The notes beneath the pieces are model-generated. The model was not told the origin of the DNA and did not search any database. It saw nothing but the letters and a program-made list of their open reading frames with translations. From Natronoarchaeum philippinense (GTDB lineage Archaea; Halobacteriota; Halobacteria; Halobacteriales; Natronoarchaeaceae): a stretch of 64,000 bases of DNA. The position numbers and the translations under genes were made by a program. This document shows, piece after piece, positions 1 through 64,000 of this stretch; the stretch's first letter is position 1; every line of letters begins with the position of its first letter. The stretch is from positions 496,001 through 560,000 of the forward strand of contig NZ_OBEJ01000001.1 in NCBI RefSeq assembly GCF_900215575.1. The letters are read 5' to 3'.

Positions 1-1173
1 CCACAGCGTCGTGATCCAGTTGAACACCTTGACCGCGCTGGGCACCGCGATCGCCAGCGAGACGGCCATGAACGCGCCCTCCAGCCGGGGGTTGAGCCCC
101 GACGCGAACATGTGGTGTGCCCAGACGCCGAAAGAGAGGACGCCGATGGCGAGCGTCGAGTAGACGACGAACTTGAACCCGAACAGCTTGCGTCCGGCAA
201 ACCGGGGTAACACGTAGCTGATCACCCCCATCGGCGGCAACACCAGAATGTACACTTCGGGGTGGCCGAAGAACCAGAACAGGTGTTGCCAGAGGATCGG
301 GCTCCCGCCCTCCGGCGCGAAAAACAGCGTCCCGAAGTTACGGTCGGCCAGCAGCATGAGGAGTGCGCTGCCCAGCAGCGGGAACGCGAACAGAATGATC
401 CCGGACTGGGTGAGGATCGTCCACGAGAAGATGTCGAGGTTGTGCCACCCCACGTCCTCGCCGCGCTCGGTGAAGATGGTGGCGATGAAGTTGATCGCAC
501 CCATCGTCGCCGAAACCCCCGAGAGGTGCAGCCCGAGCATCATCAGGTCCGCGCCGGGGTTGATCATCCCCGCGCTGGCGGCCGGCGTCCCCTGTGCCGT
601 ACTGGAGGTCGACAGCGGCGGATACATCGTCCACGAGGTCTGGGCGCCGGCGACGCCGTCGAAGATCGGCCAGAGGAAAAAGCCGCCCCAGATCAGCAGT
701 GCGGCCGGCGGCAACAGCCAGAACGCGATGGCGTTGATCCGCGGGAACGCCATGTCGTCAGCGCCGATCAACAGCGGGACAAAGTAGTTAGCGAAGGCGG
801 CGATAAACGGCGTCCCGAACAGGAACAGCATCGTGATGCCGTGGTTGGTCAGCAACGCGTTGTACACGTTCGTCGGGATGAGCGTCTGGCCGGGCTGGAG
901 CAGTTCCAGCCGCATCGTGACGACCATCAACCCGCCGACGCTGAACGCCGTCACCGCGAACAGCCCATAGAGGATGCCGATGTCCTTGTGATCGACGGTC
1001 GTCAGCCAGCGCAGTATTCCGCCGGGCTTTTCGACCGTCTCCTCGCGCTCTTGCTCGACTGTGCCTCCGGACGGCGCCGTCGTTCGCCAGCCGCCGAGCT
1101 GGTCGATCCACGCCGCGACGGCGACCAGAAGCAGGCCCATGAGGATCGTCAGGAGAACCTGACCAGCTACCAT
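1..1173 (-). CDS. coxA: Haem-copper (cytochrome c type) oxidase subunit I, C-terminus beyond the window
   Basis: Terminal oxidase subunit that reduces O2 at a haem/CuB centre in the membrane and pumps protons. From the ATG at 1173 the frame is open for 391 codons to the window edge. Visible are a haem-ligand His in NHGITMLF (about residue 111), the HPEVYI motif (about 304-309, CuB His and D-pathway Glu) and the WAHHMF pair (353-354), with several hydrophobic segments. An N-terminal extension of about 55 residues precedes the conserved VDHKDIG start. It is divergent from the dehydrogenase at 1316. Whether the electron donor is cytochrome c, halocyanin or quinol cannot be read from this fragment. 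Confidence 0.93.
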   Translation of the reverse strand, partial: MVAGQVLLTILMGLLLVAVAAWIDQLGGWRTTAPSGGTVEQEREETVEKPGGILRWLTTVDHKDIGILYGLFAVTAFSVGGLMVVTMRLELLQPGQTLIPTNVYNALLTNHGITMLFLFGTPFIAAFANYFVPLLIGADDMAFPRINAIAFWLLPPAALLIWGGFFLWPIFDGVAGAQTSWTMYPPLSTSSTAQGTPAASAGMINPGADLMMLGLHLSGVSATMGAINFIATIFTERGEDVGWHNLDIFSWTILTQSGIILFAFPLLGSALLMLLADRNFGTLFFAPEGGSPILWQHLFWFFGHPEVYILVLPPMGVISYVLPRFAGRKLFGFKFVVYSTLAIGVLSFGVWAHHMFASGLNPRLEGAFMAVSLAIAVPSAVKVFNWITTLW

Positions 1174-1283
1174 ACGTGTCTATGCTCGTCTGTGCTAATC
1201 AACGGCAGGGGTCGGTCCGACGACTCCCTGCCGGAGCGACGCCGTCGACGAGTCGAAACCAGCAGTGTTCGCCCCCGGACTGG

Positions 1284-1294
1284 CACTTATGAAC
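1284..1294 (+). promoter_or_regulatory. Putative TATA box of the D-2-hydroxyacid dehydrogenase gene
   Basis: CACTTATGAAC is centred about 27 bp before the ATG at 1316. That spacing implies a leaderless transcript and argues against the in-frame ATGs at 1265 and 1289. Confidence 0.5.
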
Positions 1295-1315
1295 CCCACT
1301 ACCGACCACTGCGAC

Positions 1316-2284
1316 ATGAGCGATCAACACGACGTGCTCGTGCTCCGCAAGGGAACGCACGGCATCCCGGTCGAACAGTACGCCGACGCGCTCCGCTCCC
1401 GGCTCCCCGACCGCGAGGTCACGCTCGCACGGACGCCGGCGGCCGAGCGCGAGAAGATCGAAGACGCGCGCATCGTGACGGGGATGGTGCTCGACGACGA
1501 CGTTCTCGATCACGCCGAGAGCATGGAAGTGTTTGCCTGCGCTTACGCCGGCGTCGGCCACCTTCCCCTCGACCGACTGCGCGAGCGCGGCGTCACCGTG
1601 ACGAACGCCTCGGGCGTCCACGGCCCGAACATGGGCGAGCACGTCGTCGGCAACGTGCTCTCCTTTACGCGGCGGTTCCACGAGGGGTTCCGCCGCCAGC
1701 GCCGCAACGAGTGGCGCCACTACCAGACCCACGAACTCCACGACAGTACTGTCACCGTCGTCGGGCTGGGCGCGATCGGGCAAGCTGTCGTCGAGCGCCT
1801 GCAGGGCTTCGGCGTCGACACGATCGGCGTCCGGCACACGCCCGAGAAAGGTGGCCCGACCGACGAAGTGATCGGCTTCGACGAGGACGACCTCCACGAC
1901 GCGCTCGGTCGCACGGACTACCTCGTCCTCTCGTGCCCGCTGACCGACGAGACGCGAGGGCTGATCGGCCACGACGAGTTCGTCACGCTCCCGACCGACT
2001 CCGTCTTGATCAACGTCGCCCGCGGCCCCGTCGTCGACACGGACGACCTGCTCACCGCGCTCCAGAGCAACTGGATCCGCGGCGCCGCGCTGGACGTGAC
2101 CGACCCCGAACCGCTCCCCGCGGACCACCCGCTGTGGAATCTCGGCAACGTCCAGATCACGCCCCACAACGCGGGCTACACGCCGAACTACTACGAGCGG
2201 CTGGCCGACATCGTCGCCGGAAACGTCCGACAGATCGACGAGACGGGCGAGTACGATGATCTAGAGAACGAAGTGTCGCTGTAG
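1316..2284 (+). CDS. D-isomer-specific 2-hydroxyacid dehydrogenase
   Basis: NAD(P)-dependent, probably cytoplasmic, oxidoreductase of the D-lactate / D-3-phosphoglycerate dehydrogenase superfamily; 322 residues. The Rossmann motif GLGAIG lies mid-protein. The three catalytic elements follow in order: Arg in NVARGPVVD, Glu in DVTDPEPLP and His in TPHNAG. There is no C-terminal ACT domain, so this is not a classical serA enzyme; glyoxylate, hydroxypyruvate or another 2-keto acid is possible. The start at MSDQHD is preferred over upstream ATGs because it fits the TATA spacing. The exact substrate is not readable from sequence. Confidence 0.88.
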   Translation: MSDQHDVLVLRKGTHGIPVEQYADALRSRLPDREVTLARTPAAEREKIEDARIVTGMVLDDDVLDHAESMEVFACAYAGVGHLPLDRLRERGVTVTNASGVHGPNMGEHVVGNVLSFTRRFHEGFRRQRRNEWRHYQTHELHDSTVTVVGLGAIGQAVVERLQGFGVDTIGVRHTPEKGGPTDEVIGFDEDDLHDALGRTDYLVLSCPLTDETRGLIGHDEFVTLPTDSVLINVARGPVVDTDDLLTALQSNWIRGAALDVTDPEPLPADHPLWNLGNVQITPHNAGYTPNYYERLADIVAGNVRQIDETGEYDDLENEVSL

Positions 2285-2289
2285 GAGAT

Positions 2290-3147
2290 TCACACCGCGA
2301 GGTACAACACCAGCACGCCGAACAGACCGGGCATCGACGCCAGCGCGTAGAGTGCGACCGCGTTTTCGGTCCCGTGCCCGACGACAGCGAGCACTGCGGC
2401 TAGCCCGAGAAATATCGCTGCCGTCCCGACCAGCGCGATACGCTCGACAGGTGGACGACGATCTTCGGCTTCGACTGGCTCGTCGGGCACCGCGGCGACG
2501 GCGGCGTCAGCAACCGCGCTCGGGACGGCGATCAGCCGGGGCTGATCCAAGTCGTTCGGTCCGGGATAAGAGAGCCAGAGGGCGGCGTAGCCGTGCAGGT
2601 CGATCCGACGAACGTCGGCCACGGCGTCGAGGTCGACCTCGCGGTCCTGCACGACGAGTCGGCCGGCCGTTGCGTCGAGGGTTCCGTCGGCGTCGATCAT
2701 CCCGGCGACGCTGGACGTGACTGCTGGAACTAGCATGATCGCCAGAAGTAGCGCCCACGAGCCCGCGTAGACAGCTGAAAGGATGCCGACGGAGCCCAGA
2801 ACGGCCGCGAGCATCATGGCCGCCCGGTTCAAATCCCCGTACTGGGGAAGATCTGCCGAGAGCGACCGACGCGCATCCCGATCGGAGACGACCGGAAGCA
2901 GGTACAAAAGCGAGAACGGACCACCGACCAGCGCCAGCAGTGTGACGAGTGCGAGGACGCCGAATTCGCCCGTTCGGATCGACCGGACGGCCAGCAGTGC
3001 GACGAGCGCGGCGAGTACCACCACGAGACCGCCGAAAAACGCCACCTGCAGGTACAGACAGAGCCGTCCGACCGTCGAGACGGTGGCGTCGCCCTGCCAC
3101 GTCGTGCTGCCATCGCCGTTCCACGTCGTGTTGGCGTCGCCGGACAC
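2290..3147 (-). CDS. Haloarchaeal multi-pass membrane protein of unknown function
   Basis: 285 residues from a GTG start. A short polar N-terminus rich in Asn, Thr and Trp precedes paired hydrophobic segments (about residues 28-75). Another pair follows at about 105-145, then a soluble stretch of about 80 residues with alternating hydrophobic residues, and two C-terminal hydrophobic helices (about 235-285). The soluble part resembles membrane-anchored PH-like modules, which is an inference from the pattern only. It runs convergent with the dehydrogenase, 5 bp apart. I do not recognise a specific family or role. Confidence 0.6.
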   Translation of the reverse strand: MSGDANTTWNGDGSTTWQGDATVSTVGRLCLYLQVAFFGGLVVVLAALVALLAVRSIRTGEFGVLALVTLLALVGGPFSLLYLLPVVSDRDARRSLSADLPQYGDLNRAAMMLAAVLGSVGILSAVYAGSWALLLAIMLVPAVTSSVAGMIDADGTLDATAGRLVVQDREVDLDAVADVRRIDLHGYAALWLSYPGPNDLDQPRLIAVPSAVADAAVAAVPDEPVEAEDRRPPVERIALVGTAAIFLGLAAVLAVVGHGTENAVALYALASMPGLFGVLVLYLAV

Positions 3148-3207
3148 AGGCGACGCTACGAGTCAGAAATATATCAAGATGACGCCGGTCGAAACGGGAC
3201 GGCCGAC

Positions 3208-4242
3208 TTAGAGGTAGCCTTCCTCGACCAGCAACTCGCCGTTGAGCACGCTGGCGCCGGCGGCGCCGCGGATCGTGTTGTGAGCTAGGCAGTCGTACTG
3301 GACGCCGTCGCTGGTCTCTTGGACAGGGCCGGTTGCGACGCCCTGCCCGCCGGCGACGTTGCGGTCGAGGCGGGGCTGGGGTCGGCTGGGGTCCTCGAAG
3401 ACCTTGATCAGTTCGTCGGGTGCGCTGTGGAGGTCGATCGTCGGCGCGTCGCGGAAGGCGGCCTCGACATCCTCGGGTGCGGCGTCCTCGCGCAGGGAGG
3501 CGAACACGTTTTCGAGGTGGCCGTCGAGCGTCGCCACGCGGTTACACGACGCCGTCACGTCGACATCGTGCCACGAAAGCTCGGCGCCGTCGAACTCGCC
3601 GAGCAGCTTGCGGGACTCGGTCTCCATCTTCTCTTCCTCGCCGCCGATGTGGGGCAGGACGTTGTCGATGATCTCCATCGAGGTGACGCCGTCGTAGCCC
3701 GCGCCGGAGACGGCCTGCAGCGTCGAGACGTACGCCCGTTCGAGGCCGAACTGATCGAGCTGGGCCAGCGTCGGCACCATCGTGATCGTCGAGCAGTTGG
3801 GGTTCTTGATCAGCGCGCCGTCCCAGCCCCGCTCGTCTCGCTGGACCTCGATCAGGTCGAGGTGGTCGTGGTTGACCTCCGGGATGACGAGGGGCACGTC
3901 CTCTGCGAGCCGGGAGTTCGAGGAGTTCGAGGAGACGACGTAGCCGTCCTCGACGAACTCGGGTTCGACCTGCTCGCCGACGCTGGAGGGCAGCGACGAG
4001 AAGATCAGGTCCACGTCGTTGTCGACCTCGTCGGGGTCGGTCGCCGAGACGGTGATGTCGGCCACGTCGGCCGGGATCGGCGTGTTGACGCGCCACTTCG
4101 CGGCATCGCTGTAGGACCGGCCCGCGCTCGACTCGCTGGCGGTCAGGGCCGCGATCTCGAACTGCGGGTGGGGATCGAGTAGCTGGATCAGGCGCTGTCC
4201 GACTGCGCCGGTCGCTCCGAGAATACCGACTCGTACTGACAT
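3208..4242 (-). CDS. asd: Aspartate-semialdehyde dehydrogenase
   Basis: Converts aspartyl-4-phosphate to aspartate semialdehyde with NADPH, the branch point to lysine, threonine and methionine. 344 residues from MSVRVG. The N-terminal dinucleotide loop GATGAVGQ (about 9-16) and the active-site Cys in NPNCSTI (about C150) are present, followed by the GYDGV and CNRVATLDGH regions typical of the archaeal form. An upstream in-frame ATG at 4269 is less likely because homologues begin at the Rossmann strand. It lies downstream of rps17e on the same strand. Confidence 0.93.
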   Translation of the reverse strand: MSVRVGILGATGAVGQRLIQLLDPHPQFEIAALTASESSAGRSYSDAAKWRVNTPIPADVADITVSATDPDEVDNDVDLIFSSLPSSVGEQVEPEFVEDGYVVSSNSSNSRLAEDVPLVIPEVNHDHLDLIEVQRDERGWDGALIKNPNCSTITMVPTLAQLDQFGLERAYVSTLQAVSGAGYDGVTSMEIIDNVLPHIGGEEEKMETESRKLLGEFDGAELSWHDVDVTASCNRVATLDGHLENVFASLREDAAPEDVEAAFRDAPTIDLHSAPDELIKVFEDPSRPQPRLDRNVAGGQGVATGPVQETSDGVQYDCLAHNTIRGAAGASVLNGELLVEEGYL

Positions 4243-4398
4243 TGTGGTAGGGGTGGTATCGGGGAGCAAAAACGGTTTGGATAGCTCTTCGTCACTGGCC
4301 TCGGCGCCCGGACCGATCGGTCGGTGGCCGAGTCGCGGCCGGCCGACAGCGACGCCACTGCTCGGCGTCGAGGACGGCCAGAGAATCGGAGAACCGAG

Positions 4399-4590
4399 TT
4401 ACGCTTCGGCGTTGCCGCTCTTCTTGCGCACGATGTAGCCCGCGACGCGGTTGCGCACGTCCTTGGACTCGATGTTGGTCAGCGTGTCGACGCCGTCTTT
4501 GTTGTGCTCGAAGTCGGTCGAGAATGCGTCGGGATAGCGCTCCAGCAGCACGTTACCGGTCTTCTTCACGTACCCAGGTTTGATTGGCAT
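4399..4590 (-). CDS. rps17e: 30S ribosomal protein S17e
   Basis: Small archaeal/eukaryotic-type ribosomal protein of 63 residues beginning MPIKPGYVKK, followed by the conserved LLERYPDAFSTDFEHNK and VRNRVAGYI segments, basic at the start and acidic inside as in halophiles. The start at 4590 is the ATG used by the family; the frame extends further upstream without conserved sequence. It sits between asd and the DUF447-cofD group on the same strand. Confidence 0.95.
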   Translation of the reverse strand: MPIKPGYVKKTGNVLLERYPDAFSTDFEHNKDGVDTLTNIESKDVRNRVAGYIVRKKSGNAEA

Positions 4591-4742
4591 GTTCGAATCG
4601 TTGTCCGACCGCCGCCTAAAAGGGTTCGATGTTCGACGCACGGTTGCGGCGTGCGACGCCGTCGTCGAGCCAGCACCGACGGGCTATTTCGGACCCAGAT
4701 CGCGGCGTCGCAGGCGAGAGATCCGACCCCCCGAGGGTGGCG

Positions 4743-5372
4743 TCACAGCCGATCGCGCCAGCCGGTCCGCTCGGTGAGTAGCTCGAACGCCGCGCGCTCG
4801 CGCTCGCCGCCGCAGGTCTCGACGACCTCGGCGAAGTACGCGAGCCGATCGAGCAACGCATCGGTGTCGTAGGCATCGACATCCAGCCGCGAGGCCGCCA
4901 CGGTCGCCTCGATCACTGCGTAGTAGCCGCGGTTCGTCGTCGGCGTCGCACCCTCCCGACGGCCCGATTCGATCGGCGTCAGCACCCACTCTTCCCAGCG
5001 CGTCCCGCCGTCTTCACCGGCATCGACGCGCTCGGCGTCGACGCGAACCCACGCATCGGCGTCGGGGTGAACGGGCTCCTCGCGCTCGTGGATCGTGAGG
5101 GCGGCCTCGACGAACAGCATGGGATCGCGGACGAACTGGACGTACCCCGCGCCGCGCTCCTCGAAGTTTCGCCGCGTTCTGGTCGCCCCCCACGTCGTCG
5201 CGGTGACAGGGTCGCCCGCGTGCAGGCCGAGCGCGGCGAAGTTCCACAAGTCATTCGGCCCGAGCGTGGCGACGACGGACTCGGTGACGCCCCGAAGTTC
5301 GGCGGGCCACGAAGCGTCGCCGTCGGCGTCGTGCTGCTGTTCGGCGTTCGAGTCGGCGTCCGGCACGCTCAC
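4743..5372 (-). CDS. DUF447 family protein
   Basis: 209 residues from a GTG that overlaps the stop of the upstream CitG-like gene by 4 bp (GTGA), so translation is probably coupled. An acidic N-terminal tail precedes the conserved NDLWNFAALGL, TWGATRTRRNF and YVQFVRDPMLFVEAAL stretches. The family is archaeal and resembles flavin-binding split-barrel proteins, but no catalytic role is established to my knowledge. Homologues also occur, as I recall, among methanopterin-linked C1-transfer genes of methylotrophs. Its place in the cofD operon suggests a cofactor-related job (inference). Confidence 0.72.
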   Translation of the reverse strand: MSVPDADSNAEQQHDADGDASWPAELRGVTESVVATLGPNDLWNFAALGLHAGDPVTATTWGATRTRRNFEERGAGYVQFVRDPMLFVEAALTIHEREEPVHPDADAWVRVDAERVDAGEDGGTRWEEWVLTPIESGRREGATPTTNRGYYAVIEATVAASRLDVDAYDTDALLDRLAYFAEVVETCGGERERAAFELLTERTGWRDRL

Positions 5373-6208
5373 ACCTCCAGCCCGTCGCGTTCGAGCGCGA
5401 CAAAGAGCGCGCCAGCCGTCACGTCGGCGGTCGTCCCGGGGTTGATCCCCGATTCGACGAGCGAGTCGGCGAAAGCCCGAACGTGATCCGGCCCGCCCTC
5501 GCGGGCCTCCTGTGCCCGGACCATCACGCTTCTGGCGGTCGATTCGCCGTGTTTCTTGGCGACGTGCGTGTCGGGCTCGTGGGCGAGCAGCCAGAGGAAC
5601 GTCTCGGCCGCCCGTGCGGGGAGCGGCCCGTCGAGCGCCGCGATTCGGTCGGCGGCCTCGAACGTCTGTTCGAATCCGTCGGTCCACTCTCTGGCGATGC
5701 CATCGCGGTCGGCGCTTCGCTCCATCAGATCCGCCAGCGTTAGCCCGCGAGTTCGGATCGCCTCGGCGGCGTCGCTCCCGCGGCGCACGTCCAGCGGCTC
5801 CATCTCCTCGGGCGGGTCGCCGGCGCGCACGTCGACGTGGTCGAACGCCCGGTAGAAGTCGACGGCGTCCTCGACTGTGGTGGCAGCGACCGTCCCCGCG
5901 GCGGCCTCGGGCGTCAGCTCTCCCTCGCCCGCCGTCCGGACGAGTGGCATCGAGAGGAGTAACGCGCCGAACTGGGTGTTGCCGCCGCGCTGGTCGGCCA
6001 TCCCTTCGACGGCGCGCTCGAAGGCGGCGCCGACGCGCTCGCCGCGCTCGGCGGCGCGAAGCCCGCCTTGGGCGCCGACGGCGCCGGCCAGAAAGTGCTC
6101 GAAGCGCAGCCCAGGAAGGTCGCGCTCGCGGTCCACGTTGCCGGGCTTTGGCGTCCCAGCGACTTCGATCAACAGCGCGAGTTCGGCGTTCTGTGCGGCG
6201 GTTCGCAT
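5369..6208 (-). CDS. CitG-like (triphosphoribosyl-dephospho-CoA synthase family) protein
   Basis: 279 residues. The N-terminal AGTPKPGNVDRERD segment, GGNTQFGALLLSMPL in the middle and HEPDTHVAKKHG toward the C-terminus match the all-helical CitG/MdcB family, which attaches a ribosyl-nucleotide to a phosphopantetheine-like group. There is no citrate lyase or malonate decarboxylase here, so the classical substrate is unlikely. It is the third gene of a tight cofD-led operon and overlaps the DUF447 gene. A role in making or modifying a pterin- or deazaflavin-type cofactor is an inference. Confidence 0.75.
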   Translation of the reverse strand: MRTAAQNAELALLIEVAGTPKPGNVDRERDLPGLRFEHFLAGAVGAQGGLRAAERGERVGAAFERAVEGMADQRGGNTQFGALLLSMPLVRTAGEGELTPEAAAGTVAATTVEDAVDFYRAFDHVDVRAGDPPEEMEPLDVRRGSDAAEAIRTRGLTLADLMERSADRDGIAREWTDGFEQTFEAADRIAALDGPLPARAAETFLWLLAHEPDTHVAKKHGESTARSVMVRAQEAREGGPDHVRAFADSLVESGINPGTTADVTAGALFVALERDGLEV

Positions 6209-6238
6209 CGTCTTCCTGAATCTCGACGCCGCTGGTAC

Positions 6239-7015
6239 TTAGGACTGGGGCTCCGGCGGCCGGTTGTCAGGTCGTTCCTCGGCGTCGCCGTCGAACCACT
6301 CGTCGACGGCGTCGCGGACGCGTCTGAGAACGGCTGGCTCGGTGCTCGGACGACCGACGCTGACCGCGTCGGCGCCGTAGCGCAGGTACTCGCGGACCGA
6401 CGCCCGGTCTCGAACCTCGTTGTTGGCGACGACGAACAGATCGGCGGCGTCGACGACATCCCGGACGACCGCCTCCGAGTCCATCGCGTCGACGTGGATC
6501 GCGTCGGCGCCAGCGCTCTCGATCCGGCGGGCTGTCTCGGGCAGGTCGACGCCCTCGACTTCCGCCCGAACCTTCACGCTCACTTGTGCGCCCACATCGG
6601 ACGCCGCGGCGACGTACTCGCAGAGCCGATCGGTGTCCGCCAGCAGGGCCTCGCCACAGCCGGCGGCACACAGTTCGGATTGGCGGCAGTGGGCGTTGAT
6701 CTCCACTATGGCGTCCTGCCGCGCACAAATTTCGGCGGCCTCGCGGATCGGTTCTACAGTGGCACTTCGGACGTTCATCGCCGGGGAGAGCGGGGCGTCG
6801 TCGAGCGCGGCCAGTTGCTCGTCGACGAACGCGAGGGGATCGTCGGGCAGGAACTCCTCGCGGTCACGGGCGACCAGCTCGCGGGCGGCTTGGCGCGAGC
6901 GCTCGTCGAGTGCGACTCCCCCGAGCACGGCGGTATCGGCGTGCTCGGCGGCGGCTGCTGCCCACTCGGCGTCGGATTGGCCGCTCAGGCTCGCCAAGAC
7001 GACGCGGCCGAACAC
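6239..7015 (-). CDS. Dihydrouridine-synthase-like TIM-barrel oxidoreductase
   Basis: 258 residues from a GTG start, 4 bp after the cofD stop codon. SPAMNVRS, EINAHCRQSELCAAGCG, VSVKVRAEV and HVDAMD followed by VVANNEV resemble the FMN-binding barrel of tRNA-dihydrouridine synthases and dihydroorotate dehydrogenases. The Cys-rich CRQSELCAAGCGEAL loop lies where Dus enzymes carry their catalytic Cys. It is shorter than a true Dus and lacks the C-terminal tRNA-binding helical domain. With cofD upstream and CitG-like/DUF447 genes downstream, a small-molecule cofactor role is more likely than tRNA modification (inference). Confidence 0.7.
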   Translation of the reverse strand: MFGRVVLASLSGQSDAEWAAAAAEHADTAVLGGVALDERSRQAARELVARDREEFLPDDPLAFVDEQLAALDDAPLSPAMNVRSATVEPIREAAEICARQDAIVEINAHCRQSELCAAGCGEALLADTDRLCEYVAAASDVGAQVSVKVRAEVEGVDLPETARRIESAGADAIHVDAMDSEAVVRDVVDAADLFVVANNEVRDRASVREYLRYGADAVSVGRPSTEPAVLRRVRDAVDEWFDGDAEERPDNRPPEPQS

Positions 7016-7019
7016 GGCG

Positions 7020-8012
7020 CTAGCGGACCTCCTCTAAGGCGGCCTCGACGGCGCTCGTGACGCGCGCGGCGTCCTCCGGGCCGTCGATCGAAATATCGGT
7101 CCGGACGACCGGCACGTCGAACTCGGTGTCGTCGTCTTCGTCGACGACCAGCGCGTCGGCGAAGGGGTAGGCCGTCTCCAACCCGGCAGAGCTGGGATCG
7201 GCGCCGACGGCCTCCATCAACTGAGCGACCGGCCCAGAGAACGCTTCGCCCTCGATGAACGGCGAGACGGCGACGACGTTGGTCGTCCACAGCGCGTCGC
7301 CGAAGCCGGGCACCGCCAGCATCGGCCCGATGCTCGTGACGGGGTTCGACGGCCCGATCACGACGTCGTCACTGAGTGCGTCGAGCACGCCGGGCGCCGG
7401 TTCGGCCTTCGAGGAACCCCGGAACTCGACGCTCTCGACCTCCGGTTCGCCGCCGTGGCCGACCCAGAACTCCTGAAAGTGCATCACGCCGTCGGGCGTG
7501 TGGAGCAGGCTCGCAACGGGGTCGTCGCTCATCGGCAACAGATCGAGCGTCAGGCCGAACCCCTCGGCCAGCCGTGCGGTGACCTCCGAGAGGCTGTGGC
7601 CCTGATCGAGCAGGCTCGTCCGGGTGATATGCACCGCTCGGTCGCGGTCGCCGATCTCCATGAACTCGGCGGCGCCCGAGAAGCGACGCCACTCGGCGAT
7701 GTCGCGGCCCTCGGTCTGTTTGTCCTCCGGCAGGAACGTCGGTTCGGCGTCGATCCCCATCGCCTCGCCGATGTCGCCCAGCGCGCTGTGGGTCCGGGTG
7801 GTGTCGCCTTTGATCCCCCACCAGTCCTCGCGGTCGAGGATGCCACCGCCCTGAAAGAGCAGCGTGTCGACGTCCGGCGAGACCAGCAAACCGCCGAGTT
7901 CCACGTCGTCGCCGGTGTTCGCTATCACCGTCGTCTCGTCGGGCGAGAAAGAGCCCCCGGCGCCGTCGAGCAGCTTCGGCGTTCCGGTGCCGCCCGAGAG
8001 GAACGTGACCAT
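7020..8012 (-). CDS. cofD: 2-phospho-L-lactate transferase (coenzyme F420 biosynthesis)
   Basis: Transfers the phospholactyl (or phosphoenolpyruvyl) moiety to the deazaflavin Fo, making the F420-0 backbone. 330 residues: N-terminal [14 protein letters not shown] nucleotide loop, [19 protein letters not shown] and [14 protein letters not shown] are signature stretches. It is the first gene of a same-strand run that continues into the Dus-like, CitG-like and DUF447 genes with spacings of 4 bp, 30 bp and a 4-bp overlap. The promoter region carries a perfect palindrome over the TATA position. Confidence 0.94.
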
Positions 8013-8032
8013 ACCACTCCTACTGGACGGGG

Positions 8033-8044
8033 GGACTATAGTCC
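8033..8044 (-). promoter_or_regulatory. Palindromic TATA element of the cofD operon
   Basis: GGACTATAGTCC is a perfect 12-bp palindrome whose centre is about 26 bp upstream of the cofD ATG at 8012, where the TATA box of a leaderless message would sit. A palindrome over the TATA site could also be an operator (inference). Confidence 0.45.
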
Positions 8045-8113
8045 TGACGAGGATTTACGCGGAAACGATCGTCGGGAGACCGTCTGTCCGCGTTTGGTCG
8101 TCCTTCGGCGTCG

Positions 8114-9688
8114 CTACCACTCCCGATCGTCGACCCACTCGGTGAAGCTCCCGCCGATCAGCGAGTCGTGCTGGCGTTCGAGGTAGCGTCGCTGCATGCC
8201 GTACACCGCGTCCTCGAAGCTCGCGCCGTCGTCGAGTCGGCGCTTGACCTCCCGGCGCTTCCAGCGCGCCGGCGTCAGTTCGTGGCGGGCGCGCTGTCGG
8301 AGCGGCCAGAGGTACTCCTCGATCTCGGTGTCCGAGAGGCCGCGCAGTTCGAGGCCGTCGGCGGCGTGGGCCAACAGGTCGGCGTACAGCGTCTCGGTGT
8401 CGGTGGTCTCCTCGCCCGAGTTGGTGATCCACTGGAGGTCGGCGTCGAGCCCGTCGCGCATCGCCGCGTAGAAGTTCTCGCGGGCGACCTCCCAGTCGAG
8501 GTCGGCGACGGGGTGTTCGACCCGCGGCAGGCTCTCCATGAGACCGGCGAGGACGGCCTGAAAGGCGATGGCGTCGCTGACGGTCGGCTGGGCGGGCAAC
8601 GGTCGGAACTCGATGCGGGCGTTGGCCTGCGAGCGCGTCGAGCCGCCGAAGACCGGCCGGACCCAGCGCCAGTAGGTGCCGTGCTTGAGCCGGAAGTGGG
8701 CGAACTCGTCGTCGAACCGGTCGCCCTCGTCGACCGGCATCGGCACGATCGTGTCGTCGCGGGCGATCCGGTCGACGGCCTGTTCGACGTGCTCCAGATC
8801 GTGGGGGAACCGGACCTTCCCCTCGCCGCGGTCGGCGTTCGGCGGATTGAGCGAGGTCTCGAACGCGCTGATCCGGTGTTCCATCCAGCCGTCCGCGAGG
8901 ATGTCCTCGGCGGTCGCGTCGGCGTCGTACAGATCCGGCGGGAAGAACGGCGAGTTGACGCCGAGCGCGAGCAGCGGCCCGGCGATCCGCAGCGCGTACC
9001 GGAAGTACGTCGGCAGGTCGATCGCCTGGGGTACCTGATAGTGGGGCTGGATCGAGGTGATGAGGCTTTCTGGCATCACTGTGTCGCCCTCCAGCGTGAC
9101 GTGGGGCGCGTCGATGCGCAACCCGACATCGTCGGCGGCGTCGGTGTTTGCCATCGCGTGATACCGCACCGAGTCGCTCATGTTCGAGGCGATCCGGACG
9201 CCCTGATCCTCGACGCTGTCGGTGAGGTACTCGCGGGCGGTTTCGCCCTCCGGCGGGATCGTCCAGAGGCCGTCGCTGACCAGTTGCATCCCCTCGGCGC
9301 GGGTGCGTTCTTGGGCGGCCGTGAGCCGGGCGTTGACTTCGGCCTCCTGTGCCGCGAGCCCGTAGGAGTTCAGCGGTTGGGGACTGACCGTCATCTCGGC
9401 GTTGTGAAGGCCGAGCTCTTTCTCGAAGCCGATGAGTTCGAGCAGGCGCCGCGGGACGCGCTTGAGCGCGCCGCCGTCCTCGGCGCCGGTCGACCACGGA
9501 TCGTCGGCTGGGTTCTCGACCGCGTAGAACTCGTACTCCAGCCCGACGATCGCTTGGGAGTTGTCGAAGGTCCCATCGCGCAACTCGGACTTGATCACCT
9601 CCGCGTCGGCGTCGACCGCCGACTGGAACTCATCGGGATCGATCGACGACACGTCGTCTACCGCCGCTGCGAGATCGGCCTCCGGCAT
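8114..9688 (-). CDS. GCS2-family carboxylate-amine ligase (glutamate-cysteine ligase-like)
   Basis: 524 residues from MPEADL. QAIVGLEYEFYAVE (about 45) matches the GLExE motif that binds ATP and metal in glutamate-cysteine ligase family 2. HNAEMTVSPQPL, NMSDSVRYHAMAN and SQANARIEFRPLPAQPT are further family blocks. Haloarchaea use gamma-glutamylcysteine as their main thiol, so this could be a gshA-type enzyme. It is, however, longer than the usual roughly 360-residue form, with an extra C-terminal helical region of about 120 residues. It may instead join glutamate to another amine. It is divergent from the DNA ligase gene. Confidence 0.72.
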   Translation of the reverse strand: MPEADLAAAVDDVSSIDPDEFQSAVDADAEVIKSELRDGTFDNSQAIVGLEYEFYAVENPADDPWSTGAEDGGALKRVPRRLLELIGFEKELGLHNAEMTVSPQPLNSYGLAAQEAEVNARLTAAQERTRAEGMQLVSDGLWTIPPEGETAREYLTDSVEDQGVRIASNMSDSVRYHAMANTDAADDVGLRIDAPHVTLEGDTVMPESLITSIQPHYQVPQAIDLPTYFRYALRIAGPLLALGVNSPFFPPDLYDADATAEDILADGWMEHRISAFETSLNPPNADRGEGKVRFPHDLEHVEQAVDRIARDDTIVPMPVDEGDRFDDEFAHFRLKHGTYWRWVRPVFGGSTRSQANARIEFRPLPAQPTVSDAIAFQAVLAGLMESLPRVEHPVADLDWEVARENFYAAMRDGLDADLQWITNSGEETTDTETLYADLLAHAADGLELRGLSDTEIEEYLWPLRQRARHELTPARWKRREVKRRLDDGASFEDAVYGMQRRYLERQHDSLIGGSFTEWVDDREW

Positions 9689-9787
9689 GGTGTGGGTATC
9701 TGTGCGACCGAGTTCCTTGAAACCGACGACTGCGAGAGACGGCGGGCCTTCTCGACCCGCCGCCGGACGCCGACGGCGCTTCGGACG

Positions 9788-9796
9788 GTTTATTGA
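9788..9796 (+). promoter_or_regulatory. TATA box of the DNA ligase gene
   Basis: GTTTATTGA is centred about 28 bp upstream of the ATG at 9820. This supports the MEFREF start and a leaderless message rather than the upstream in-frame start at 9793. Confidence 0.55.
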
Positions 9797-9819
9797 CCTC
9801 ACTCGTCTACCGACTGTCG

Positions 9820-11520
9820 ATGGAGTTCCGGGAGTTCGCAGCACGCGCCGCCAGTATCGAGGCCGAACCCGCGGACCTCGAAGTCGTCGGACTGGTCACC
9901 GACCTGCTCGACGCCGCCGACGAGGAGCTACCGATCGTCGCGCGATTCGTCCAGGGGCGGGTCGTCCCCGACCACGACTCGACGACGCTGGATGTCGGGC
10001 CGAGTTACCTCTACGAGGCGATCGCCCGCGCGGCCGGACAGAACGTCGACGCCGACGACGTCGAGGACGATCTGGCCGAACTGGGCGAGATCGGCGCCGT
10101 CGCGGCGAGCTACGACTTCGGCGGCCAGACCGGTCTGGGCGCGTTCGGCGCGGGCGCGGGAGAGGGAAGCGACGATCTCACTGTCAGCGAGGTCGCCGAC
10201 GAACTCGAAGCTCTCGCCGAGACCGAGGGCGACGGCAGTCAGGACGCCAAGATCGACCTCCTCTTTGGGCTGCTCAATCGCTGCTCGCCCGAGGAAGCCA
10301 AGTATCTCGTCCGGATCGTCCTCTCGGAGATGCGCATCGGCGTCGGCGAGGGCGCGGTCAGAGACGCCGTCGCCGAGGCGTTCGACGTGCCGGTCGAGGC
10401 GGTCGAGCGCGCGCTGCAGGTCTCGAACGACTACGGTCTCGTCGCCGAGGTGGCCCGCGACGAGGGCGTCGACGGGCTCGCCGAGCTCACGCTGGAGATC
10501 GGCCGTCCAGTGCAGGCGATGCTCGCGCAGGCCGGTAGCGTGACCGACGCCATGGAGGACTGGGACGACGCCGCAGTCGAGTGGAAGTACGACGGCGCGC
10601 GCGTCCAGTTGCACCACGAACCGGACGGGCTCACCCGCGTCTACTCCAGGAACATGGAGGACGTTACCGACGCCCTGCCGGAGGTCGTCGAGTTCGCCCA
10701 CGACCGAATCGACGTACCCGTGATCCTCGACGGCGAGGTCGTCGCGGTCGACGACGACGGCAGCCCGCTCGCGTTCCAAAACGTCCTGCGCCGATTCCGG
10801 CGCAAGCACGACATCGCGGCGGCCCGCGAGGACGTGTCCGTTCGGCCGGTATTTTTCGACTGCCTGCACGCGGGAGGGGATGATCTGCTCGACGCCCCGC
10901 TGGCCGAGCGCCACGATCGGCTCACGGACGTGCTCGACGGCGGCGAGTCGCCCGACGACACCGCGGCCGCTGTCGAGGGGCTCTCGAAGCTCTGGATCTC
11001 GGCCGACCCCGACGAGATCGAGTCGATCGACGCCGACGCGCTGGACGCCGGCCACGAGGGGATCATGCTCAAGAATCCCGATTCGACGTACTCGCCGGGA
11101 CGGCGCGGGAAGAACTGGCTCAAGCGAAAGCCCGACGTGGAGACGCTCGATCTCGTCGTGACCGGCGCGGAGTGGGGTGAAGGCCGGCGCGCGAGCGTTC
11201 TCGGCACGTTCTTGCTGTCCGCCAGAACGAGCGGCGGCGAGTACGAGACGATCGGCAAGGTGGCGACGGGGATCACCGACGAGGAACTCGACGACCTGAC
11301 CGAACTGCTCGAACCCCACATTCGATCGGAGGACGGACAGGACATCGACATCGAACCGGCGGTCGTGTTCGAGGTCGGCTACGAGGAGATCCAAGCGTCG
11401 CCGACGTACTCCTCGGGCTACGCGCTCCGATTCCCCCGATTCGTCGGCGTCCGCGAGGATCTCGACGCCGCGGACGCCGACAGTCTCGAGCGCGTCGAGC
11501 GACTGGCAGAGACGCAGTAG
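9820..11520 (+). CDS. ligA: ATP-dependent DNA ligase
   Basis: Seals nicks in replication and repair by adenylyl transfer from ATP. 566 residues: the N-terminal DNA-binding domain (1-240), then adenylation motif I EWKYDGARVQ with the nucleophile Lys at about 256. ILDGEVVAV, GIMLKNPDSTYSPGRRGKNWLKRKP and a C-terminal OB-fold region ending in RFPRFVGVREDLD follow. This is the family I ligase of archaea. The start was chosen by TATA spacing. Confidence 0.95.
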   Translation: MEFREFAARAASIEAEPADLEVVGLVTDLLDAADEELPIVARFVQGRVVPDHDSTTLDVGPSYLYEAIARAAGQNVDADDVEDDLAELGEIGAVAASYDFGGQTGLGAFGAGAGEGSDDLTVSEVADELEALAETEGDGSQDAKIDLLFGLLNRCSPEEAKYLVRIVLSEMRIGVGEGAVRDAVAEAFDVPVEAVERALQVSNDYGLVAEVARDEGVDGLAELTLEIGRPVQAMLAQAGSVTDAMEDWDDAAVEWKYDGARVQLHHEPDGLTRVYSRNMEDVTDALPEVVEFAHDRIDVPVILDGEVVAVDDDGSPLAFQNVLRRFRRKHDIAAAREDVSVRPVFFDCLHAGGDDLLDAPLAERHDRLTDVLDGGESPDDTAAAVEGLSKLWISADPDEIESIDADALDAGHEGIMLKNPDSTYSPGRRGKNWLKRKPDVETLDLVVTGAEWGEGRRASVLGTFLLSARTSGGEYETIGKVATGITDEELDDLTELLEPHIRSEDGQDIDIEPAVVFEVGYEEIQASPTYSSGYALRFPRFVGVREDLDAADADSLERVERLAETQ

Positions 11521-11658
11521 GACCGAGGCCGCGCTCGGGCCGCTTCGGCGTCACGCCGCACCGCGGGAAGACCTCGGCACGCCGCACCCGCGAACAGACG
11601 CCGGAGCGCAACGCCCGCGAACAGAACGCTTGAATCCGGGGGGTGCGAACAACAGTTC

Positions 11659-12405
11659 ATGACGATAAGCCACGGCGACCTGACGATCGACTGGCTCGGC
11701 TACGCGACCGTTCGCATCGAGGACGGCGACGGCACCGTCGTCTACCTCGATCCCGGCCGGTACGGTACGCTGACCGGCGAGTGGACGCCGGACACCGAAG
11801 GCGTCGGCCATCCGCCCGCGCAGGACTACGACGCCCGCGACGGCGATCTAGTCTGTGTGACCCACGACCACCACTACGACTCCGACGGCGTTCGGCGCGT
11901 CGCCCGCGAGGACGCCACCGTGCTCGCCTACGACGCCGTCTACGCACCCGGAATCGGCCGTGACGTCGAGCGACTCGGCGATCTTTCTCAGGAAGTTGTC
12001 CGCGTCGACGAACACGAGGACCGACTCGTCGAGGACGTGATCGTCCGGACCATCGCGGCGTACAACGAGCCCGACGGCCCGCACGTCGACGACTCGGGCG
12101 AACCGTATCACCCCGAAGGGTTCGGCGTCGGCTTCCACCTGACGTTCGGCGACACCACCGTGTTCTGGCCGGGCGACTCGGACGTGCTCGACGGACACGA
12201 AGAACTCGACGTGGACGTGTTCCTGCCGTCGATCAGCGGCAACTTCACGATGGATCGCCACGAGGCCGCCGACCTCGCCGCTGCGCTCGACCCCGATCTG
12301 GTCGTCCCGATCCACTACAACACGTTCGCGGGGCTCGAAGCCGATTCCGAGGCGTTCGCGCTCGACCTCGCAGAGCGTGGCATTCCCGTCGCGCTCGACG
12401 AGTAA
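11659..12405 (+). CDS. Metallo-beta-lactamase-fold metal-dependent hydrolase
   Basis: 248 residues with the sequence order of UPF0173/UlaG-like hydrolases: WLGYATVRIE, YLDPGRYG, metal-binding VCVTHDHHYDSDG (about residues 72-84), FWPGDSDV with metal-binding Asp, and VVPIHYNTF near the end. The canonical HxHxDH appears as HDHHYD, so the metal-ligand spacing is slightly altered. No signal peptide is visible. The substrate is unknown; the gene stands alone between the ligase and an opposite-strand group. Confidence 0.78.
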   Translation: MTISHGDLTIDWLGYATVRIEDGDGTVVYLDPGRYGTLTGEWTPDTEGVGHPPAQDYDARDGDLVCVTHDHHYDSDGVRRVAREDATVLAYDAVYAPGIGRDVERLGDLSQEVVRVDEHEDRLVEDVIVRTIAAYNEPDGPHVDDSGEPYHPEGFGVGFHLTFGDTTVFWPGDSDVLDGHEELDVDVFLPSISGNFTMDRHEAADLAAALDPDLVVPIHYNTFAGLEADSEAFALDLAERGIPVALDE

Positions 12406-12450
12406 CCCGACCGTCCCCGGACCGGTCGCTTCCGGGCCGCAACCGGCGAA

Positions 12451-12711
12451 TCACCCCCAGTCGATCGAGAACCGTCGAACGCCTCTGGACTCGTCGTCGA
12501 GTTCCTCGGCGACGTGCTCGCGGAACTCCTCGTAGGTGCCCTCGAAGATGAGTCGCTGGTGGGCGACGCTGCCGCTGGCGTACGTCGAGCGCTCGTGAGC
12601 GTCTGCCAGCGATTCGGCGGGCACAAAGTCGCAACTACCAGCGTAGCCGTTCTCCTCGCACCAGTAGATCACGTACAGTTCCTCGCCGGCCTCCTCGTTT
12701 GTTGCTGTCAT
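12451..12711 (-). CDS. Small conserved haloarchaeal protein of unknown function
   Basis: 86 residues from MTATNEE (an in-frame ATG at 12723 would add four residues). It is acidic, with LYVIYWCEENGYAGSCDFVPAE containing two Cys, then a C-terminal helix-rich part ending RRFSIDWG. It lies downstream of the DUF2270 gene on the same strand, 56 bp apart. No catalytic motif is recognised; codon usage and acidity match neighbouring genes. Confidence 0.6.
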   Translation of the reverse strand: MTATNEEAGEELYVIYWCEENGYAGSCDFVPAESLADAHERSTYASGSVAHQRLIFEGTYEEFREHVAEELDDESRGVRRFSIDWG

Positions 12712-12767
12712 CTCTCGTGTCATTCGTTCGCAATCGGCGTAAACGTATGCGTGAGTGATGGTCGGCG

Positions 12768-13469
12768 TCACTTCTTGCGCTTCCAGTCGCCGACCTCCTC
12801 GTCGTGGAACTCGCCTTTGGCTTTCCGCTCTGTTGGCCAGTAGGCGACCGCCACGACAGTAGCGTAGAACAGGACGACGCCGAGAATCACGTACTCTCCC
12901 GGAAGTGCGGGAAGCGCAGCGGCTTCGATCGTCGACTCTTCGCCGGCAAACAGCGTGATCTTCACCAGCCACGCGACGCCGAGGACGGTCAGCAAGGGTC
13001 CGTAGACCCGCTTGAGCCGCCGGGAAAGCGCCTCCCGAAACGTGATCTTCAGCGTCGGGCGCCGGAGGTCGTCGCCCATCTCGGTGCGCCAGTCTTCGTG
13101 CTCGGCGCCCGACGGATCGAACGCGTTGGCGAACACGTTCTCTTCGAGCAGGCGAACGCGCGAGCGCCACGCGTCGTAGGTCCGGTACCGGCGGCTCTCG
13201 AAGACGAGAAACACGCACGTCGCCGCGATGCCGACGAAAAGCAGGTACGCCGGCGTGTTGCGGCCCGAAAAGGTCAGCGTGATGATCGCCGCCATCACCG
13301 CGACCGCCCAGTCGCTGGTCTGGTCGATCCGGCGCAACTCGGTGGTCAACTGCGACACCTCGCCCCGGTAGTAGTGGGGCAAGAGCCCGAGAAACCGCTC
13401 CTCGTCGGCCGCCGCGGACTGTGCCACCTCGCGTTCGGATTCGTCTTCGGGATCGAAGTCGTCCGGCAT
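12768..13469 (-). CDS. DUF2270 family membrane protein
   Basis: 233 residues. An acidic N-terminus (about 1-45) with FLGLLPHYYRGEVSQLTTELRRIDQT is followed by two adjacent hydrophobic helices (about 54-90), then FESRRYRTYDAWRSRVRLLEENVF, the most conserved part of DUF2270. Two more hydrophobic segments lie near the C-terminus, which ends in basic and acidic residues. The function of DUF2270 is unknown. The gene is convergent with the MBL-fold gene and followed by the 86-residue ORF. Confidence 0.78.
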   Translation of the reverse strand: MPDDFDPEDESEREVAQSAAADEERFLGLLPHYYRGEVSQLTTELRRIDQTSDWAVAVMAAIITLTFSGRNTPAYLLFVGIAATCVFLVFESRRYRTYDAWRSRVRLLEENVFANAFDPSGAEHEDWRTEMGDDLRRPTLKITFREALSRRLKRVYGPLLTVLGVAWLVKITLFAGEESTIEAAALPALPGEYVILGVVLFYATVVAVAYWPTERKAKGEFHDEEVGDWKRKK

Positions 13470-13632
13470 AGGAACGATACGACGATCACGACGAAAAACG
13501 GCGGGCGAAACGCGGCGTCGTCACGGCGGCCGCCCGACGAGGAGCCGAAAACCTTTCGCAGGAGAGCCAGCACCGTCACGGTATGCTCGACACTGCGAAC
13601 TCCTCCACACGCGTCCACCCGGTGTCTCGCTC

Positions 13633-14976
13633 GTGACCCGATTACTCCACTACACCGACCTCGAAGGCGTGTACGACGATCCCGAATCGTTCGGACGACT
13701 GGTCGGCTGTCTCGATACCCTCCGCGAGGACGCGCTCGTGGTGGGGGCGGGCGACGACATGGCCCCAAGCGTCTCGACGACGGTGATCGGCGCCACTGCG
13801 CCGTCGGCCGCACTCGGGGCGCTCGACCCGGACATCGAGACGTTCGGCAACCACGACTTCGATCACGGCGTCGACTTCGCGCTGACGGTCGCAAGCGAAA
13901 CGCCCGCAACCTACGTCAGCGCGAACCTCCGCGTCGATGGTCACCGGTTCGGTCACGGTCACGGCGTCGAACCGTGGACCGTCCGGGACGTCGACGGAAC
14001 GCGCGTCGGTGTCTTCGGCGTCACTACGACCGAACTCGCGGCCGTCTCGGACGGGACGCTCCCGATCGAGGTCACCGACCCGGTCGCGGCGTCGCGTGAC
14101 GCCGTCGCCGCCCTGCGCGAGGCCGGTGCGGAGGTGGTCGTCTGCCTCGCACATCTCGGGGACGACCAGCAGATCGCTCGGGAGACCGAAGTCGACGTGA
14201 TCTGTGGCGGCCACGTCGCGCCGGCGCGCTCGGAGCGAATCGACGGCACGCTGCTGGTCCGCCCGGACATCGAAGGGCGATCGGTTTTCGAGATCGACCT
14301 CGACGACCGCGAGGCGACGCTGCACGACACCGACGCGTTTCCGCCTGCAGAGCGGGGCGTCGACGCGATTCACTCGTTTCGCCGGGAGGCTGGGCTGGAC
14401 GAGCCCGTCGCCCGACTCGACGCGCCGGTCGAACTCCCCGAGTACAACGGCGCGGGCGAGACTCGGATCGGGAACTTCGTCGCGGATGCGATCCGGTGGG
14501 ACGGCGACGCCGATGTTGGAATCTACCACGACGGCGGCCTGCGCGGCGACCGGTTTCCGGCGGGCGAGGTGACCGCGTTCGACCTTGCGAGTACGGTGCC
14601 GTTTACCGACTCGCTCTGCATCCTCGACGTTTCAGGCGATCGCCTTCGGGCAGTGCTGCGCCAACTGGACGGCCGCTGTCTCGGCTTGGCCGACGAACGG
14701 TCGTGGTTCGGCAACGTCTCGGGAGCGCGGATCGTCCGCAACGCGTCCGACGGAACGCTCGTCGAGGCCACCGTCGACGGCGCTCCGATCGACGACGATC
14801 GGCACTACTCGCTGGCGCTCCCCAGCTACCTCTCGACGTCGGATCACGTCATCGACGCCGTCGGCGAGGACGATGTCGTTCGTCGTACCGACGTGCCAGT
14901 CTACGAGTCGGTGATCGAGTACGCCCGTGAGTTCGGCGTCGCGCCGGAGGTAGAGGGCCGGATGCGGGAACGGTAG
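13633..14976 (+). CDS. 5'-nucleotidase / 2',3'-cyclic phosphodiesterase family phosphoesterase
   Basis: 447 residues from a GTG. It has an N-terminal calcineurin-like metallophosphatase domain (about 1-240) with VGAGDDMAPS, ETFGNHDFDHG, VVCLAHLGDDQQIARE and DVICGGHVAP. A 5'-nucleotidase C-terminal domain (about 255-440) carries NGAGETRIGNFVADAI, YHDGGLRG and VPFTDSL. The first metal motif, normally DxH, reads YTDLEGVYD: an invariant His is replaced by Glu. There is no signal peptide, so unlike bacterial UshA it seems cytoplasmic. The substrate is unknown. Confidence 0.8.
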   Translation: MTRLLHYTDLEGVYDDPESFGRLVGCLDTLREDALVVGAGDDMAPSVSTTVIGATAPSAALGALDPDIETFGNHDFDHGVDFALTVASETPATYVSANLRVDGHRFGHGHGVEPWTVRDVDGTRVGVFGVTTTELAAVSDGTLPIEVTDPVAASRDAVAALREAGAEVVVCLAHLGDDQQIARETEVDVICGGHVAPARSERIDGTLLVRPDIEGRSVFEIDLDDREATLHDTDAFPPAERGVDAIHSFRREAGLDEPVARLDAPVELPEYNGAGETRIGNFVADAIRWDGDADVGIYHDGGLRGDRFPAGEVTAFDLASTVPFTDSLCILDVSGDRLRAVLRQLDGRCLGLADERSWFGNVSGARIVRNASDGTLVEATVDGAPIDDDRHYSLALPSYLSTSDHVIDAVGEDDVVRRTDVPVYESVIEYAREFGVAPEVEGRMRER

Positions 14977-14995
14977 GCGGGGTGTCGGGTCGGTT

Positions 14996-15025
14996 CTACA
15001 GGACACCCATCTCGCTGAGACGCTC
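14996..15025 (-). repeat. Re-encoded copy of the last nine codons and stop of top6A
   Basis: Reads ERLSEMGVL plus stop on the minus strand, identical in protein to the top6A end at 15061-15090 but with four synonymous changes across GGT/GGC, GTC/GTT and CTG/CTC (two in the last) and a different stop codon (TAG against TGA). The first 20 bases on the minus strand are identical. The copy lies 65 bp downstream and in another frame. Confidence 0.75.
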
Positions 15026-15060
15026 TTCTACATCTTCCCGACCCTCGGCTCGATGCGCGT

Positions 15061-16152
15061 TCAGAGAACGCCCATCTCGCTGAGACGCTCGGGAAGATAC
15101 GTCTCGGTCACGAAGTCCAACCCGTGGGAGGCGAGTGCCTGCTGCTCGGACTTCTTGCCGATATCCAGTTGGAGCTCGATCTGCTCCTCCCAATAGTCGG
15201 TCTGGAAGCGCGGGTCCTCCAGTTCGCTCTCTAAGGCGTTGATGTCCGAGTCGCTGAGCGGGTCGGTCGGCAGATCGTACTCGACGATGTCCTCGGGCTG
15301 GACGCCGATGAACTTCGCCTCCGGCGTGGCGAGATACTCCGAGAGATGCGCGGACTTGATCGAGCCGTACGCGACCGAGCCGTAGATCCGGTAGGACCAC
15401 GGGTCACCGTCAGTGAACACCGTGACCGGCAGGCCGAGCTCGTCGTGGAAGCGCTTGGTCAGCCGGCGCGTGGCGCGGGCGGGCTGGCCGCCGAGGTGGA
15501 CGACGATCGCGTCGTGCTCGTCGTCGAAGCCGTTCTCGACGAGTCGGTCGCGCATGCCGCCGGTCTCGACGGCCAGCACGAACTCGGCGTCGTTCTCCAG
15601 AAACTCGATCGTGTCGGGGTTGTTCGGGATCTGGTAGCCCCCCTGCCCGACGTCTTTCTGACAGTGGATCTCGCGGTCGCCGCGGCGGGTCTGCTCGCGG
15701 AGCAGCAGCGGGCCCATCACCTTCGCGCCCGACTCCTCGGGGCGCATGTGGAAGTCCTCGCGTCGAACGTCCGAGACGATCTCTAAGTCCTCGATGAGCT
15801 GATTGGACTCGTCCTGATCGGAGAACTGCGCCTCGTTCGAGTCCCACGATTCGGAAAGGTAGTACAGTTCACGCAGGGTCGACGAGCGGTCCTCCTCTAA
15901 CTGGTTGTCGAGGAACTCGATCGTGTAGATCGCCTTCAGGAGCTTTCGCGCGCCGCGGATGCTGTTGGCCGAGCGGGTGCTCTCGCGCTCGCCGTACACC
16001 CACACGTCTTCGTCCTCGTCGAAGACGATGTTGCTCTTCGTCCGGGTCGGGATGGACATCTCGGGGATCTCCCCGCGGTCCATCTGGTCGTAGAACTCCG
16101 CCGCCAGATCGATCAGTTTCTCCTGGGCCTCGGAATCGGTGTCGCTGCTCAT
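15061..16152 (-). CDS. top6A: DNA topoisomerase VI subunit A
   Basis: Spo11-like catalytic subunit that cleaves both DNA strands. 363 residues: a winged-helix (CAP-like) half with the conserved RELYYLSES, where the second Tyr of ELYY is the expected DNA-linking residue, and a Toprim half with [15 protein letters not shown] and [18 protein letters not shown] (Mg2+-binding acidic residues). The ATG overlaps the top6B stop by 4 bp (ATGA), so the pair is translationally coupled. A short duplication of its 3' end follows downstream. Confidence 0.96.
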
Positions 16153-18629
16153 TGGTTATCGTTGATTGTGAGTTTGGCGTCCTCGACGCCCTCGACGCTC
16201 AGATCGAACTCGGCGCCGTCGGCCGTCGCGTACGAAAGCGTCGCTTCGTCGCCGCTCGATACCTCCGCGCTCCACTTGACGAACCACTCGCCGTCCATCT
16301 CGACGACGGTCGCGTCGTCGGGGAGGCCGGTCGGCTCGGCCGTCACGATGTCGGTCACGTCGAGCGATTCGTTGGTGCTCGCGTTGTTCTCGACGGTGAG
16401 GGTGACCTCGCTGCCCGCACCGTTGGCTTTCACCTCGCGCTCGACGAGCACGTTGTTCATGATGCGCGCGAGCGCATCGTCGAAGTTCGGCTCGTCGTTG
16501 TCGGTCACTTCGGCGACTTTCTCGGCCATCTCCGGCAGAATGTCCGCGAGCACGTTCTGCTTGCGCTGGCGCTTTTCGAGCGACCGGCGCTTTTTCAGGT
16601 AGCTCTTGAGTTCGCGGGCCGCCTCGCGGATCGCCAGTTCGATCTCGTCTTCGATCTCGGGGACGTTGGCGACGGCGTCTTTCGATTCGCTGGTGAAGGG
16701 CACGTTCGTCGACGCGACGTGGACCATGATCACCGCGGGCCCGTTCGGGACGCCGCTGCCGCCCGGCTGGTCGAGGTTGTAGTTGCGCCAGCCGATCTGC
16801 TTGATCACGTCCGTCGTCGCGCAGGCGCCGCGCTGGTAGACCAGCGGAACGCGGTTGGCAAAGCGGAGCACGTCGGCTTTCCCTTCGGCTTCCAGTTCGC
16901 CGCCGTAGGCGATGCCGGCCTCGACGATGAAGGGGTCACCGCCGTGGACTTCGGCGTCCCGCGTCGCCGCCGCGTAGAAGTCGGCGTCGAACTCCTTCCG
17001 GAGTCCGGCCTCGACGAGGTCGGCCTCGATCGGCGCCAGACAGTTCGTCGGCGGCGCCATGATGTCGGTCGTCCGCATCGCCTCTAACAGGTCGCTGGCG
17101 GCGTCGCGGTTGTCCGCGAGTTCGCGGACAAGCGGCGGGTCGTCGGGAACGGTTCGAGCGCGCGTCCACAGCGCCTCGATCACGTTCTCTCTGGCCGTGT
17201 CGCCGAAGGCAACGTCCTCGTCGGTCTTCTGGAACATCTCGACCGAGCGATCGAGGTACTCGCGCAGGGTGGATCGAGTCACCCGATCGCGGTGGTCTTC
17301 TGCCGTCTCGAACTTCTCGGCGAGGCGCTCGGCGACGCCGCGGACCGTCGCGTCGTCCTTCCGGGTGCTGGTCGCCTCGTCGACGATCCGGTAGAGGCTG
17401 TCGGCACGGCGTCCGCCCGCGGTCGTGTCTGCGTCGGCGTCCATCGCGTCGTCAGCGGCGTCCTCTCCGGTCGCACCCTCCGTAATTGCCGTCCACGCCG
17501 CATCGACCGCGTTCTCCCGGACGGTGTCGCCGAGCGTGACGCCGTGGTCCTCGGCGACCGCCTCGGCCGCGGCGTCGACGGCGTCGACGACGTGGTAGTA
17601 CGCGACCCGATCGTGGGCGTCGAGCTGCTCGACGACGGCGTCGCCGAACGCAGCGGTGGCCTCGGGGCCTTTCCCGTTGGTCGCCTCGGCAACGGCCTCA
17701 GCAACATCGGCGTCCTCACGGGGCCGCGGGAGCGTCCACGTCATCTCCCGGCCGTAGTGCTTGTCGCGGAAGTTGTCGACGACGCTGTCAGCGGTCTTCT
17801 TGCCCACGCGTGTGAACTCCTCCTGCAGGAACCCCGACATCGAATGGGAGTCGGTCGCCGCCAGCATCTTCAGCACGGTACCGAGTTCGACACCGTGGGG
17901 GTGCGGCCGGATCTCCTCGGTCTCGGCTGGGAGCTCTGCTTCCTCAGCGCGCTCGCCCTTGAAGTGATTCTTGGGCTCCTTGAGTTCGATTCGCGCGTGG
18001 GGGTTGACGACCGCGGTGTGCTTGATGTAGTCGTGGAGCTGCTGGCGCGCCCGCATGTTGGCCTCCATCTCCAACTCGATCCGTGTGCCGTGGGTTCGGT
18101 CCCACGAGGTCGTCTCGTCGGTCCTGATCTCGGGCTCGTTGGTGTCGGTGTCGATGATCAGCTCGAAGTACTGGGCGTCCGCGGAGCCTTGCGTTCGGCT
18201 GGTGATCTTGGCGGGCTTCCCGCTGGTAAGCTGGGAATACAGGACTGCGGCGGAGATCCCGATCCCCTGCTGGCCGCGGGACTGCTCGCGTGCGTGGAAT
18301 CGAGAGCCATAGAGGAGCTTCCCGAACACCTTGGGGAGCTGTTCTTTGGTGATGCCCGGCCCGTTGTCCTCGACGATCAGCGTGTAGTAGTCGCCGGACT
18401 CGCGGATCTCGACGTAGATATCGGGTAGAATGCCGGCCTCCTCGGCGGCGTCGAGCGAGTTGTCGACGGCCTCCTTGACGGCGGTGACCAGCCCTCGGGC
18501 CCCGCTGTCGAACCCGAGCATGTGCTTGTTCTTCTCGAAGAACTCGGCGATGGAGATCGACTGCTGGCTTTCTGCCAGCTCCTCTGCGATCCCCTCCTCG
18601 TCGCCGAGCGTCGACTGAAACGAGGTCAT
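16149..18629 (-). CDS. top6B: DNA topoisomerase VI subunit B
   Basis: ATPase subunit of topo VI; 826 residues. Bergerat-fold motifs are EAVDNSLDA (about 53-61), VEDNGPGI (86-93) and GQQGIGIS (119-126). The H2TH region follows (about 240-295), and the transducer domain begins near [12 protein letters not shown] (522). An Ig-like C-terminal domain occupies about 715-826. An insertion of about 200 residues (about 305-510) between H2TH and transducer makes it much longer than non-halophile homologues and contains an internal repeat. A TATA-like CTTTTAAG lies about 27 bp before the start. Confidence 0.96.
17085..17723 (-). other. Roughly 200-residue insertion in Top6B with an internal repeat
   Basis: Codes for residues 303-515, very rich in Ala, Asp and Glu and predicted mainly helical by eye. 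[14 protein letters not shown] (about 367-380) and [14 protein letters not shown] (about 476-489) are clearly related and 109 residues apart, so the insertion looks like two diverged copies of one module. Insertion limits are estimated by comparison with remembered non-halophile TopoVIB layouts. Confidence 0.55.
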
Positions 18630-20847
<2,218 letters not shown>

Positions 20848-20860
20848 TGGAGGCATCTAC

Positions 20861-23320
20861 ATGAGCTCAGACGTACCCGATCCGAGCGACGTCGACGCCG
20901 CCCGCGTAGAGCGGGTTCGCGTCGAAGACGAGATGGAGCAGAGTTACATCGACTACGCGATGAGCGTCATCGCGGGCCGCGCGCTGCCGGACGTCCGCGA
21001 CGGGCTCAAGCCCGTCCACCGGCGCATCCTCTACGCGATGCACGAGATGGGCGTCTCCAGCAACACGAGCCATCGCAAGTCCTCCTCGGTGGTCGGGGAG
21101 ACGATGGGTGATTATCACCCACACGGCGACAGCGCGATCTACGACACGCTCGTGCGCATGGCCCAGCCGTTCTCGATGCGCCATCCGCTGGTCGACGGGC
21201 AGGGCAACTTCGGCTCGATGGACGGCGACCCCGCCGCCGCGATGCGCTACACCGAGGCCCGGATGAGCCCCATCGCCGAGGAGATGCTCACCGACATCGA
21301 GAAAGACACGGTCGACTTTTCGTCGAACTACGACGACCGCCTGCAGGAACCTGACGTGTTGCCGTCGGCGTTTCCGAACCTGCTGGTCAACGGTTCGTCG
21401 GGCATCGCGGTGGGGATGTCGACGAACATCCCGCCCCACAACCTCGGCGAGGTCATCGACGCGACCATCGAGCTGATCGACGACCCCGACGCCACGGTCG
21501 AGGATCTGATGGAACACGTCAAGGGGCCGGACTTCCCGACCGGCGCGAACGTCGTCGGGCGCGACGCCATCTACTCGGCGTACTCGACGGGCCGCGGACG
21601 CGTCCGCGTCCGCGCCGAATACGAGACCGACGACGACCAGATCGTCATCACCGAGATCCCCTTCCAGCAGAACAAAGCGCGCCTCGTCGAGCGCATCGCC
21701 GACGACGTCAACGAGGGCAAGATCGAAGGCGTCCGGGACCTGCGCGACGAGTCCGACCGGAACGGCGTCCGGATCGTCGTCGAACTCAAGCGCGGCGCGA
21801 ACGCCGACGTGGTCGAGAACCAGCTCTTAGAGCATCACCTCGAGAACACGTTCGGCGTCATCAACCTCGCGCTGGTCGACGGCCAGCCCCAAGTGCTGAC
21901 GCTTAAAGAAACCTTAGAGCACTACATCGACCACCGCCGCGAGGTCGTGCGCCGGCGCAGCGAGTACGATCTGGCTGAAGCCGAAGACCGGGCCCACATC
22001 CTCGAAGGCCGGCTGACGGCGCTGGAGAACGCCGACGACGTGGTCGACATCATCCAAGACGCCGAGGACCGCGACGACGCCAAGGCGGCGCTGCGAGAGG
22101 CCTACGAGTTCTCGACCGAGCAGGCCGACCACATCGTCCGGATGCAACTGGGCAGTCTCACCTCGATGGAGGCCGCCGAGATTGAGTCCGAGTACGAGGA
22201 CGTGCAGGACCGCATCGAGCACTTGGAGACGATCCTCGGCGACGAGGACGAACTGCTCGCGGTCATCAAAGACGAACTCCGCGACATCAAAGACGAGTAC
22301 GCCGACGACCGTCGGACGAGCATCCTCGAAGATCAGGGGACGGTCACCCACGAGGACCTCATCGCCGAGGAGGAGGTCGTCGTCGTCGTCACGGAAGACG
22401 ACTACGTCAAGCGGATGCCCGTCGAGCAGTTCGACTCGCAGGGGCGGGGCGGCAAGGGCATCATCGGCGCCGACGTGAAGGAGGGCGACCGCGTCTCGAA
22501 GGTGTTCCGGGCGAACACCCACGACTACCTGCTGTGCTTTACGAACCACGGGCAGGTCTATCGCCTGAAGACCTACGAGATCCCCGAGATGAGCCGCACG
22601 GCCCGGGGCAAGTCCGCGATCAACCTGATCGACCTCGACGACGGCGAGGAGATCACCGCCGTCGTCGCCACCGACGAGTTCGAGGACGGCGAGCGCGTGA
22701 CGATGGCCACCCGGAACGGCTACGTCAAGCGCACCGCCGGCGAGGAGTTCGAGAACATCCTCTCGACGGGGATCATCGCCGCCGACCTCGAAGACGGCGA
22801 CGAACTGATCGACGTGGAAGTCACCGACGGCACGAAGGATCTGGTCATCGCCACCGAGGGCGGCATGACGATCCGGTTCGACGAGTCGGAAGTGCGCTGT
22901 ATGGGCCGGAACGCCCGGGGCGTCGGCGGCATCAAGCTGCAGGACGACGACAAGGTCGCCGGCCTCGTCGCGACCGACGAGGACGACGACAACGCCCTGC
23001 TGACCGTGACCCGAAACGGGTTCGGCAAGCGAACCGCTCTCGCCGAGTACAGCACGCAGTCCCGGTACGGAATGGGGCTGATCGACATCAAGACCGGCGA
23101 ACGCAACGGCCCGGTCGCCACGGTGAAGTCGGTCGCCGCCGACGACAATCTCGTCCTGATGAGCGAGAACGGCCAGATTATGCTCACCCGGGCGGCGGAC
23201 GTGTCGACCGTCGGCCGCAACACGATGGGCGTGACGGTGATGGACGTCGACGCCGACGACGCCGTCGCAAGCGTCGACGTGCTGCCCGCCGGTTCGCAGC
23301 CTGACGACGACGAGGAGTAG
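20861..23320 (+). CDS. gyrA: DNA gyrase subunit A
   Basis: Cleavage/religation subunit of gyrase; 819 residues. The N-terminal breakage-reunion domain carries [20 protein letters not shown] (the quinolone pocket, Ser at about 91) and the DNA-linking Tyr130 in [11 protein letters not shown] coiled region spans about 350-490. The C-terminal domain (about 500-810) has six repeated beta-pinwheel blades, including the gyrase-box-like sequence QGRGGKGI, needed for DNA wrapping. It is cotranscribed with gyrB; the ATG follows the gyrB stop by 13 bp. Confidence 0.97.
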
Positions 23321-23428
23321 CGCGAAAGATCGCCTTTCTGACCTTCTAACGGCTCGAAACGCTGTCTACCACGGTGACGATCGTTTTTATCAACAGTTAT
23401 TTGGACTGTTGGAAGCGAAACAGACGAC

Positions 23429-23614
23429 ATGGCCGAGACGACCGCAACCGACGGCGACAACGCCGCGCTGGCCTACACGATCGCCGGGATGGCGCTCGTA
23501 ACGATCGGCGGATTCGTCGATTCGACGCTTCAGTACGGATTGCTGGTTGGTGGGGTTCTTTGCGCCGGGGTCGGCGTCGTCGTAGCGTGGCAGGAACACC
23601 GAGACGAGGACTGA
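23429..23614 (+). CDS. Small two-helix membrane protein
   Basis: 61 residues: a short acidic N-terminus, two hydrophobic segments (about 13-31 and 37-53) and a charged HRDED tail. An AT-rich TTTTTATCAAC element at 23384-23394 sits about 40 bp upstream. It follows gyrA by 108 bp on the same strand but with its own promoter-like signal. No family recognised; the composition looks genuine. Confidence 0.5.
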   Translation: MAETTATDGDNAALAYTIAGMALVTIGGFVDSTLQYGLLVGGVLCAGVGVVVAWQEHRDED

Positions 23615-23654
23615 GTCGACGCCGCTGCGCTGGCTGGCGCTCGGTCTCGGAGCG

Positions 23655-24131
23655 CTACTGACGCGCTCGTTCGATCGCCGCCGCCAGTTCGTCGGCGCGC
23701 TGCGAGCCGATCAACAGCGGCTTCCCGTCCTGTCGTTCGATCCGAACGCCGTCGGAGCCGCTGACGTTGTACGCCCAGCCATCTGCACTCCAGCGAACAC
23801 CCCACCCGCCGTACTCGCCGATCGGGCTGTACTCGACGGCCTCCACGCGTTCGATCGCGTCGATCGGGACGTGTCGAGGCCGGAGATGAAACGGAAAGAA
23901 CCGTACACTGATGCCGTCGTCGCGGACTGCTGTGGTCAGCGTGGCGACTGCAAACAGCGCCAGCACAGCCACCACCACTGTCAGGCCAACCACGGCGCCG
24001 GCGTCGGAAACGCCCCCCGGGTAGAGGCTACCGCCGACGACCACCGCTACGGCCAGCAAGAGCCCCCAGAGCCACGGCTGCCTGAACCGCTGGGTCTCGT
24101 GGAAGTAGCTCTCCGTGGTGCTCTCGTTCAT
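23655..24131 (-). CDS. Membrane protein with PH-like C-terminal domain
   Basis: 158 residues. ESYFHETQRFRQPWLW precedes two hydrophobic segments (about 20-38 and 45-66). A soluble domain follows, with the pattern GISVRFFPFHLRPRHVPIDAIERVEAVEYSP and ending in a helix (RADELAAAIERARQ), typical of bacterial-type PH modules on membrane anchors. Probably a DUF6141-like family member. Unknown function; downstream of the beta-propeller gene on the same strand. Confidence 0.62.
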   Translation of the reverse strand: MNESTTESYFHETQRFRQPWLWGLLLAVAVVVGGSLYPGGVSDAGAVVGLTVVVAVLALFAVATLTTAVRDDGISVRFFPFHLRPRHVPIDAIERVEAVEYSPIGEYGGWGVRWSADGWAYNVSGSDGVRIERQDGKPLLIGSQRADELAAAIERARQ

Positions 24132-24267
24132 GCTAATATATTCCTCTTCTTACACTATCTTCGTTTCGGTACGTCGACCCACACGTGGCGGCAGTCGACG
24201 ACAGAATTCGCCTTCCGGGAGCTCTGGCGACGAGTTCGATCGGAGATCGGCGCCACGAAGCGGCGTC

Positions 24268-25395
24268 TCAGTCGAGCGCGTCGCGTTCGAGGGCGAAGAT
24301 CCGATTGCCGCCGGGGACGACGACCGTCTCGTCGTACACGATCGGCCGTGCGTCGGCCATCCCCGGCGGCGTGGACGACCAGCGGACCGAGCCCGACGCC
24401 GCGTCGAAGACGATCAGTTCCTTCTGGTCGATCCACGCGTACACGCGGCCGTCGGCGACGCGAAGCCGCGTGGCGTCGACTTCGGCGTCGAAAGTGTGGG
24501 TCCAGCGGGACTCGCCGTCGGTGTCGAACGCGTGGACGTACGAGCGCTCGTGGTCGTGGGAGATGCAATAGACACCGCCATTCCGAACGACCGGCTGCTC
24601 GAAGACCGCCTTGGCCTGTCCGGTCCACGACACCTCGCGGGCGTCGAGGTCGATCGCGTACAGTCTGTTGCGGTCGTACTCGCCGACTTGGCTTCGTCCC
24701 GAGGCGACGTACAGCGTGTCGTCGGCGACGACCGGGGCGGTCTGTAGCTGGAGGCTGCCGATGTCGAGCGTCCAGCGCGTCGTCCCGTCGGCCGGATCGA
24801 CGGCGACGATCCCGCTGCGTTCGTCCATCTGAAACCAGACGGCGAAGTAGAACGTACCCCCGTGCTCGGTCGGGCCGTAGAAGCTGTCGTTGATATCGTC
24901 GGACAGAGTCCGCCGCCAGACGCGCTCGCCGGACTCGGGGGCCAGCGCGTACAGCTCGGAGCCCCTGTTGCAGTAGAGTCGCTCGCCGAGGCGGAGGATA
25001 GTCATCGCACCGTTGGGATTGTTCCGTTGCCACCGGCGCTCGCCCGTCTCGCGGTCGAACGCGAAGGTCCCGCGACAGCCCGAAACGTAGGCGCGCTCGT
25101 CGTCGAGCGCCAGCGGCGGCGAGTAGCAAATCTGTCCCTCCGGCTTAGGCAGCGTTGTGCTCCACTGCTCCTCGCCGGTCGCCGGGTCGAGCGCGTTCAG
25201 CGACTTCGTCGACTCGACGTACAGCGTGCCATCACGAACCGCTCCGTCGATCGATGTGCCGACGGTTTTGACCCACTGGGCCCGATCGTTCCGGACGGAC
25301 CACAACTGCGCCCGTGCCCTGAAACAGCCTGCGAGCCCGGCTGCGAGCCCGCCCGCACAGACACCGAGATAGCGCCGTCTGGAGTGGTTTCTCAC
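24268..25395 (-). CDS. PQQ-type beta-propeller lipoprotein, Tat-exported
   Basis: 375 residues from a GTG. The N-terminus, RNHSRRRYLGVCAGGLAAGLAGC, has a twin-arginine motif, hydrophobic stretch and LAGC lipobox, so it is probably Tat-exported and lipid-anchored outside the membrane. The rest is a run of blades with the PQQ-repeat pattern, for example LNALDPATGEEQWSTTL, FAFDRETGERRWQ, YALAPESGERVWRRTL and VAVDPADGTTRWTLDI. No dehydrogenase active-site residues are evident, so it is more likely a scaffold or binding protein. An ATG-like extension to 25428 exists in frame but would precede the Tat motif by 11 residues. Confidence 0.75.
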   Translation of the reverse strand: MRNHSRRRYLGVCAGGLAAGLAGCFRARAQLWSVRNDRAQWVKTVGTSIDGAVRDGTLYVESTKSLNALDPATGEEQWSTTLPKPEGQICYSPPLALDDERAYVSGCRGTFAFDRETGERRWQRNNPNGAMTILRLGERLYCNRGSELYALAPESGERVWRRTLSDDINDSFYGPTEHGGTFYFAVWFQMDERSGIVAVDPADGTTRWTLDIGSLQLQTAPVVADDTLYVASGRSQVGEYDRNRLYAIDLDAREVSWTGQAKAVFEQPVVRNGGVYCISHDHERSYVHAFDTDGESRWTHTFDAEVDATRLRVADGRVYAWIDQKELIVFDAASGSVRWSSTPPGMADARPIVYDETVVVPGGNRIFALERDALD

Positions 25396-25441
25396 GTGTG
25401 GTTGCTCGTGCCGGTACGTACTTAGCAACTACGACGCACGT

Positions 25442-26362
25442 TCAAAGGATCCGCTTTCCGAGCGCGCTGGCGGCCAGTTCCGTCGCCAGTTCGGCCGTCT
25501 CGTTGTGCTGGTCGAGGATCGGGTTGACCTCGACGAGTTCCATCGACCGGAGGTCGGCGCCGTCGGCGGCGTCGCGGGCCGCGACCCGCTCCATGGCGGC
25601 GTGGGCTTCGCGGTAGCTGACGCCGCCCCGGACCGGCGTCCCGACGCCGGGAGCCTCGCTGGGATCGAGCCAGTCCAGATCGAGGCTCACGTGGAACCCT
25701 TCGACGCCGTCGGTTGCGATGTCGAGTGCGTCCTCGACGACTCGCGTCAGCCCGCGGGCGTCGATGTCCGACATCGTATAGACGCTGACGGCGCTGTCGC
25801 GGAGCGCTTCGGACTCGCGCTCGTCGACGCTTCGGAGGCCGACGAGCGCGACGTTCTCCGCGGACAGCCCGGCCGAGCGCGCCCACGGGTGGTCGTCGAA
25901 CGATCCCCTGCCGAGGGCGGCCGCCAGCGGCATCCCGTGGACGTTGCCGCTGGGCGAGGTCGCCGGCGTGTTGAAATCGCCGTGGGCGTCGAACCAGACG
26001 GCCCCGATTTCGGCGTCCCGGCCCGATCCCGCGAGCGTCCCGATAGCGATCGAGTGATCCCCGCCGAGCGTGAGCGGTGTTTGGCCCGCCTCGATACAAT
26101 CGGCCACTTCGTCGGCGAGTCGCTCCGAGACTTCCCTGATCTCGCTCAGGTACTTCGCGTCGCCCTGGGCGACGCCGTCGTCGGGGGCGCGCTCCCCGGC
26201 CCGGGCGGCAAACAGGTCGCCAACGTCGCTCACGTCGACACCGGCGTCGGAGACCGCCTCGGCGAGATCGCCGTACCGAATCGCCGACGGCCCCATGTCG
26301 ACGCCGCGGCGGTTTGCGCCGTAGTCGGTCGGCGCACCGATGATCCGCACTGTGGGACTCAT
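25442..26362 (-). CDS. rocF: Arginase (ureohydrolase family)
   Basis: Mn2+-dependent hydrolysis of arginine to ornithine and urea. 306 residues with all metal motifs: GGDHS (about 108-112), WFDAHGDFNTP and SLDLDWLDPSEAPGVGTPVRGG, plus the C-terminal MELVEVNPILD. The APGVGTP segment favours arginase over agmatinase or formiminoglutamase. Haloarchaea can ferment arginine, but no arcABC genes are present here. It is divergent from a DtxR-type regulator with a 127-bp shared upstream region. Confidence 0.87.
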   Translation of the reverse strand: MSPTVRIIGAPTDYGANRRGVDMGPSAIRYGDLAEAVSDAGVDVSDVGDLFAARAGERAPDDGVAQGDAKYLSEIREVSERLADEVADCIEAGQTPLTLGGDHSIAIGTLAGSGRDAEIGAVWFDAHGDFNTPATSPSGNVHGMPLAAALGRGSFDDHPWARSAGLSAENVALVGLRSVDERESEALRDSAVSVYTMSDIDARGLTRVVEDALDIATDGVEGFHVSLDLDWLDPSEAPGVGTPVRGGVSYREAHAAMERVAARDAADGADLRSMELVEVNPILDQHNETAELATELAASALGKRIL

Positions 26363-26489
26363 GACAGCAGCTACGTGCAGGGTGCGTTTATCAACTGGGG
26401 TTCGATCGGCCCCACCGACCCTCGCAGCCGAGCGGCGTCGATCCGACCGCGGTAGATATACAAGTCCGCCTTCCCTACTCGCTGATGCG

Positions 26490-27158
26490 ATGATGCTCAG
26501 CGACGTGATGGAGGACTACCTGAAGGTCATCTACCACCTGCAGGGCGAGCGTGACGGGCGAATCCGCACCTCCGAGATCGCGGACTACCTCGATGTCACG
26601 TCGCCGACGGTGACCAGCATGATCGACAAGCTCGAAGAGCGGGGGCTGGTCGACCGCGAGAAGTACAAGGGCGTCGAACTCACGCCCGAAGGCGAGACCG
26701 TCGCGCTGGAAGTCGTCCGCCATCACCGGCTGCTCGAATCCTATCTCACCGAGCAACTCGACTACGACTGGAGCGAGGTCCACGAGGAGGCCGACCGGTT
26801 GGAACACCACATCAGCGAGAAGTTCGAGCGCCGACTCGTCGAGGCGCTGGGCGATCCGCAGGTCGATCCCCACGGCGATCCGATCCCCAACGAACAGCTC
26901 GATCCACCGGAGACGACCGAGAATCGCCAATTGACAGAGTTCGAGGAGGGCGACCGCGTCGTCGTCGAGCGGATCAGCGACCGAGATCCGGAGGTTCTCC
27001 GCTACCTCTCGGATCGTGGCATCGACACGGGCGTCACGCTGCGTATCGACGAGATCGCCCCCTTCGGGATGATAACCGCCTGTCCGAATGGTCGGGATAC
27101 TGAGGTGTCGTTACCGGAAGACGTCGCCGTCGACGTTCACGTTCACGACGCCGTCTGA
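26490..27158 (+). CDS. DtxR/SirR-family metal-dependent transcriptional regulator
   Basis: 222 residues. An N-terminal winged helix (MLSDVMEDYLKVIYHLQ, then SEIADYLDVTSPTVTSMIDKLEERGLV) is followed by the dimerisation domain with metal-binding residues (VALEVVRHHRLLESYL, EADRLEHHISEKFERRL) and a C-terminal FeoA/SH3-like domain (about 150-220). It represses metal uptake genes when loaded with Fe2+ or Mn2+. The start may be 26490 or 26493 (two adjacent ATGs). A TATA-like AGATATAC lies at 26455-26462. Confidence 0.87.
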   Translation: MMLSDVMEDYLKVIYHLQGERDGRIRTSEIADYLDVTSPTVTSMIDKLEERGLVDREKYKGVELTPEGETVALEVVRHHRLLESYLTEQLDYDWSEVHEEADRLEHHISEKFERRLVEALGDPQVDPHGDPIPNEQLDPPETTENRQLTEFEEGDRVVVERISDRDPEVLRYLSDRGIDTGVTLRIDEIAPFGMITACPNGRDTEVSLPEDVAVDVHVHDAV

Positions 27159-27187
27159 CAGTTTTCACCGACCGAGCGGTCAGAGCT

Positions 27188-27244
27188 TGTGAGTGGAACT
27201 CAGTATCACACGTGCGAAATGTGGTGATAGTCGCCGGATTTAAG
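27188..27244 (+). promoter_or_regulatory. Operator-like inverted repeats and TATA box of the HTH regulator gene
   Basis: TGTGAG (27188-27193), TATCACA (27204-27210) and GTGATA (27224-27229) lie directly upstream of a TATA box ATTTAAG (27238-27244) that is about 29 bp from the ATG at 27270. TATCAC and GTGATA form a 6-bp inverted repeat with a 14-bp spacer. Related elements occur before the NADH dehydrogenase gene. Confidence 0.5.
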
Positions 27245-27269
27245 ACGTTCACCGACGAATCGTTCACTA

Positions 27270-27803
27270 ATGTCATCCATCGAGCTTACACCGAGTCAGA
27301 AGACCATCCTCACTGCCCTCATCAACCTCCATCGGGAGGACGAAGACGCAGTGAAAGGCGAGGACATCGCCGAGGAGGTCGACCGTAACCCCGGCACGAT
27401 CCGCAACCAGATGCAGAGCCTCAAAGCGCTCCAGCTCGTCGAGGGCGTCCCCGGCCCGAAGGGCGGCTACAAGCCGACCGCGACCGCCTACGAGGCGCTG
27501 GACATCCAGCGCATGGACGAGCCGGCGTCGGTGCCCCTGTCCCACGAGGGCGAGCCCGTCACCGAGGGCAACGTCGAGGGAATCGACCTCAGCAGCGTCC
27601 ACCACCCCGAACTGTGCCGCGCGGAGATCCACTTCCAAGGCTCGGTGCGGGACATCCACGAGGGCGACAGCGTCACCGTCGGCCCGACGCCACTCTCGAA
27701 GCTCCAGATCGAGGGAACCGTCGACGGCAAGGACGACACCGCCAACATCCTGATCCTGAAGATCGACGACATGGTCGCGCCGGCAGAAGAGCCCGAGCAC
27801 TGA
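27270..27803 (+). CDS. HTH transcriptional regulator with C-terminal beta-rich domain
   Basis: 177 residues. The N-terminal winged helix (LTPSQKTILTALINLH, KGEDIAEEVDRNPGTIRNQMQSLKAL, VEGVPGPKGGYKPT) is the type found in archaeal regulators that usually carry CBS domains. Here the C-terminal 90 residues lack CBS motifs and form a beta-rich domain (CRAEIHFQGSVRDIHEGDSVTVGPTPLSKL) with one Cys and two adjacent His. The ligand is unknown. Its promoter has an inverted repeat suited to autoregulation and shared with the downstream NADH dehydrogenase gene, the likely target (inference). Confidence 0.72.
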   Translation: MSSIELTPSQKTILTALINLHREDEDAVKGEDIAEEVDRNPGTIRNQMQSLKALQLVEGVPGPKGGYKPTATAYEALDIQRMDEPASVPLSHEGEPVTEGNVEGIDLSSVHHPELCRAEIHFQGSVRDIHEGDSVTVGPTPLSKLQIEGTVDGKDDTANILILKIDDMVAPAEEPEH

Positions 27804-27909
27804 CCACCTGCGACGTGCGGTCGACGCCGCGGTCAGCGCGTCGATAGCTCTCTTTCGATCTTCTCGCGTCGACGCAGTTTTGCTCGTAACGATTTGCTTC
27901 GATAGCTCC

Positions 27910-27961
27910 TGTGAGATACTCTCTATCACACGGGTGAGCGTTTCAAAGCCTTTGTATCACA
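27910..27961 (+). promoter_or_regulatory. Operator-like repeats overlapping the NADH dehydrogenase promoter
   Basis: TGTGAGATA (27910-27918) and TATCACA (27924-27930) form an imperfect inverted repeat. A second TATCACA (27955-27961) overlaps the presumed TATA element CTTTGTATC (27950-27958), about 27 bp before the ATG at 27981. The words match those before the HTH gene at 27270. Confidence 0.5.
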
Positions 27962-27980
27962 GGGTTCCAGAGTAGGAGTC

Positions 27981-29159
27981 ATGACAGACACGGTCGTCGT
28001 TCTCGGCGCAGGATACGCCGGCGCTGGCGCGGTCCAGCAACTCGAAGACGAACTGAACGGGAGCACGGAGATCGTCTGGGTCTCCGACACCGACTACCAT
28101 CTGGTGCTCCACGAGTCCCACCGCGTCATCCGGGATCCCTCGATCCAGCACAAGATCACGATTCCGGTCGAAGAGATCAAATCGCCCGCGACGACGTTCG
28201 TCGAGGGCGAGGTGACGAATCTCGATGTCGACGACCGCGAGGTCGAGCTGGCCGACGGCGATACCATCGACTACGACTACGCGCTGGTCGCGCTGGGCAG
28301 CCAGACGGCCTACTACGGCATCCCCGGCCTCGAAGAGCACTCCTTGACGCTCAAGAGCCTCGACGACGCGCTGGAGATCCACGAACAGGTCAAAGCAGCC
28401 GCCCAAGACGCGACGCGCAGCGACCCCGCCGAAGTCGTCATCGGCGGCGCCGGCCTCTCGGGCATCCAGAGCGCGGGCGAGGTCGCCGAGTTTCGCGACA
28501 AGCACAACGCGCCGATCGAGATCACGCTCGTCGAGGCGCTCGAAGAGATCTTCCCGCCGGGCTCCGACGAGATCCAGCGCGCGCTCCGGGAGAAACTCGA
28601 AGCCGCTGGCGTGAACATCCTCACCGACGACCCGATCACCGAGGCGACCGCCGACGCGATCGAGTTCGACGAGCGCGACGCGATCGACTACGACGTGTTC
28701 GTCTGGACCGGCGGCGTCACCGGCCGCGACGCGATGGCAGGTGCGGAACTGGACAACGAGCACAACCGCATCAACGCCGCCTCGACGTTCGAGACCAGCG
28801 ACGAGCGCGTGTTCGCCATCGGCGACTCGGCCGTGATCGACCAAGGCGAGAACCCGGCACCGCCGACCGCACAGGCCGCTTGGCAGGCCGCCGAAGTCGC
28901 CGGCGAGAACCTCGCTCGCGCGATCGACGGCCGCCCGCTCAAGACGTGGGCGCACAAGGACAAGGGGACGGTCATCTCCATCGGCGACGAAGCCGTCGCC
29001 TGTGACGTCGACCCCGGCTTCGGCGCCGGGCGCCTGTTCGAGCCGATCGGCTCCTTCGGCGGCCTCCCCGCCGAGACGCTCAAGAAGGTCATCGCAGCGC
29101 GCTGGATCGCCGACCTCACGTCGTGGAACCGGGCCCGGAAGGCCTGGGACGCGCTGTAG
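27981..29159 (+). CDS. ndh: Type II NADH dehydrogenase (FAD-dependent oxidoreductase)
   Basis: 392 residues, single-subunit NADH:quinone oxidoreductase family. FAD-binding VVVLGAGYAGAGAV is at the N-terminus, YDYALVALGSQTAYYGIPG follows, then a second dinucleotide site VVIGGAGLSGIQSAGE (about 155) for NADH, and FAIGDSAVI plus PTAQAAWQ for FAD toward the C-terminus. The C-terminal ETLKKVIAARWIADLTSW could associate with the membrane. It donates electrons from NADH to the quinone pool without pumping protons. The upstream HTH gene and shared operators suggest dedicated control. Confidence 0.88.
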   Translation: MTDTVVVLGAGYAGAGAVQQLEDELNGSTEIVWVSDTDYHLVLHESHRVIRDPSIQHKITIPVEEIKSPATTFVEGEVTNLDVDDREVELADGDTIDYDYALVALGSQTAYYGIPGLEEHSLTLKSLDDALEIHEQVKAAAQDATRSDPAEVVIGGAGLSGIQSAGEVAEFRDKHNAPIEITLVEALEEIFPPGSDEIQRALREKLEAAGVNILTDDPITEATADAIEFDERDAIDYDVFVWTGGVTGRDAMAGAELDNEHNRINAASTFETSDERVFAIGDSAVIDQGENPAPPTAQAAWQAAEVAGENLARAIDGRPLKTWAHKDKGTVISIGDEAVACDVDPGFGAGRLFEPIGSFGGLPAETLKKVIAARWIADLTSWNRARKAWDAL

Positions 29160-29164
29160 CCGAC

Positions 29165-30553
29165 CTACCGTTTTCGTACCCGAACCGCTACTTCTCCGGG
29201 ATCGAGCGTCACGCTCATCGTCGGATCGAGCGACTCGGTAACGCGCTCGAACTCGACGCGCTGTGCTAGCGTCGCCAGCGCGAGCTGGAGTTCCGTCATC
29301 GCAAAGCGCATCCCCAGACAGTGGCGCGGCCCGCCGCCGAAGGGGAAGTACGCGTACTCCGGTCGGTCCCGATCCGCCAGCCAGCGCTCGGGATCGAACG
29401 TCTCGGGGTCGGACCACCAGCGCTCGTCGCGGTGGATGCCGTAGGCAGATAGCTGCAGCGTCGCGTCCTCCGGGATGCGATACCCGCCGAGCGTGAGCGC
29501 CTCGTGGGGCTCTCGGTAGAGAATCGTGATCGGCGGGTACAGCCGCATCGCCTCGTTGACGATCGCCTCGGTCACGTCGAGGCTGGGCAGGTCGAGAAAC
29601 GTCGGGTCGCTGTCGCCGAGTTCGCGCTCCAGTTCGGCGTCGAGTCGCTCACGCACGTCGGGGTGGCCGGCCAGCAACCAGCAGGCGTAAGTCAGCGACG
29701 TGGCGGTCGTCTCGTGGCCCGCGAACAGGAACGTCACGAGTTGGTCGCGGACGACGTTCGGCGCCATCCGCTCGCCGTCCGGGTACTCCGCGCGGGCGAG
29801 CGTCGAGAGAAGGTCGTCCCGGTCGTCGGCGTCGCGGCGCTCGTCGACCAGTCGCTCGATCAACTCGTTCAGATCGTCCATCGCCCGCTCGTAGCGCCGG
29901 CCCGACGGCGAGGGGAGCCACGAGGGAAGCACCGAGTGGAGCGCGAACGTCGTCGGATCGGCGATGTCGGCCAGCGCGAGCGTCGCCTCGCGGACGACGC
30001 CGGCGCGCTCGTTGTCGAGATCGAGATCGAACAGCGCCTCGGTCAGGACGCCGAGCGTGAACGTCGAGAGCGTCTCCCGGAGTTCGACGACCTCGCCGTC
30101 TCGCCAGTCCGCCGCCAGCGCGTCCGTCTCGTCGACCATCGTCTCGGCGTAGGACTGGACCTGCGCGGGCGTGAACTCCGACTGGAGCAGTTGGCGCTGG
30201 CGGCGCCACGTCTCGCCTTCAGAGAACGCGACGCCGTCGGGCGCGATGAGTTCGCCGAAGGCGGTCTCGAAGTCGCCCTTGCTGAACTCGTCGTTGCGAC
30301 CGACCAGCACCGACTCGACGATGTCGGGGTCGAACACCGCGACGAACTCCTCGCCGAGCGCTCGGTAGGAGACGACATCGCCGTGTTCCTGAAGCGTGTC
30401 AAGAAAGTCGATCCCCTGCCGGACGTACGTCAACGTGTTCCCGACCAGCGGCGCGCCGGATCGGCGCGGCGGGGCCGTCGGCTCGGGGGCCGGTGTGGCG
30501 GCTGTCGTCCCGGTTCGACGGTCCGCGTCGGTCTCGGCTGAACGTTCTGCCAT
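29165..30553 (-). CDS. Cytochrome P450
   Basis: 462 residues. I-helix oxygen-binding AGHETTATSL, the ExxR motif in EAMRLYPP and the haem-binding loop FGGGPRHCLG with its thiolate Cys are all present. The first 25 residues are polar and there is no membrane anchor, so it is soluble, like bacterial CYPs. The substrate is unknown; no ferredoxin or reductase gene is adjacent. A GTG at 30556 is an alternative start. It is divergent from a bat-type HTH gene, 83 bp apart, which could regulate it. Confidence 0.92.
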   Translation of the reverse strand: MAERSAETDADRRTGTTAATPAPEPTAPPRRSGAPLVGNTLTYVRQGIDFLDTLQEHGDVVSYRALGEEFVAVFDPDIVESVLVGRNDEFSKGDFETAFGELIAPDGVAFSEGETWRRQRQLLQSEFTPAQVQSYAETMVDETDALAADWRDGEVVELRETLSTFTLGVLTEALFDLDLDNERAGVVREATLALADIADPTTFALHSVLPSWLPSPSGRRYERAMDDLNELIERLVDERRDADDRDDLLSTLARAEYPDGERMAPNVVRDQLVTFLFAGHETTATSLTYACWLLAGHPDVRERLDAELERELGDSDPTFLDLPSLDVTEAIVNEAMRLYPPITILYREPHEALTLGGYRIPEDATLQLSAYGIHRDERWWSDPETFDPERWLADRDRPEYAYFPFGGGPRHCLGMRFAMTELQLALATLAQRVEFERVTESLDPTMSVTLDPGEVAVRVRKR

Positions 30554-30606
30554 CACTCGTTGGTTCGGGCCACAGTGCCGTCGGAATTCCCGCGAAGCTC
30601 TGAATG

Positions 30607-30616
30607 TTTTTAAGTA
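30607..30616 (+). promoter_or_regulatory. TATA box that decides a GTG start
   Basis: TTTTTAAGTA is centred about 25 bp before GTG 30637. An in-frame ATG at 30604 would overlap this TATA box, so the GTG is the better start. Confidence 0.5.
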
Positions 30617-30636
30617 ACGACGCCGATACTCCGCGC

Positions 30637-31287
30637 GTGCAATCGGCAGATCTGACGCTCACGCTCCCCGAGTCGATGCAGTTGCCGACGCCGGACTACG
30701 AGGGGTACGTCGACCGGGAGGAGGTGCTGTCGTGGCGCGTCGACCCCGTCGAGGGCGTCGTCGGCTTCCTCTCGTTGGTGGCCGGCGATCGAGAGCGATG
30801 TGTCGAGGTCGCGACCGATCTCGACGCCATCGATCGGTTCGATGTCGCGCCGATCGACGACGAAACGTTCTACGCCTACGCCGAGATCGACCTGCGGGAC
30901 GCCGACGCGTCGCTGATGGCGCCGTTCGACGACGGCGGGCTCGTGGTCGTTCCGCCGATCGTCTACGAAGATTCGTCGACCGTCCGCGTGACCGCGCTGG
31001 GGACCGACGACGCGCTCTCGGGACTGCTCGATCGGTTTCCGGACGGCGTCGGCGTCGAGGTCGAGCGCGTCGGCGATCACGACCGCCTCTCGGGGTCGCT
31101 CGCCAGCCGACTGACTCGGCGGCAGTTCGAGGCGCTCTCGGTCGCCCGCGAGTTGGGCTACTACGAGGTCCCCCGCGAGGCACCGCTGTCCGCGGTCGCC
31201 GACGCGCTGGGGTGTTCGGAGAGCGCGGCGTCGACGCTGTTGCGAACCGCGCAAGCCAATCTCGTCGACGCTGCGCTCGCCCGGTAA
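30637..31287 (+). CDS. Bacterio-opsin-activator (bat) type HTH regulator
   Basis: 216 residues starting at GTG (VQSADLTL). The N-terminal 150 residues form the alpha/beta module commonly ahead of the HTH_10 domain. The C-terminal LTRRQFEALSVARELGYYEVPREAPLSAVADALGCSESAASTLLRTAQ is the HTH_10 signature of haloarchaeal bat-like regulators. There is no PAS or GAF sensor, so its signal is not evident. It is divergent from the cytochrome P450 gene and convergent with udp. Confidence 0.82.
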   Translation: MQSADLTLTLPESMQLPTPDYEGYVDREEVLSWRVDPVEGVVGFLSLVAGDRERCVEVATDLDAIDRFDVAPIDDETFYAYAEIDLRDADASLMAPFDDGGLVVVPPIVYEDSSTVRVTALGTDDALSGLLDRFPDGVGVEVERVGDHDRLSGSLASRLTRRQFEALSVARELGYYEVPREAPLSAVADALGCSESAASTLLRTAQANLVDAALAR

Positions 31288-31300
31288 CGTAGTCTGCGGC

Positions 31301-32146
31301 CTACTCCAACGAGAGTCCGGCGTGCCACTGGTCGACGCCAGCCTCGCGCTTTGTCTCGTCCATCTGTGCCAGTAGTTTCACCGCGAGCGTCGCCGTCTCG
31401 GCGGCCCGGTTCTCGCCTTCGGTGCGGAACTCGCCGGTCTCCCGGTTGGCGTAGACGGTACAGATGGCGCCGGCCCGCAGGCCGTAGACGTTCGCCAACG
31501 TCAAGATCGCGCTGGCTTCCATCTCGATGTTTGCGACGTTGGCGTCTCGGAGATTGTCGACGAGTTGGTCGCTGCCGGCGGCCTCGAACCCACCGAAACC
31601 GGGTCTACCCTGCCCCGCGTAGAAGCTGTCGGCGCTCATCGTGATGCCGGTGTGGTACTCGTAGCCCAGTCGCTCAGCGGCCGCGATCAGCGCCGAGACG
31701 ACCTCGTGGTCGGCCGCCGCCGGGTAGTCCTCGCGGACGTACTCGTCGCTGGTGCCCTCCTGTCGGACCGCGCCGGTCGTGATGACCAGATCGCCGACCG
31801 CCATCTCGGGCTGGATTGCGCCGCAGGAGCCGACGCGCACGAGCGTGTCGGCGCCGACGCGGGCTAGTTCCTCGACGGCGATGGCGGCCGAGGGCGAGCC
31901 GATGCCCGTCGACGTGACGCTGATCGGCGTCCCCTCGTACCGACCGGTGACGGTTCGGTACTCGCGGTGGTGTGCGACCTCCTCGCTCTCGTTCCAGAAC
32001 TGCGTGACCTTCGGGACGCGCTCGGGATTCCCCGGCAAGAGCACGGCGTCGGCAACGTCGTCGGGGCCGACTTCAAGATGGTACTGTTCGCCGTCGTTGG
32101 GGTCCTCGCTGTCGCCAGCCACCTCCGTGCCGTCTCGGTCGCTCAT
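31301..32146 (-). CDS. udp: Uridine phosphorylase
   Basis: Phosphorolysis of uridine to uracil and ribose-1-phosphate. 281 residues from MSDRDG: AVLLPGNPERV phosphate loop, TSTGIGSPSAAIAVEEL, LVRVGSCGAIQ and IEMEASAILTLANVYGLRAG, which is the NP-I phosphorylase nucleoside site. ITTGAVRQEGTS is typical of Udp. The TATA-like GCATATTTA at 32171-32179 (minus) supports this start over the further upstream ATG at 32227. It is near cytidine deaminase. Confidence 0.92.
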   Translation of the reverse strand: MSDRDGTEVAGDSEDPNDGEQYHLEVGPDDVADAVLLPGNPERVPKVTQFWNESEEVAHHREYRTVTGRYEGTPISVTSTGIGSPSAAIAVEELARVGADTLVRVGSCGAIQPEMAVGDLVITTGAVRQEGTSDEYVREDYPAAADHEVVSALIAAAERLGYEYHTGITMSADSFYAGQGRPGFGGFEAAGSDQLVDNLRDANVANIEMEASAILTLANVYGLRAGAICTVYANRETGEFRTEGENRAAETATLAVKLLAQMDETKREAGVDQWHAGLSLE

Positions 32147-32227
32147 GTCCGGGGGATTCGTCGGCCGGGGGTAAATATGCCGTCGCTGCGTGGGTAGATG
32201 GTTCGCGCTCGCCGACAGCCGGGACAA

Positions 32228-32237
32228 AGTATTTACA
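32228..32237 (+). promoter_or_regulatory. TATA box of the 89-residue membrane protein gene
   Basis: AGTATTTACA is centred about 27 bp upstream of ATG 32260, consistent with a leaderless transcript. Confidence 0.45.
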
Positions 32238-32259
32238 ATTGCGCTGACGTGTTCACAAC

Positions 32260-32529
32260 ATGGCAGCTGGTGGTCTCGCCCTGTTGATGATCGTCCTGTT
32301 TTTCATCTTCTCGATCATCATTCCGTTTTGGGTGTACAGTGACGCACAGCAAAACAGCTCCTACAGCGCCGTGCTGTGGGCGCTCGTCGCCTTCTTCGGC
32401 GGACTCCTCGGCCTCCTGTTGTACCTGCTGATCGGTCGTGATCGGACCGGTGGGCGAGGTGGGAATCACGGTGGAAACGACGGCTGGAACGACAACGAGC
32501 GTTCCAACGAGCCCGACCTCCGTCGCTGA
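32260..32529 (+). CDS. Small membrane protein with two helices and Gly/Asn-rich tail
   Basis: 89 residues. Two hydrophobic helices (about 4-25 and 38-60) are separated by VYSDAQQNSSYSA, with RDRTGGRGGNHGGNDGWNDN after them. The arrangement matches the phospholipase-D N-terminal-like (PLDc_N) two-helix modules common in haloarchaea. No catalytic residues. Function unknown; convergent with cdd, whose stop is 3 bp away. Confidence 0.6.
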   Translation: MAAGGLALLMIVLFFIFSIIIPFWVYSDAQQNSSYSAVLWALVAFFGGLLGLLLYLLIGRDRTGGRGGNHGGNDGWNDNERSNEPDLRR

Positions 32530-32532
32530 GAC

Positions 32533-32919
32533 TCAGTCCAGATCGTCCCGCGAGATCGTATCCGGTAGTAGCTCGCCGAGGGTGTACTCGGCGACGGCGT
32601 CGCCCTCGTCACAGCACACGCGCAGGTCGTCGTCGCAAAACTCCGTCAGCGACTGGCGACACATGCCGCAGGGCGTCTGGCCGTCCTGCTCGCTCGTGCT
32701 GACCGCGATCGCGTCGAACTCGCGGTGGCCCTCTCGGATCGCTTCTGCGAGTGCGACCTCCTCGGCGTGGAGACTGTTCGAGAAATTGGCGTTTTCGATG
32801 TTACAGCCGGTGAACACTGTTCCGTCGGCGGCCCGCAGCGCGGCGCCGACGAGATACTCGGAGTAGGGTGCGTACGATGCCGTGCGGGCCTCGCGGGCGG
32901 CTTCGATCAGGTCGTCCAT
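32533..32919 (-). CDS. cdd: Cytidine deaminase
   Basis: 128 residues. The zinc-binding signature is complete: CNIENANFSNSLHAEEVAL (His and catalytic Glu) and QTPCGMCRQSL (two Cys). APYSEYLVGAALRA near the N-terminus is the substrate loop. It converts cytidine or deoxycytidine to uridine or deoxyuridine, which the nearby udp product could split. It is 41 bp downstream of the histidine kinase stop codon on the same strand. Confidence 0.94.
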   Translation of the reverse strand: MDDLIEAAREARTASYAPYSEYLVGAALRAADGTVFTGCNIENANFSNSLHAEEVALAEAIREGHREFDAIAVSTSEQDGQTPCGMCRQSLTEFCDDDLRVCCDEGDAVAEYTLGELLPDTISRDDLD

Positions 32920-32960
32920 AGGCGCCGTTGGGCGTCGGGCGAAAAGTACCCGTCGGCGGC

Positions 32961-34016
32961 TCAGTCCAGAAAGTCGATGCCGCGGAGTTCGAAGCGCGCG
33001 CCGCCGTCGTCCGACTCGCTGATCTCGATGGTCCAGCCGTGCGCGCGAGCGATCTGCTGGACGATTTCGAGACCGTAGCCCGTTCCGTCCTCGCGGGTCG
33101 TATAGCCCCGTTCGAACACGTCGTCGCGGTCCGATGCCGGGATGCCGGGGCCGTCGTCGGCGACGAACAGTCCGCTGTCGTCCGGAAGCCGCCCGACGCG
33201 CACCGACGCCTCCGGGCCGGCGTGGGTGACGGCGTTTTGCAGGAGGTTCCCGAACAGCTCCCGCAGTCGGCTCTCGTCGGCTTCGATCCGGCCGATATCG
33301 TCCTCGACAGTCAGTTCGGCCGCTGATTCCATCCCGACAGCCCACGCCGCGTCGACACAGGCTTCGACATCGACGGGCGCAGTCTCGCCGACGAACGCGC
33401 CCTGCTTGGAGAGTTCGAGCACGTCGTCGACGATCTCGTCGATTCGATCGAGCGATTCGACGACGTAGCGAAGCTCTTCGGCGTCGTACTCCTCGGCGGC
33501 CAGTTCGGTGTACCCCTGTGCGACCCCGAGCGGGTTTTTGATGTCGTGGGCCAGAATGTCGGCGAACTCGTCGAGGCGCTCGTTCTGGTTTTTGAGTTGA
33601 TCTTCCCGCTGCTTCCTGTCGCTGATGTCGCGGACGATGCCTGTGAAAAGCTGTTCCCCATCGTGGCTGTGCTCGCGCAGGCTGATCAGGGTCGGCACCT
33701 CGTGACCGTCCTTATGGAGCGCCGGCAGTTCGATTCCGTCCCAGTCGATGTTTCGCTCCCCGGACTCGACGTAGGACTGCAGCGCCGCCGCGTGGACGGG
33801 CTGGAGACGTTCGGGAATGATCCGCATCTTGGAACTACCGATCAGCTCCTCGGGAGAGTATCCGAGCAGATCCTCAATAGCCGGGTTCGCATAGACGATT
33901 TTGCTGTCCGCGTCGATCGTAATCATCCCCTCTGACGCGTTCTCGACGAGCGTCTGGTAGAACTCGTCGGGCCGAACTGGCAGTGATGTCTCGTCCACGG
34001 AACTACTCGGTTGCAT
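32961..34016 (-). CDS. PAS-domain sensor histidine kinase
   Basis: 351 residues. A PAS domain (about 18-135; ENASEGMITIDADSKIVYANPAIEDLLGYSPEELIG, ending GIVRDISDRKQREDQL) is followed by the HisKA helix with phosphoacceptor LAHDIKNPLG and a HATPase_c domain (LFGNLLQNAVTHAG, VADDGPGI, GTGYGLEIVQQI). No membrane helices, so it is cytoplasmic. No response regulator is adjacent. A TATA-like GGTATTATG at 34035-34043 (minus) supports the MQPSSS start over ATG 34037, which would lie in the TATA box. Confidence 0.87.
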   Translation of the reverse strand: MQPSSSVDETSLPVRPDEFYQTLVENASEGMITIDADSKIVYANPAIEDLLGYSPEELIGSSKMRIIPERLQPVHAAALQSYVESGERNIDWDGIELPALHKDGHEVPTLISLREHSHDGEQLFTGIVRDISDRKQREDQLKNQNERLDEFADILAHDIKNPLGVAQGYTELAAEEYDAEELRYVVESLDRIDEIVDDVLELSKQGAFVGETAPVDVEACVDAAWAVGMESAAELTVEDDIGRIEADESRLRELFGNLLQNAVTHAGPEASVRVGRLPDDSGLFVADDGPGIPASDRDDVFERGYTTREDGTGYGLEIVQQIARAHGWTIEISESDDGGARFELRGIDFLD

Positions 34017-34084
34017 CTGTAGGCGCCAGATCAACATAATACCTTTGTCAGATGCTGGCAGTCGTCGACACCACTGTCGATCGA

Positions 34085-35515
34085 TCACTGGGCGTCGTCG
34101 ACAGCCCGCTCGACGGCGTCGACGGCGTCCGCGACCAGCGCGTCGACATCCTCGCTTTCGGCGTACACGCGGACGTACGGCTCGGTCCCGCTCGGGCGTA
34201 CGAGCACCCACGAGGCGTCGGGCTGTTCGATCCGGACGCCGTACTCCGTCGAGACAGTTCCGTCGGGGAACTGCTCGGGCAGCGCGGTCTCGAGCCGGTC
34301 CATTGCGGCGTCTTTGGCCTCGTCGGGGCACTCGACGCTGACTTTCCGGTAGGGCCGTTCCGTGACCGGGCCACGCAGCGCAGCGACGCTGCCGGCTTCG
34401 GCGACGAGCCCCGAGAACACGGCGGCGCTCACGACGCCGTCGATCCAGCCGCCAAAGTGGGGATGGATGTGCTTCCACGGCTCGGCCGCAAAGGTAATCT
34501 CGGTGTCGGCGTCGCCTGCTGCCCGTTCGCGAGCGATCCCCTCGTGGAGCGCGCCCAGCCTGACGCGCTCGGTTCGACCGCCTGCCGCCCGAACCAACTC
34601 GTCGATGCGGGCGGACGCGTTGGGCGTCGTTACGACCACCGGATCCTCGGCGGCCGCGTCCACGACGTAGTGCTCGGCCAGCAGCGCGAGCACGGTGTCC
34701 TCGTGGACAACGTCGCCCTCGCTGTCGACGATCACGATTCGATCGGCGTCGCCGTCGTGGGCGATGCCGAAATCGAACTCGCCGTCGGCGAGAAACGCCC
34801 GGAACTCCGTGAGCGTCTCGGGCGTCGGCTTGCTCTCCCGGCCCGGGAAGTGGCCGTCGACGTTGGCGTTCAGCGTCACCACGTCTGCGCCCAGTTTCCG
34901 GAGTACTTGGGGCGTCGCCAGCCCGGCCATTCCGTTGCCACAATCGACGGCGATCGAGAAGCCCGACAGCGGCGTCGCGGCGTCCCCACGCGATCCCGAG
35001 TAGTTCGAGCCGTGACCGAACGTGTCGCGAGCGTACGCAGCGACGGCGTCGCGGTAGCGCGAGAGCACGTCGGCGGACTCGGCGTTCCCCCACTCCGTCC
35101 ACGGCGCGGGGTCGGGCTCGCCGTCGACCAGTCGCTCGATCCGTCGCTCGGCGTCCCGATCGTACTCGACGCCGTCCTCGAAGATCTTGATGCCGTTGTC
35201 GGTCGGCGGGTTGTGACTCGCGGTGATCATCACACCGCGACGCCCACGCGAAGCGTAGGCCAGCGCGGGCGTCGGAACGACGCCGACGCGTCGGCAGTCG
35301 ACGCCTGCGCTTTCGAGGCCGGCCTCCATCGCGGCCGCCAGCGCGTCGCTCGTCTCCCGCCCGTCACGTCCCAACACGACAGTGGGATCCCGCGACGCTT
35401 CCTCGACGGCGTCGACGGCGTCGTTGCCGACCGCACGTCCGACCGCGAGGGCCAACTCCGGCGTCACTCGATCCTGCGCCGACCCCCGGATACCGGCGGT
35501 CCCGAACAGACTCAT
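34085..35515 (-). CDS. Phosphohexomutase (phosphoglucomutase / phosphomannomutase / phosphoglucosamine mutase family)
   Basis: 476 residues. LFGTAGIRG at the N-terminus, active-site phosphoserine loop TASHNPPTDNG (about 98-108), Mg2+ loop HDGDADRI, sugar loop AEPWKHIHPHFGG and phosphate loop RPSGTEPYVRVY. These assign it to the alpha-D-phosphohexomutase superfamily, but not to one sugar. In some archaea members of this family act as phosphopentomutase, which would fit udp and cdd nearby (inference). Confidence 0.85.
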   Translation of the reverse strand: MSLFGTAGIRGSAQDRVTPELALAVGRAVGNDAVDAVEEASRDPTVVLGRDGRETSDALAAAMEAGLESAGVDCRRVGVVPTPALAYASRGRRGVMITASHNPPTDNGIKIFEDGVEYDRDAERRIERLVDGEPDPAPWTEWGNAESADVLSRYRDAVAAYARDTFGHGSNYSGSRGDAATPLSGFSIAVDCGNGMAGLATPQVLRKLGADVVTLNANVDGHFPGRESKPTPETLTEFRAFLADGEFDFGIAHDGDADRIVIVDSEGDVVHEDTVLALLAEHYVVDAAAEDPVVVTTPNASARIDELVRAAGGRTERVRLGALHEGIARERAAGDADTEITFAAEPWKHIHPHFGGWIDGVVSAAVFSGLVAEAGSVAALRGPVTERPYRKVSVECPDEAKDAAMDRLETALPEQFPDGTVSTEYGVRIEQPDASWVLVRPSGTEPYVRVYAESEDVDALVADAVDAVERAVDDAQ

Positions 35516-35629
35516 ACGTAACCGACCGCCCCCGACGACCGTAAAGCCACCCGAACGTACGCGGACTCGACCGGTGATGACGCCGCTACGAAACCAACAA
35601 CAGTGAGAAACGAACGCGGTCGACGCCGA

Positions 35630-36100
35630 CTACAGCTCGACGCCGCTGGGGATGAGACTGTGGTTGCGCAGCAGGTTCCCCTCGTCGTTGTAGACGAGGA
35701 ACGTGCGCTTGTCGTAGGCGACGAGTTCGTCGCCGTCGAGTCGGATCCTGACCTCGTAGCGGCCGTCGGAATCGGGGTCGTGCTCGCCGTAGCGCCGTGC
35801 CGCCCGGATGAACTTGAGCACGTCGTCGGCGTCCTCGTTGAGTTCGAGCACGAAATCGCCGGTGATCCGGTTTGTGACGCTGACGACGCCGGCGGCGTCG
35901 CTGTCCAGCGGCCCCTGCAACCGGAAGGCAACGTCGGTCTCTTCGGCGTCGAGGAGTTCGTCGTCGATTCCTGTGAGGCGCTCTCGGAGCGTCGTCGCGG
36001 GGCCCTCGAAGTCGATCCGTACCGTCGGCTTTGCGGGCTCGCGGTCGTCTTCGACCCAATCAATATTGCTGACTTCCAGCGTGAAGTAATCGCGCCTCAT
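35630..36100 (-). CDS. DUF5793 family haloarchaeal protein
   Basis: 156 residues from MRRDYFTLEVSNIDW, the characteristic start of this halophile family. It is acidic, with alternating beta-strand patterns (VSVTNRITGDFVLELNEDADDVLKFIRAARRYGE, YEVRIRLDGDELVAYDKRTFLVYNDEG) and no membrane segments or catalytic motifs. A longer frame to 36160 exists but its extra 20 residues look non-conserved. Function unknown. Confidence 0.7.
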   Translation of the reverse strand: MRRDYFTLEVSNIDWVEDDREPAKPTVRIDFEGPATTLRERLTGIDDELLDAEETDVAFRLQGPLDSDAAGVVSVTNRITGDFVLELNEDADDVLKFIRAARRYGEHDPDSDGRYEVRIRLDGDELVAYDKRTFLVYNDEGNLLRNHSLIPSGVEL

Positions 36101-36226
36101 TACCTGTACGACGAGGTAGGGACTCACGGGCAATGAACGTAACGCCTGCCCCAACGGCACCGTCAGTTCGGACGACGGCGGCGAGACGGTAGTTTTTACC
36201 CTGCGGGGTTCGCGGGCGTTTGATGT

Positions 36227-36739
36227 ATGGCTTGGGTGCGCTCGGAGTACGCCGGCGAGTTGGCGGTCGTAGCCGCGTGGTTGGCGGCGGTATTGCCTTG
36301 GAACGTGACCTACACCGGCATTCCCGGGACCGACCTCTCGGCGCTGTTTCTCAGGTTCCCCTTCCTGCAGACCCGCTACATCTTCGGGTTACCCAGAGAC
36401 GACCAACGGTTGTTTTACGACCCCGTCGCTGCCCTCGATCAGGTGTCGGGCGTCTCCGAGATGCTGTACTACCTCTGGATCGCGGGCGCCGCCGTCGTCT
36501 TACTGGCGGTTCTGCTCTCGTTCGCCATGTACGCCGCCGAGGATGCCGTCGAGGAGCTGTCGCCGGTCCATCCAGTGCGCGCGATGGGCGGGCTACTCGC
36601 GCTGGCGACGGCGTTTCTAACGGCGGCCACCGTTGCGATCGCCACTAACGGCGACTTCGGCGGCGGGATTCCGATTCCGGTCGGTCTCGTCGTGCTGGGT
36701 TCGCTCGCCGCCGTCCTGTTGCGCGCGGAGCTGGTCTAA
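36227..36739 (+). CDS. Haloarchaeal four-helix membrane protein (TIGR04206-like)
   Basis: 170 residues with about four hydrophobic segments (12-28, 83-103, 121-138, 148-166). Between the first and second is an extracytoplasmic-looking loop with GIPGTDLSALFLRFPFLQTRYIFGLPRDDQRLFYDP. I recall similar proteins in haloarchaea as family TIGR04206, without known function. It lies 107 bp upstream of the PilB gene on the same strand and could be cotranscribed with it. Confidence 0.6.
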   Translation: MAWVRSEYAGELAVVAAWLAAVLPWNVTYTGIPGTDLSALFLRFPFLQTRYIFGLPRDDQRLFYDPVAALDQVSGVSEMLYYLWIAGAAVVLLAVLLSFAMYAAEDAVEELSPVHPVRAMGGLLALATAFLTAATVAIATNGDFGGGIPIPVGLVVLGSLAAVLLRAELV

Positions 36740-36845
36740 TCTCTATCGTCAGCCCGTCCAATTTAAGGGATCTGACTACATTGGGACGTGTAGATGCGAG
36801 GCCGGTCGGTGCGGCAACGCCGACTGCCACCGCCGAGAGAGCACA

Positions 36846-38531
36846 ATGACCGACGAAGACCAGGACGGACGACGCCGAATTCCGCTGGGAGCGAGCAACC
36901 CCGGGAGCGCCGAGACCGCGACGGAATCGCGCGGTGACCGGCTCAAGCGGCGGCTACAGCGCGCGATCGAGCTACTGCAGGGGTCGACCGTCCCCGGAGA
37001 GCTGTACGCGCCGGAACGCCACGGCGACATCGTCTCCTTCGACGGGCTGGACGGCTACGAGGAGGTCGAGCGCTACTGGGTCAACGCCCCCTTCGCGTTC
37101 GTCTCGATCAACTACGACAGCGAGGCGAAAGACCACCTCTACTACGTCGTCGAACCCGAGTTGAGCCCCGACGAGTACGAGCTGCTGGAACTGCTGTTCG
37201 AGGACATCCGTGACCCGCTGGTCTATCGGTCCGACGTGCGCGACGAGGACGTCGAGTCGGTGCTCCGTGACGAACTCCGCGAGCACCTCGAAGGCTACGG
37301 CGCCGAAGTCGACGTAGCGACGTTTTACCGGCTGTTCTACTATCTCTACCGGTCGTTCCGGGGCTACGGCAAGATCGATCCGATCGTCAACGACCCGCAC
37401 ATCGAAGACATCTCGTGTGACGGCTACGACCTGCCGATCTTCGTCTACCACGACGAGTACACCGACATCAAGACCAACGTCTCCTTCGAGCAGGAAGCCC
37501 TAGACAACTTTGTCGTTCGACTCGCCCAGCAGTCGGGACGCCACATCAGCGTCGGTGAGCCGATGGTCGAGAGCACGCTACCGGACGGCAGCCGTGCCGA
37601 ACTCGCGCTCGGCGAGGAGGTCACGCCGCGCGGGTCGGCGTTCACGATCCGGAAGTACTCCGACGAGCCATTCACTCCGATCGATCTGATCAAGTACGGC
37701 ACCTTCAACGTCGAGCAAATGGCCTATCTCTGGCTCGCTATCGAGCACAACAAGTCGCTCGTGTTCGCGGGCGGGACGGCCTCGGGGAAGACGACCTCGA
37801 TGAACGCCATCTCGATGTTCATTCCGCCGCGCTCGAAGGTGCTCTCGATCGAGGACACCCGCGAGCTGACGCTGTATCACGGCAACTGGCTCTCCTCTGT
37901 GACCCGGGAGCGACTCCACGAGGGCAACGACATCACGATGTACGACCTGCTGCGATCCGCGCTTCGGCATCGCCCCGAGTACATCGTCGTCGGCGAGGTC
38001 CGCGGTGAGGAGGCGATCACGCTGTTCCAAGCGATGAACACCGGCCACACGACCTACTCGACGATGCACGCCGACTCGGTCCAGACCGTGATCAACCGAC
38101 TGGAAAACGAGCCGATCAACGTTCCCCGGGCGATGGTCCAGTCGCTCGACGTGCTCTGCGTGCAGACGCTGACGCGCTTCGACGACGAGCGGGTCCGCAG
38201 GAACAAGACGGTCGCGGAGATCGAGGGGATCGATCAGCGAACCGGCGAACTCGATTACTCGACGACCTACTCGTGGAACGGCGACGACGACAGCTTCAAC
38301 GAAAACGGCAGCAGCGTCGTGTTAGACGAGATCCGTGACGACCGCGCGTGGAGTCAGGCGGAGCTGCTCTCTGAGCTCCGTGACCGGCAGCAGTTCCTGC
38401 GATATCTCCGGGACAACGACGTGACCGACTACCGGCGCTTCACGGCGCTCGTCAACGAGTACTACGCAGATTCCGAGGCGGTGATGGACCGGATCGACGA
38501 GGAGGCCGCCGCGACGCCGCCGACCGACTGA
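36846..38531 (+). CDS. pilB: Type IV pilus assembly / type II secretion ATPase (PilB, GspE family)
   Basis: 561 residues. Hexameric ATPase that drives pilin assembly. Walker A GGTASGKTT (about 309-317), Asp box SIEDTRELTL and Walker B region RHRPEYIVVGEVRGEEA, plus NTGHTTYSTMHADS (His box), are all present. The acidic N-terminal roughly 80 residues are halophile-specific. The start at MTDEDQ is chosen because upstream in-frame sequence is not conserved. Its stop overlaps the PilC start by 1 bp (TGATG). Confidence 0.92.
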   Translation: MTDEDQDGRRRIPLGASNPGSAETATESRGDRLKRRLQRAIELLQGSTVPGELYAPERHGDIVSFDGLDGYEEVERYWVNAPFAFVSINYDSEAKDHLYYVVEPELSPDEYELLELLFEDIRDPLVYRSDVRDEDVESVLRDELREHLEGYGAEVDVATFYRLFYYLYRSFRGYGKIDPIVNDPHIEDISCDGYDLPIFVYHDEYTDIKTNVSFEQEALDNFVVRLAQQSGRHISVGEPMVESTLPDGSRAELALGEEVTPRGSAFTIRKYSDEPFTPIDLIKYGTFNVEQMAYLWLAIEHNKSLVFAGGTASGKTTSMNAISMFIPPRSKVLSIEDTRELTLYHGNWLSSVTRERLHEGNDITMYDLLRSALRHRPEYIVVGEVRGEEAITLFQAMNTGHTTYSTMHADSVQTVINRLENEPINVPRAMVQSLDVLCVQTLTRFDDERVRRNKTVAEIEGIDQRTGELDYSTTYSWNGDDDSFNENGSSVVLDEIRDDRAWSQAELLSELRDRQQFLRYLRDNDVTDYRRFTALVNEYYADSEAVMDRIDEEAAATPPTD

Positions 38532-40636
38532 TGGCGCCGTACGACCTCGTTCCGGTAACGATCGCGGTGCTCGCAGTCCTCCCTGCGGCGCTCGCGCCGC
38601 TGAGCACCCGCATCGGCCGGATCGTCTCTCGGCTCTCGTTGCTCGCCTTCGGTGACCTCGTCCACCGCTCTCGCTCCAGCCAGCAACTGCGGAAGCGGCG
38701 GCTGCGCGCGGCTCACGTGCCGATGACATACCGCCTGTACGCCGCCCGAACGCTGCTGTATGCAACCATCGGCGCCGTCGTGGGTGCCGTCGCGGGGCTG
38801 TACCTGCAGTGGGGCGTCGCCCGTCTGCTCACCGTCGCTCCGGAAACGGTCCGGGCACAGGTTCCCGGCACGTTCGCGTTCGTTGCCGGGGCGTTCGGCC
38901 GGCCGCTGCCGACGGGGCGGACGCTGCTGGCGATCCAACTCGGCTCGATGATCGCGGTCGCGGCTGTCGGCGCCGTGACGACGTACTATCTGCGCTGGTG
39001 GTACCCCTCCCAGATCGCCGACAGCCGACGCAGCGACATCGACGAGAACCTCCCGCAGACGATCTCGTTTATGTACGCACTCTCCCGAAGCGGGATGGAA
39101 CTGCCGAAGGTGCTCCGGATTCTGGCCGCCCACGAGCACGTCTACGGCGAGCCTGCCGCCGAGATCGGCGTCGCCGTGCGCAACATCGATATGTTCGGCA
39201 AGGACATGGTGACCGCAATTCGGACCATGGCCCGCCGGACGCCGAGCCCGAAGTTCAAGGAGTTCGCCGAAAACCTCGCGAGCGTCCTCCAGAGCGGCCA
39301 GAGCCTCGCTGAGTTCCTCGAACAGCAACACCAAGAGTACCAGCAGGAAGCCGAAGATCAGCAGGACAAACTGCTCGAAGAGCTCGCTACGCTCGCTGAA
39401 GTGTACGTCACGACGCTGGTCGTGTTGCCGCTGTTTCTGATCACGATTCTCGTCGTCGTCGGCATCACGGTGACGAACACGCTGACGCTGCTCCGCGGGG
39501 TCGTCTACGTCCTCTTGCCTGTCTTGAACGTCGGCTTCATCCTCTATCTCCGGTCGGCGATGGGCGGGACCGTCGGCAACGGTCAGTTCGATCCGTCGCT
39601 CGATCCGACGGTCCGACTCGACGGCATCAGACGCACCGAGAGCCGCGCTGCGCGATCCGACGGCGGCGTCTCCGTAGGCGAGTCCCAGCAGGCGGCGAAC
39701 CTCGAACGCCTCCAACTGTACCGACGGCTCAAGTGGCTCCGAGAGAGTTTCGGGCACCCAGTCCAGACGATCATCGAACGGCCGACAGCACTGCTGTGGG
39801 CGACCGTTCCCATCATCGGGTTGCTGACGCTGGTGCGCCTGTACGCGTCGGTTCGGCTCGGCATCCCGCTCGTGCTGGTGATCGACGACTTCCTGCTACA
39901 GGCGACGCTGTTTGTCGTCGGAACGTTCGCCATCGCCTACGAGGCACACAGCCGCCGGATCGATACGATCGAAGCCTCGGTGCCGGACTTCCTCGATCGG
40001 CTCGCCAGCGTCAACGAGGCCGGCATGACGGTCGTCGAGAGCCTCGACCGGGTGCGAAAGAGCGACCTCGGCGCGCTCAACCCCGAACTCGACCGCGTCT
40101 GGGCCGACATCCAGTGGGGCGCCGACGTGGAGATGGCGCTGCGACGGTTCGAGCACCGCGTCAGGACCCGGACGATCTCTCGGGTCGTCACGCTGATCAC
40201 GAACGCGATCAACGCCAGCGGCGATCTGGCCCGCGTGCTCCGAATCGCGGCGACGCAGGCCAAGTCGGACCGGCGACTCAAGCGAGCGCGACGAACCGAG
40301 ATGCTGACCTACGTCGTCGTCGTGTACGTCGCCTTCGGCGTGTTCCTGCTGATCGTCGGCGCGCTCGACACCGTGTTGATCCCCAACCTGCCCGACGACA
40401 GCGTCCTGCCGGAAGCCAGTGGCGCGGCCGGTCAGTTCGCAATCACGCAGGTGCTCGAAGACCTCGGATCGATCAACGAGTCGGCGTACACGTTGATCTT
40501 CTTCCACACGACGACGCTGCAGGCGCTGTTTTCTGGCCTGATCGCCGGCCAGATGAGCGGCGGCCGGTTGGCTGACGGCGCCAAGCACGCCTCCGTGTTG
40601 CTCTCGATCGCATACCTCACCTTCCTGTTCATCTGA
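38531..40636 (+). CDS. pilC: Type IV pilus inner-membrane platform protein (PilC / TadC family)
   Basis: 701 residues, multi-pass. Two GspF-like cytoplasmic modules are visible. The first (about 170-280) has ENLPQTISFMYALSRSGMELPKVL. The second (about 480-580) has SVPDFLDRLASVNEAGMTVVESLDRV. Clusters of transmembrane helices flank them, ending at the very C-terminus (LLSIAYLTFLFI). It partners the PilB ATPase with which it overlaps by one base. No pilin or prepilin peptidase gene is adjacent, so its substrates must be elsewhere. Confidence 0.9.
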   Translation: MAPYDLVPVTIAVLAVLPAALAPLSTRIGRIVSRLSLLAFGDLVHRSRSSQQLRKRRLRAAHVPMTYRLYAARTLLYATIGAVVGAVAGLYLQWGVARLLTVAPETVRAQVPGTFAFVAGAFGRPLPTGRTLLAIQLGSMIAVAAVGAVTTYYLRWWYPSQIADSRRSDIDENLPQTISFMYALSRSGMELPKVLRILAAHEHVYGEPAAEIGVAVRNIDMFGKDMVTAIRTMARRTPSPKFKEFAENLASVLQSGQSLAEFLEQQHQEYQQEAEDQQDKLLEELATLAEVYVTTLVVLPLFLITILVVVGITVTNTLTLLRGVVYVLLPVLNVGFILYLRSAMGGTVGNGQFDPSLDPTVRLDGIRRTESRAARSDGGVSVGESQQAANLERLQLYRRLKWLRESFGHPVQTIIERPTALLWATVPIIGLLTLVRLYASVRLGIPLVLVIDDFLLQATLFVVGTFAIAYEAHSRRIDTIEASVPDFLDRLASVNEAGMTVVESLDRVRKSDLGALNPELDRVWADIQWGADVEMALRRFEHRVRTRTISRVVTLITNAINASGDLARVLRIAATQAKSDRRLKRARRTEMLTYVVVVYVAFGVFLLIVGALDTVLIPNLPDDSVLPEASGAAGQFAITQVLEDLGSINESAYTLIFFHTTTLQALFSGLIAGQMSGGRLADGAKHASVLLSIAYLTFLFI

Positions 40637-40684
40637 ACGGCCCGAACCGCCGCGGTTTTTGTCGCCGCCCGCTTCCCCTCGGAC

Positions 40685-41329
40685 ATGGACCGGGCGCCCG
40701 AACGAGTGCGCGACACGTACGACGACATCGCAGAGCACTTCGCGGCCACCCGCGAGTACGCTTGGCCCGAGGTCGAGGAGTTTCTCGACGACGCCGACGG
40801 CGCGCTCGGTCTCGATATGGGTTGCGGTAACGCCCGCCACGCAGAACAGATGGCCGAGCGAGTCGACCGAGTCGTCGGCGTCGACATCAGCCGCGGCCTG
40901 CTCGAAACCGCCCGCCGGCGTCGTACGGAGCGCGGCTTCGGCGTCGATCTGGTGCAGGGCGACGCGGGCTCGCTCCCGATCGCCGACGGCGCCGTCGATA
41001 TTGCCGTGTACGTCGCAACCCTGCACCATCTCCCCGACCGTGCGGCGCGACGCCGAAGCTTAGACGAGCTCGCCCGCGCACTCGCGTCGGACGGTCGCGC
41101 GCTCGTCTCGGTGTGGAGCACCGCCCACGACCGCTTCGACCGCACGGAGGGGTTCGACACGACGGTCGACTGGACGCTTCCGGACGGCGAGACGGTCCCT
41201 CGCTTCTATCACGTCTACTCGCCCGAGGAGTTCAAATCGGATCTGGACGCCAGCCGACTGGACACCGAAGACGTGTTCGTCTCCAGTGGGAACTGCTATG
41301 CGGTCGTCGCAAAAGGGAAACACCCTTAA
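40685..41329 (+). CDS. SAM-dependent methyltransferase, Trm9-like
   Basis: 214 residues. Motif I LGLDMGCGNARHAEQMA (about 39-55) and acidic VVGVDISRGLLETAR bind S-adenosylmethionine, with YVATLHHLPD after. The C-terminal TVPRFYHVYSPEEFKSDL and SSGNCYAVVAKG parallel the Trm9/ALKBH8 methyltransferases that methylate carboxymethyl-uridine at tRNA position 34. There is no ALKBH8 dioxygenase domain. It lies 318 bp upstream of a tRNA-Gly with anticodon UCC on the same strand; the functional link is an inference. Confidence 0.75.
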   Translation: MDRAPERVRDTYDDIAEHFAATREYAWPEVEEFLDDADGALGLDMGCGNARHAEQMAERVDRVVGVDISRGLLETARRRRTERGFGVDLVQGDAGSLPIADGAVDIAVYVATLHHLPDRAARRRSLDELARALASDGRALVSVWSTAHDRFDRTEGFDTTVDWTLPDGETVPRFYHVYSPEEFKSDLDASRLDTEDVFVSSGNCYAVVAKGKHP

Positions 41330-41647
41330 CCACTGCCCGAAAATCAAAGAGTGCACGCTGGTGTGGGCTAAATGGCCCACTTGGGATTGCGGTCGCGCGA
41401 TCCCCCGGGCGATCGTTCGATCGCCCGGTTTCAACAACACGTCACAGCACGTGCCAAAGCACGTCGTGACGAACGCGCCGGTGGTGAGCAGACCAACGGT
41501 CTGCGAACCTCAGGCGGGTATGCGAACGAGCGCCGGTGTTGAGACGGACGCAGTCCGTCGATGCACGGGGCGCGAACGACGTGAGCGCGCCGGTGGTGAG
41601 CAACCCTTCGGGTTGCGAACTACGGTGCGAGTGAGCAAAGCGAACGA
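41330..41647 (+). repeat. Structured repeat region upstream of tRNA-Gly
   Basis: 318 bp with no gene. First come three isolated hairpins: 41371-41380 area (GGGC/GCCC type), 41383-41404 (GGGATTGCG/CGCGATCCC) and 41405-41428 (a 10-bp stem GGGCGATCG-type with a TT loop). Then come three tandem modules beginning at 41475, 41530 and 41587, each starting GCGCCGGTGGT (one mismatch in the second), the same 11 bases as the tRNA 5' end at 41648. Exactly 13 nt after each start is a 7-bp stem with a 3-nt loop (41488-41504, 41543-41559, 41600-41616). Confidence 0.7.
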
Positions 41648-41718
41648 GCGCCGGTGGTCTAGTGGCAGGACCTGAGCCTTCCAAGCTCATGGCCCGGGTT
41701 CAAATCCCGGCCGGCGCA
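41648..41718 (+). tRNA. tRNA-Gly, anticodon UCC
   Basis: 71 nt folding as a full cloverleaf: acceptor GCGCCGG/CCGGCGC (7 bp), D-arm GTC/GAC, anticodon stem TGAGC/GCTCA with loop CTTCCAA (anticodon TCC, reading GGA/GGG), T-arm CCGGG-TTCAAAT-CCCGG, discriminator A. CCA is not encoded. No intron. Copies of both ends of this tRNA occur in the flanking repeats. Confidence 0.95.
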
Positions 41719-41791
41719 CTCCCTGCGGTCGCTTGCCGGCCGACGTTCACCTCGCTGCGCTCGGTGAACTCCCGGCCGGCGCATTTCTGCG
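41706..41791 (+). repeat. 86-bp direct repeat, copy 1 (begins in the tRNA 3' end)
   Basis: Begins with the last 13 nt of the tRNA (CCCGGCCGGCGCA) and ends with a second such copy at 41771-41783 plus TTTCTGCG. It contains the inverted repeat GTTCACC...GGTGAAC. One mismatch in 86 bp to the copy at 41933-42018. Confidence 0.85.
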
Positions 41792-41932
41792 ACGAACGGA
41801 CGTGAGGAGCGGATGCGCCACGGTGGAATTTGAACTACGCAAACGCGAGCGGTAGCGAGAATTTGCATCGGGTTCAAATCCCGGAGCGGCGAAGCCGCTC
41901 CGACCCTCGTGAACGCATGGCGTTCACTCGGT
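41792..41932. repeat. Spacer between the 86-bp repeats, with tRNA fragments
   Basis: No gene. It contains an exact 16-bp copy of the T-arm of the tRNA (CGGGTTCAAATCCCGG, 41869-41884; the same word is at 41695-41710). At 41814-41835 is an inverted, diverged tRNA 3' segment whose complement reads GTTCAAATTCCACCGTGG and then CGCA. Two perfect hairpins follow: GGAGCGGC-GAA-GCCGCTCC (41883-41901) and GTGAACGC-AT-GGCGTTCAC (about 41909-41927, one-base offset). Confidence 0.65.
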
Positions 41933-42018
41933 CCCGGCCGGCGCACTCCCTGCGGTCGCTTGCCGGCCGACGTTCACCTCGCTGCGCTCGGTGAACTCCC
42001 GGCTGGCGCATTTCTGCG
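41933..42018 (+). repeat. 86-bp direct repeat, copy 2
   Basis: Same as 41706-41791 except one C-to-T change in the terminal tRNA-3'-end copy (41998-42010, CCCGGCTGGCGCA). Downstream sequence to 42080 holds no further repeat or gene. Confidence 0.85.
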
Positions 42019-42080
42019 CGACGCCGACTGCCGAGCCGCGGCACCGACCCACTGCACGGCTGCGCTTCGACGCCGACGAG

Positions 42081-43577
42081 CTACGACCGCCAGTACGACG
42101 GCGTCAACAGCACCAACACCGGAATGATCTCGATGCGGCCGACCCACATCAGGACGATCATCGCCACTTTCGTCGTCTCGGGGAACACCGCGTAGGTCTC
42201 GAAGGGGCCGGCGACGCCGAACCCCGGACCGATATTGAAAAACGTCGCCGCCGCGGCGCCCATCGCCTCGAACTCGCCGAGTTCGAAGCCGGCGCGTGCG
42301 CTGTCGAAGACGAGAAAGACGGTCGTGACGATGAAAAAGACGAGGCTGATCAGCGTGTAGGCGTAGATGTCACGGACCGTCTGCTCGTCGACCACCTCGC
42401 CGCTCAGACGGACCGGCCTGACGACCGAGGGGTGGCTGGCGACGAACAGGTCGCGCCGGAACCCCTTGACGACGATGAGCCAGCGCAGCGCCTTGATCGA
42501 GCAGGTCGTACTCCCGGCCATGCCGCCGATGAACATACAGATGAACAGGAGATGCTTGGCCGAGGACGACCAGAGGGTGAAGTCGGTGCTGGCGTAGCCC
42601 GTCGTCGTCGTGATCGAAACGACCTGAAAGACGCCGTGACGGAGCGTCCGCTCGATGTCGCCGGCGAAGGTGCCGTCCGAAAGGAGGATCACAATGACGC
42701 TGAAGCTAAAGAACGTCAGGACACCGAGATAGAAGCGAAACTCGTCGCTCTCGGCGAGACGCCCGACGTTGCCCTGCAGCACAAGATAGATGAGCACGAA
42801 ACTGGTCGCGCCCAGCGCCATGAATCCAGCAACGGTCCACTGGACGATCGGAGAGAACGCACCGAGGCTTGCCGGGCGCGGCGAAAAACCACTGGTCGAG
42901 AGCGTCGTCAACGCGTGGGCGACGGCGTCGAACAGCGTCATGTTCGGGGCCACACCGAGCAGGTGCAAGAGATAGAGAATCACGACGAGGAGCACCGTTA
43001 GCCCGACGTACAGTCCCCAAATCAGTCGGGCAGTATGTGAAATCTTTGGCGTGAGCCGGTTGACGTTCTGCATCTGGGTTTCGGTCTCCATCAGTTGGGC
43101 ACCGGCGACGCCGAGCTGGGAGAGAATCGCCGTGGCGAGGATGAGGATGCCAAGCCCGCCGAGCCACTGGATGAGTTGGCGCCACAACAGCGTCGCGCGA
43201 GAGTGGACCGAGAAATCGACAATCACCGTCGCACCGGTCGTCGTGATGCCGCTCATGCTCTCGAACAGCGCGTTCACGGGATGGGCGAGTGCGCCTTGTC
43301 CGGCGACGACAAAGGGAATCGCGCCGACGAGGGCGACGGCGAGCCACGTGAGCGCGACCATGAGAAACGCCTCCCTGTGGCCGAGATCTCGCTCGTCCGA
43401 CAGACGCTCCAAGAGACTGCCGACGACGATAGTGACGCCAATCGTCACGAGAAACGGGACGGCGGCGGCGTCGTCGTAGACCGCGAGCGCAAGCGGGATC
43501 AAAAGCGGCACCGAGAGCCATTTGAGGATCGTCCCGACGAGGCTACAACTGACGCGCCAGTCGACGCGGATCGTCAT
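42081..43577 (-). CDS. trkH: TrkH-type potassium uptake channel (copy 1)
   Basis: 498 residues from MTIRVDWR. Four M1-pore-M2 repeats: selectivity loops GITTTGATV, TLSTSGFSP, ITTTTGYAS and FFNIGPGFG each keep the filter Gly. LFESMSGI and GGMAGSTTCSIKALR are typical. It needs a TrkA-type cytosolic NAD/ATP-binding partner, which is not adjacent. It is divergent from a second trkH with 213 bp between starts. Confidence 0.93.
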   Translation of the reverse strand: MTIRVDWRVSCSLVGTILKWLSVPLLIPLALAVYDDAAAVPFLVTIGVTIVVGSLLERLSDERDLGHREAFLMVALTWLAVALVGAIPFVVAGQGALAHPVNALFESMSGITTTGATVIVDFSVHSRATLLWRQLIQWLGGLGILILATAILSQLGVAGAQLMETETQMQNVNRLTPKISHTARLIWGLYVGLTVLLVVILYLLHLLGVAPNMTLFDAVAHALTTLSTSGFSPRPASLGAFSPIVQWTVAGFMALGATSFVLIYLVLQGNVGRLAESDEFRFYLGVLTFFSFSVIVILLSDGTFAGDIERTLRHGVFQVVSITTTTGYASTDFTLWSSSAKHLLFICMFIGGMAGSTTCSIKALRWLIVVKGFRRDLFVASHPSVVRPVRLSGEVVDEQTVRDIYAYTLISLVFFIVTTVFLVFDSARAGFELGEFEAMGAAAATFFNIGPGFGVAGPFETYAVFPETTKVAMIVLMWVGRIEIIPVLVLLTPSYWRS

Positions 43578-43790
43578 AACTGTAGTCCGAGAACTCGCTC
43601 CCGGTCCGGGCCAGCTCGGTCGCCGCGGCGTGTCTGCTCGGTCATCCGGCGTTCGCAGACATTTCCCGAAGACTCTTGAGTGTGTTCGTCGGCGCCGACA
43701 CGGAGGCTCCGTTCGACCAGCGACGAGTGGTGGTTGCCGGCGCGGCGCGATTGAGAGGCTTTTTTGTCGCTCTGTGGGTACGTCGATGCG

Positions 43791-45326
43791 ATGCCGAGCC
43801 ACGTCGACTCCCGATCGGCATTCAGTCTGGTCGGGACCGTTCTGAAGTACATCTCCGTGCCGTTTGCCGTCCCGCTAGTCGCCGCGCTGTGGTACGGGGA
43901 GGACCCGCTGCCGTTCGTGGCGGCGATTCTGGTTACCCTTGGAGTCGGCGCCGGACTCGAACGGCTGCATCCGGACCCCGACCTCGGCCACCGCGAGGGG
44001 TTCTTGCTCGTCGGCGCGACGTGGCTCGCGGTGCCGCTGGTCGGGACGATTCCCTACCTCGTCGCCGGTGAGGGAACGGTCGCCCAGCCGGTCTACGCAC
44101 TGTTCGAGAGTATGAGCGGGTTTACGACGACCGGTGCGACGGTGCTCGGAGATATTTCGGTCGAGCGTCACGGCTACGCGATGATGCTGTACCGACAGCT
44201 CACGCAGTGGCTCGGCGGGATGGGGATCGTCGTGTTGATGGTCGCCATCCTTCCCGAGCTGTCGGTGGGTGGCGCGCAGCTGATCAAAGAGGAGGCGCCG
44301 GGCTTCGAACTCGAACGGCTCAAGCCCCGGATCACCTCGACCGCGCGCGTCCTGTGGACGATCTACGCCGGTGCGACCGTGCTCGCCGCCGCGGTGTACT
44401 ACGGACTGCACCTCGTCGGCGTCGCCGACGAGATGACGCTGTACAACGCCGTCGCTCACGCGTTGACGACGATGCCGACCGGCGGCTTCTCGCCGGAGGC
44501 TCGAAGTGCGGAAGTGTTCTCACCCGCGATCCAGTGGGCGATGATCCTGTTTATGATCGTCGCCGGGACGAACTTCGCGCTGCTGTGGCACGCTCTCGAC
44601 GGCGAACCCGGGGAGCTGTTCGGTGACTCGGAGTTCCGGACGTACTTGACGGCGCTGGGCGGCGTCGGCACGCTCATCGCCGCGCTCCTGTTTACCGGCA
44701 CCGGGATCGACGTGACGCCGGATCGAGTCGCGCCGATCGTCGGCGCGATCGAACCCGCGCTCCGGCAGGCGGTGTTTCAGGTCGTCGCCATCGTCACGAC
44801 GACCGGGTACGCGAGTATGGACTTCAACGCGTGGAGCGCGCCCGCACAGACGATCCTGCTGTTTGCGATGTTTCTGGGCGGCTCGGTCGGCTCCGCAGCC
44901 GGCGGAATCAAGATCGTCCGGTGGTACGTGATCTACCGATTGGTCGACCGCGAGGTGTACACTACAGTCCATCCCGAGGCTGTTCGGCCGATTCGCGTCT
45001 CGGGCTCGGTCGTCGAGGAAGATACCGTCAAAGGGCTAGTCGGATTCACCCTGCTGTTTCTGCTGCTGTTTGCGTTCTCGACCGTACTCCTGTATCTGGA
45101 CACCCTTCGGACGGCGGAGCTGACGCTGAACGGTCTGGAGGCGATGAGCGTCACGATGGCGACGCTCGGCAACATCGGCCCCGGGTTCGGCCCTGTCGGT
45201 CCAATGGACAGTTACGCCAAGTTCTCCGCCGCCGGGAAACTGTATATGGTGTTTCTCATGTGGATTGGCCGTCTGGAGATCATCTCCGTCTTGGTGTTGT
45301 TGACGCCGACGTTCTGGCGCCGATAA
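43791..45326 (+). CDS. trkH: TrkH-type potassium uptake channel (copy 2)
   Basis: 511 residues from MPSHVDSR. Filter loops GFTTTGATV, TMPTGGFSP, VTTTGYAS and LGNIGPGFGPVGP, with GGSVGSAAGGIKIVR. It is clearly paralogous to the protein encoded on the other strand, sharing the N-terminal SxSLVGTxLKxxSVP start and HREGFLLV/HREAFLMV, so the pair likely arose by inverted duplication. A T-rich promoter-like GCTTTTTTG lies at 43758-43766. No trkA is adjacent. Confidence 0.93.
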   Translation: MPSHVDSRSAFSLVGTVLKYISVPFAVPLVAALWYGEDPLPFVAAILVTLGVGAGLERLHPDPDLGHREGFLLVGATWLAVPLVGTIPYLVAGEGTVAQPVYALFESMSGFTTTGATVLGDISVERHGYAMMLYRQLTQWLGGMGIVVLMVAILPELSVGGAQLIKEEAPGFELERLKPRITSTARVLWTIYAGATVLAAAVYYGLHLVGVADEMTLYNAVAHALTTMPTGGFSPEARSAEVFSPAIQWAMILFMIVAGTNFALLWHALDGEPGELFGDSEFRTYLTALGGVGTLIAALLFTGTGIDVTPDRVAPIVGAIEPALRQAVFQVVAIVTTTGYASMDFNAWSAPAQTILLFAMFLGGSVGSAAGGIKIVRWYVIYRLVDREVYTTVHPEAVRPIRVSGSVVEEDTVKGLVGFTLLFLLLFAFSTVLLYLDTLRTAELTLNGLEAMSVTMATLGNIGPGFGPVGPMDSYAKFSAAGKLYMVFLMWIGRLEIISVLVLLTPTFWRR

Positions 45327-45474
45327 TCCCGGGCTGTCCGCGTTGTAAGCTCGACGTACACCCGGAAAGGTCGCATTAGCGTTGCAGTCCCGTCTGGTTC
45401 GTCGGACCGTTCAGCACTGTTCGTTCTCTACCCGGTCAGTAACTAAGCGGATCGCACCCACTGTGTGGAGTCGT

Positions 45475-45612
45475 ATGCCGACGTGTAACAACTGCGGCGC
45501 GTTCGTGACGCGGGACTTCGCACGCGTGTTCGGGGACAATCAGCAAAACGTCAGCGCTTGCGTCGAGTGTACGACGGGGCGCGATCTCAAGTCGGGAGCG
45601 GCAATACAGTAG
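45475..45612 (+). CDS. Very small zinc-finger protein (DUF7563-like)
   Basis: 45 residues, MPTCNNCGAFVTRDFARVFGDNQ and then ACVEC. Two CxxC pairs (C4/C7 and C28/C31) can bind one Zn2+. Haloarchaea encode many such mini zinc-finger proteins; some act as regulators of growth-phase traits, but this one's role is not known. The start is fixed by homologous N-termini and an upstream TAACTAAGCG element. Confidence 0.72.
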   Translation: MPTCNNCGAFVTRDFARVFGDNQQNVSACVECTTGRDLKSGAAIQ

Positions 45613-45621
45613 CGGCGTCGA

Positions 45622-45921
45622 TCAGTTCGCTTCGGCGGTTTCGAGCACTTCGTCGACGTACTGGGCCTCCCAGTCGCGTCGCGCCTCGATCTCGCGGCGA
45701 CCGCGCGCGGTCAGCGAGTAGTAGTTGGTCCGCCGGTCGAGTTGTCCCTTCTCGGCCAGCCCCTTTTCGACCAGCGTGTCGAGGTTGGGGTAGAGTCGGC
45801 CGTGGTGGATCTCCTTTTCGTAGTACTCCTCCAGTTCGTCCTTGATCGCGAGCCCGTGTGGTTCGTCGAGCCCGGCGATGACGTACAGGAGGTCCCGTTG
45901 GAATCCGGTCAGATCGTACAT
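45622..45921 (-). CDS. PadR-family transcriptional regulator (copy 1)
   Basis: 99 residues, one winged-helix domain: LTGFQRDLLYVIAGLDEPHGLAIKDELEEYY, then IHHGRLYPNLDTLVEKGLAEKGQLDRRTNYYSLTARGRREI. About three-quarters of residues match the second PadR gene at 62551. It has no ligand domain beyond a short C-terminal helix. The upstream region is unusually AT-rich. The adjacent alpha-glucan genes are possible targets (inference). Confidence 0.87.
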   Translation of the reverse strand: MYDLTGFQRDLLYVIAGLDEPHGLAIKDELEEYYEKEIHHGRLYPNLDTLVEKGLAEKGQLDRRTNYYSLTARGRREIEARRDWEAQYVDEVLETAEAN

Positions 45922-46149
45922 CGTTCCATCTTCATTATACTATACAATAAGTGTTAAGTCTGTCGTTCGGCCATCGGATCCGGCATTGGAAATAAGAATC
46001 TTTTGGCCTAGTGTAGAGTATAAAATAGCTGGGCTACCCGCAGGACCCCCGTTCTGCTCATCACACCTTGCTCCTCGATTGGAGGAAACGGGTGCCTGCA
46101 ATCGTGACAACTCTCAGTGAAGTGGTGGGATTTTCGACGTTTCGGAGAG
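45922..46149. promoter_or_regulatory. AT-rich control region of PadR copy 1
   Basis: 228 bp without a gene. TGTATAGTATAATG (minus strand, 45933-45946) is just upstream of the PadR start. A similar word TGTAGAGTATAAAA (plus strand, 46012-46025) lies 66 bp further away in the opposite direction; 11 of 14 bases agree. These could be TATA elements or paired PadR operators. Confidence 0.4.
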
Positions 46150-47643
46150 TTACGCCTGTCGGCCGGCCGCTTCGGTCAGGTCGCGGAGTCTACCGACGGG
46201 CAACTCGTCCAGTTGTTCGGGCGTGCAACGCCACTCCCAGTTCCCGTCGGTGGTGCCGGGGGAGTTGAACCGCGCCCACTCGCCCAGATCCAGCAGATCC
46301 TGCACGGGTACGACAGCCAGTATCGAGTCGGAGTGCCACGCGGCGTCGATCAGTTCCCAGTTAATCTCTTCGCCGTCGGCGCCGAGGTAGTAGTGCAAGC
46401 AGTCCCGTTGCTCGTCGGAGAGATTGTCGTACCAGCCCCGAACGGTGTTGGTGTCGTGGGTTCCTGGGTACGCGACGGTGTCTTCCTCGTAGGTGTGGGG
46501 CAGGTAGGTGTGGTCCTCCGTGCACCAGTCGCCGTACTGCAGCACCTTCATACCGGGCGCGTCGATGTCGCGCCGGAGCTGGTCGATTTCCTCGGTGACG
46601 AACCCGATGTCCTCGGCGATGATCGGCAACTCGCCGAGCGCGTCCTCGATCCGGCGGAAGAAGTCAAGCCCCGGCCCCTCCCGCCACGAACCGTCGCCGG
46701 GATCGGCGTCTGCCGGGATCGCGTAGTACTCCTCGAACCCGCGGAAGTGGTCGACACGAACCACGTCGGACAGTTCAAGCTGCCAATCCATCCGGTCGAT
46801 CCACCAACCGTAGTCGGCGTCCGCGACGGCGTCCCAGTCGTACACCGGCATTCCCCACTGCTGTGGCGGGTTGTTCCCGTCGGCGGGGACGCCGGAGATC
46901 AGCGCCGGCTGGCCCTCTTCGTCGAGTTCGAACAGTTCGGGGTTGGCCCAAACGTCGGCGCTATCTTGGGCGACGTAGATCGGTAGGTCGCCGACGATGT
47001 CGATCCCACGCTCGCTGGCGTAGGCGTGGAGTTCGTCCCACTGATCGACGGCGAGGAACTGCAGGAACTTCCGATAGCGAACTTCATCGGCCAGTGTCTC
47101 GCGGTACTCTTCGAGCGCCTCGGGCTCGCGCGAACGAACCGGATCGGGCCACTCGGTCCAAACGACGCCGTCGAAGTGATCCTTGAGTGCGCGAAACAGT
47201 GCGTACGTATCCAGCCAGTCGACGCGCTCACAAAACGTCTCGAACGCCGACTCGATCTCCTCGGGGCGCTCCTCGTCGAAGCGTTCGTAAGCCGATCGGA
47301 GCAGTGGGCGTTTGAACTCGGCGACGGCGTCGTAGTCTACGCGGTCCTCGGGGAACGACTGCTCGGGCGCAACGTCGGCTTCGTCGAGCAGGCCGCGCTC
47401 GACGAGGTCGTCGAGGTCGATCAACAGCGGCTCGAGCGCGAACGCGGAGTAGGCCTGATAGGGCGAGAAACCGTGTACTTCGGCGACCGGGCTGAGCGGG
47501 CACAGTTGCCAGAGCGACTGGCCAGCCTCGGCGGCGGCGTCGACGAACTGCTTGGCGGGCGCACCGATCGACCCGATACCGTGTCGACTCGGCAGCGCCG
47601 TCGGATGAAGATAGACTCCACTTTGTCTCTGAAAGCGGCTCAT
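46150..47643 (-). CDS. malQ: 4-alpha-glucanotransferase (amylomaltase, GH77)
   Basis: 497 residues from MSRFQRQSGVYLHPTALPS. The conserved SPYQAYSAFALEPLLIDL, DVVRVDHFRGF (nucleophile Asp), IIAEDIGFVT (acid/base Glu) and YPGTHDTNTVRGWY segments identify GH77. It transfers alpha-1,4-glucan chains and releases glucose. It is cytoplasmic. A longer frame to 47715 has no conserved sequence. It lies 110 bp downstream of the GH15 gene on the same strand and probably shares its transcript. Confidence 0.94.
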   Translation of the reverse strand: MSRFQRQSGVYLHPTALPSRHGIGSIGAPAKQFVDAAAEAGQSLWQLCPLSPVAEVHGFSPYQAYSAFALEPLLIDLDDLVERGLLDEADVAPEQSFPEDRVDYDAVAEFKRPLLRSAYERFDEERPEEIESAFETFCERVDWLDTYALFRALKDHFDGVVWTEWPDPVRSREPEALEEYRETLADEVRYRKFLQFLAVDQWDELHAYASERGIDIVGDLPIYVAQDSADVWANPELFELDEEGQPALISGVPADGNNPPQQWGMPVYDWDAVADADYGWWIDRMDWQLELSDVVRVDHFRGFEEYYAIPADADPGDGSWREGPGLDFFRRIEDALGELPIIAEDIGFVTEEIDQLRRDIDAPGMKVLQYGDWCTEDHTYLPHTYEEDTVAYPGTHDTNTVRGWYDNLSDEQRDCLHYYLGADGEEINWELIDAAWHSDSILAVVPVQDLLDLGEWARFNSPGTTDGNWEWRCTPEQLDELPVGRLRDLTEAAGRQA

Positions 47644-47753
47644 ACCATTTGTTCGGCACCGCCCGTTGTAAGGATGGTGCAATGGGATGGAAGATAAATG
47701 AACGCCACGTGGCAACGTGACGAACTGTCACGCCGCCGAGAATGGTCGGTCCG

Positions 47754-50700
47754 CTAGTCGAACCGGACGCTGGTGAGCGTGGTGCCGACCGCGGCGAGTT
47801 CGTCGGCGTCGGTCGCGGCGATCACCGACACCGACTCCGTTCCGGGCCGAACCTCGACAGTCGCCTCGAAGCGCTCGTCCTCGACGGTGGCGAGCGTGGT
47901 TCCGTCGGCGGTCCAGAGGACGACCTCGTCGCCGCGAGTCGTTCCCGCGACGGTCGCTTCGCCGTCCGAGAGTTCGACATCATCGACCGACAGCGGCGGG
48001 CCGTCGGGGTCGATGTCGCGGTAGCGACGCCGGACGAACGCAGGCGTCTCGACGGGCTGGCCGGCGTCGACGGCGTCCGCGAGCCGGACGAACTGGGCCA
48101 TGCTCCACGCCAGCGGTGTCGCGGCGCCGGTGCCTTCGCCGAACTCCCAGTCGAACTCGGTGGGGTACTCGCGGTCCCAGACCTGTTCGGGGATCATCCG
48201 TCCGTCGTTGGCGAAGCGCTGCATCGTCTTCAGCAGTTCCGCGGGAGCGTGCTCGCCGGTCTCGGTGCCGGCGACGAGTTCGTACTCGGCACGCTCGCCG
48301 GTGAAGATCGGCCAGAGCCGCCCCGAGCCGTTGCGGTCGATCGACCACGGGCCGCCCTCGTCGGGTTCGGTCTCGCCCATCTCGCCGTAGCCGTCGCCGT
48401 TGTACCGGTACCAGCCGGGGCCGTTGGGCGTCTCGACGCGGATCGTGTCGTCGGCCACGTCGATCGAGTTCTCGATCAGTTCGTAGTCGGGGTCGCGGAT
48501 GCCCAGCCGGACGAGTTCGAGGAAACCGCCGTCGATGATGTCGCGCTCGTCGAGCGTCGGGCCGTTGTTGGCCAGTTCGCGCTTGACGCCGCTGTCGGGG
48601 TCGCCGTTCCGCGAGACGCGGATGTAGTACGGCGCCCGGTCGTGTTGGTCGGTGCCCTCGTAGGTCGCACACCAGCGGTCGACGCCGGTGCGCCAGTAGT
48701 CCGCGAAGCCGAGATACGCGATCGCGTCGGCGCGGCGTCCCTCTGCGGCCGCCAACGGCGCCGCGCAGGTCACGCCCGCGATCTCGGCGGCGATCGTCGA
48801 CGGCGAGTAGCCGGCCTCCTCCTCCCAGCGCTCTTGGCCGCTGCGGGGACCGGAGCGCAGGAGGTACTCGACCGATCGGCGGACGTGCTCGTAGTCGTAG
48901 CTCACGTCGTCGAACCCGACGCCGTGGCGGTTCCAGAGCTGGTAGGCCATCACCGAGGGGAACGCGACGTTGTCGAGCTGTTCGCCGCCCCAGCGGATGC
49001 GGCCGTCGAGGAACGTGTTCTGCGAGATGAAGCCGTTGGGCCGTTGCTGGTACTCGTAGATGTACTCGGTCGCCTCCGTCGCGCTGCGCAGGTCGCCGAC
49101 GGTTTCGAGCGCCGTGAAGACCTGATAGAGGTCCCGCGCCCACGTGAAGTTGTAGCCGAAGTCCCGCGGGTCGCCGGCGTCGACGTTCTCGCCCCACGGC
49201 ACCGACGGGCTGGCGATGCCGGCGCCGAGGAACGTCTTGTCCTCGACGGCTTTCAGCACCATGACCGCGGCGCGGTACTGGTTAGCGAGTTCGGGGTCGT
49301 CGGAGACGGATGCGGGTAGCTCGATGGCGTCGAGATACTCCCGCCAACCGTCGACGTACTCGTCGCGGATGCCGACGTAGCCCCGCGAGAGCGCGCGCTG
49401 GGCCTCCGCCAGCGCCAGTTCGGTGTCGGCGTTCTCGGCGAACCCGAGCGCGACGGTGTCGGCGATCGAACTCGTCGCGTTGCCGACCCGGCCGACGAGC
49501 ACGCTGTGGCCGGGCCCGGCTTTCGGCTCGCTCTCGGTCGTGGCGCCCTCGCCGAACAGCGCGGAGAGATGCTCGGCGCTGGCTTCGCCGACGGTCGCCC
49601 AGTCGAACGAGCGATGCGAGGCGATCGCTGCGGCGACTTGGTAGGGCTCGCCGTTGGGGTCGACGAAGGAGGGATCGTGCGCGGCGCCGGTGTCCCACGC
49701 CGCCAGCGCGTAGCCATCGCCGTCGTCGACGATTTCGGCGCTCTTGTCGTCCATATACCCCGAGAGCGCGGCGTCGCCGACGACGTACACGTCGTACTGG
49801 TTGCTGTCGGTCGCCGCGAAGTTCACGTCCATCACGATCGACTCGCTGCCGGGGTCGGTGACGTACTCGACGACCAGTTCCCACTCGTGGCCGTCGGACC
49901 CGGTCTCGGTGATCGTCTGGCGGAAGACCGGCGACTCCGAGCCGACCATCGTCGTCGAGCGCTCGATCGACTCGATGGCGTCGTCGGTGCGCTCCTCGTT
50001 GTGGGTCCGGGCGGTGTAGCTCGACTCCTCGTCGGCGTCGACGACGAGGAAATCCACAGTCCTAAAGTTCATCAGGTCGACTCTCGGGAACCGCGGCTCG
50101 GTCATCGCACCCTCGGTGAGCGTGAACCAGACCCGCGAGGAGTTCGACTCCCAGTGGTCGGCCGCGGTGCCGACGCCGTAGGTCTCGCCGGTCGTCCACG
50201 TCGAGTGGGCTGCCGGACCGCTGGGCTGAGTGAGGTCGGCGTCGGCCGACAGCGCGCCGTTCTCGTGGAGCCGCGCCACGACGGCCGAGCGCAGGCCGTG
50301 GGCCCACGCGAACGGCGTCGCGCTGTCTGGCGTGCCGTCGTCGAAGGCCTGTTCGGACAGATACCCCTCGGCACCGGCGAGTTGGCCGCCGGGCTGGATC
50401 AGATCGAGCAGCATCCGCGCGCGCTCGAACGCGGCGTCGACGGGCGACTCGTCTGTCGACGTTCGGGCGCCGTACTCGTCGATCAGCCCGCCGAGGTCGG
50501 CGTTGGCCGAGGCCGCCCAGCCGACCGCGAGCGGCCAGAGCTTCGACTCGTCTTGGCCGCGCTTGCGCCAGCCATCGCCCTCGAACCGGACGAGACCGAG
50601 CAGTTCGCCGTCGGCGTCGTACCGGGAGAGCCCCTCGACGGTGGTGGCGGTGTGCTCGACGAGCCGGTCGATACGCTGTTGGTCCAGCGTGTCGTTGGCC

Positions 50701-52265
50701 GCCGCGTACTCGCGGTGGGCACACACGAGTGCGAGCGTGCTAACGTCGAGCGTGTCGTCGCCCGGCGCACGCTCGAAGACGCCGCTGTCGTGCCAGCGCT
50801 CGCCGATGGCGTCGTACACCTCGTCGGCGCGGTCGCTCGCACGCAGACGGAGCGTCTCGTCGACCGGCGCGCGGGCGATCGCCGACAGCGCGAGCAGCAT
50901 CGACGCCGCGGTGTGGGTGAATCGTCCGGTGTCGCTCTCCCAGACGTCTTGGCACGGCTTCGGGAAGCCGTCGTCGGCCAGCAGCTCCTCCAGCGCGTCG
51001 AGACCGTCCTCGATGGTGCCCGTGATTCGAGCGACCAGATCGGTGTCCGGCGAGCCAAGCCGGAGGTAGCGCGCGAGGTACGCCAGCACGCTCGCGGTGC
51101 CGTCGGCGGGGTACTGGACGCCGTCATCACCGGTGATGCGACCGTTACCCCAGCCCGGTGCGAGCCGGCCGTTGTGCGCCCAGACACGCTGGGCCCAGGT
51201 GCCGTCGGACAGCTGAGCGTCGGCGTAAAACCGGGCGCTGGCGGCGTGTTGCTCCGAGAGGTCGATGCCGAAGTTCGAGTCGACGGTCAGCAGGTGCCGT
51301 GCGACTTCGGCGTCGTCGCGGAACCAGCTGTAGCCGTAGCCGCCGGAGTAGACGTGATGCGGGTCGAACTCGGGCCCCTTGATTCGGGCGCCCGTCGGCG
51401 CGGTCAGCAAGGAGAGCGTGCGCAGATCGGAGACGACCGTTTCGCGGTGGGGAACGTCGGGTACGTCGAACTGGTTGCGCGAGACCGCTCGGTTCCGGAT
51501 CGCGCGGTCCGTCTGGTAGTGGTCCGCGAACGCGTGGACGTGTGCGAGCGCGTCCGAGCGCGAGGTCTCCCCGTGGTCTGCAACCAGCGACACGAGCGTC
51601 GTCTGTGCGAGGCTTCCCTCGGCGTCGAGGGGGACTTCGGCGACGATCGTATCCGAGAGGTCGTCGGTCGAACCCTGCCCGGTCGGCAGCACGGTCGGGT
51701 CGTCGGCCAGCAGTTCGTCGAACCCTTCTCGGCGCTGGCTGACGACACGAGAGAAGCCGGTCGAAGCGGTGAGGTAGTCGTGTTCGGCGTCGTGAAACAC
51801 CTCGACGACGTCGTCGTGCTGTAGGTGCCCGACGCTGCTGGTCTGGCCGTCCGGTGCGAACGCCACGGCCGCGACCAGACTCGGGCGCTCTGGTACGTCG
51901 CCCCGAAGCTCCAGATGGGTCAGGTGTGCCTTTTCGAGGGTGTAGTCGTACTGGTGGATCGAGTAGTTCTCGGCCTGATGGCGAGTAACCACCATCGTCG
52001 TCTCGCCCTCGTAGGTCTGCCGGGTGGTCTCCAGCTCGTCGAACCACGTCACGTCGTCGCCGACGCGGATACCGTAGCGCGAACTGTCGATCCCGTGCAT
52101 GTCGAGCGTCGATCCGGAGTAGTCTCTGACCGCTCCGGACCGGTCGACGAACACCAGTCGCCCCTCGTCGCCGGAGAACAGCCCATCTGTCGAGAGGCGT
52201 TCGCCCGGGTGTGAGTCATCGTCTCGGTCCCGCTTGTACTCGTTGATGGCAATACGCATAGTCAT
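47754..52265 (-). CDS. Double glucoamylase-type protein: two fused GH15 units
   Basis: 1503 residues. Unit A (about 1-690): beta-sandwich (1-265), then an (alpha/alpha)6 barrel with YSWFRDDAE (312-320), general acid candidate in QDVWE (443) and base in LSEQ (E638). Unit B (about 715-1420): glucodextranase-like N domain with TEPRFPRVDLMNFRTVDFLV, barrel with NFTWARDLYQ (1039-1048), acid in RWEEEAGYSPS (about 1149) and base in IPEQVWD (E1360). A small beta domain (1425-1503) ends it. Both active sites look intact. No signal peptide, so it is probably cytoplasmic, releasing glucose from maltodextrins. The start may also be 52259. Confidence 0.86.
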   Translation of the reverse strand: MTMRIAINEYKRDRDDDSHPGERLSTDGLFSGDEGRLVFVDRSGAVRDYSGSTLDMHGIDSSRYGIRVGDDVTWFDELETTRQTYEGETTMVVTRHQAENYSIHQYDYTLEKAHLTHLELRGDVPERPSLVAAVAFAPDGQTSSVGHLQHDDVVEVFHDAEHDYLTASTGFSRVVSQRREGFDELLADDPTVLPTGQGSTDDLSDTIVAEVPLDAEGSLAQTTLVSLVADHGETSRSDALAHVHAFADHYQTDRAIRNRAVSRNQFDVPDVPHRETVVSDLRTLSLLTAPTGARIKGPEFDPHHVYSGGYGYSWFRDDAEVARHLLTVDSNFGIDLSEQHAASARFYADAQLSDGTWAQRVWAHNGRLAPGWGNGRITGDDGVQYPADGTASVLAYLARYLRLGSPDTDLVARITGTIEDGLDALEELLADDGFPKPCQDVWESDTGRFTHTAASMLLALSAIARAPVDETLRLRASDRADEVYDAIGERWHDSGVFERAPGDDTLDVSTLALVCAHREYAAANDTLDQQRIDRLVEHTATTVEGLSRYDADGELLGLVRFEGDGWRKRGQDESKLWPLAVGWAASANADLGGLIDEYGARTSTDESPVDAAFERARMLLDLIQPGGQLAGAEGYLSEQAFDDGTPDSATPFAWAHGLRSAVVARLHENGALSADADLTQPSGPAAHSTWTTGETYGVGTAADHWESNSSRVWFTLTEGAMTEPRFPRVDLMNFRTVDFLVVDADEESSYTARTHNEERTDDAIESIERSTTMVGSESPVFRQTITETGSDGHEWELVVEYVTDPGSESIVMDVNFAATDSNQYDVYVVGDAALSGYMDDKSAEIVDDGDGYALAAWDTGAAHDPSFVDPNGEPYQVAAAIASHRSFDWATVGEASAEHLSALFGEGATTESEPKAGPGHSVLVGRVGNATSSIADTVALGFAENADTELALAEAQRALSRGYVGIRDEYVDGWREYLDAIELPASVSDDPELANQYRAAVMVLKAVEDKTFLGAGIASPSVPWGENVDAGDPRDFGYNFTWARDLYQVFTALETVGDLRSATEATEYIYEYQQRPNGFISQNTFLDGRIRWGGEQLDNVAFPSVMAYQLWNRHGVGFDDVSYDYEHVRRSVEYLLRSGPRSGQERWEEEAGYSPSTIAAEIAGVTCAAPLAAAEGRRADAIAYLGFADYWRTGVDRWCATYEGTDQHDRAPYYIRVSRNGDPDSGVKRELANNGPTLDERDIIDGGFLELVRLGIRDPDYELIENSIDVADDTIRVETPNGPGWYRYNGDGYGEMGETEPDEGGPWSIDRNGSGRLWPIFTGERAEYELVAGTETGEHAPAELLKTMQRFANDGRMIPEQVWDREYPTEFDWEFGEGTGAATPLAWSMAQFVRLADAVDAGQPVETPAFVRRRYRDIDPDGPPLSVDDVELSDGEATVAGTTRGDEVVLWTADGTTLATVEDERFEATVEVRPGTESVSVIAATDADELAAVGTTLTSVRFD

Positions 52266-52579
52266 GGTATCGAAGACCAGAGCCCCCGCCTCGAAAGATG
52301 GCGGAAATCGTTCATCACGTCTCTAGGATTGTCCAGAATATAAACCTGCCTATGCCACCAACACACCGATTGACACCGCGAGAACGCCGTAGCAACGCTG
52401 TTTCGGTTGTAAACTGTGTCCCGGGATCGGAGCGGCGGCTCGACAGCCGAAATAATTTTTTCTTGATATAATAGCAGTCATTCACTAAGACCCGCCACAA
52501 CACACCCACGAGAGTGTCTAACACTCAGGTACGTCGAACGGAACCGGGAAATAAAAGTCGGTTCCCACAGAACGCTTAG
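52266..52579. promoter_or_regulatory. Divergent GH15 / GH13 control region
   Basis: 314 bp with no gene. On the GH15 side GGTTTATATTC (minus, 52336-52346) is a good TATA element but about 75 bp from the start, implying a leader of about 50 nt. On the GH13 side GAAATAAAAG (52548-52557) is about 27 bp from ATG 52580. An AT-rich stretch at 52448-52475 with TTTTTTCTTGATATAATA lies between and may be an activator site. Confidence 0.5.
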
Positions 52580-54520
52580 ATGACAATGCACCATCCAGGG
52601 CCCCCTCGATTCGAGGCAGTCGGTTCGACGATCGATCTCGCTCCGCGCGATCCCAACCCGGCCGGTAGTTACCGCTGGCACATCGCCAACGCACCCGAGA
52701 CCAGCACTGTGACGCTCGGTGACGACGCCGTCGAGCAGTTCACACCCGACAAGCCCGGCACCTACACCGTCGCACTCGACGCGCCCGACGGCACGCACCA
52801 CCTGACGATCCGGGCGTTCCCGGCGTCGTACGCACCCCCCGAGCCCGACCCGACCCAGTCCGGCTCTGGCATCTCCGGCTCCGGCTTCCAGTCTGGATCG
52901 GGCTTCCAATCCGGCTCTGGCTTCCGCTCGGGCTCTGGAATCGGGTCGGGGACGACCGCAGCGGGCTACGACAGCGGCGGCCGCCCGCGCGTCCAACTGT
53001 TCGCTCGCGTCGACGGCGACGAGGTCGTGTTCACTGCCGAGGCCGAGACGCCGCCCAGCAGCGACGCCCCCGGCGAGCATCTCGACGTGGAGTTCCACGC
53101 CGACGACCGCGACGCCCTCGACACCGACGACCTGATCGTCGACGGCCACGAGGCCCGCGTTTCCGTCGACGCGCTCGGCGAGTACAGCCGCGTTCACGCC
53201 GTCGCGCTCGGCGAGACGTTTAGCGTCGCCGATACTATCGGCGTCTCGGTGGACGACGGCGTCGAGATCGAACGCTTGAACGAACCGCCGGAGTGGGGCA
53301 AGGACGTGACGCTGTACGAAGTGTACGTCCGGACGTTCACCGGCGGCGAGGCCGCGACGTTCGAGGCCATCGGCGATCGACTGGAGTATCTGGCCGAGAT
53401 GGGCGTCGACTGCGTCTGGCTCTCCCCGGTGCTCCAGAACGACGACTTCGACCACGGCTACAACATCACCGACTTCTTCTCGATCGCCGACGATCTCGGC
53501 ACCCGAGAGGAGTTCGAGGCGTTCGTCGATCGGGCCCACGACCACGGCATCAACGTGCTGTTCGACCTCGTGCTCAACCATTCGGCCCGCGAGCACGAGT
53601 ACTTCAAGCGCGCCGAGGACGGCGACCCGGCCTATCGAGACTGGTACGAGTGGACCGACGAGGAAAACGACGTGCCAGGAACGTACTTCGACTGGCCCTA
53701 TATCGCGAACTTCAACTACGACAATCTGGAGGTGCGCCGCCATCTGCTCGACGCCGTCGACGAGTGGGCGCCGATCGTCGACGGGTTCCGCTGTGACATG
53801 GCCTGGGCCGTCCCGACGAGCTTCTGGAAGGAGGTCCGCGACCGCGTGAAGTCCCACGATTCGGAGTTCCTGCTGCTCGACGAGACGATTCCCTACATCG
53901 CCGACTTCCACGAACTCTGCTTCGACGTTCACTTCGACACGACGCTGTATCACAACCTGCGCCAGATCGGCAACGGCGCCGCCGACGCCGAGACGATCCA
54001 CGACGCAATCGACAACCGCGCAGAGACCGGCTTCCCGGACCACGCCGGCTTCCTGCTGTACATCGAGAACCACGACGAGACGCGCTACGCCGAGGACTGC
54101 GGGCGCGAGCAGGCCTTCGCCGCCGCCGGCGCGATCTTCACGCTGCCCGGCGTTCCGCTGCTGTACGCCGGCCAAGAGATCGGCGAGGAAACCCGCCGCG
54201 AGAAAGTCGAGTGGGCCGCCGCCGACGAGGAACTGCGCGACCACTACCGGACGCTCATCGAGACGCGCGAGGACCACCCCGCGCTGGGCTATCACGGCAG
54301 CTACGACCCCGTCGACTTCGAGGCGAGCCACGGCGGCGTCGTCGCGTACGCCCGCGAGGCCGAGGGCGAGCGCGTCGTCGTCGTCCTGAACTTCGGCCCC
54401 GACACCGAGTCGGTCGCGCTCGACGCCGACGTGGAGACGACCGACCTCGTCACCGGCGAGGACGTGAACGCGCCCGACGCCGACATCGAGGTCGACGACG
54501 TGGTCGTCCTGCGCGCCTGA
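52580..54520 (+). CDS. GH13 alpha-amylase-family enzyme with N-terminal beta domains
   Basis: 646 residues. An N-terminal beta domain (1-90) is followed by a Ser/Gly repeat linker (94-124), a second beta domain (130-235) and the TIM barrel. LFDLVLNHS (327-335), DGFRCDMAW with nucleophile D406, LLLDETIPY with acid E435 and IENHDETR with D499 are the four GH13 regions. A C-terminal beta domain ends it. No signal peptide. It probably cuts maltodextrins or cyclodextrins. It is divergent from the GH15 gene. Confidence 0.9.
   Translation: MTMHHPGPPRFEAVGSTIDLAPRDPNPAGSYRWHIANAPETSTVTLGDDAVEQFTPDKPGTYTVALDAPDGTHHLTIRAFPASYAPPEPDPTQSGSGISGSGFQSGSGFQSGSGFRSGSGIGSGTTAAGYDSGGRPRVQLFARVDGDEVVFTAEAETPPSSDAPGEHLDVEFHADDRDALDTDDLIVDGHEARVSVDALGEYSRVHAVALGETFSVADTIGVSVDDGVEIERLNEPPEWGKDVTLYEVYVRTFTGGEAATFEAIGDRLEYLAEMGVDCVWLSPVLQNDDFDHGYNITDFFSIADDLGTREEFEAFVDRAHDHGINVLFDLVLNHSAREHEYFKRAEDGDPAYRDWYEWTDEENDVPGTYFDWPYIANFNYDNLEVRRHLLDAVDEWAPIVDGFRCDMAWAVPTSFWKEVRDRVKSHDSEFLLLDETIPYIADFHELCFDVHFDTTLYHNLRQIGNGAADAETIHDAIDNRAETGFPDHAGFLLYIENHDETRYAEDCGREQAFAAAGAIFTLPGVPLLYAGQEIGEETRREKVEWAAADEELRDHYRTLIETREDHPALGYHGSYDPVDFEASHGGVVAYAREAEGERVVVVLNFGPDTESVALDADVETTDLVTGEDVNAPDADIEVDDVVVLRA
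52859..52951 (+). repeat. Ser/Gly minisatellite linker inside the GH13 gene
   Basis: Codes for about 31 residues built from SGSGF(Q/R) and SGSGI units. Nucleotide copies are similar but not identical, so it has diverged since duplication. It joins two beta domains. Confidence 0.7.
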
Positions 54521-54612
54521 GGGCGGTCCAAAGCAGCGCAGTCCCCCGGCCCTGACCGCACCGTGACGATTGGGAACTTCTTTTTCGGCGCCCGACAAAC
54601 GCAGGGACATCC

Positions 54613-55014
54613 GTGTCCCGACGGCAGCACCTGATCCGACTGGAGACGATCCTCCTGATCGCCGTCGGCGGGTTCGCCGGGTCGAACCTGCGGTACTTCG
54701 TCGAGCAGGTCGTCCCCGCCTCGCTGGCCGCGACGTTCGCCGTCAACGTCGTCGGGAGCTTCGCGCTCGGCCTGATCGTCTACGAGAGCGCCCGAATCGG
54801 CGCGTTCTCCGATCAGGCCCGGTTCGTGTTCGGGACGGGCTTTCTGTCCTCGTTTACCACCTACAGCACGTTCGTCGTCGGCGTCCTGACGGCGACGCCG
54901 GCGCTCGGAATGGCGTATCTGCTCGCGAGCTACGCCGCCGGTATCGCCGCCGTGCTGGCCGCGCGAGCGTCGGTGCGGTCGCTGGGAACACCACAATCAG
55001 AGGAGGTGGTCTAG
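54613..55014 (+). CDS. crcB: Fluoride channel FluC/CrcB (copy 1)
   Basis: 133 residues from a GTG, four hydrophobic helices. GGFAGSNLRYF at the N-terminus, FAVNVVGSFALGL with the conserved Asn, and GTGFLSSFTTYSTF, which contains the TTYST element and the central Na+ site, define the family. The stop overlaps the start of the second copy by one base. In tandem pairs the two proteins form heterodimeric F- exporters. Confidence 0.93.
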   Translation: MSRRQHLIRLETILLIAVGGFAGSNLRYFVEQVVPASLAATFAVNVVGSFALGLIVYESARIGAFSDQARFVFGTGFLSSFTTYSTFVVGVLTATPALGMAYLLASYAAGIAAVLAARASVRSLGTPQSEEVV

Positions 55015-55367
55015 TGGACCCCGCCTTCCTCGTCGGGACGGGTGGCGCCATCGGCGCCGTGGCGCGCTATCTCGTCAGCGAGTCGCTACCGGCCGACCGG
55101 TTCCCGTGGGCGACGCTGGTCGTCAACGTGGTCGGGAGTTTCGCGCTCGGCCTCGTCGTCTTCGGCGGCGTCGGCGGCGACGCCGCGTTGCTGGTCGGCA
55201 CCGGCGCCTGCGGCTCGTTCACGACGTTCTCGTCGTTCTCGGTCGCCGCCGTCCAGCTCTGGGAATCGGGCGAGCGCCGGCTCGCGGCCGCCCACGCGAT
55301 CGGGAACTTCGTCCTGTGTGCTCTGGCGGTCGGCATCGCAGCGGTTGTGGTAGCAGCGCTGCTGTAG
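55014..55367 (+). CDS. crcB: Fluoride channel FluC/CrcB (copy 2)
   Basis: 117 residues from a GTG overlapping the upstream stop (TAGTG). GTGGAIGAVARYLVSESL, LVVNVVGSFALGLVVFGG and GTGACGSFTTFSSFSV are the three diagnostic blocks. Copy 1 keeps TTYST and copy 2 has TTFSS, as in heterodimeric pairs where each subunit lines one pore differently. No fluoride riboswitch was found upstream of either. Confidence 0.93.
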   Translation: MDPAFLVGTGGAIGAVARYLVSESLPADRFPWATLVVNVVGSFALGLVVFGGVGGDAALLVGTGACGSFTTFSSFSVAAVQLWESGERRLAAAHAIGNFVLCALAVGIAAVVVAALL

Positions 55368-55536
55368 TTTAATTATCCCATCACCGAACGATTTATTATC
55401 TGTAGCTGTGTGAGATACTATCGGGGAGAAACTGGCTCCCGGGGCGTCGCGGAGACGACGCGGCGGGTAGCCACGCGGTGCGTGTTCGGCGACGCCGCTG
55501 TCGGGCTGGTTTTGACGAGCAGAAAAACGAGAACGC

Positions 55537-55746
55537 TCAGGCCAGCAGGAACGGGACCACAAAGGCGAGGAGCAGTCCCACGACGGTGACGGCGGCGCCG
55601 ATGCCGACATCCCGCATCGTGTAGGTACTCTGGGGAGCGGTCGTGCGCGCTTCGGCGGGGGACTTTTCGCCCTCTTCGTACTCCGAGTCGGGCGCCTCGA
55701 CGGTCTCCTCGTCAGTGCCGTGGTCGTCGGCTCCGTGGTCGCTCAT
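55537..55746 (-). CDS. Small acidic protein with one C-terminal membrane helix
   Basis: 69 residues. The first 45 are Asp/Glu/His-rich and probably disordered (MSDHGADDHGTDEETVEAPD). TMRDVGIGAAVTVVGLLLAFVVPFLLA is a single C-terminal transmembrane helix, so it is a tail-anchored type protein. Similar small proteins are common in haloarchaea (DUF7550-like). Divergent from the alpha-glucosidase gene. Function unknown. Confidence 0.6.
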   Translation of the reverse strand: MSDHGADDHGTDEETVEAPDSEYEEGEKSPAEARTTAPQSTYTMRDVGIGAAVTVVGLLLAFVVPFLLA

Positions 55747-55860
55747 GTCCGAACCGTTGCTCGCGGTGTGACTTAAGCAGTGCTGTCTACGCTGCCCGTA
55801 ACCGCTCGATCGGCCGACGTATCGGGTGCCTTTTGCGTCTGCGCGGCCGAGCACCGGGAA

Positions 55861-57546
55861 ATGACCGGAACGGACGCCGACATCGACCGCGAGTGGTGGA
55901 AAGAAGCGGTCGTCTATCAGGTGTACCCGCGCAGTTTCAACGATTCGGACGGCGACGGGATCGGCGACATCCCCGGGATCGTCGAGAAAGTCGAGTACCT
56001 CGACGATCTTGGCGTCGACGTCGTGTGGCTCAATCCCGTTTACGAGTCGCCGATGGCCGACAACGGCTACGACATCGCCGACTACCAATCGATCCATCCC
56101 GAGTTCGGCACGATGGACGACTGGGAGCGCCTGCTGGAGGAGCTCCACGACCGGGATATGCGTCTGATCATGGATCTGGTGGTCAACCACACCTCCGACG
56201 AACACGAGTGGTTCCGCCAGTCACGCGAGGGCGACGCCGAGTACGACGACTACTACCACTGGCGCTCGGGCGATCACGAGGACGACGTGCCGAACAACTG
56301 GGACTCGTTTTTCAGCGACTCGGCGTGGTCCTACGACGACGAGCGCGGCGAGTACTACCTCCACCTGTTCGACGAGAAACAGCCAGATCTCAACTGGCGC
56401 AACGAGGACGTTCGTGACGAAGTTTTCGAGATGATGAACTGGTGGCTCGAAAAGGGCATCGACGGGTTCCGCATGGACGTGGTCAACCTGATCTCCAAGA
56501 CCGAGGGGCTCCCCGACGGCGACCCCGAGAGCGGCCTGACCGGCGAGGACCACTTCGTCGACGGCCCCAACATCGAGCAGTACTTCGAGGAGATGTACGA
56601 CCGCACCCTCGACGGCCGGGACGTGATGACCGTCGGCGAGATGATCAACGTCGACGCCGACCGGGCGGACGAGTACGTCGGCGAGGAGGGGTTCTCGATG
56701 CTGATTCACTTCGAGCACATGGGCGTCGACACCGGCGACGGCGGGAAGTGGACGCTCGCCGACCTCGATTTGCACGAACTCAAGCGGATCATCACCGACT
56801 GGCAAGAGACCCTCGACGAGGACGGTTGGAACTGCCTGTACCTCTCGAATCACGACCAGCCTCGCGCCGTTTCGCGGTTCGGCGACGACGGCGAGTACCG
56901 CGTCGAGTCCGCCAAGATGCTCGGGACGTTCCTCTTTACCCTGCAGGGGACGCCCTTCGTCTTCCAAGGCCAAGAGATCGGCATGACCAACGCCGACTGG
57001 GAGCGCGAGGAGATCCGCGACGTGGAAGCCGAAAACCACGTCGAGATGGCTCTGGATGACTGGGCCGACTCCTACGAGGACGTTCGACCGCAGATCGAGG
57101 CGCGCAGCCGCGACAACGCCCGGACGCCGATGCAGTGGACCGACGGCGAGAACGCCGGCTTCTCGGAGGGCGACCCGTGGATCAAGGTCAACGAGCGCCA
57201 CGACGAGATCAACGTCGAGGCCGCCCGCGCCGACGACGAGTCGATCTGGCACTACTACCGCGAGCTGATCGATCTGCGCGACGACCGTGATATCTTCGTC
57301 TACGGCGATTACGAACTTCTCCTGCCCGACCACTCGGAGGTCTTTGCCTACCGCCGGACGCTCGGCGACGAGGAACTGATCGCGGTGTGTAACTTCTTCG
57401 GCGGCGAGCCCGAGGTCGACCTCGCAGAGATCGTGGGCGACCGCGACGCCGACTTGCTCGTGAGCAACTACGACCCCGAGGACGCCGCCGTCGACGAGCC
57501 CTTCGCGCTGCGGCCCTACGAGACGCGCGTGTACGACCTGTCCTGA
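55861..57546 (+). CDS. GH13 alpha-glucosidase / oligo-1,6-glucosidase
   Basis: 561 residues. EWWKEAVVYQVYPRSFNDSDGDGIGDIPGI is the oligo-1,6-glucosidase / sucrose-isomerase subfamily start. IMDLVVNHTSDEH (103-115), DGFRMDVVN with nucleophile D206, TVGE with acid E260 and SNHDQPR with D332 complete the four regions. QSREGDAEYDDYYHW and NNWDSFF are also typical. It hydrolyses terminal alpha-glucosidic links; the bond preference (1,4 or 1,6) is uncertain. Cytoplasmic. The start is at the ATG before the first conserved residues. Confidence 0.92.
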   Translation: MTGTDADIDREWWKEAVVYQVYPRSFNDSDGDGIGDIPGIVEKVEYLDDLGVDVVWLNPVYESPMADNGYDIADYQSIHPEFGTMDDWERLLEELHDRDMRLIMDLVVNHTSDEHEWFRQSREGDAEYDDYYHWRSGDHEDDVPNNWDSFFSDSAWSYDDERGEYYLHLFDEKQPDLNWRNEDVRDEVFEMMNWWLEKGIDGFRMDVVNLISKTEGLPDGDPESGLTGEDHFVDGPNIEQYFEEMYDRTLDGRDVMTVGEMINVDADRADEYVGEEGFSMLIHFEHMGVDTGDGGKWTLADLDLHELKRIITDWQETLDEDGWNCLYLSNHDQPRAVSRFGDDGEYRVESAKMLGTFLFTLQGTPFVFQGQEIGMTNADWEREEIRDVEAENHVEMALDDWADSYEDVRPQIEARSRDNARTPMQWTDGENAGFSEGDPWIKVNERHDEINVEAARADDESIWHYYRELIDLRDDRDIFVYGDYELLLPDHSEVFAYRRTLGDEELIAVCNFFGGEPEVDLAEIVGDRDADLLVSNYDPEDAAVDEPFALRPYETRVYDLS

Positions 57547-57720
57547 GGCTCCGAGCCACCCGTTCCGGCGTGACGCCGCAGCGTCGTCGGCGTCGCTCCG
57601 CCTGCGGAACAATTTCGTTCGTCCACTCGGTGCCGGTACTGTCGCCACCACTGGCCGGGAAAGACACATACCGAGCGCGGTCGAACCCACGGCCACGCAG
57701 CCGAGACGGGGACGCCGACC

Positions 57721-58569
57721 ATGGCAACCGAAACCGAGACCACGGGAGTCCGCCAGTACGGCCGCGACGCCGTCACGCGGGACCTACTGGTCTTGCTCGC
57801 GGTCCCGGCCTGCCTCGTGGCGATCCACGCCCTCGGTTCGGCGTCGCTGCGGGCCGACCTCGCGCTGGACCACGCCGATCCCGAGCTCGCGGAGTTTCTG
57901 ACCGCCGCCTACGTCCACGCGACGCCGCGGCACCTCTGGAACAACGTGCTCGGCTTTCTGGCCGGGGCGCCGATGGCGTACATGCTCTGTCTCCGCGCGG
58001 GGCGACGCCGCTGGTTCCACGCGACCCTGGGTTCGATCCTCGTCGTCGTCCCCGTCGCGGTCAACGCCGCGAACTACGCCACGCTGGGGCTGTGGTACGC
58101 CGGTCCGCCGCCGACGACCAGCGGATTCTCGGCGGTCGTCGCGGCCACCGGCGGGTTCGTGTTCGTCGCGCTGGTCGCGTGGTTGGCCGACCTGTACTCC
58201 CGATCGACGGCGACGTTCGTCGGCGCGCTCGTACTGTTAGCGCTCGTGACGACGTTTTACTCCGTGCACGTCGACGCGCTCGATCCGATGCTCGTCGGAC
58301 TGCTCGGCGTCAGCGCCGTGCTGTGTCTGCTCGCGCTCGCCGTCGGGAGCGACCTGTCGATCCGCGCGGACGCCGACCTCGCCCGGCACGTCGCCGTTCG
58401 AGCGGTGCCGGTCGCGCTGGTCGCGCTGTTGCTGGTCACGTTCGTCGTCGGCCTGTTCCCCCGCGAAACGGTCCGTGAGGGAATGTTCGTCAACGTGTAC
58501 GCACACGGCGCTGGGTTCGTTCTCGGCGCCGCGATCGCCGCCGGACTGGCGCCGCTGGTCGAGGACTGA
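57721..58569 (+). CDS. Rhomboid-like intramembrane serine protease
   Basis: 282 residues, about six to seven hydrophobic helices. EFLTAAYVHATPRHLWNNVLGFL matches the rhomboid HxxxHLxxN helix (H66, H71, N75). The nucleophile motif, normally GxSG, reads TTSGFSAVV with S137, so the last Gly is Ala. A His in YAHGAGFVLG near the C-terminus could complete the dyad. Whether it is proteolytically active with GFSA is uncertain. It stands alone between the GH13 gene and hisF. Confidence 0.75.
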   Translation: MATETETTGVRQYGRDAVTRDLLVLLAVPACLVAIHALGSASLRADLALDHADPELAEFLTAAYVHATPRHLWNNVLGFLAGAPMAYMLCLRAGRRRWFHATLGSILVVVPVAVNAANYATLGLWYAGPPPTTSGFSAVVAATGGFVFVALVAWLADLYSRSTATFVGALVLLALVTTFYSVHVDALDPMLVGLLGVSAVLCLLALAVGSDLSIRADADLARHVAVRAVPVALVALLLVTFVVGLFPRETVREGMFVNVYAHGAGFVLGAAIAAGLAPLVED

Positions 58570-58616
58570 CGCCTTCGGAGTAGTAGCCCGCCGCGAGATA
58601 TCGCGGTAACGGTCCC

Positions 58617-58626
58617 TTTGTATACC
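58617..58626 (+). promoter_or_regulatory. TATA box of hisF
   Basis: TTTGTATACC is centred about 28 bp upstream of the hisF ATG at 58650, as for a leaderless message. Confidence 0.5.
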
Positions 58627-58649
58627 CCGAGCGAGTAGTTCCGCTCAGA

Positions 58650-59465
58650 ATGGGTCTCACGAAACGGATCATCCCCTGCATCGACGTGGACCTCGACGAC
58701 GAGGGCGACCCGGCGGTCTACACCGGCGTCCACTTCGAGGACCTCGAATACACCGGGGATCCGGTCGAGATGGCCAAGCGGTACAACGAGGCCGGCGCCG
58801 ACGAGTTCGTCTTTCTGGACATCACGGCCAGCGCCGACGGGCGCGAGACGATGCTCGGCGTCGTCGAGGACGTCGCCGACGAAGTGTTCATCCCGCTCAC
58901 GGTCGGCGGCGGCATCCGGACGCGCGAGGACATCAAGGAGACGCTCCGAGCCGGCGCGGACAAGGTCTCGATCACGACCGGCGCGCTCGAACGCCCCGAA
59001 CTGATCAACGAGGGCGCGGCCGCCTTCGGCAGCCAGTGCATCGTCATCAGCGTCGACGCCAAGCGCCGGTTCGACGAGGGCGGCGAACACTACTTCGATG
59101 TCGACGGCGAGTCCTGCTGGTTCGAGTGCACCAAGAAGGGCGGCCGCGAGGGCACCGGCATCGACGTGATCGAGTGGGCCAAAGAGGCCGAGGACCGCGG
59201 CGCCGGCGAGCTCTTCGTCAACTCGATCGACAAGGACGGCACCAAGGACGGCTACGACGTTCCGCTCACCGACGCCGTCTGTGACGCCGTCGACACGCCA
59301 GTTATCGCTTCCTCGGGCTGTGGCGGCCCGGAGGACGCCTACGAGGTGTTCACCGAGGCTGACGCCGACGCGGCGCTCGCGGCGTCGATCTTCCACTTCG
59401 ACGAGTACTCGATTCAGGAGGTAAAGGAATACTTGGACGAACGCGACGTGCCGGTGCGGCTATGA
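58650..59465 (+). CDS. hisF: Imidazole glycerol phosphate synthase cyclase subunit
   Basis: 271 residues, TIM barrel. [12 protein letters not shown] with catalytic Asp12, [34 protein letters not shown] with the second catalytic Asp, and [14 protein letters not shown]-like segment (read as [13 protein letters not shown]) are the family signatures. With HisH (not here) it closes the imidazole ring in histidine synthesis. A stretch of about 15 residues near 135-150 ([17 protein letters not shown]) is the acidic insertion seen in halophile HisF. Confidence 0.95.
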
Positions 59466-59734
59466 GTCCGACCGTCAACGAGTTGCGCAATCAGATCCGC
59501 GTCGCTGTCGACCGCTTCGAACGCGAGGGGTCGGCCGGCTTCACCAAAGAGGATCTGGCGGCAATCTGCGCCGCCGTCGACCACGACGTGGGCGCGAAGC
59601 CGTTCCCGCCGACAGCCGAGATGCGGGCAGCGATCCGCGAGCGCGTCGACGACCTCGACGCCGACACCGAGGGCCAGAAAGCGTTACGAAAGGCGGAACT
59701 CGAAACGCTGGCAGCGTCGCTCGACGACACGTAG
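59462..59734 (+). CDS. Small acidic helical protein translated with hisF
   Basis: 90 residues. The ATG overlaps the hisF stop by 4 bp (ATGA), implying translational coupling. Mostly helical by pattern, with VNELRNQIRVAVDRFEREGSAGFTKEDLAAICAAVDHDV and a second helical half. No known motif. The tight coupling makes it a real gene despite its size; its role is unknown. Confidence 0.62.
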   Translation: MSPTVNELRNQIRVAVDRFEREGSAGFTKEDLAAICAAVDHDVGAKPFPPTAEMRAAIRERVDDLDADTEGQKALRKAELETLAASLDDT

Positions 59735-59764
59735 CGATCGGCGGAGAAAGCGCGGAAACGTCGA

Positions 59765-60049
59765 TTACGCGGCGGCGTCGAACGCGTTCTTGAACGCCGT
59801 CGTCTTATCGCGGATGCGGCCCGCGGCGTCCTCGATGGCGTCGAGGGGCTCTTTGGTCTCGTCGGTCTTGACCGAGAGGATCGGCTCGGTCTGACCGCCC
59901 GACTGTTCGGGGTTGACGTCGTAGGTCGCCGCCGTGACGCCGTCGGTTTCCAGCAGCGCGCCCTTGAGCACGTTCATGAACGTGTGGTCCTCCCCGCCGA
60001 TCTCGATAGAAATCTCCTCGTCGCTGCTCTCGATAACCCGCAGTTCCAT
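59765..60049 (-). CDS. rpoL: DNA-directed RNA polymerase subunit L (Rpo11)
   Basis: 94 residues with the full Rpb11-like fold: [33 protein letters not shown], then [39 protein letters not shown]. It pairs with subunit D in the polymerase assembly platform. Convergent with the small hisF-linked gene and divergent from the photolyase gene. Confidence 0.95.
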
Positions 60050-60140
60050 GGGCGAGATTTTGCTCGTGGATCGCTTGTACCTTTCGATAGCGAGACTCGC
60101 TGACGCCGGTGAGAGGGTGTTTTATCCCGCACGAGTCCTC

Positions 60141-60150
60141 AGGAGGGAGT
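60141..60150 (+). promoter_or_regulatory. Shine-Dalgarno site of phr
   Basis: AGGAGGGAGT directly before ATG 60151 complements the 16S rRNA end. It supports this start over the in-frame ATG at 60109, which lies upstream of the TATA-like TGTTTTATC (60118-60126). Confidence 0.55.
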
Positions 60151-61572
60151 ATGCAACTCCACTGGCACCGGCGGGATCTGCGCGCCGCCGACAACCGGGC
60201 GCTGGCGGCGGCCGCCGAGGACGGGCCGGTCTGTCCGGTGTTCGTGTTCGACGACGCGGTGCTCGATCACGCCTCGCCCCCGCGGGTCGCGTTCATGCTC
60301 GACGCGCTCCTGTCGCTTCGCACTTGGTACTGGGAGCACGACGGCGACCTACTACTGGCCCGCGGCGATCCCCGCGAGGTCCTGCCGTCGATTGCAGAGG
60401 TGCTCGACGCCGAGCGGGTCGTCTGGAACAAGGATTACTCCGGGCTGGCCCGCGAGCGCGACGCCGAAGTCCGGCGAGCGCTCGACGACGCCGACGTTGC
60501 CCGTGCGAGCTACCACGACGCCATCCTCCACGAGCCCGGGTCGATCACGACCAACGAGGGCGAGCACTACTCGGTGTACACCTACTTCTGGAAGAAGTGG
60601 CGCGACCGAGCCAAAGACGACCCGTTCCCGGCGCCCGACGCCGACGCGCTGGCGGCGCCGACAGCCGGCGATCTCCCCGACGCGTCGCTGCCGTCGCTCC
60701 CGACGCTCGACGACCTCGGCTTCGACGAACCCGAGGCGTCGCTTCCCGACGCGGGGACGGCGGCGGCCCGCGAGCGCCTCGACAGCTTCTGCGAGGACGC
60801 GATCTACCGCTACGACGAGCGCCGGGACTACCCGGCCGACGAGTGTACCTCCCGGCTCTCGGCGGACCTCAAGTGGGGCACGATCGGAATCCGCGAGGTG
60901 TACGAGGCGACCGACGACGCGAAGGCGTTCGCGGACGGCGAGAACGAGGTCGAGAGCGTCGAGGAGTTCCAATCCCAACTCGCTTGGCGCGAGTTCTACA
61001 CTCACGTCCTGAACTTCAACCCCGAAGTCGTCACGGAGAACTTCAAGAACTACGAGCACGAGATCGCGTGGCGCTCCGACCCAGAAGGCCTGCAGGCGTG
61101 GAAGGACGGCGAGACGGGCTATCCCATCGTCGACGCCGGGATGCGCCAACTCCGCGAGGAAGGGTACATGCACAACCGCGTCCGGATGCTCGTCGCCGCC
61201 TTCCTCACCAAGGACCTGCTCGTCGACTGGCGCGAGGGGTACGACTGGTTCCGCGAGAAGTTGGTCGACCACGACACCGCCAACGACAACGGTGGCTGGC
61301 AGTGGGCCGCCTCGACGGGCACCGACGCCCAGCCGTACTTCCGGGTGTTCAACCCGATGACCCAAGGCGAGCGCTACGATCCCGACGCCGAGTACATCAC
61401 CCAGTACGTGCCGGAACTGCGCGACGCCGACGCCGAACAGATCCACGCGTGGACGGAGCTTCCCGACGCCGAGCGCGAACGGGCCGCGCCCGACTATCCG
61501 GCACCGATCGTCGACCACGGCGAGCGACGCGAGACCGCCATCGAGACGTTCGAGGCAGCCCGGGGAGACTGA
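60151..61572 (+). CDS. phr: Deoxyribodipyrimidine photolyase (class I CPD)
   Basis: 473 residues from MQLHWHRRDLR. The N-terminal antenna-binding alpha/beta domain (1-130) is followed by the FAD-binding helical domain: TSRLSADLKWGTIGIREVY, WREFYTHVLNF, ETGYPIVDAGMRQLREEGYMHNRVRM and WQWAASTGTDAQPYFRVFNP. The Trp residues of the electron chain are present. It repairs UV dimers with blue light. AGGAGGG just before the ATG is a good ribosome-binding site, unusual among the leaderless genes here. Confidence 0.96.
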   Translation: MQLHWHRRDLRAADNRALAAAAEDGPVCPVFVFDDAVLDHASPPRVAFMLDALLSLRTWYWEHDGDLLLARGDPREVLPSIAEVLDAERVVWNKDYSGLARERDAEVRRALDDADVARASYHDAILHEPGSITTNEGEHYSVYTYFWKKWRDRAKDDPFPAPDADALAAPTAGDLPDASLPSLPTLDDLGFDEPEASLPDAGTAAARERLDSFCEDAIYRYDERRDYPADECTSRLSADLKWGTIGIREVYEATDDAKAFADGENEVESVEEFQSQLAWREFYTHVLNFNPEVVTENFKNYEHEIAWRSDPEGLQAWKDGETGYPIVDAGMRQLREEGYMHNRVRMLVAAFLTKDLLVDWREGYDWFREKLVDHDTANDNGGWQWAASTGTDAQPYFRVFNPMTQGERYDPDAEYITQYVPELRDADAEQIHAWTELPDAERERAAPDYPAPIVDHGERRETAIETFEAARGD

Positions 61573-61652
61573 CTGAGACGGACGGTGACGACTTCGCACC
61601 GCCGGCCGCGCGTGTGAAGTGTCAACAATTGCCTTCTAAAAGTTTAACAGCC

Positions 61653-61663
61653 GTCACAGTGAC
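61653..61663. promoter_or_regulatory. Palindrome in the superoxide dismutase promoter
   Basis: GTCACAGTGAC is a perfect 5-bp inverted repeat around one base, between AAAAGTTTAAC (61638-61648, possible TATA) and the ATG at 61685. A redox-responsive operator is possible (inference). Confidence 0.35.
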
Positions 61664-61684
61664 ATATATGACGAGGTTCCGACA

Positions 61685-62296
61685 ATGCCAGAACATTCCA
61701 ATCCCGAGCTCCCGCCCCTGCCGTACGACTACGACGCGCTCGAACCGCACATCTCCGAACAGGTGCTGACGTGGCATCACGACACCCACCACCAAGGCTA
61801 CGTCAACGGCCTCGAAAGCGCCGAGGAGACCCTCGCCGAGAACCGCGAGAGCGGTGACCACTCTTCGACGGCCGGCGCGCTCGGAAACGTCACGCACAAC
61901 GGAAGCGGCCACTATCTCCACACGCTGTTCTGGGAGAACATGGATCCCGAGGGCGGCGACGAGCCCGAAGGCGACCTCGCCGATCGCATCGAGGAGGACT
62001 TCGGCTCGTACGAAGGCTGGGAAGAGGAGTTCCGCGCGGCCGCGTCGGCCGCCGGTGGCTGGGCGCTGCTGGTGTACGATCCTGTCGCCAAGCAACTCCG
62101 GAACGTCGCCGTCGACAAGCACGACCAAGGAGCCCTCTGGGGTAGCCACCCGATCCTTGCGCTCGACGTTTGGGAGCACTCGTACTACTACGACTACGGA
62201 CCGGACCGCGGCGACTTCATCGACGCCTTCTTCGAGGTCGTCGACTTCGACAAGGTCGCCGAGGAGTACGAGAAGGTCTCCGGCCGCGTCGAGTAA
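61685..62296 (+). CDS. sod: Manganese/iron superoxide dismutase
   Basis: 203 residues. Metal ligands H31 (LTWHHDTHHQGYV), H79 (GHYLHTLFWENM), D161 and H165 (ALDVWEHSYYYDY) are all in place, and GGWALLVYDP is conserved. It dismutates superoxide in the cytoplasm. Haloarchaeal enzymes of this type use Mn. A T-tract at 62316-62321 follows about 20 bp after the stop and is a likely terminator. Confidence 0.96.
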   Translation: MPEHSNPELPPLPYDYDALEPHISEQVLTWHHDTHHQGYVNGLESAEETLAENRESGDHSSTAGALGNVTHNGSGHYLHTLFWENMDPEGGDEPEGDLADRIEEDFGSYEGWEEEFRAAASAAGGWALLVYDPVAKQLRNVAVDKHDQGALWGSHPILALDVWEHSYYYDYGPDRGDFIDAFFEVVDFDKVAEEYEKVSGRVE

Positions 62297-62535
62297 CGCC
62301 GGCCTCGACTACTTCGTTTTTGTGTGTAAACGCTGATGGGCAGATTATATCAAACTCAAAATATGATGCGTTTATTATGTTTATATAAACCTAGGTTCCT
62401 GACGTGTAGGTAGAAGCTCCGGTAGTTCTGTATTCCGCAGGGAGAGACTACCTAATTAAGATAATCCGTATTATGGTTTAGCCAATTCCTGACCGTTGCC
62501 CCCGACACATTTATCAGCATGATTGTCAGATAACA
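62297..62535 (+). promoter_or_regulatory. AT-rich intergenic region before PadR copy 2
   Basis: 239 bp, far more AT-rich than the surroundings. A T-tract (62316-62321) looks like the sod terminator. GTTTATATAAAC (62379-62390) is a perfect 12-bp palindrome that looks like a TATA box, but it is about 165 bp from the PadR start. TAGGTAG (62407-62413) and CTACCTA (62448-62454) are inverted. A short untranslated RNA from about 62415 is possible; no ORF is evident. Confidence 0.4.
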
Positions 62536-62550
62536 ATGTGGGGGAATGCA

Positions 62551-62847
62551 ATGCACGATCTAACTGGCTTCCAGCGCGACCTCCTGTACGTGATCGCCGG
62601 ACAGGACAATCCACACGGCCTCGCAATCAAGGAGGAACTCGAAGACTACTACGAGAGCGAGATCCATCACGGGCGACTGTACCCGAACTTGGACGCGCTG
62701 GTCGACAAAGGCCTCGTCGAGAAGGGGGAACTAGACCGGCGGACGAACTACTACGCCCTCACACAGCGTGGCCACCGAGAACTCGAAGCCCGCCGCGAGT
62801 GGGAGGAAGACTACCTCGACGCTGAGGAAGCCGAACTCTCACTGTAA
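62551..62847 (+). CDS. PadR-family transcriptional regulator (copy 2)
   Basis: 98 residues, MHDLTGFQRDLLYVIAGQDNPHGLAIKEELEDYYESEIHHGRLYPNLDALVDKGLVEKG and onward, nearly the same as the protein at 45622-45921 through the recognition helix. The paralog alignment fixes the start at 62551, five codons after another ATG (62536). The C-terminus diverges. It sits behind an AT-rich leader and next to tpiA on the other strand. Confidence 0.88.
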   Translation: MHDLTGFQRDLLYVIAGQDNPHGLAIKEELEDYYESEIHHGRLYPNLDALVDKGLVEKGELDRRTNYYALTQRGHRELEARREWEEDYLDAEEAELSL

Positions 62848-62916
62848 GGCGCCCGAGGATTCGATAGCGCGTCGCCGCGCCGGGAGCGACTGGTTCGACG
62901 GCGCCGCTGACTCTTC

Positions 62917-63561
62917 TTACAGCGGTTCGACCAGGTCTTCGAGCGCCGCCTGCGGATCGTCGGCCTTTGCGACGCCGCTGGCGAGCAAGACGCCGTCGGC
63001 GCCCAACTCGTCGGCCGCGACGACGTCCTCGCCCGTCGAGATGCCGGCGCCGCAGTAGACGTCGACGCTCTCGTCGACGGCCGCCGCGGCGTCGACGGCG
63101 TCCTCGACGATTTCGGGATCCGCCGTCGCAACGGACACGTCGCCGCCGATCAGTTCCGGCGGCTCGACCGCGACGGCGTCGGGGCCGAGCGCGGCGGCGG
63201 CGGCGATCTGTTCGGGATTGTTCGCACAGACCACCGTCTCGAGCCCGGGACGGGCCGCGGCGTCGAGCGAGCCGTCGATGTCGGCGAGTTTCAGGCGGTT
63301 CTCGGAGTGGTTGATCATCGTCCCGGTCGCGCCGGCGTCGGCGACGGCCTCGGCCAGCGTCGATCCGGTGTGGCTGCCGTGCTCGACGGGGCTGACGTGC
63401 TGGGCCCACGTCTCGACGCCGGTCTCGGCGACCGCCGAGAGGTCGGCGGCTTGGGGCGCAACGCCGACGTCGACGCCGGACTCGTCGCTGACGGTCGCTG
63501 CGGCCTCAGCTACCTCGATCGGATCACAGGGGTACGCCTTGAGGTTGACAAGGACGAACAT
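62917..63561 (-). CDS. tpiA: Triosephosphate isomerase
   Basis: 214 residues, the short archaeal form. [11 protein letters not shown] carries the catalytic Lys; [10 protein letters not shown] the electrophilic His region; [10 protein letters not shown] holds the catalytic Glu; [12 protein letters not shown] and [14 protein letters not shown] bind phosphate. It interconverts DHAP and glyceraldehyde-3-phosphate. The start at 63561 is preferred to 63588 because the family begins with this strand. Confidence 0.95.
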
Positions 63562-63606
63562 ACGATAGAGACCGTCCCGCCCCGACAAATAGGTTGTGAG
63601 AAGCCG

Positions 63607-64000
63607 CTAGTCTTTCCGCTTGACCACGTCGCCGAGCGTGTACTCGCCGGTCGAGGAACCGCCGCTCCACTCCTCGTCGTCGGCGCCGGCGCCACCGGTC
63701 AGCGAAATCTCGAGGAAGCTCTCCAACTTCGACTGGATGTCGTCGTCGGGAAGCGTGTCTCCGCGTTCGAGTTTGCGGATGAGACTCGCCTTCTCGTTGA
63801 GTTCGTTCGCCAGATCGGACTGGGAGAGGTTCCGGTCCTCGCGGGCCTGACGGATGCGATCGTCGTAGTCCGTGACGACCTCGTCCATGTCGTCGAACAT
63901 GTCCGAGCGGCGGCGCGTGCTACCGCCACCGCCGGCGCTGGACGAACTTGAGCTGTCGCCCCCGGAGCTCGAACTCGACGACGTGGAGTACTTTGTCGAC
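63607..64000 (-). CDS. MBF1-type HTH transcription factor, N-terminus beyond the window
   Basis: Open on the minus strand from the stop at 63607 to the window end without an interrupting stop, so the gene begins outside. The visible part has a Ser/Gly-rich linker (about 30 residues, codons 63904-64000), then DMDEVVTDYDDRIRQAREDRNLSQSDLANELNEKASLIRKLERGDTLPDDD, a Cro/C1-type HTH of the multiprotein-bridging-factor family, and a C-terminal TLGDVVKRKD. MBF1 homologues bridge TBP to regulators. An N-terminal zinc ribbon is expected but not visible. The ATG at 63900 is internal. Confidence 0.82.
   Translation of the reverse strand, partial: STKYSTSSSSSSGGDSSSSSSAGGGGSTRRRSDMFDDMDEVVTDYDDRIRQAREDRNLSQSDLANELNEKASLIRKLERGDTLPDDDIQSKLESFLEISLTGGAGADDEEWSGGSSTGEYTLGDVVKRKD

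Follow-up and report, generated by a model that had tools for sequence, protein, structure and literature searches.

Tandem hairpin modules at a haloarchaeal tRNA-Gly gene are probably copies of a miniature palindromic mobile element that duplicates tRNA ends

Rickettsia palindromic elements (RPEs) are small palindromic repeats that lie in frame within protein genes and are tolerated there; they are bacterial and longer than the modules described below. Insertion of IS200/IS605 elements makes no target duplication. REP/BIME sequences, which occur with RAYT (Y1 HUH) transposases, are short extragenic palindromes that form stable hairpins, are present in many copies and are probably recognized as a folded single strand. 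Haloarchaea do not feature in RepRanger, a survey that covers bacteria and archaea and in which tRNA appears only as a blot size marker (PMC12306157). Here we describe an array of palindromic modules next to a tRNA-Gly(TCC) gene of the haloarchaeon Natronoarchaeum philippinense, within the stretch of 64,000 nucleotides (64 kb) that constitutes the analysed window, and follow the same modules through the order Halobacteriales.

Three modules precede the tRNA gene (Table 1). The first-pass annotation of the window had proposed that the first 11 nt of the tRNA recur at 41475, 41530 (with one mismatch) and 41587, and that a 7 bp stem with a 3 nt loop lies 13 nt past each start. Direct reading of the letters bore out both statements, with GCGCCGGTGGT at 41475 and 41587, GCGCCGGTGTT at 41530 and the hairpins GCAGACC-AAC-GGTCTGC, GACGGAC-GCA-GTCCGTC and GCAACCC-TTC-GGGTTGC; the periods are 55, 57 and 61 bp, matching the claimed range of 55–61 bp, and the last module abuts the tRNA as had been described. 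Each module follows one plan: the first 11 nt of the tRNA, TGA, a 7 bp hairpin with a 3 nt loop from offset 13, GA, an inverted copy of the tRNA end, and a spacer. The inverted copy in every module goes beyond the earlier description, as do mirror-image modules in the 3′ flank of the same tRNA. In module 3 the spacer is predicted to fold as a junction hairpin (GTGAGC-AAA-GCGAAC) that runs into the tRNA.

A covariance model built from relatives recovered exactly three modules from the window (E values of 1.5e-8 to 1.8e-4), with the next match at E 0.14. When the 400 nt upstream of the tRNA were resampled 20,000 times under a Markov model, three copies of the 11-mer (≤1 mismatch) appeared 0 times and two copies 3 times. 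Two further perfect hairpins lie between the promoter-like box and the modules, at 41363–41380 (GTGGGC..GCCCAC) and at 41405–41428 (CCGGGCGATCG-TT-CGATCGCCCGG); both are conserved in the sister species, and the one at 41363–41380 is also found in two other species of the family.

Table 1. Positions of the tRNA-Gly(TCC) gene, its modules and its flanking features in the window
Feature	Position	Strand	Details
TATA-like, promoter-like box of tRNA-Gly(TCC)	41323..41329	+	CCCTTAA; conserved in relatives; putative promoter function
Module 1, type A	41475..41529	+	direct copy GCGCCGGTGGT (41475-41485); hairpin 41488-41504; partial inverted copy CCTCAGGCG
Module 1, covariance model match	41475-41517	+	36.1 bits, E 1.8e-6
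Module 2, type B	41530..41586	+	direct copy GCGCCGGTGTT (one mismatch); hairpin 41543-41559; inverted copy CACGGGGC
Module 2, covariance model match	41530-41571	+	28.0 bits, E 1.8e-4
Module 3, type A	41587..41647	+	direct copy GCGCCGGTGGT; hairpin 41600-41616; inverted copy CGGTGC
Module 3, covariance model match	41587-41628	+	44.5 bits, E 1.5e-8
tRNA-Gly(TCC)	41648..41718	+	ARAGORN; Rfam RF00005, 68.5 bits
tRNA 3′ end and downstream spacer	41705..41791	+	hairpin GTTCACC..GGTGAAC; ends in second tRNA 3′-end copy TCCCGGCCGGCGCA
Mirror-image 3′ module	41909..41945	-	hairpin 41909-41927; minus strand GA-GTGAACGC-CAT-GCGTTCAC-GA

The unrelated stems of the three modules had been read as evidence that pairing is preserved by compensatory change. 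From these stems alone the argument is weak, because modules 1 and 3 belong to one type (A) and module 2 to another (B); an order-wide alignment nevertheless upholds it. Among 61 distinct type-A modules, which align without gaps, 93.7% of pair cells were paired and 13 of the 18 pairs had changed on both sides, the GA columns 12–13 and 33–34 being invariant by construction as GA was a collection criterion. Doubly changed cells numbered 78 versus a shuffled mean of 14.5 (the observed value was reached in 0 of 500 shuffles), and sliding the partner by 1–3 columns lowered pairing to 27–48%. The compensatory change is thus real; the further step, from pairing to selection on RNA or on a cruciform, stands only in part, since selection on RNA is not the sole possible cause; mobility that depends on a hairpin, or repair by template switching (PMC8794818), could have the same effect. 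Compensatory changes in hairpins near tRNAs need not imply an RNA function.

Modules of this kind are widespread at tRNA-Gly genes of the Halobacteriales. In 97 of 162 genes the gene's initial 9 nt recur at −75..−48, against 2 of 162 in a control window of equal size 200 nt further upstream. Strict modules, combining the copy with a perfect hairpin, were found in 62 of 132 genes, and the hairpin started at offset 13 in 72 of 76; the corresponding figure for shuffled sequences was 5 of 2640. The second tRNA-Gly gene (CCC) of the N. philippinense genome has one module. In the sister species, modules 1 and 2 of the window align with the two modules of the CCC gene; the TCC gene carries none, its upstream sequence continuing directly into the tRNA, and copy number among close relatives varies from 0 to 3. 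The annotation would have abandoned its pattern had relatives lacked the modules entirely, and comparison of the locus showed that relatives do have them.

Several composite arrays (L277–L280, L341, L369, L379) have junction hairpins whose stems are unrelated in sequence (AACGC..GCGTT, CAGAC..GTCTG, GAGCCGAC..GTCGGCTC) and still paired. In tRNA flanks of many genomes there is also a recurrent hairpin tip, GA-(A/G)C-GNA-G(T/C)-GA, which amounts to tandem G-A mismatches with a GNA loop; hairpins of this construction are known to be very stable in single-stranded DNA. A kink-turn was considered by hand for the TGA/GA internal loop and rejected, as the 3′ strand past GA is unpaired where a K-turn needs its C-stem, and the loop was read as tandem G-A mismatches. 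A pattern scan of a contig collection gave mostly chance matches, with only three haloarchaeal records.

The position of the promoter-like box bears on whether the array is transcribed. In most module-free genes the box ends about 23–44 nt before the tRNA (23–41 nt in most such TCC genes), and in genes with modules it ends from 24 nt upward, mostly 24–73 or 24–75 nt, before the first module. The array starts near where the tRNA would start and is therefore probably transcribed, with the modules lying between promoter and tRNA. To this extent the suggestion of the first-pass annotation that the modules form a precursor element holds, and no further. Among the tRNAs of Hfx. volcanii, only tRNA-Gly CCC is reported to have an exceptionally long leader (300 nt), and a proximal start site is missing from tRNA-Gly TCC (PMC4983044); by analogy, we suggest that this 300 nt leader may be a module array.

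These features might indicate a functional leader RNA, in which the modules would be mimics of the tRNA acceptor within the pre-tRNA leader and the inverted arm, by pairing with the upstream copy or with the 5′ strand of the tRNA, would steer folding or RNase P cleavage. Such a role would be consistent with the location of the array, with the preservation of both alternative pairings through covarying base pairs, and with the leader of the Hfx. volcanii CCC gene and the missing proximal start of its TCC gene (PMC4983044). Conserved presence would be expected of a leader riboregulator, whereas about 40% of the Gly genes (65 of 162) are without a module at −75..−48, the TCC gene of the sister species is module-free and copy number shifts between 0 and 3 among close relatives. 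As shown below, the same modules also follow tRNAs in mirror orientation and lie in frame within protein genes. We therefore consider a functional leader RNA rather unlikely.

Further evidence on the origin of the modules comes from the arms that flank the hairpin. Hairpin bodies for this comparison were found without reference to tRNA. For 74 of 94 bodies the preceding arm equals that gene's own tRNA over 7 nt, against a permutation mean of 36.7 and a maximum of 50 in 5000 permutations (genome relatedness was left in, and the permutation statistics ignore phylogeny). Among 29 cases in which a tRNA differs from the consensus, the direct arm shares the variant in 27, with position 7 (6/6) among them. 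For the inverted arm, complementarity to the tRNA variant was seen in 20 of 23 cases at positions 2–5 and in 1 of 6 at position 7. Because the direct arm follows the tRNA at position 7 and the inverted arm does not, the direct arm was likely copied from the tRNA itself and not merely maintained by pairing.

The modules are not confined to tRNA-Gly. A search of 194 genomes for type-A hairpins, with no arm specified, gave 56 matches, mostly with tRNA-Gly arms; the other matches that were read either precede tRNA-Gln on its 5′ side (arms AGTCCCGTGGTG / CACGGGACT) or follow the tRNA genes for Ser, Asp and Gly on their 3′ side. The type-B search (391 genomes) gave 29 matches, among them tRNA-Glu with arms GCTCCGTTG / CTCGGAGC. 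A covariance model trained on Gly modules, and so favouring similar arms, was run over 59 genomes and had matches in 42, all five in the N. philippinense genome being at tRNAs. Forty matches away from the known Gly and Gln places were read in E-value order, not randomly, and 32 of them were at tRNAs (28 with a tRNA called by ARAGORN no more than about 700 nt away and 4 with an Rfam tRNA missed by ARAGORN). All 32 obeyed a single orientation rule, lying on the tRNA strand when on the 5′ side (11) and on the opposite strand when on the 3′ side (21); among the model's matches, same-strand modules were 5′ of Gln, Thr and Gly, and mirror images 3′ of Arg, Ala, Ser and Lys. Of the remaining eight of the 40, five lie within long open frames and two are intergenic; the last (L492) has the same frame open, with putative coding status. 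A covariance search had been proposed as a check, with random scatter of the hairpins through intergenic DNA counting against a tRNA link; the 32 of 40 sampled non-Gly matches at tRNAs show no such random scatter. A single body recurs at Gly, Gln, Glu and Thr genes, and in each case its arms match the tRNA concerned. As expected of a miniature mobile element, the modules occupy many unlinked sites, at Gly, Gln, Glu, Thr, Arg, Ala, Ser and Lys genes as well as in protein genes.

The combination of matching arms and shared bodies bears on replication template switching, in which palindromic tRNA ends would induce fold-back copying and thereby produce alternating direct and inverted copies and perfect hairpins, matched to the tRNA, with no mobile element. 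The process is known to create and maintain hairpins (PMC8794818), and it fits both the direct-inverted-direct alternation and the matching of arms to tRNAs. It does not fit position 7, where the two arms part company, or bodies A and B, whose near-identity at unlinked tRNAs and across families needs transfer in trans, and we regard it as very unlikely to have produced the modules.

The 3′ flanks of tRNAs carry the mirror image of this arrangement. Downstream of the tRNA-Gly(TCC) gene of the window, copies of its 3′ end lie at +52, +214 and +279; the segment 41705–41791 is an 87 nt direct repeat of 41932–42018 (99% identity), which adds tRNA-Gly 3′-end copies. The hairpin at 41909–41927 adjoins a 3′-end copy (41932–41945), and its body was found only in reverse orientation in the 3′ flank. 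Read in reverse, the 3′ module is [tRNA 3′ end] GTGAGC-stem-loop-stem-GCGA [inverted copy], a plan identical to that of the 5′ module. Across the N. philippinense genome, the 3′ end recurs ≤400 nt downstream for 24 of the 45 tRNAs, the controls giving 1 and 0. By orientation and body counts in tRNA-Gly flanks, forward bodies outnumber reverse ones by 83 to 2 on the 5′ side, and on the 3′ side 17 are reverse and 5 forward.

Comparison of relatives revealed occupied and empty sites that differ by exactly one element. At tRNA-Glu, two genomes of one genus (G050 and G029) share the whole tRNA and flanks identical at 380 of 400 nt upstream and at 75 of 75; one of the two has an extra 58 nt module between an existing module and the tRNA, flush with the latter. 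In the phosphoglycerate mutase (iPGM) gene of genome G065, a 54 nt in-frame insert (18 codons) lies between two 11 nt copies of CCGACGGTGGT. It is absent in relatives, in which clean empty sites read GACGGCACCGACGGCGGGCGA and similar; among the handful of homologues compared, most align to about residue 64–66 and resume at about 79–81. Direct target repeats thus border the element on both sides, being the 9 nt GCTCCGTTG at tRNA-Glu, the 11 nt CCGACGGTGGT in iPGM and the first 9 nt of the tRNA at tRNA-Gly. From the relatives seen, we infer that these differences arose by insertion and not by deletion.

In-frame palindromic inserts with the module body were found in at least five long open reading frames (L470, L472, L473, L479 and L495), and a protein form TDGGE..SRSSSD..SDGG recurs in five genes. 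The genes that bear inserts include phosphoglycerate mutase (L479 / L497, from G065), an SRAP-like protein and others, L495 being from G014. As in Rickettsia, the palindromic inserts keep the reading frame open, and the length of the iPGM insert (54 nt) is divisible by 3. In another genome (G051, L498), phosphoglycerate mutase has a different palindromic insert, GAGGTCGC-AAA-GCGACCTC, in the same loop.

Differences of a single unit also bear on the possibility that the modules are attachment-site remnants of proviruses or plasmids that used tRNA ends. Archaeal integrases mainly target tRNA ends; those of the pTN3 type use the 5′ half, and the SNJ2 site is as short as the acceptor end (PMC8371274); in addition, a Natrinema megaplasmid has a module-bearing tRNA-Glu with an integrase gene downstream. 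Set against this are occupied and empty sites that differ by one unit of 54–58 nt and not by kilobase elements, and a hairpin body that different tRNAs and protein genes have in common. Between repeated tRNA ends there is no large element or integrase gene, the modules being mostly 50–70 nt with nothing else between the copies, and no module was found in the viral and phage collections searched. We consider integrase scars very unlikely. Viral contigs and phage records searched for A or B bodies, or for the array of the window, contained none, and a plasmid collection gave one record with a module, at a tRNA-Glu. This gene, on the Natrinema thermotolerans megaplasmid (L430, CP031304.1:173351-175816), has a type-B module, and the site-specific integrase gene lies about 130 nt downstream.

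We propose that the modules are probably copies of a miniature, non-coding palindromic mobile element of the Halobacteriales that duplicates its target at tRNA ends. The proposal draws on the observed module anatomy, the arm–tRNA matching, the covariation, the mirror orientation, the one-unit presence/absence differences and the in-frame insert with its 11 nt repeat. The element would have a body of (G)GTGAGC-stem-GNA-type loop-stem-GCGA(T/G)CC, about 54–60 nt long, and would insert at short sites resembling CCGNTGGT, duplicating 9–11 nt of target. The sites have CCG-(N)-TGG(T) in common (Gly GCGCCGGTGGT, Gln AGTCCCGTGGT, Glu GCTCCGTTGGT, protein ACCGACGGTGGT), and the 5′ ends of tRNA-Gly (TCC, CCC), Gln and Glu would each contain such a site. 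At each insertion the original 5′ end would stay beside the promoter and a complete tRNA would be rebuilt downstream; the gene would survive because the target repeat rebuilds its 5′ end. The tandem tRNA-end repeats would then be target duplications and the hairpin the element itself, conserved for its recognition as a folded strand, presumably by a putative enzyme that moves the element in trans. Many other tRNA genes have a mirror-image version in their 3′ flanks, and protein genes contain a third version, set in frame. Of the three options put forward in the first-pass annotation, scars of repeated tRNA-targeted recombination came near this evidence, if understood as recurrent insertion of a palindromic element with target duplication, and a decoy for a tRNA enzyme found no support.

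Some observations sit uneasily with a mobile element. Simple target duplication does not give an inverted arm that matches the tRNA at positions 2–5 (20 of 23 cases), and this match would need an extra assumption, either a guide role or later correction by template switching (PMC8794818). Insertions at tRNA 5′ ends persist order-wide and covary, which could reflect a host function, and the viral, phage and plasmid collections yielded no vehicle. With the array between promoter and tRNA an RNA role is possible, though unnecessary to explain the data. Tentatively, the arms might be a reprogrammable guide, whereby the folded single strand would pair with a tRNA end or a DGG-coding site and insert there, and changed arms would lead to new tRNA targets; we think this extension doubtful.

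If correct, insertion of a mobile element would explain why haloarchaeal tRNA genes have copies of their ends on either side, and might also account for the 300 nt tRNA-Gly leader of Hfx. volcanii (PMC4983044). It would provide a natural example of an essential gene left intact by an insertion that duplicates its end, and the target-matched arms raise the testable question of how tiny elements choose and change targets. Were the guide reading also true, this would be a guide-directed, transposon-like system specialized on archaeal tRNA termini.

This family of hairpin insertions of about 55–60 nt at haloarchaeal tRNA ends is apparently undescribed; no description of such elements in archaea was found in the openly licensed literature, which is weak evidence of novelty. 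The modules resemble RPEs in also inserting in frame in protein genes; to our knowledge, RPEs do not copy tRNA ends or flank tRNA genes on both sides. They share with REPs the palindromic form, stable hairpin, high copy number and probable recognition as a folded single strand, but REPs show no tie to tRNA ends and lack arms that match the target. REP/RAYT systems are marked by a GTAG-type tetranucleotide at the hairpin foot and a linked RAYT gene; the foot of the module is GA on both sides (GA having been a collection criterion). Attachment sites of archaeal tyrosine recombinases are similar in that insertion occurs at tRNA ends and restores the tRNA, and 5′-half sites exist (pTN3) (PMC8371274); the modules differ in being hairpin units of 54–60 nt that also lie in protein genes and carry no integrase. 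Template-switch mutations likewise make and repair perfect stems without selection (PMC8794818), but do not spread one hairpin body among unlinked loci. Finally, in IS200/IS605 elements and their palindrome-associated derivatives, hairpin recognition together with base-pairing guide bases offers a mechanism that would explain the target-matched arms, from which the modules are set apart by their repeats of 9–11 nt.
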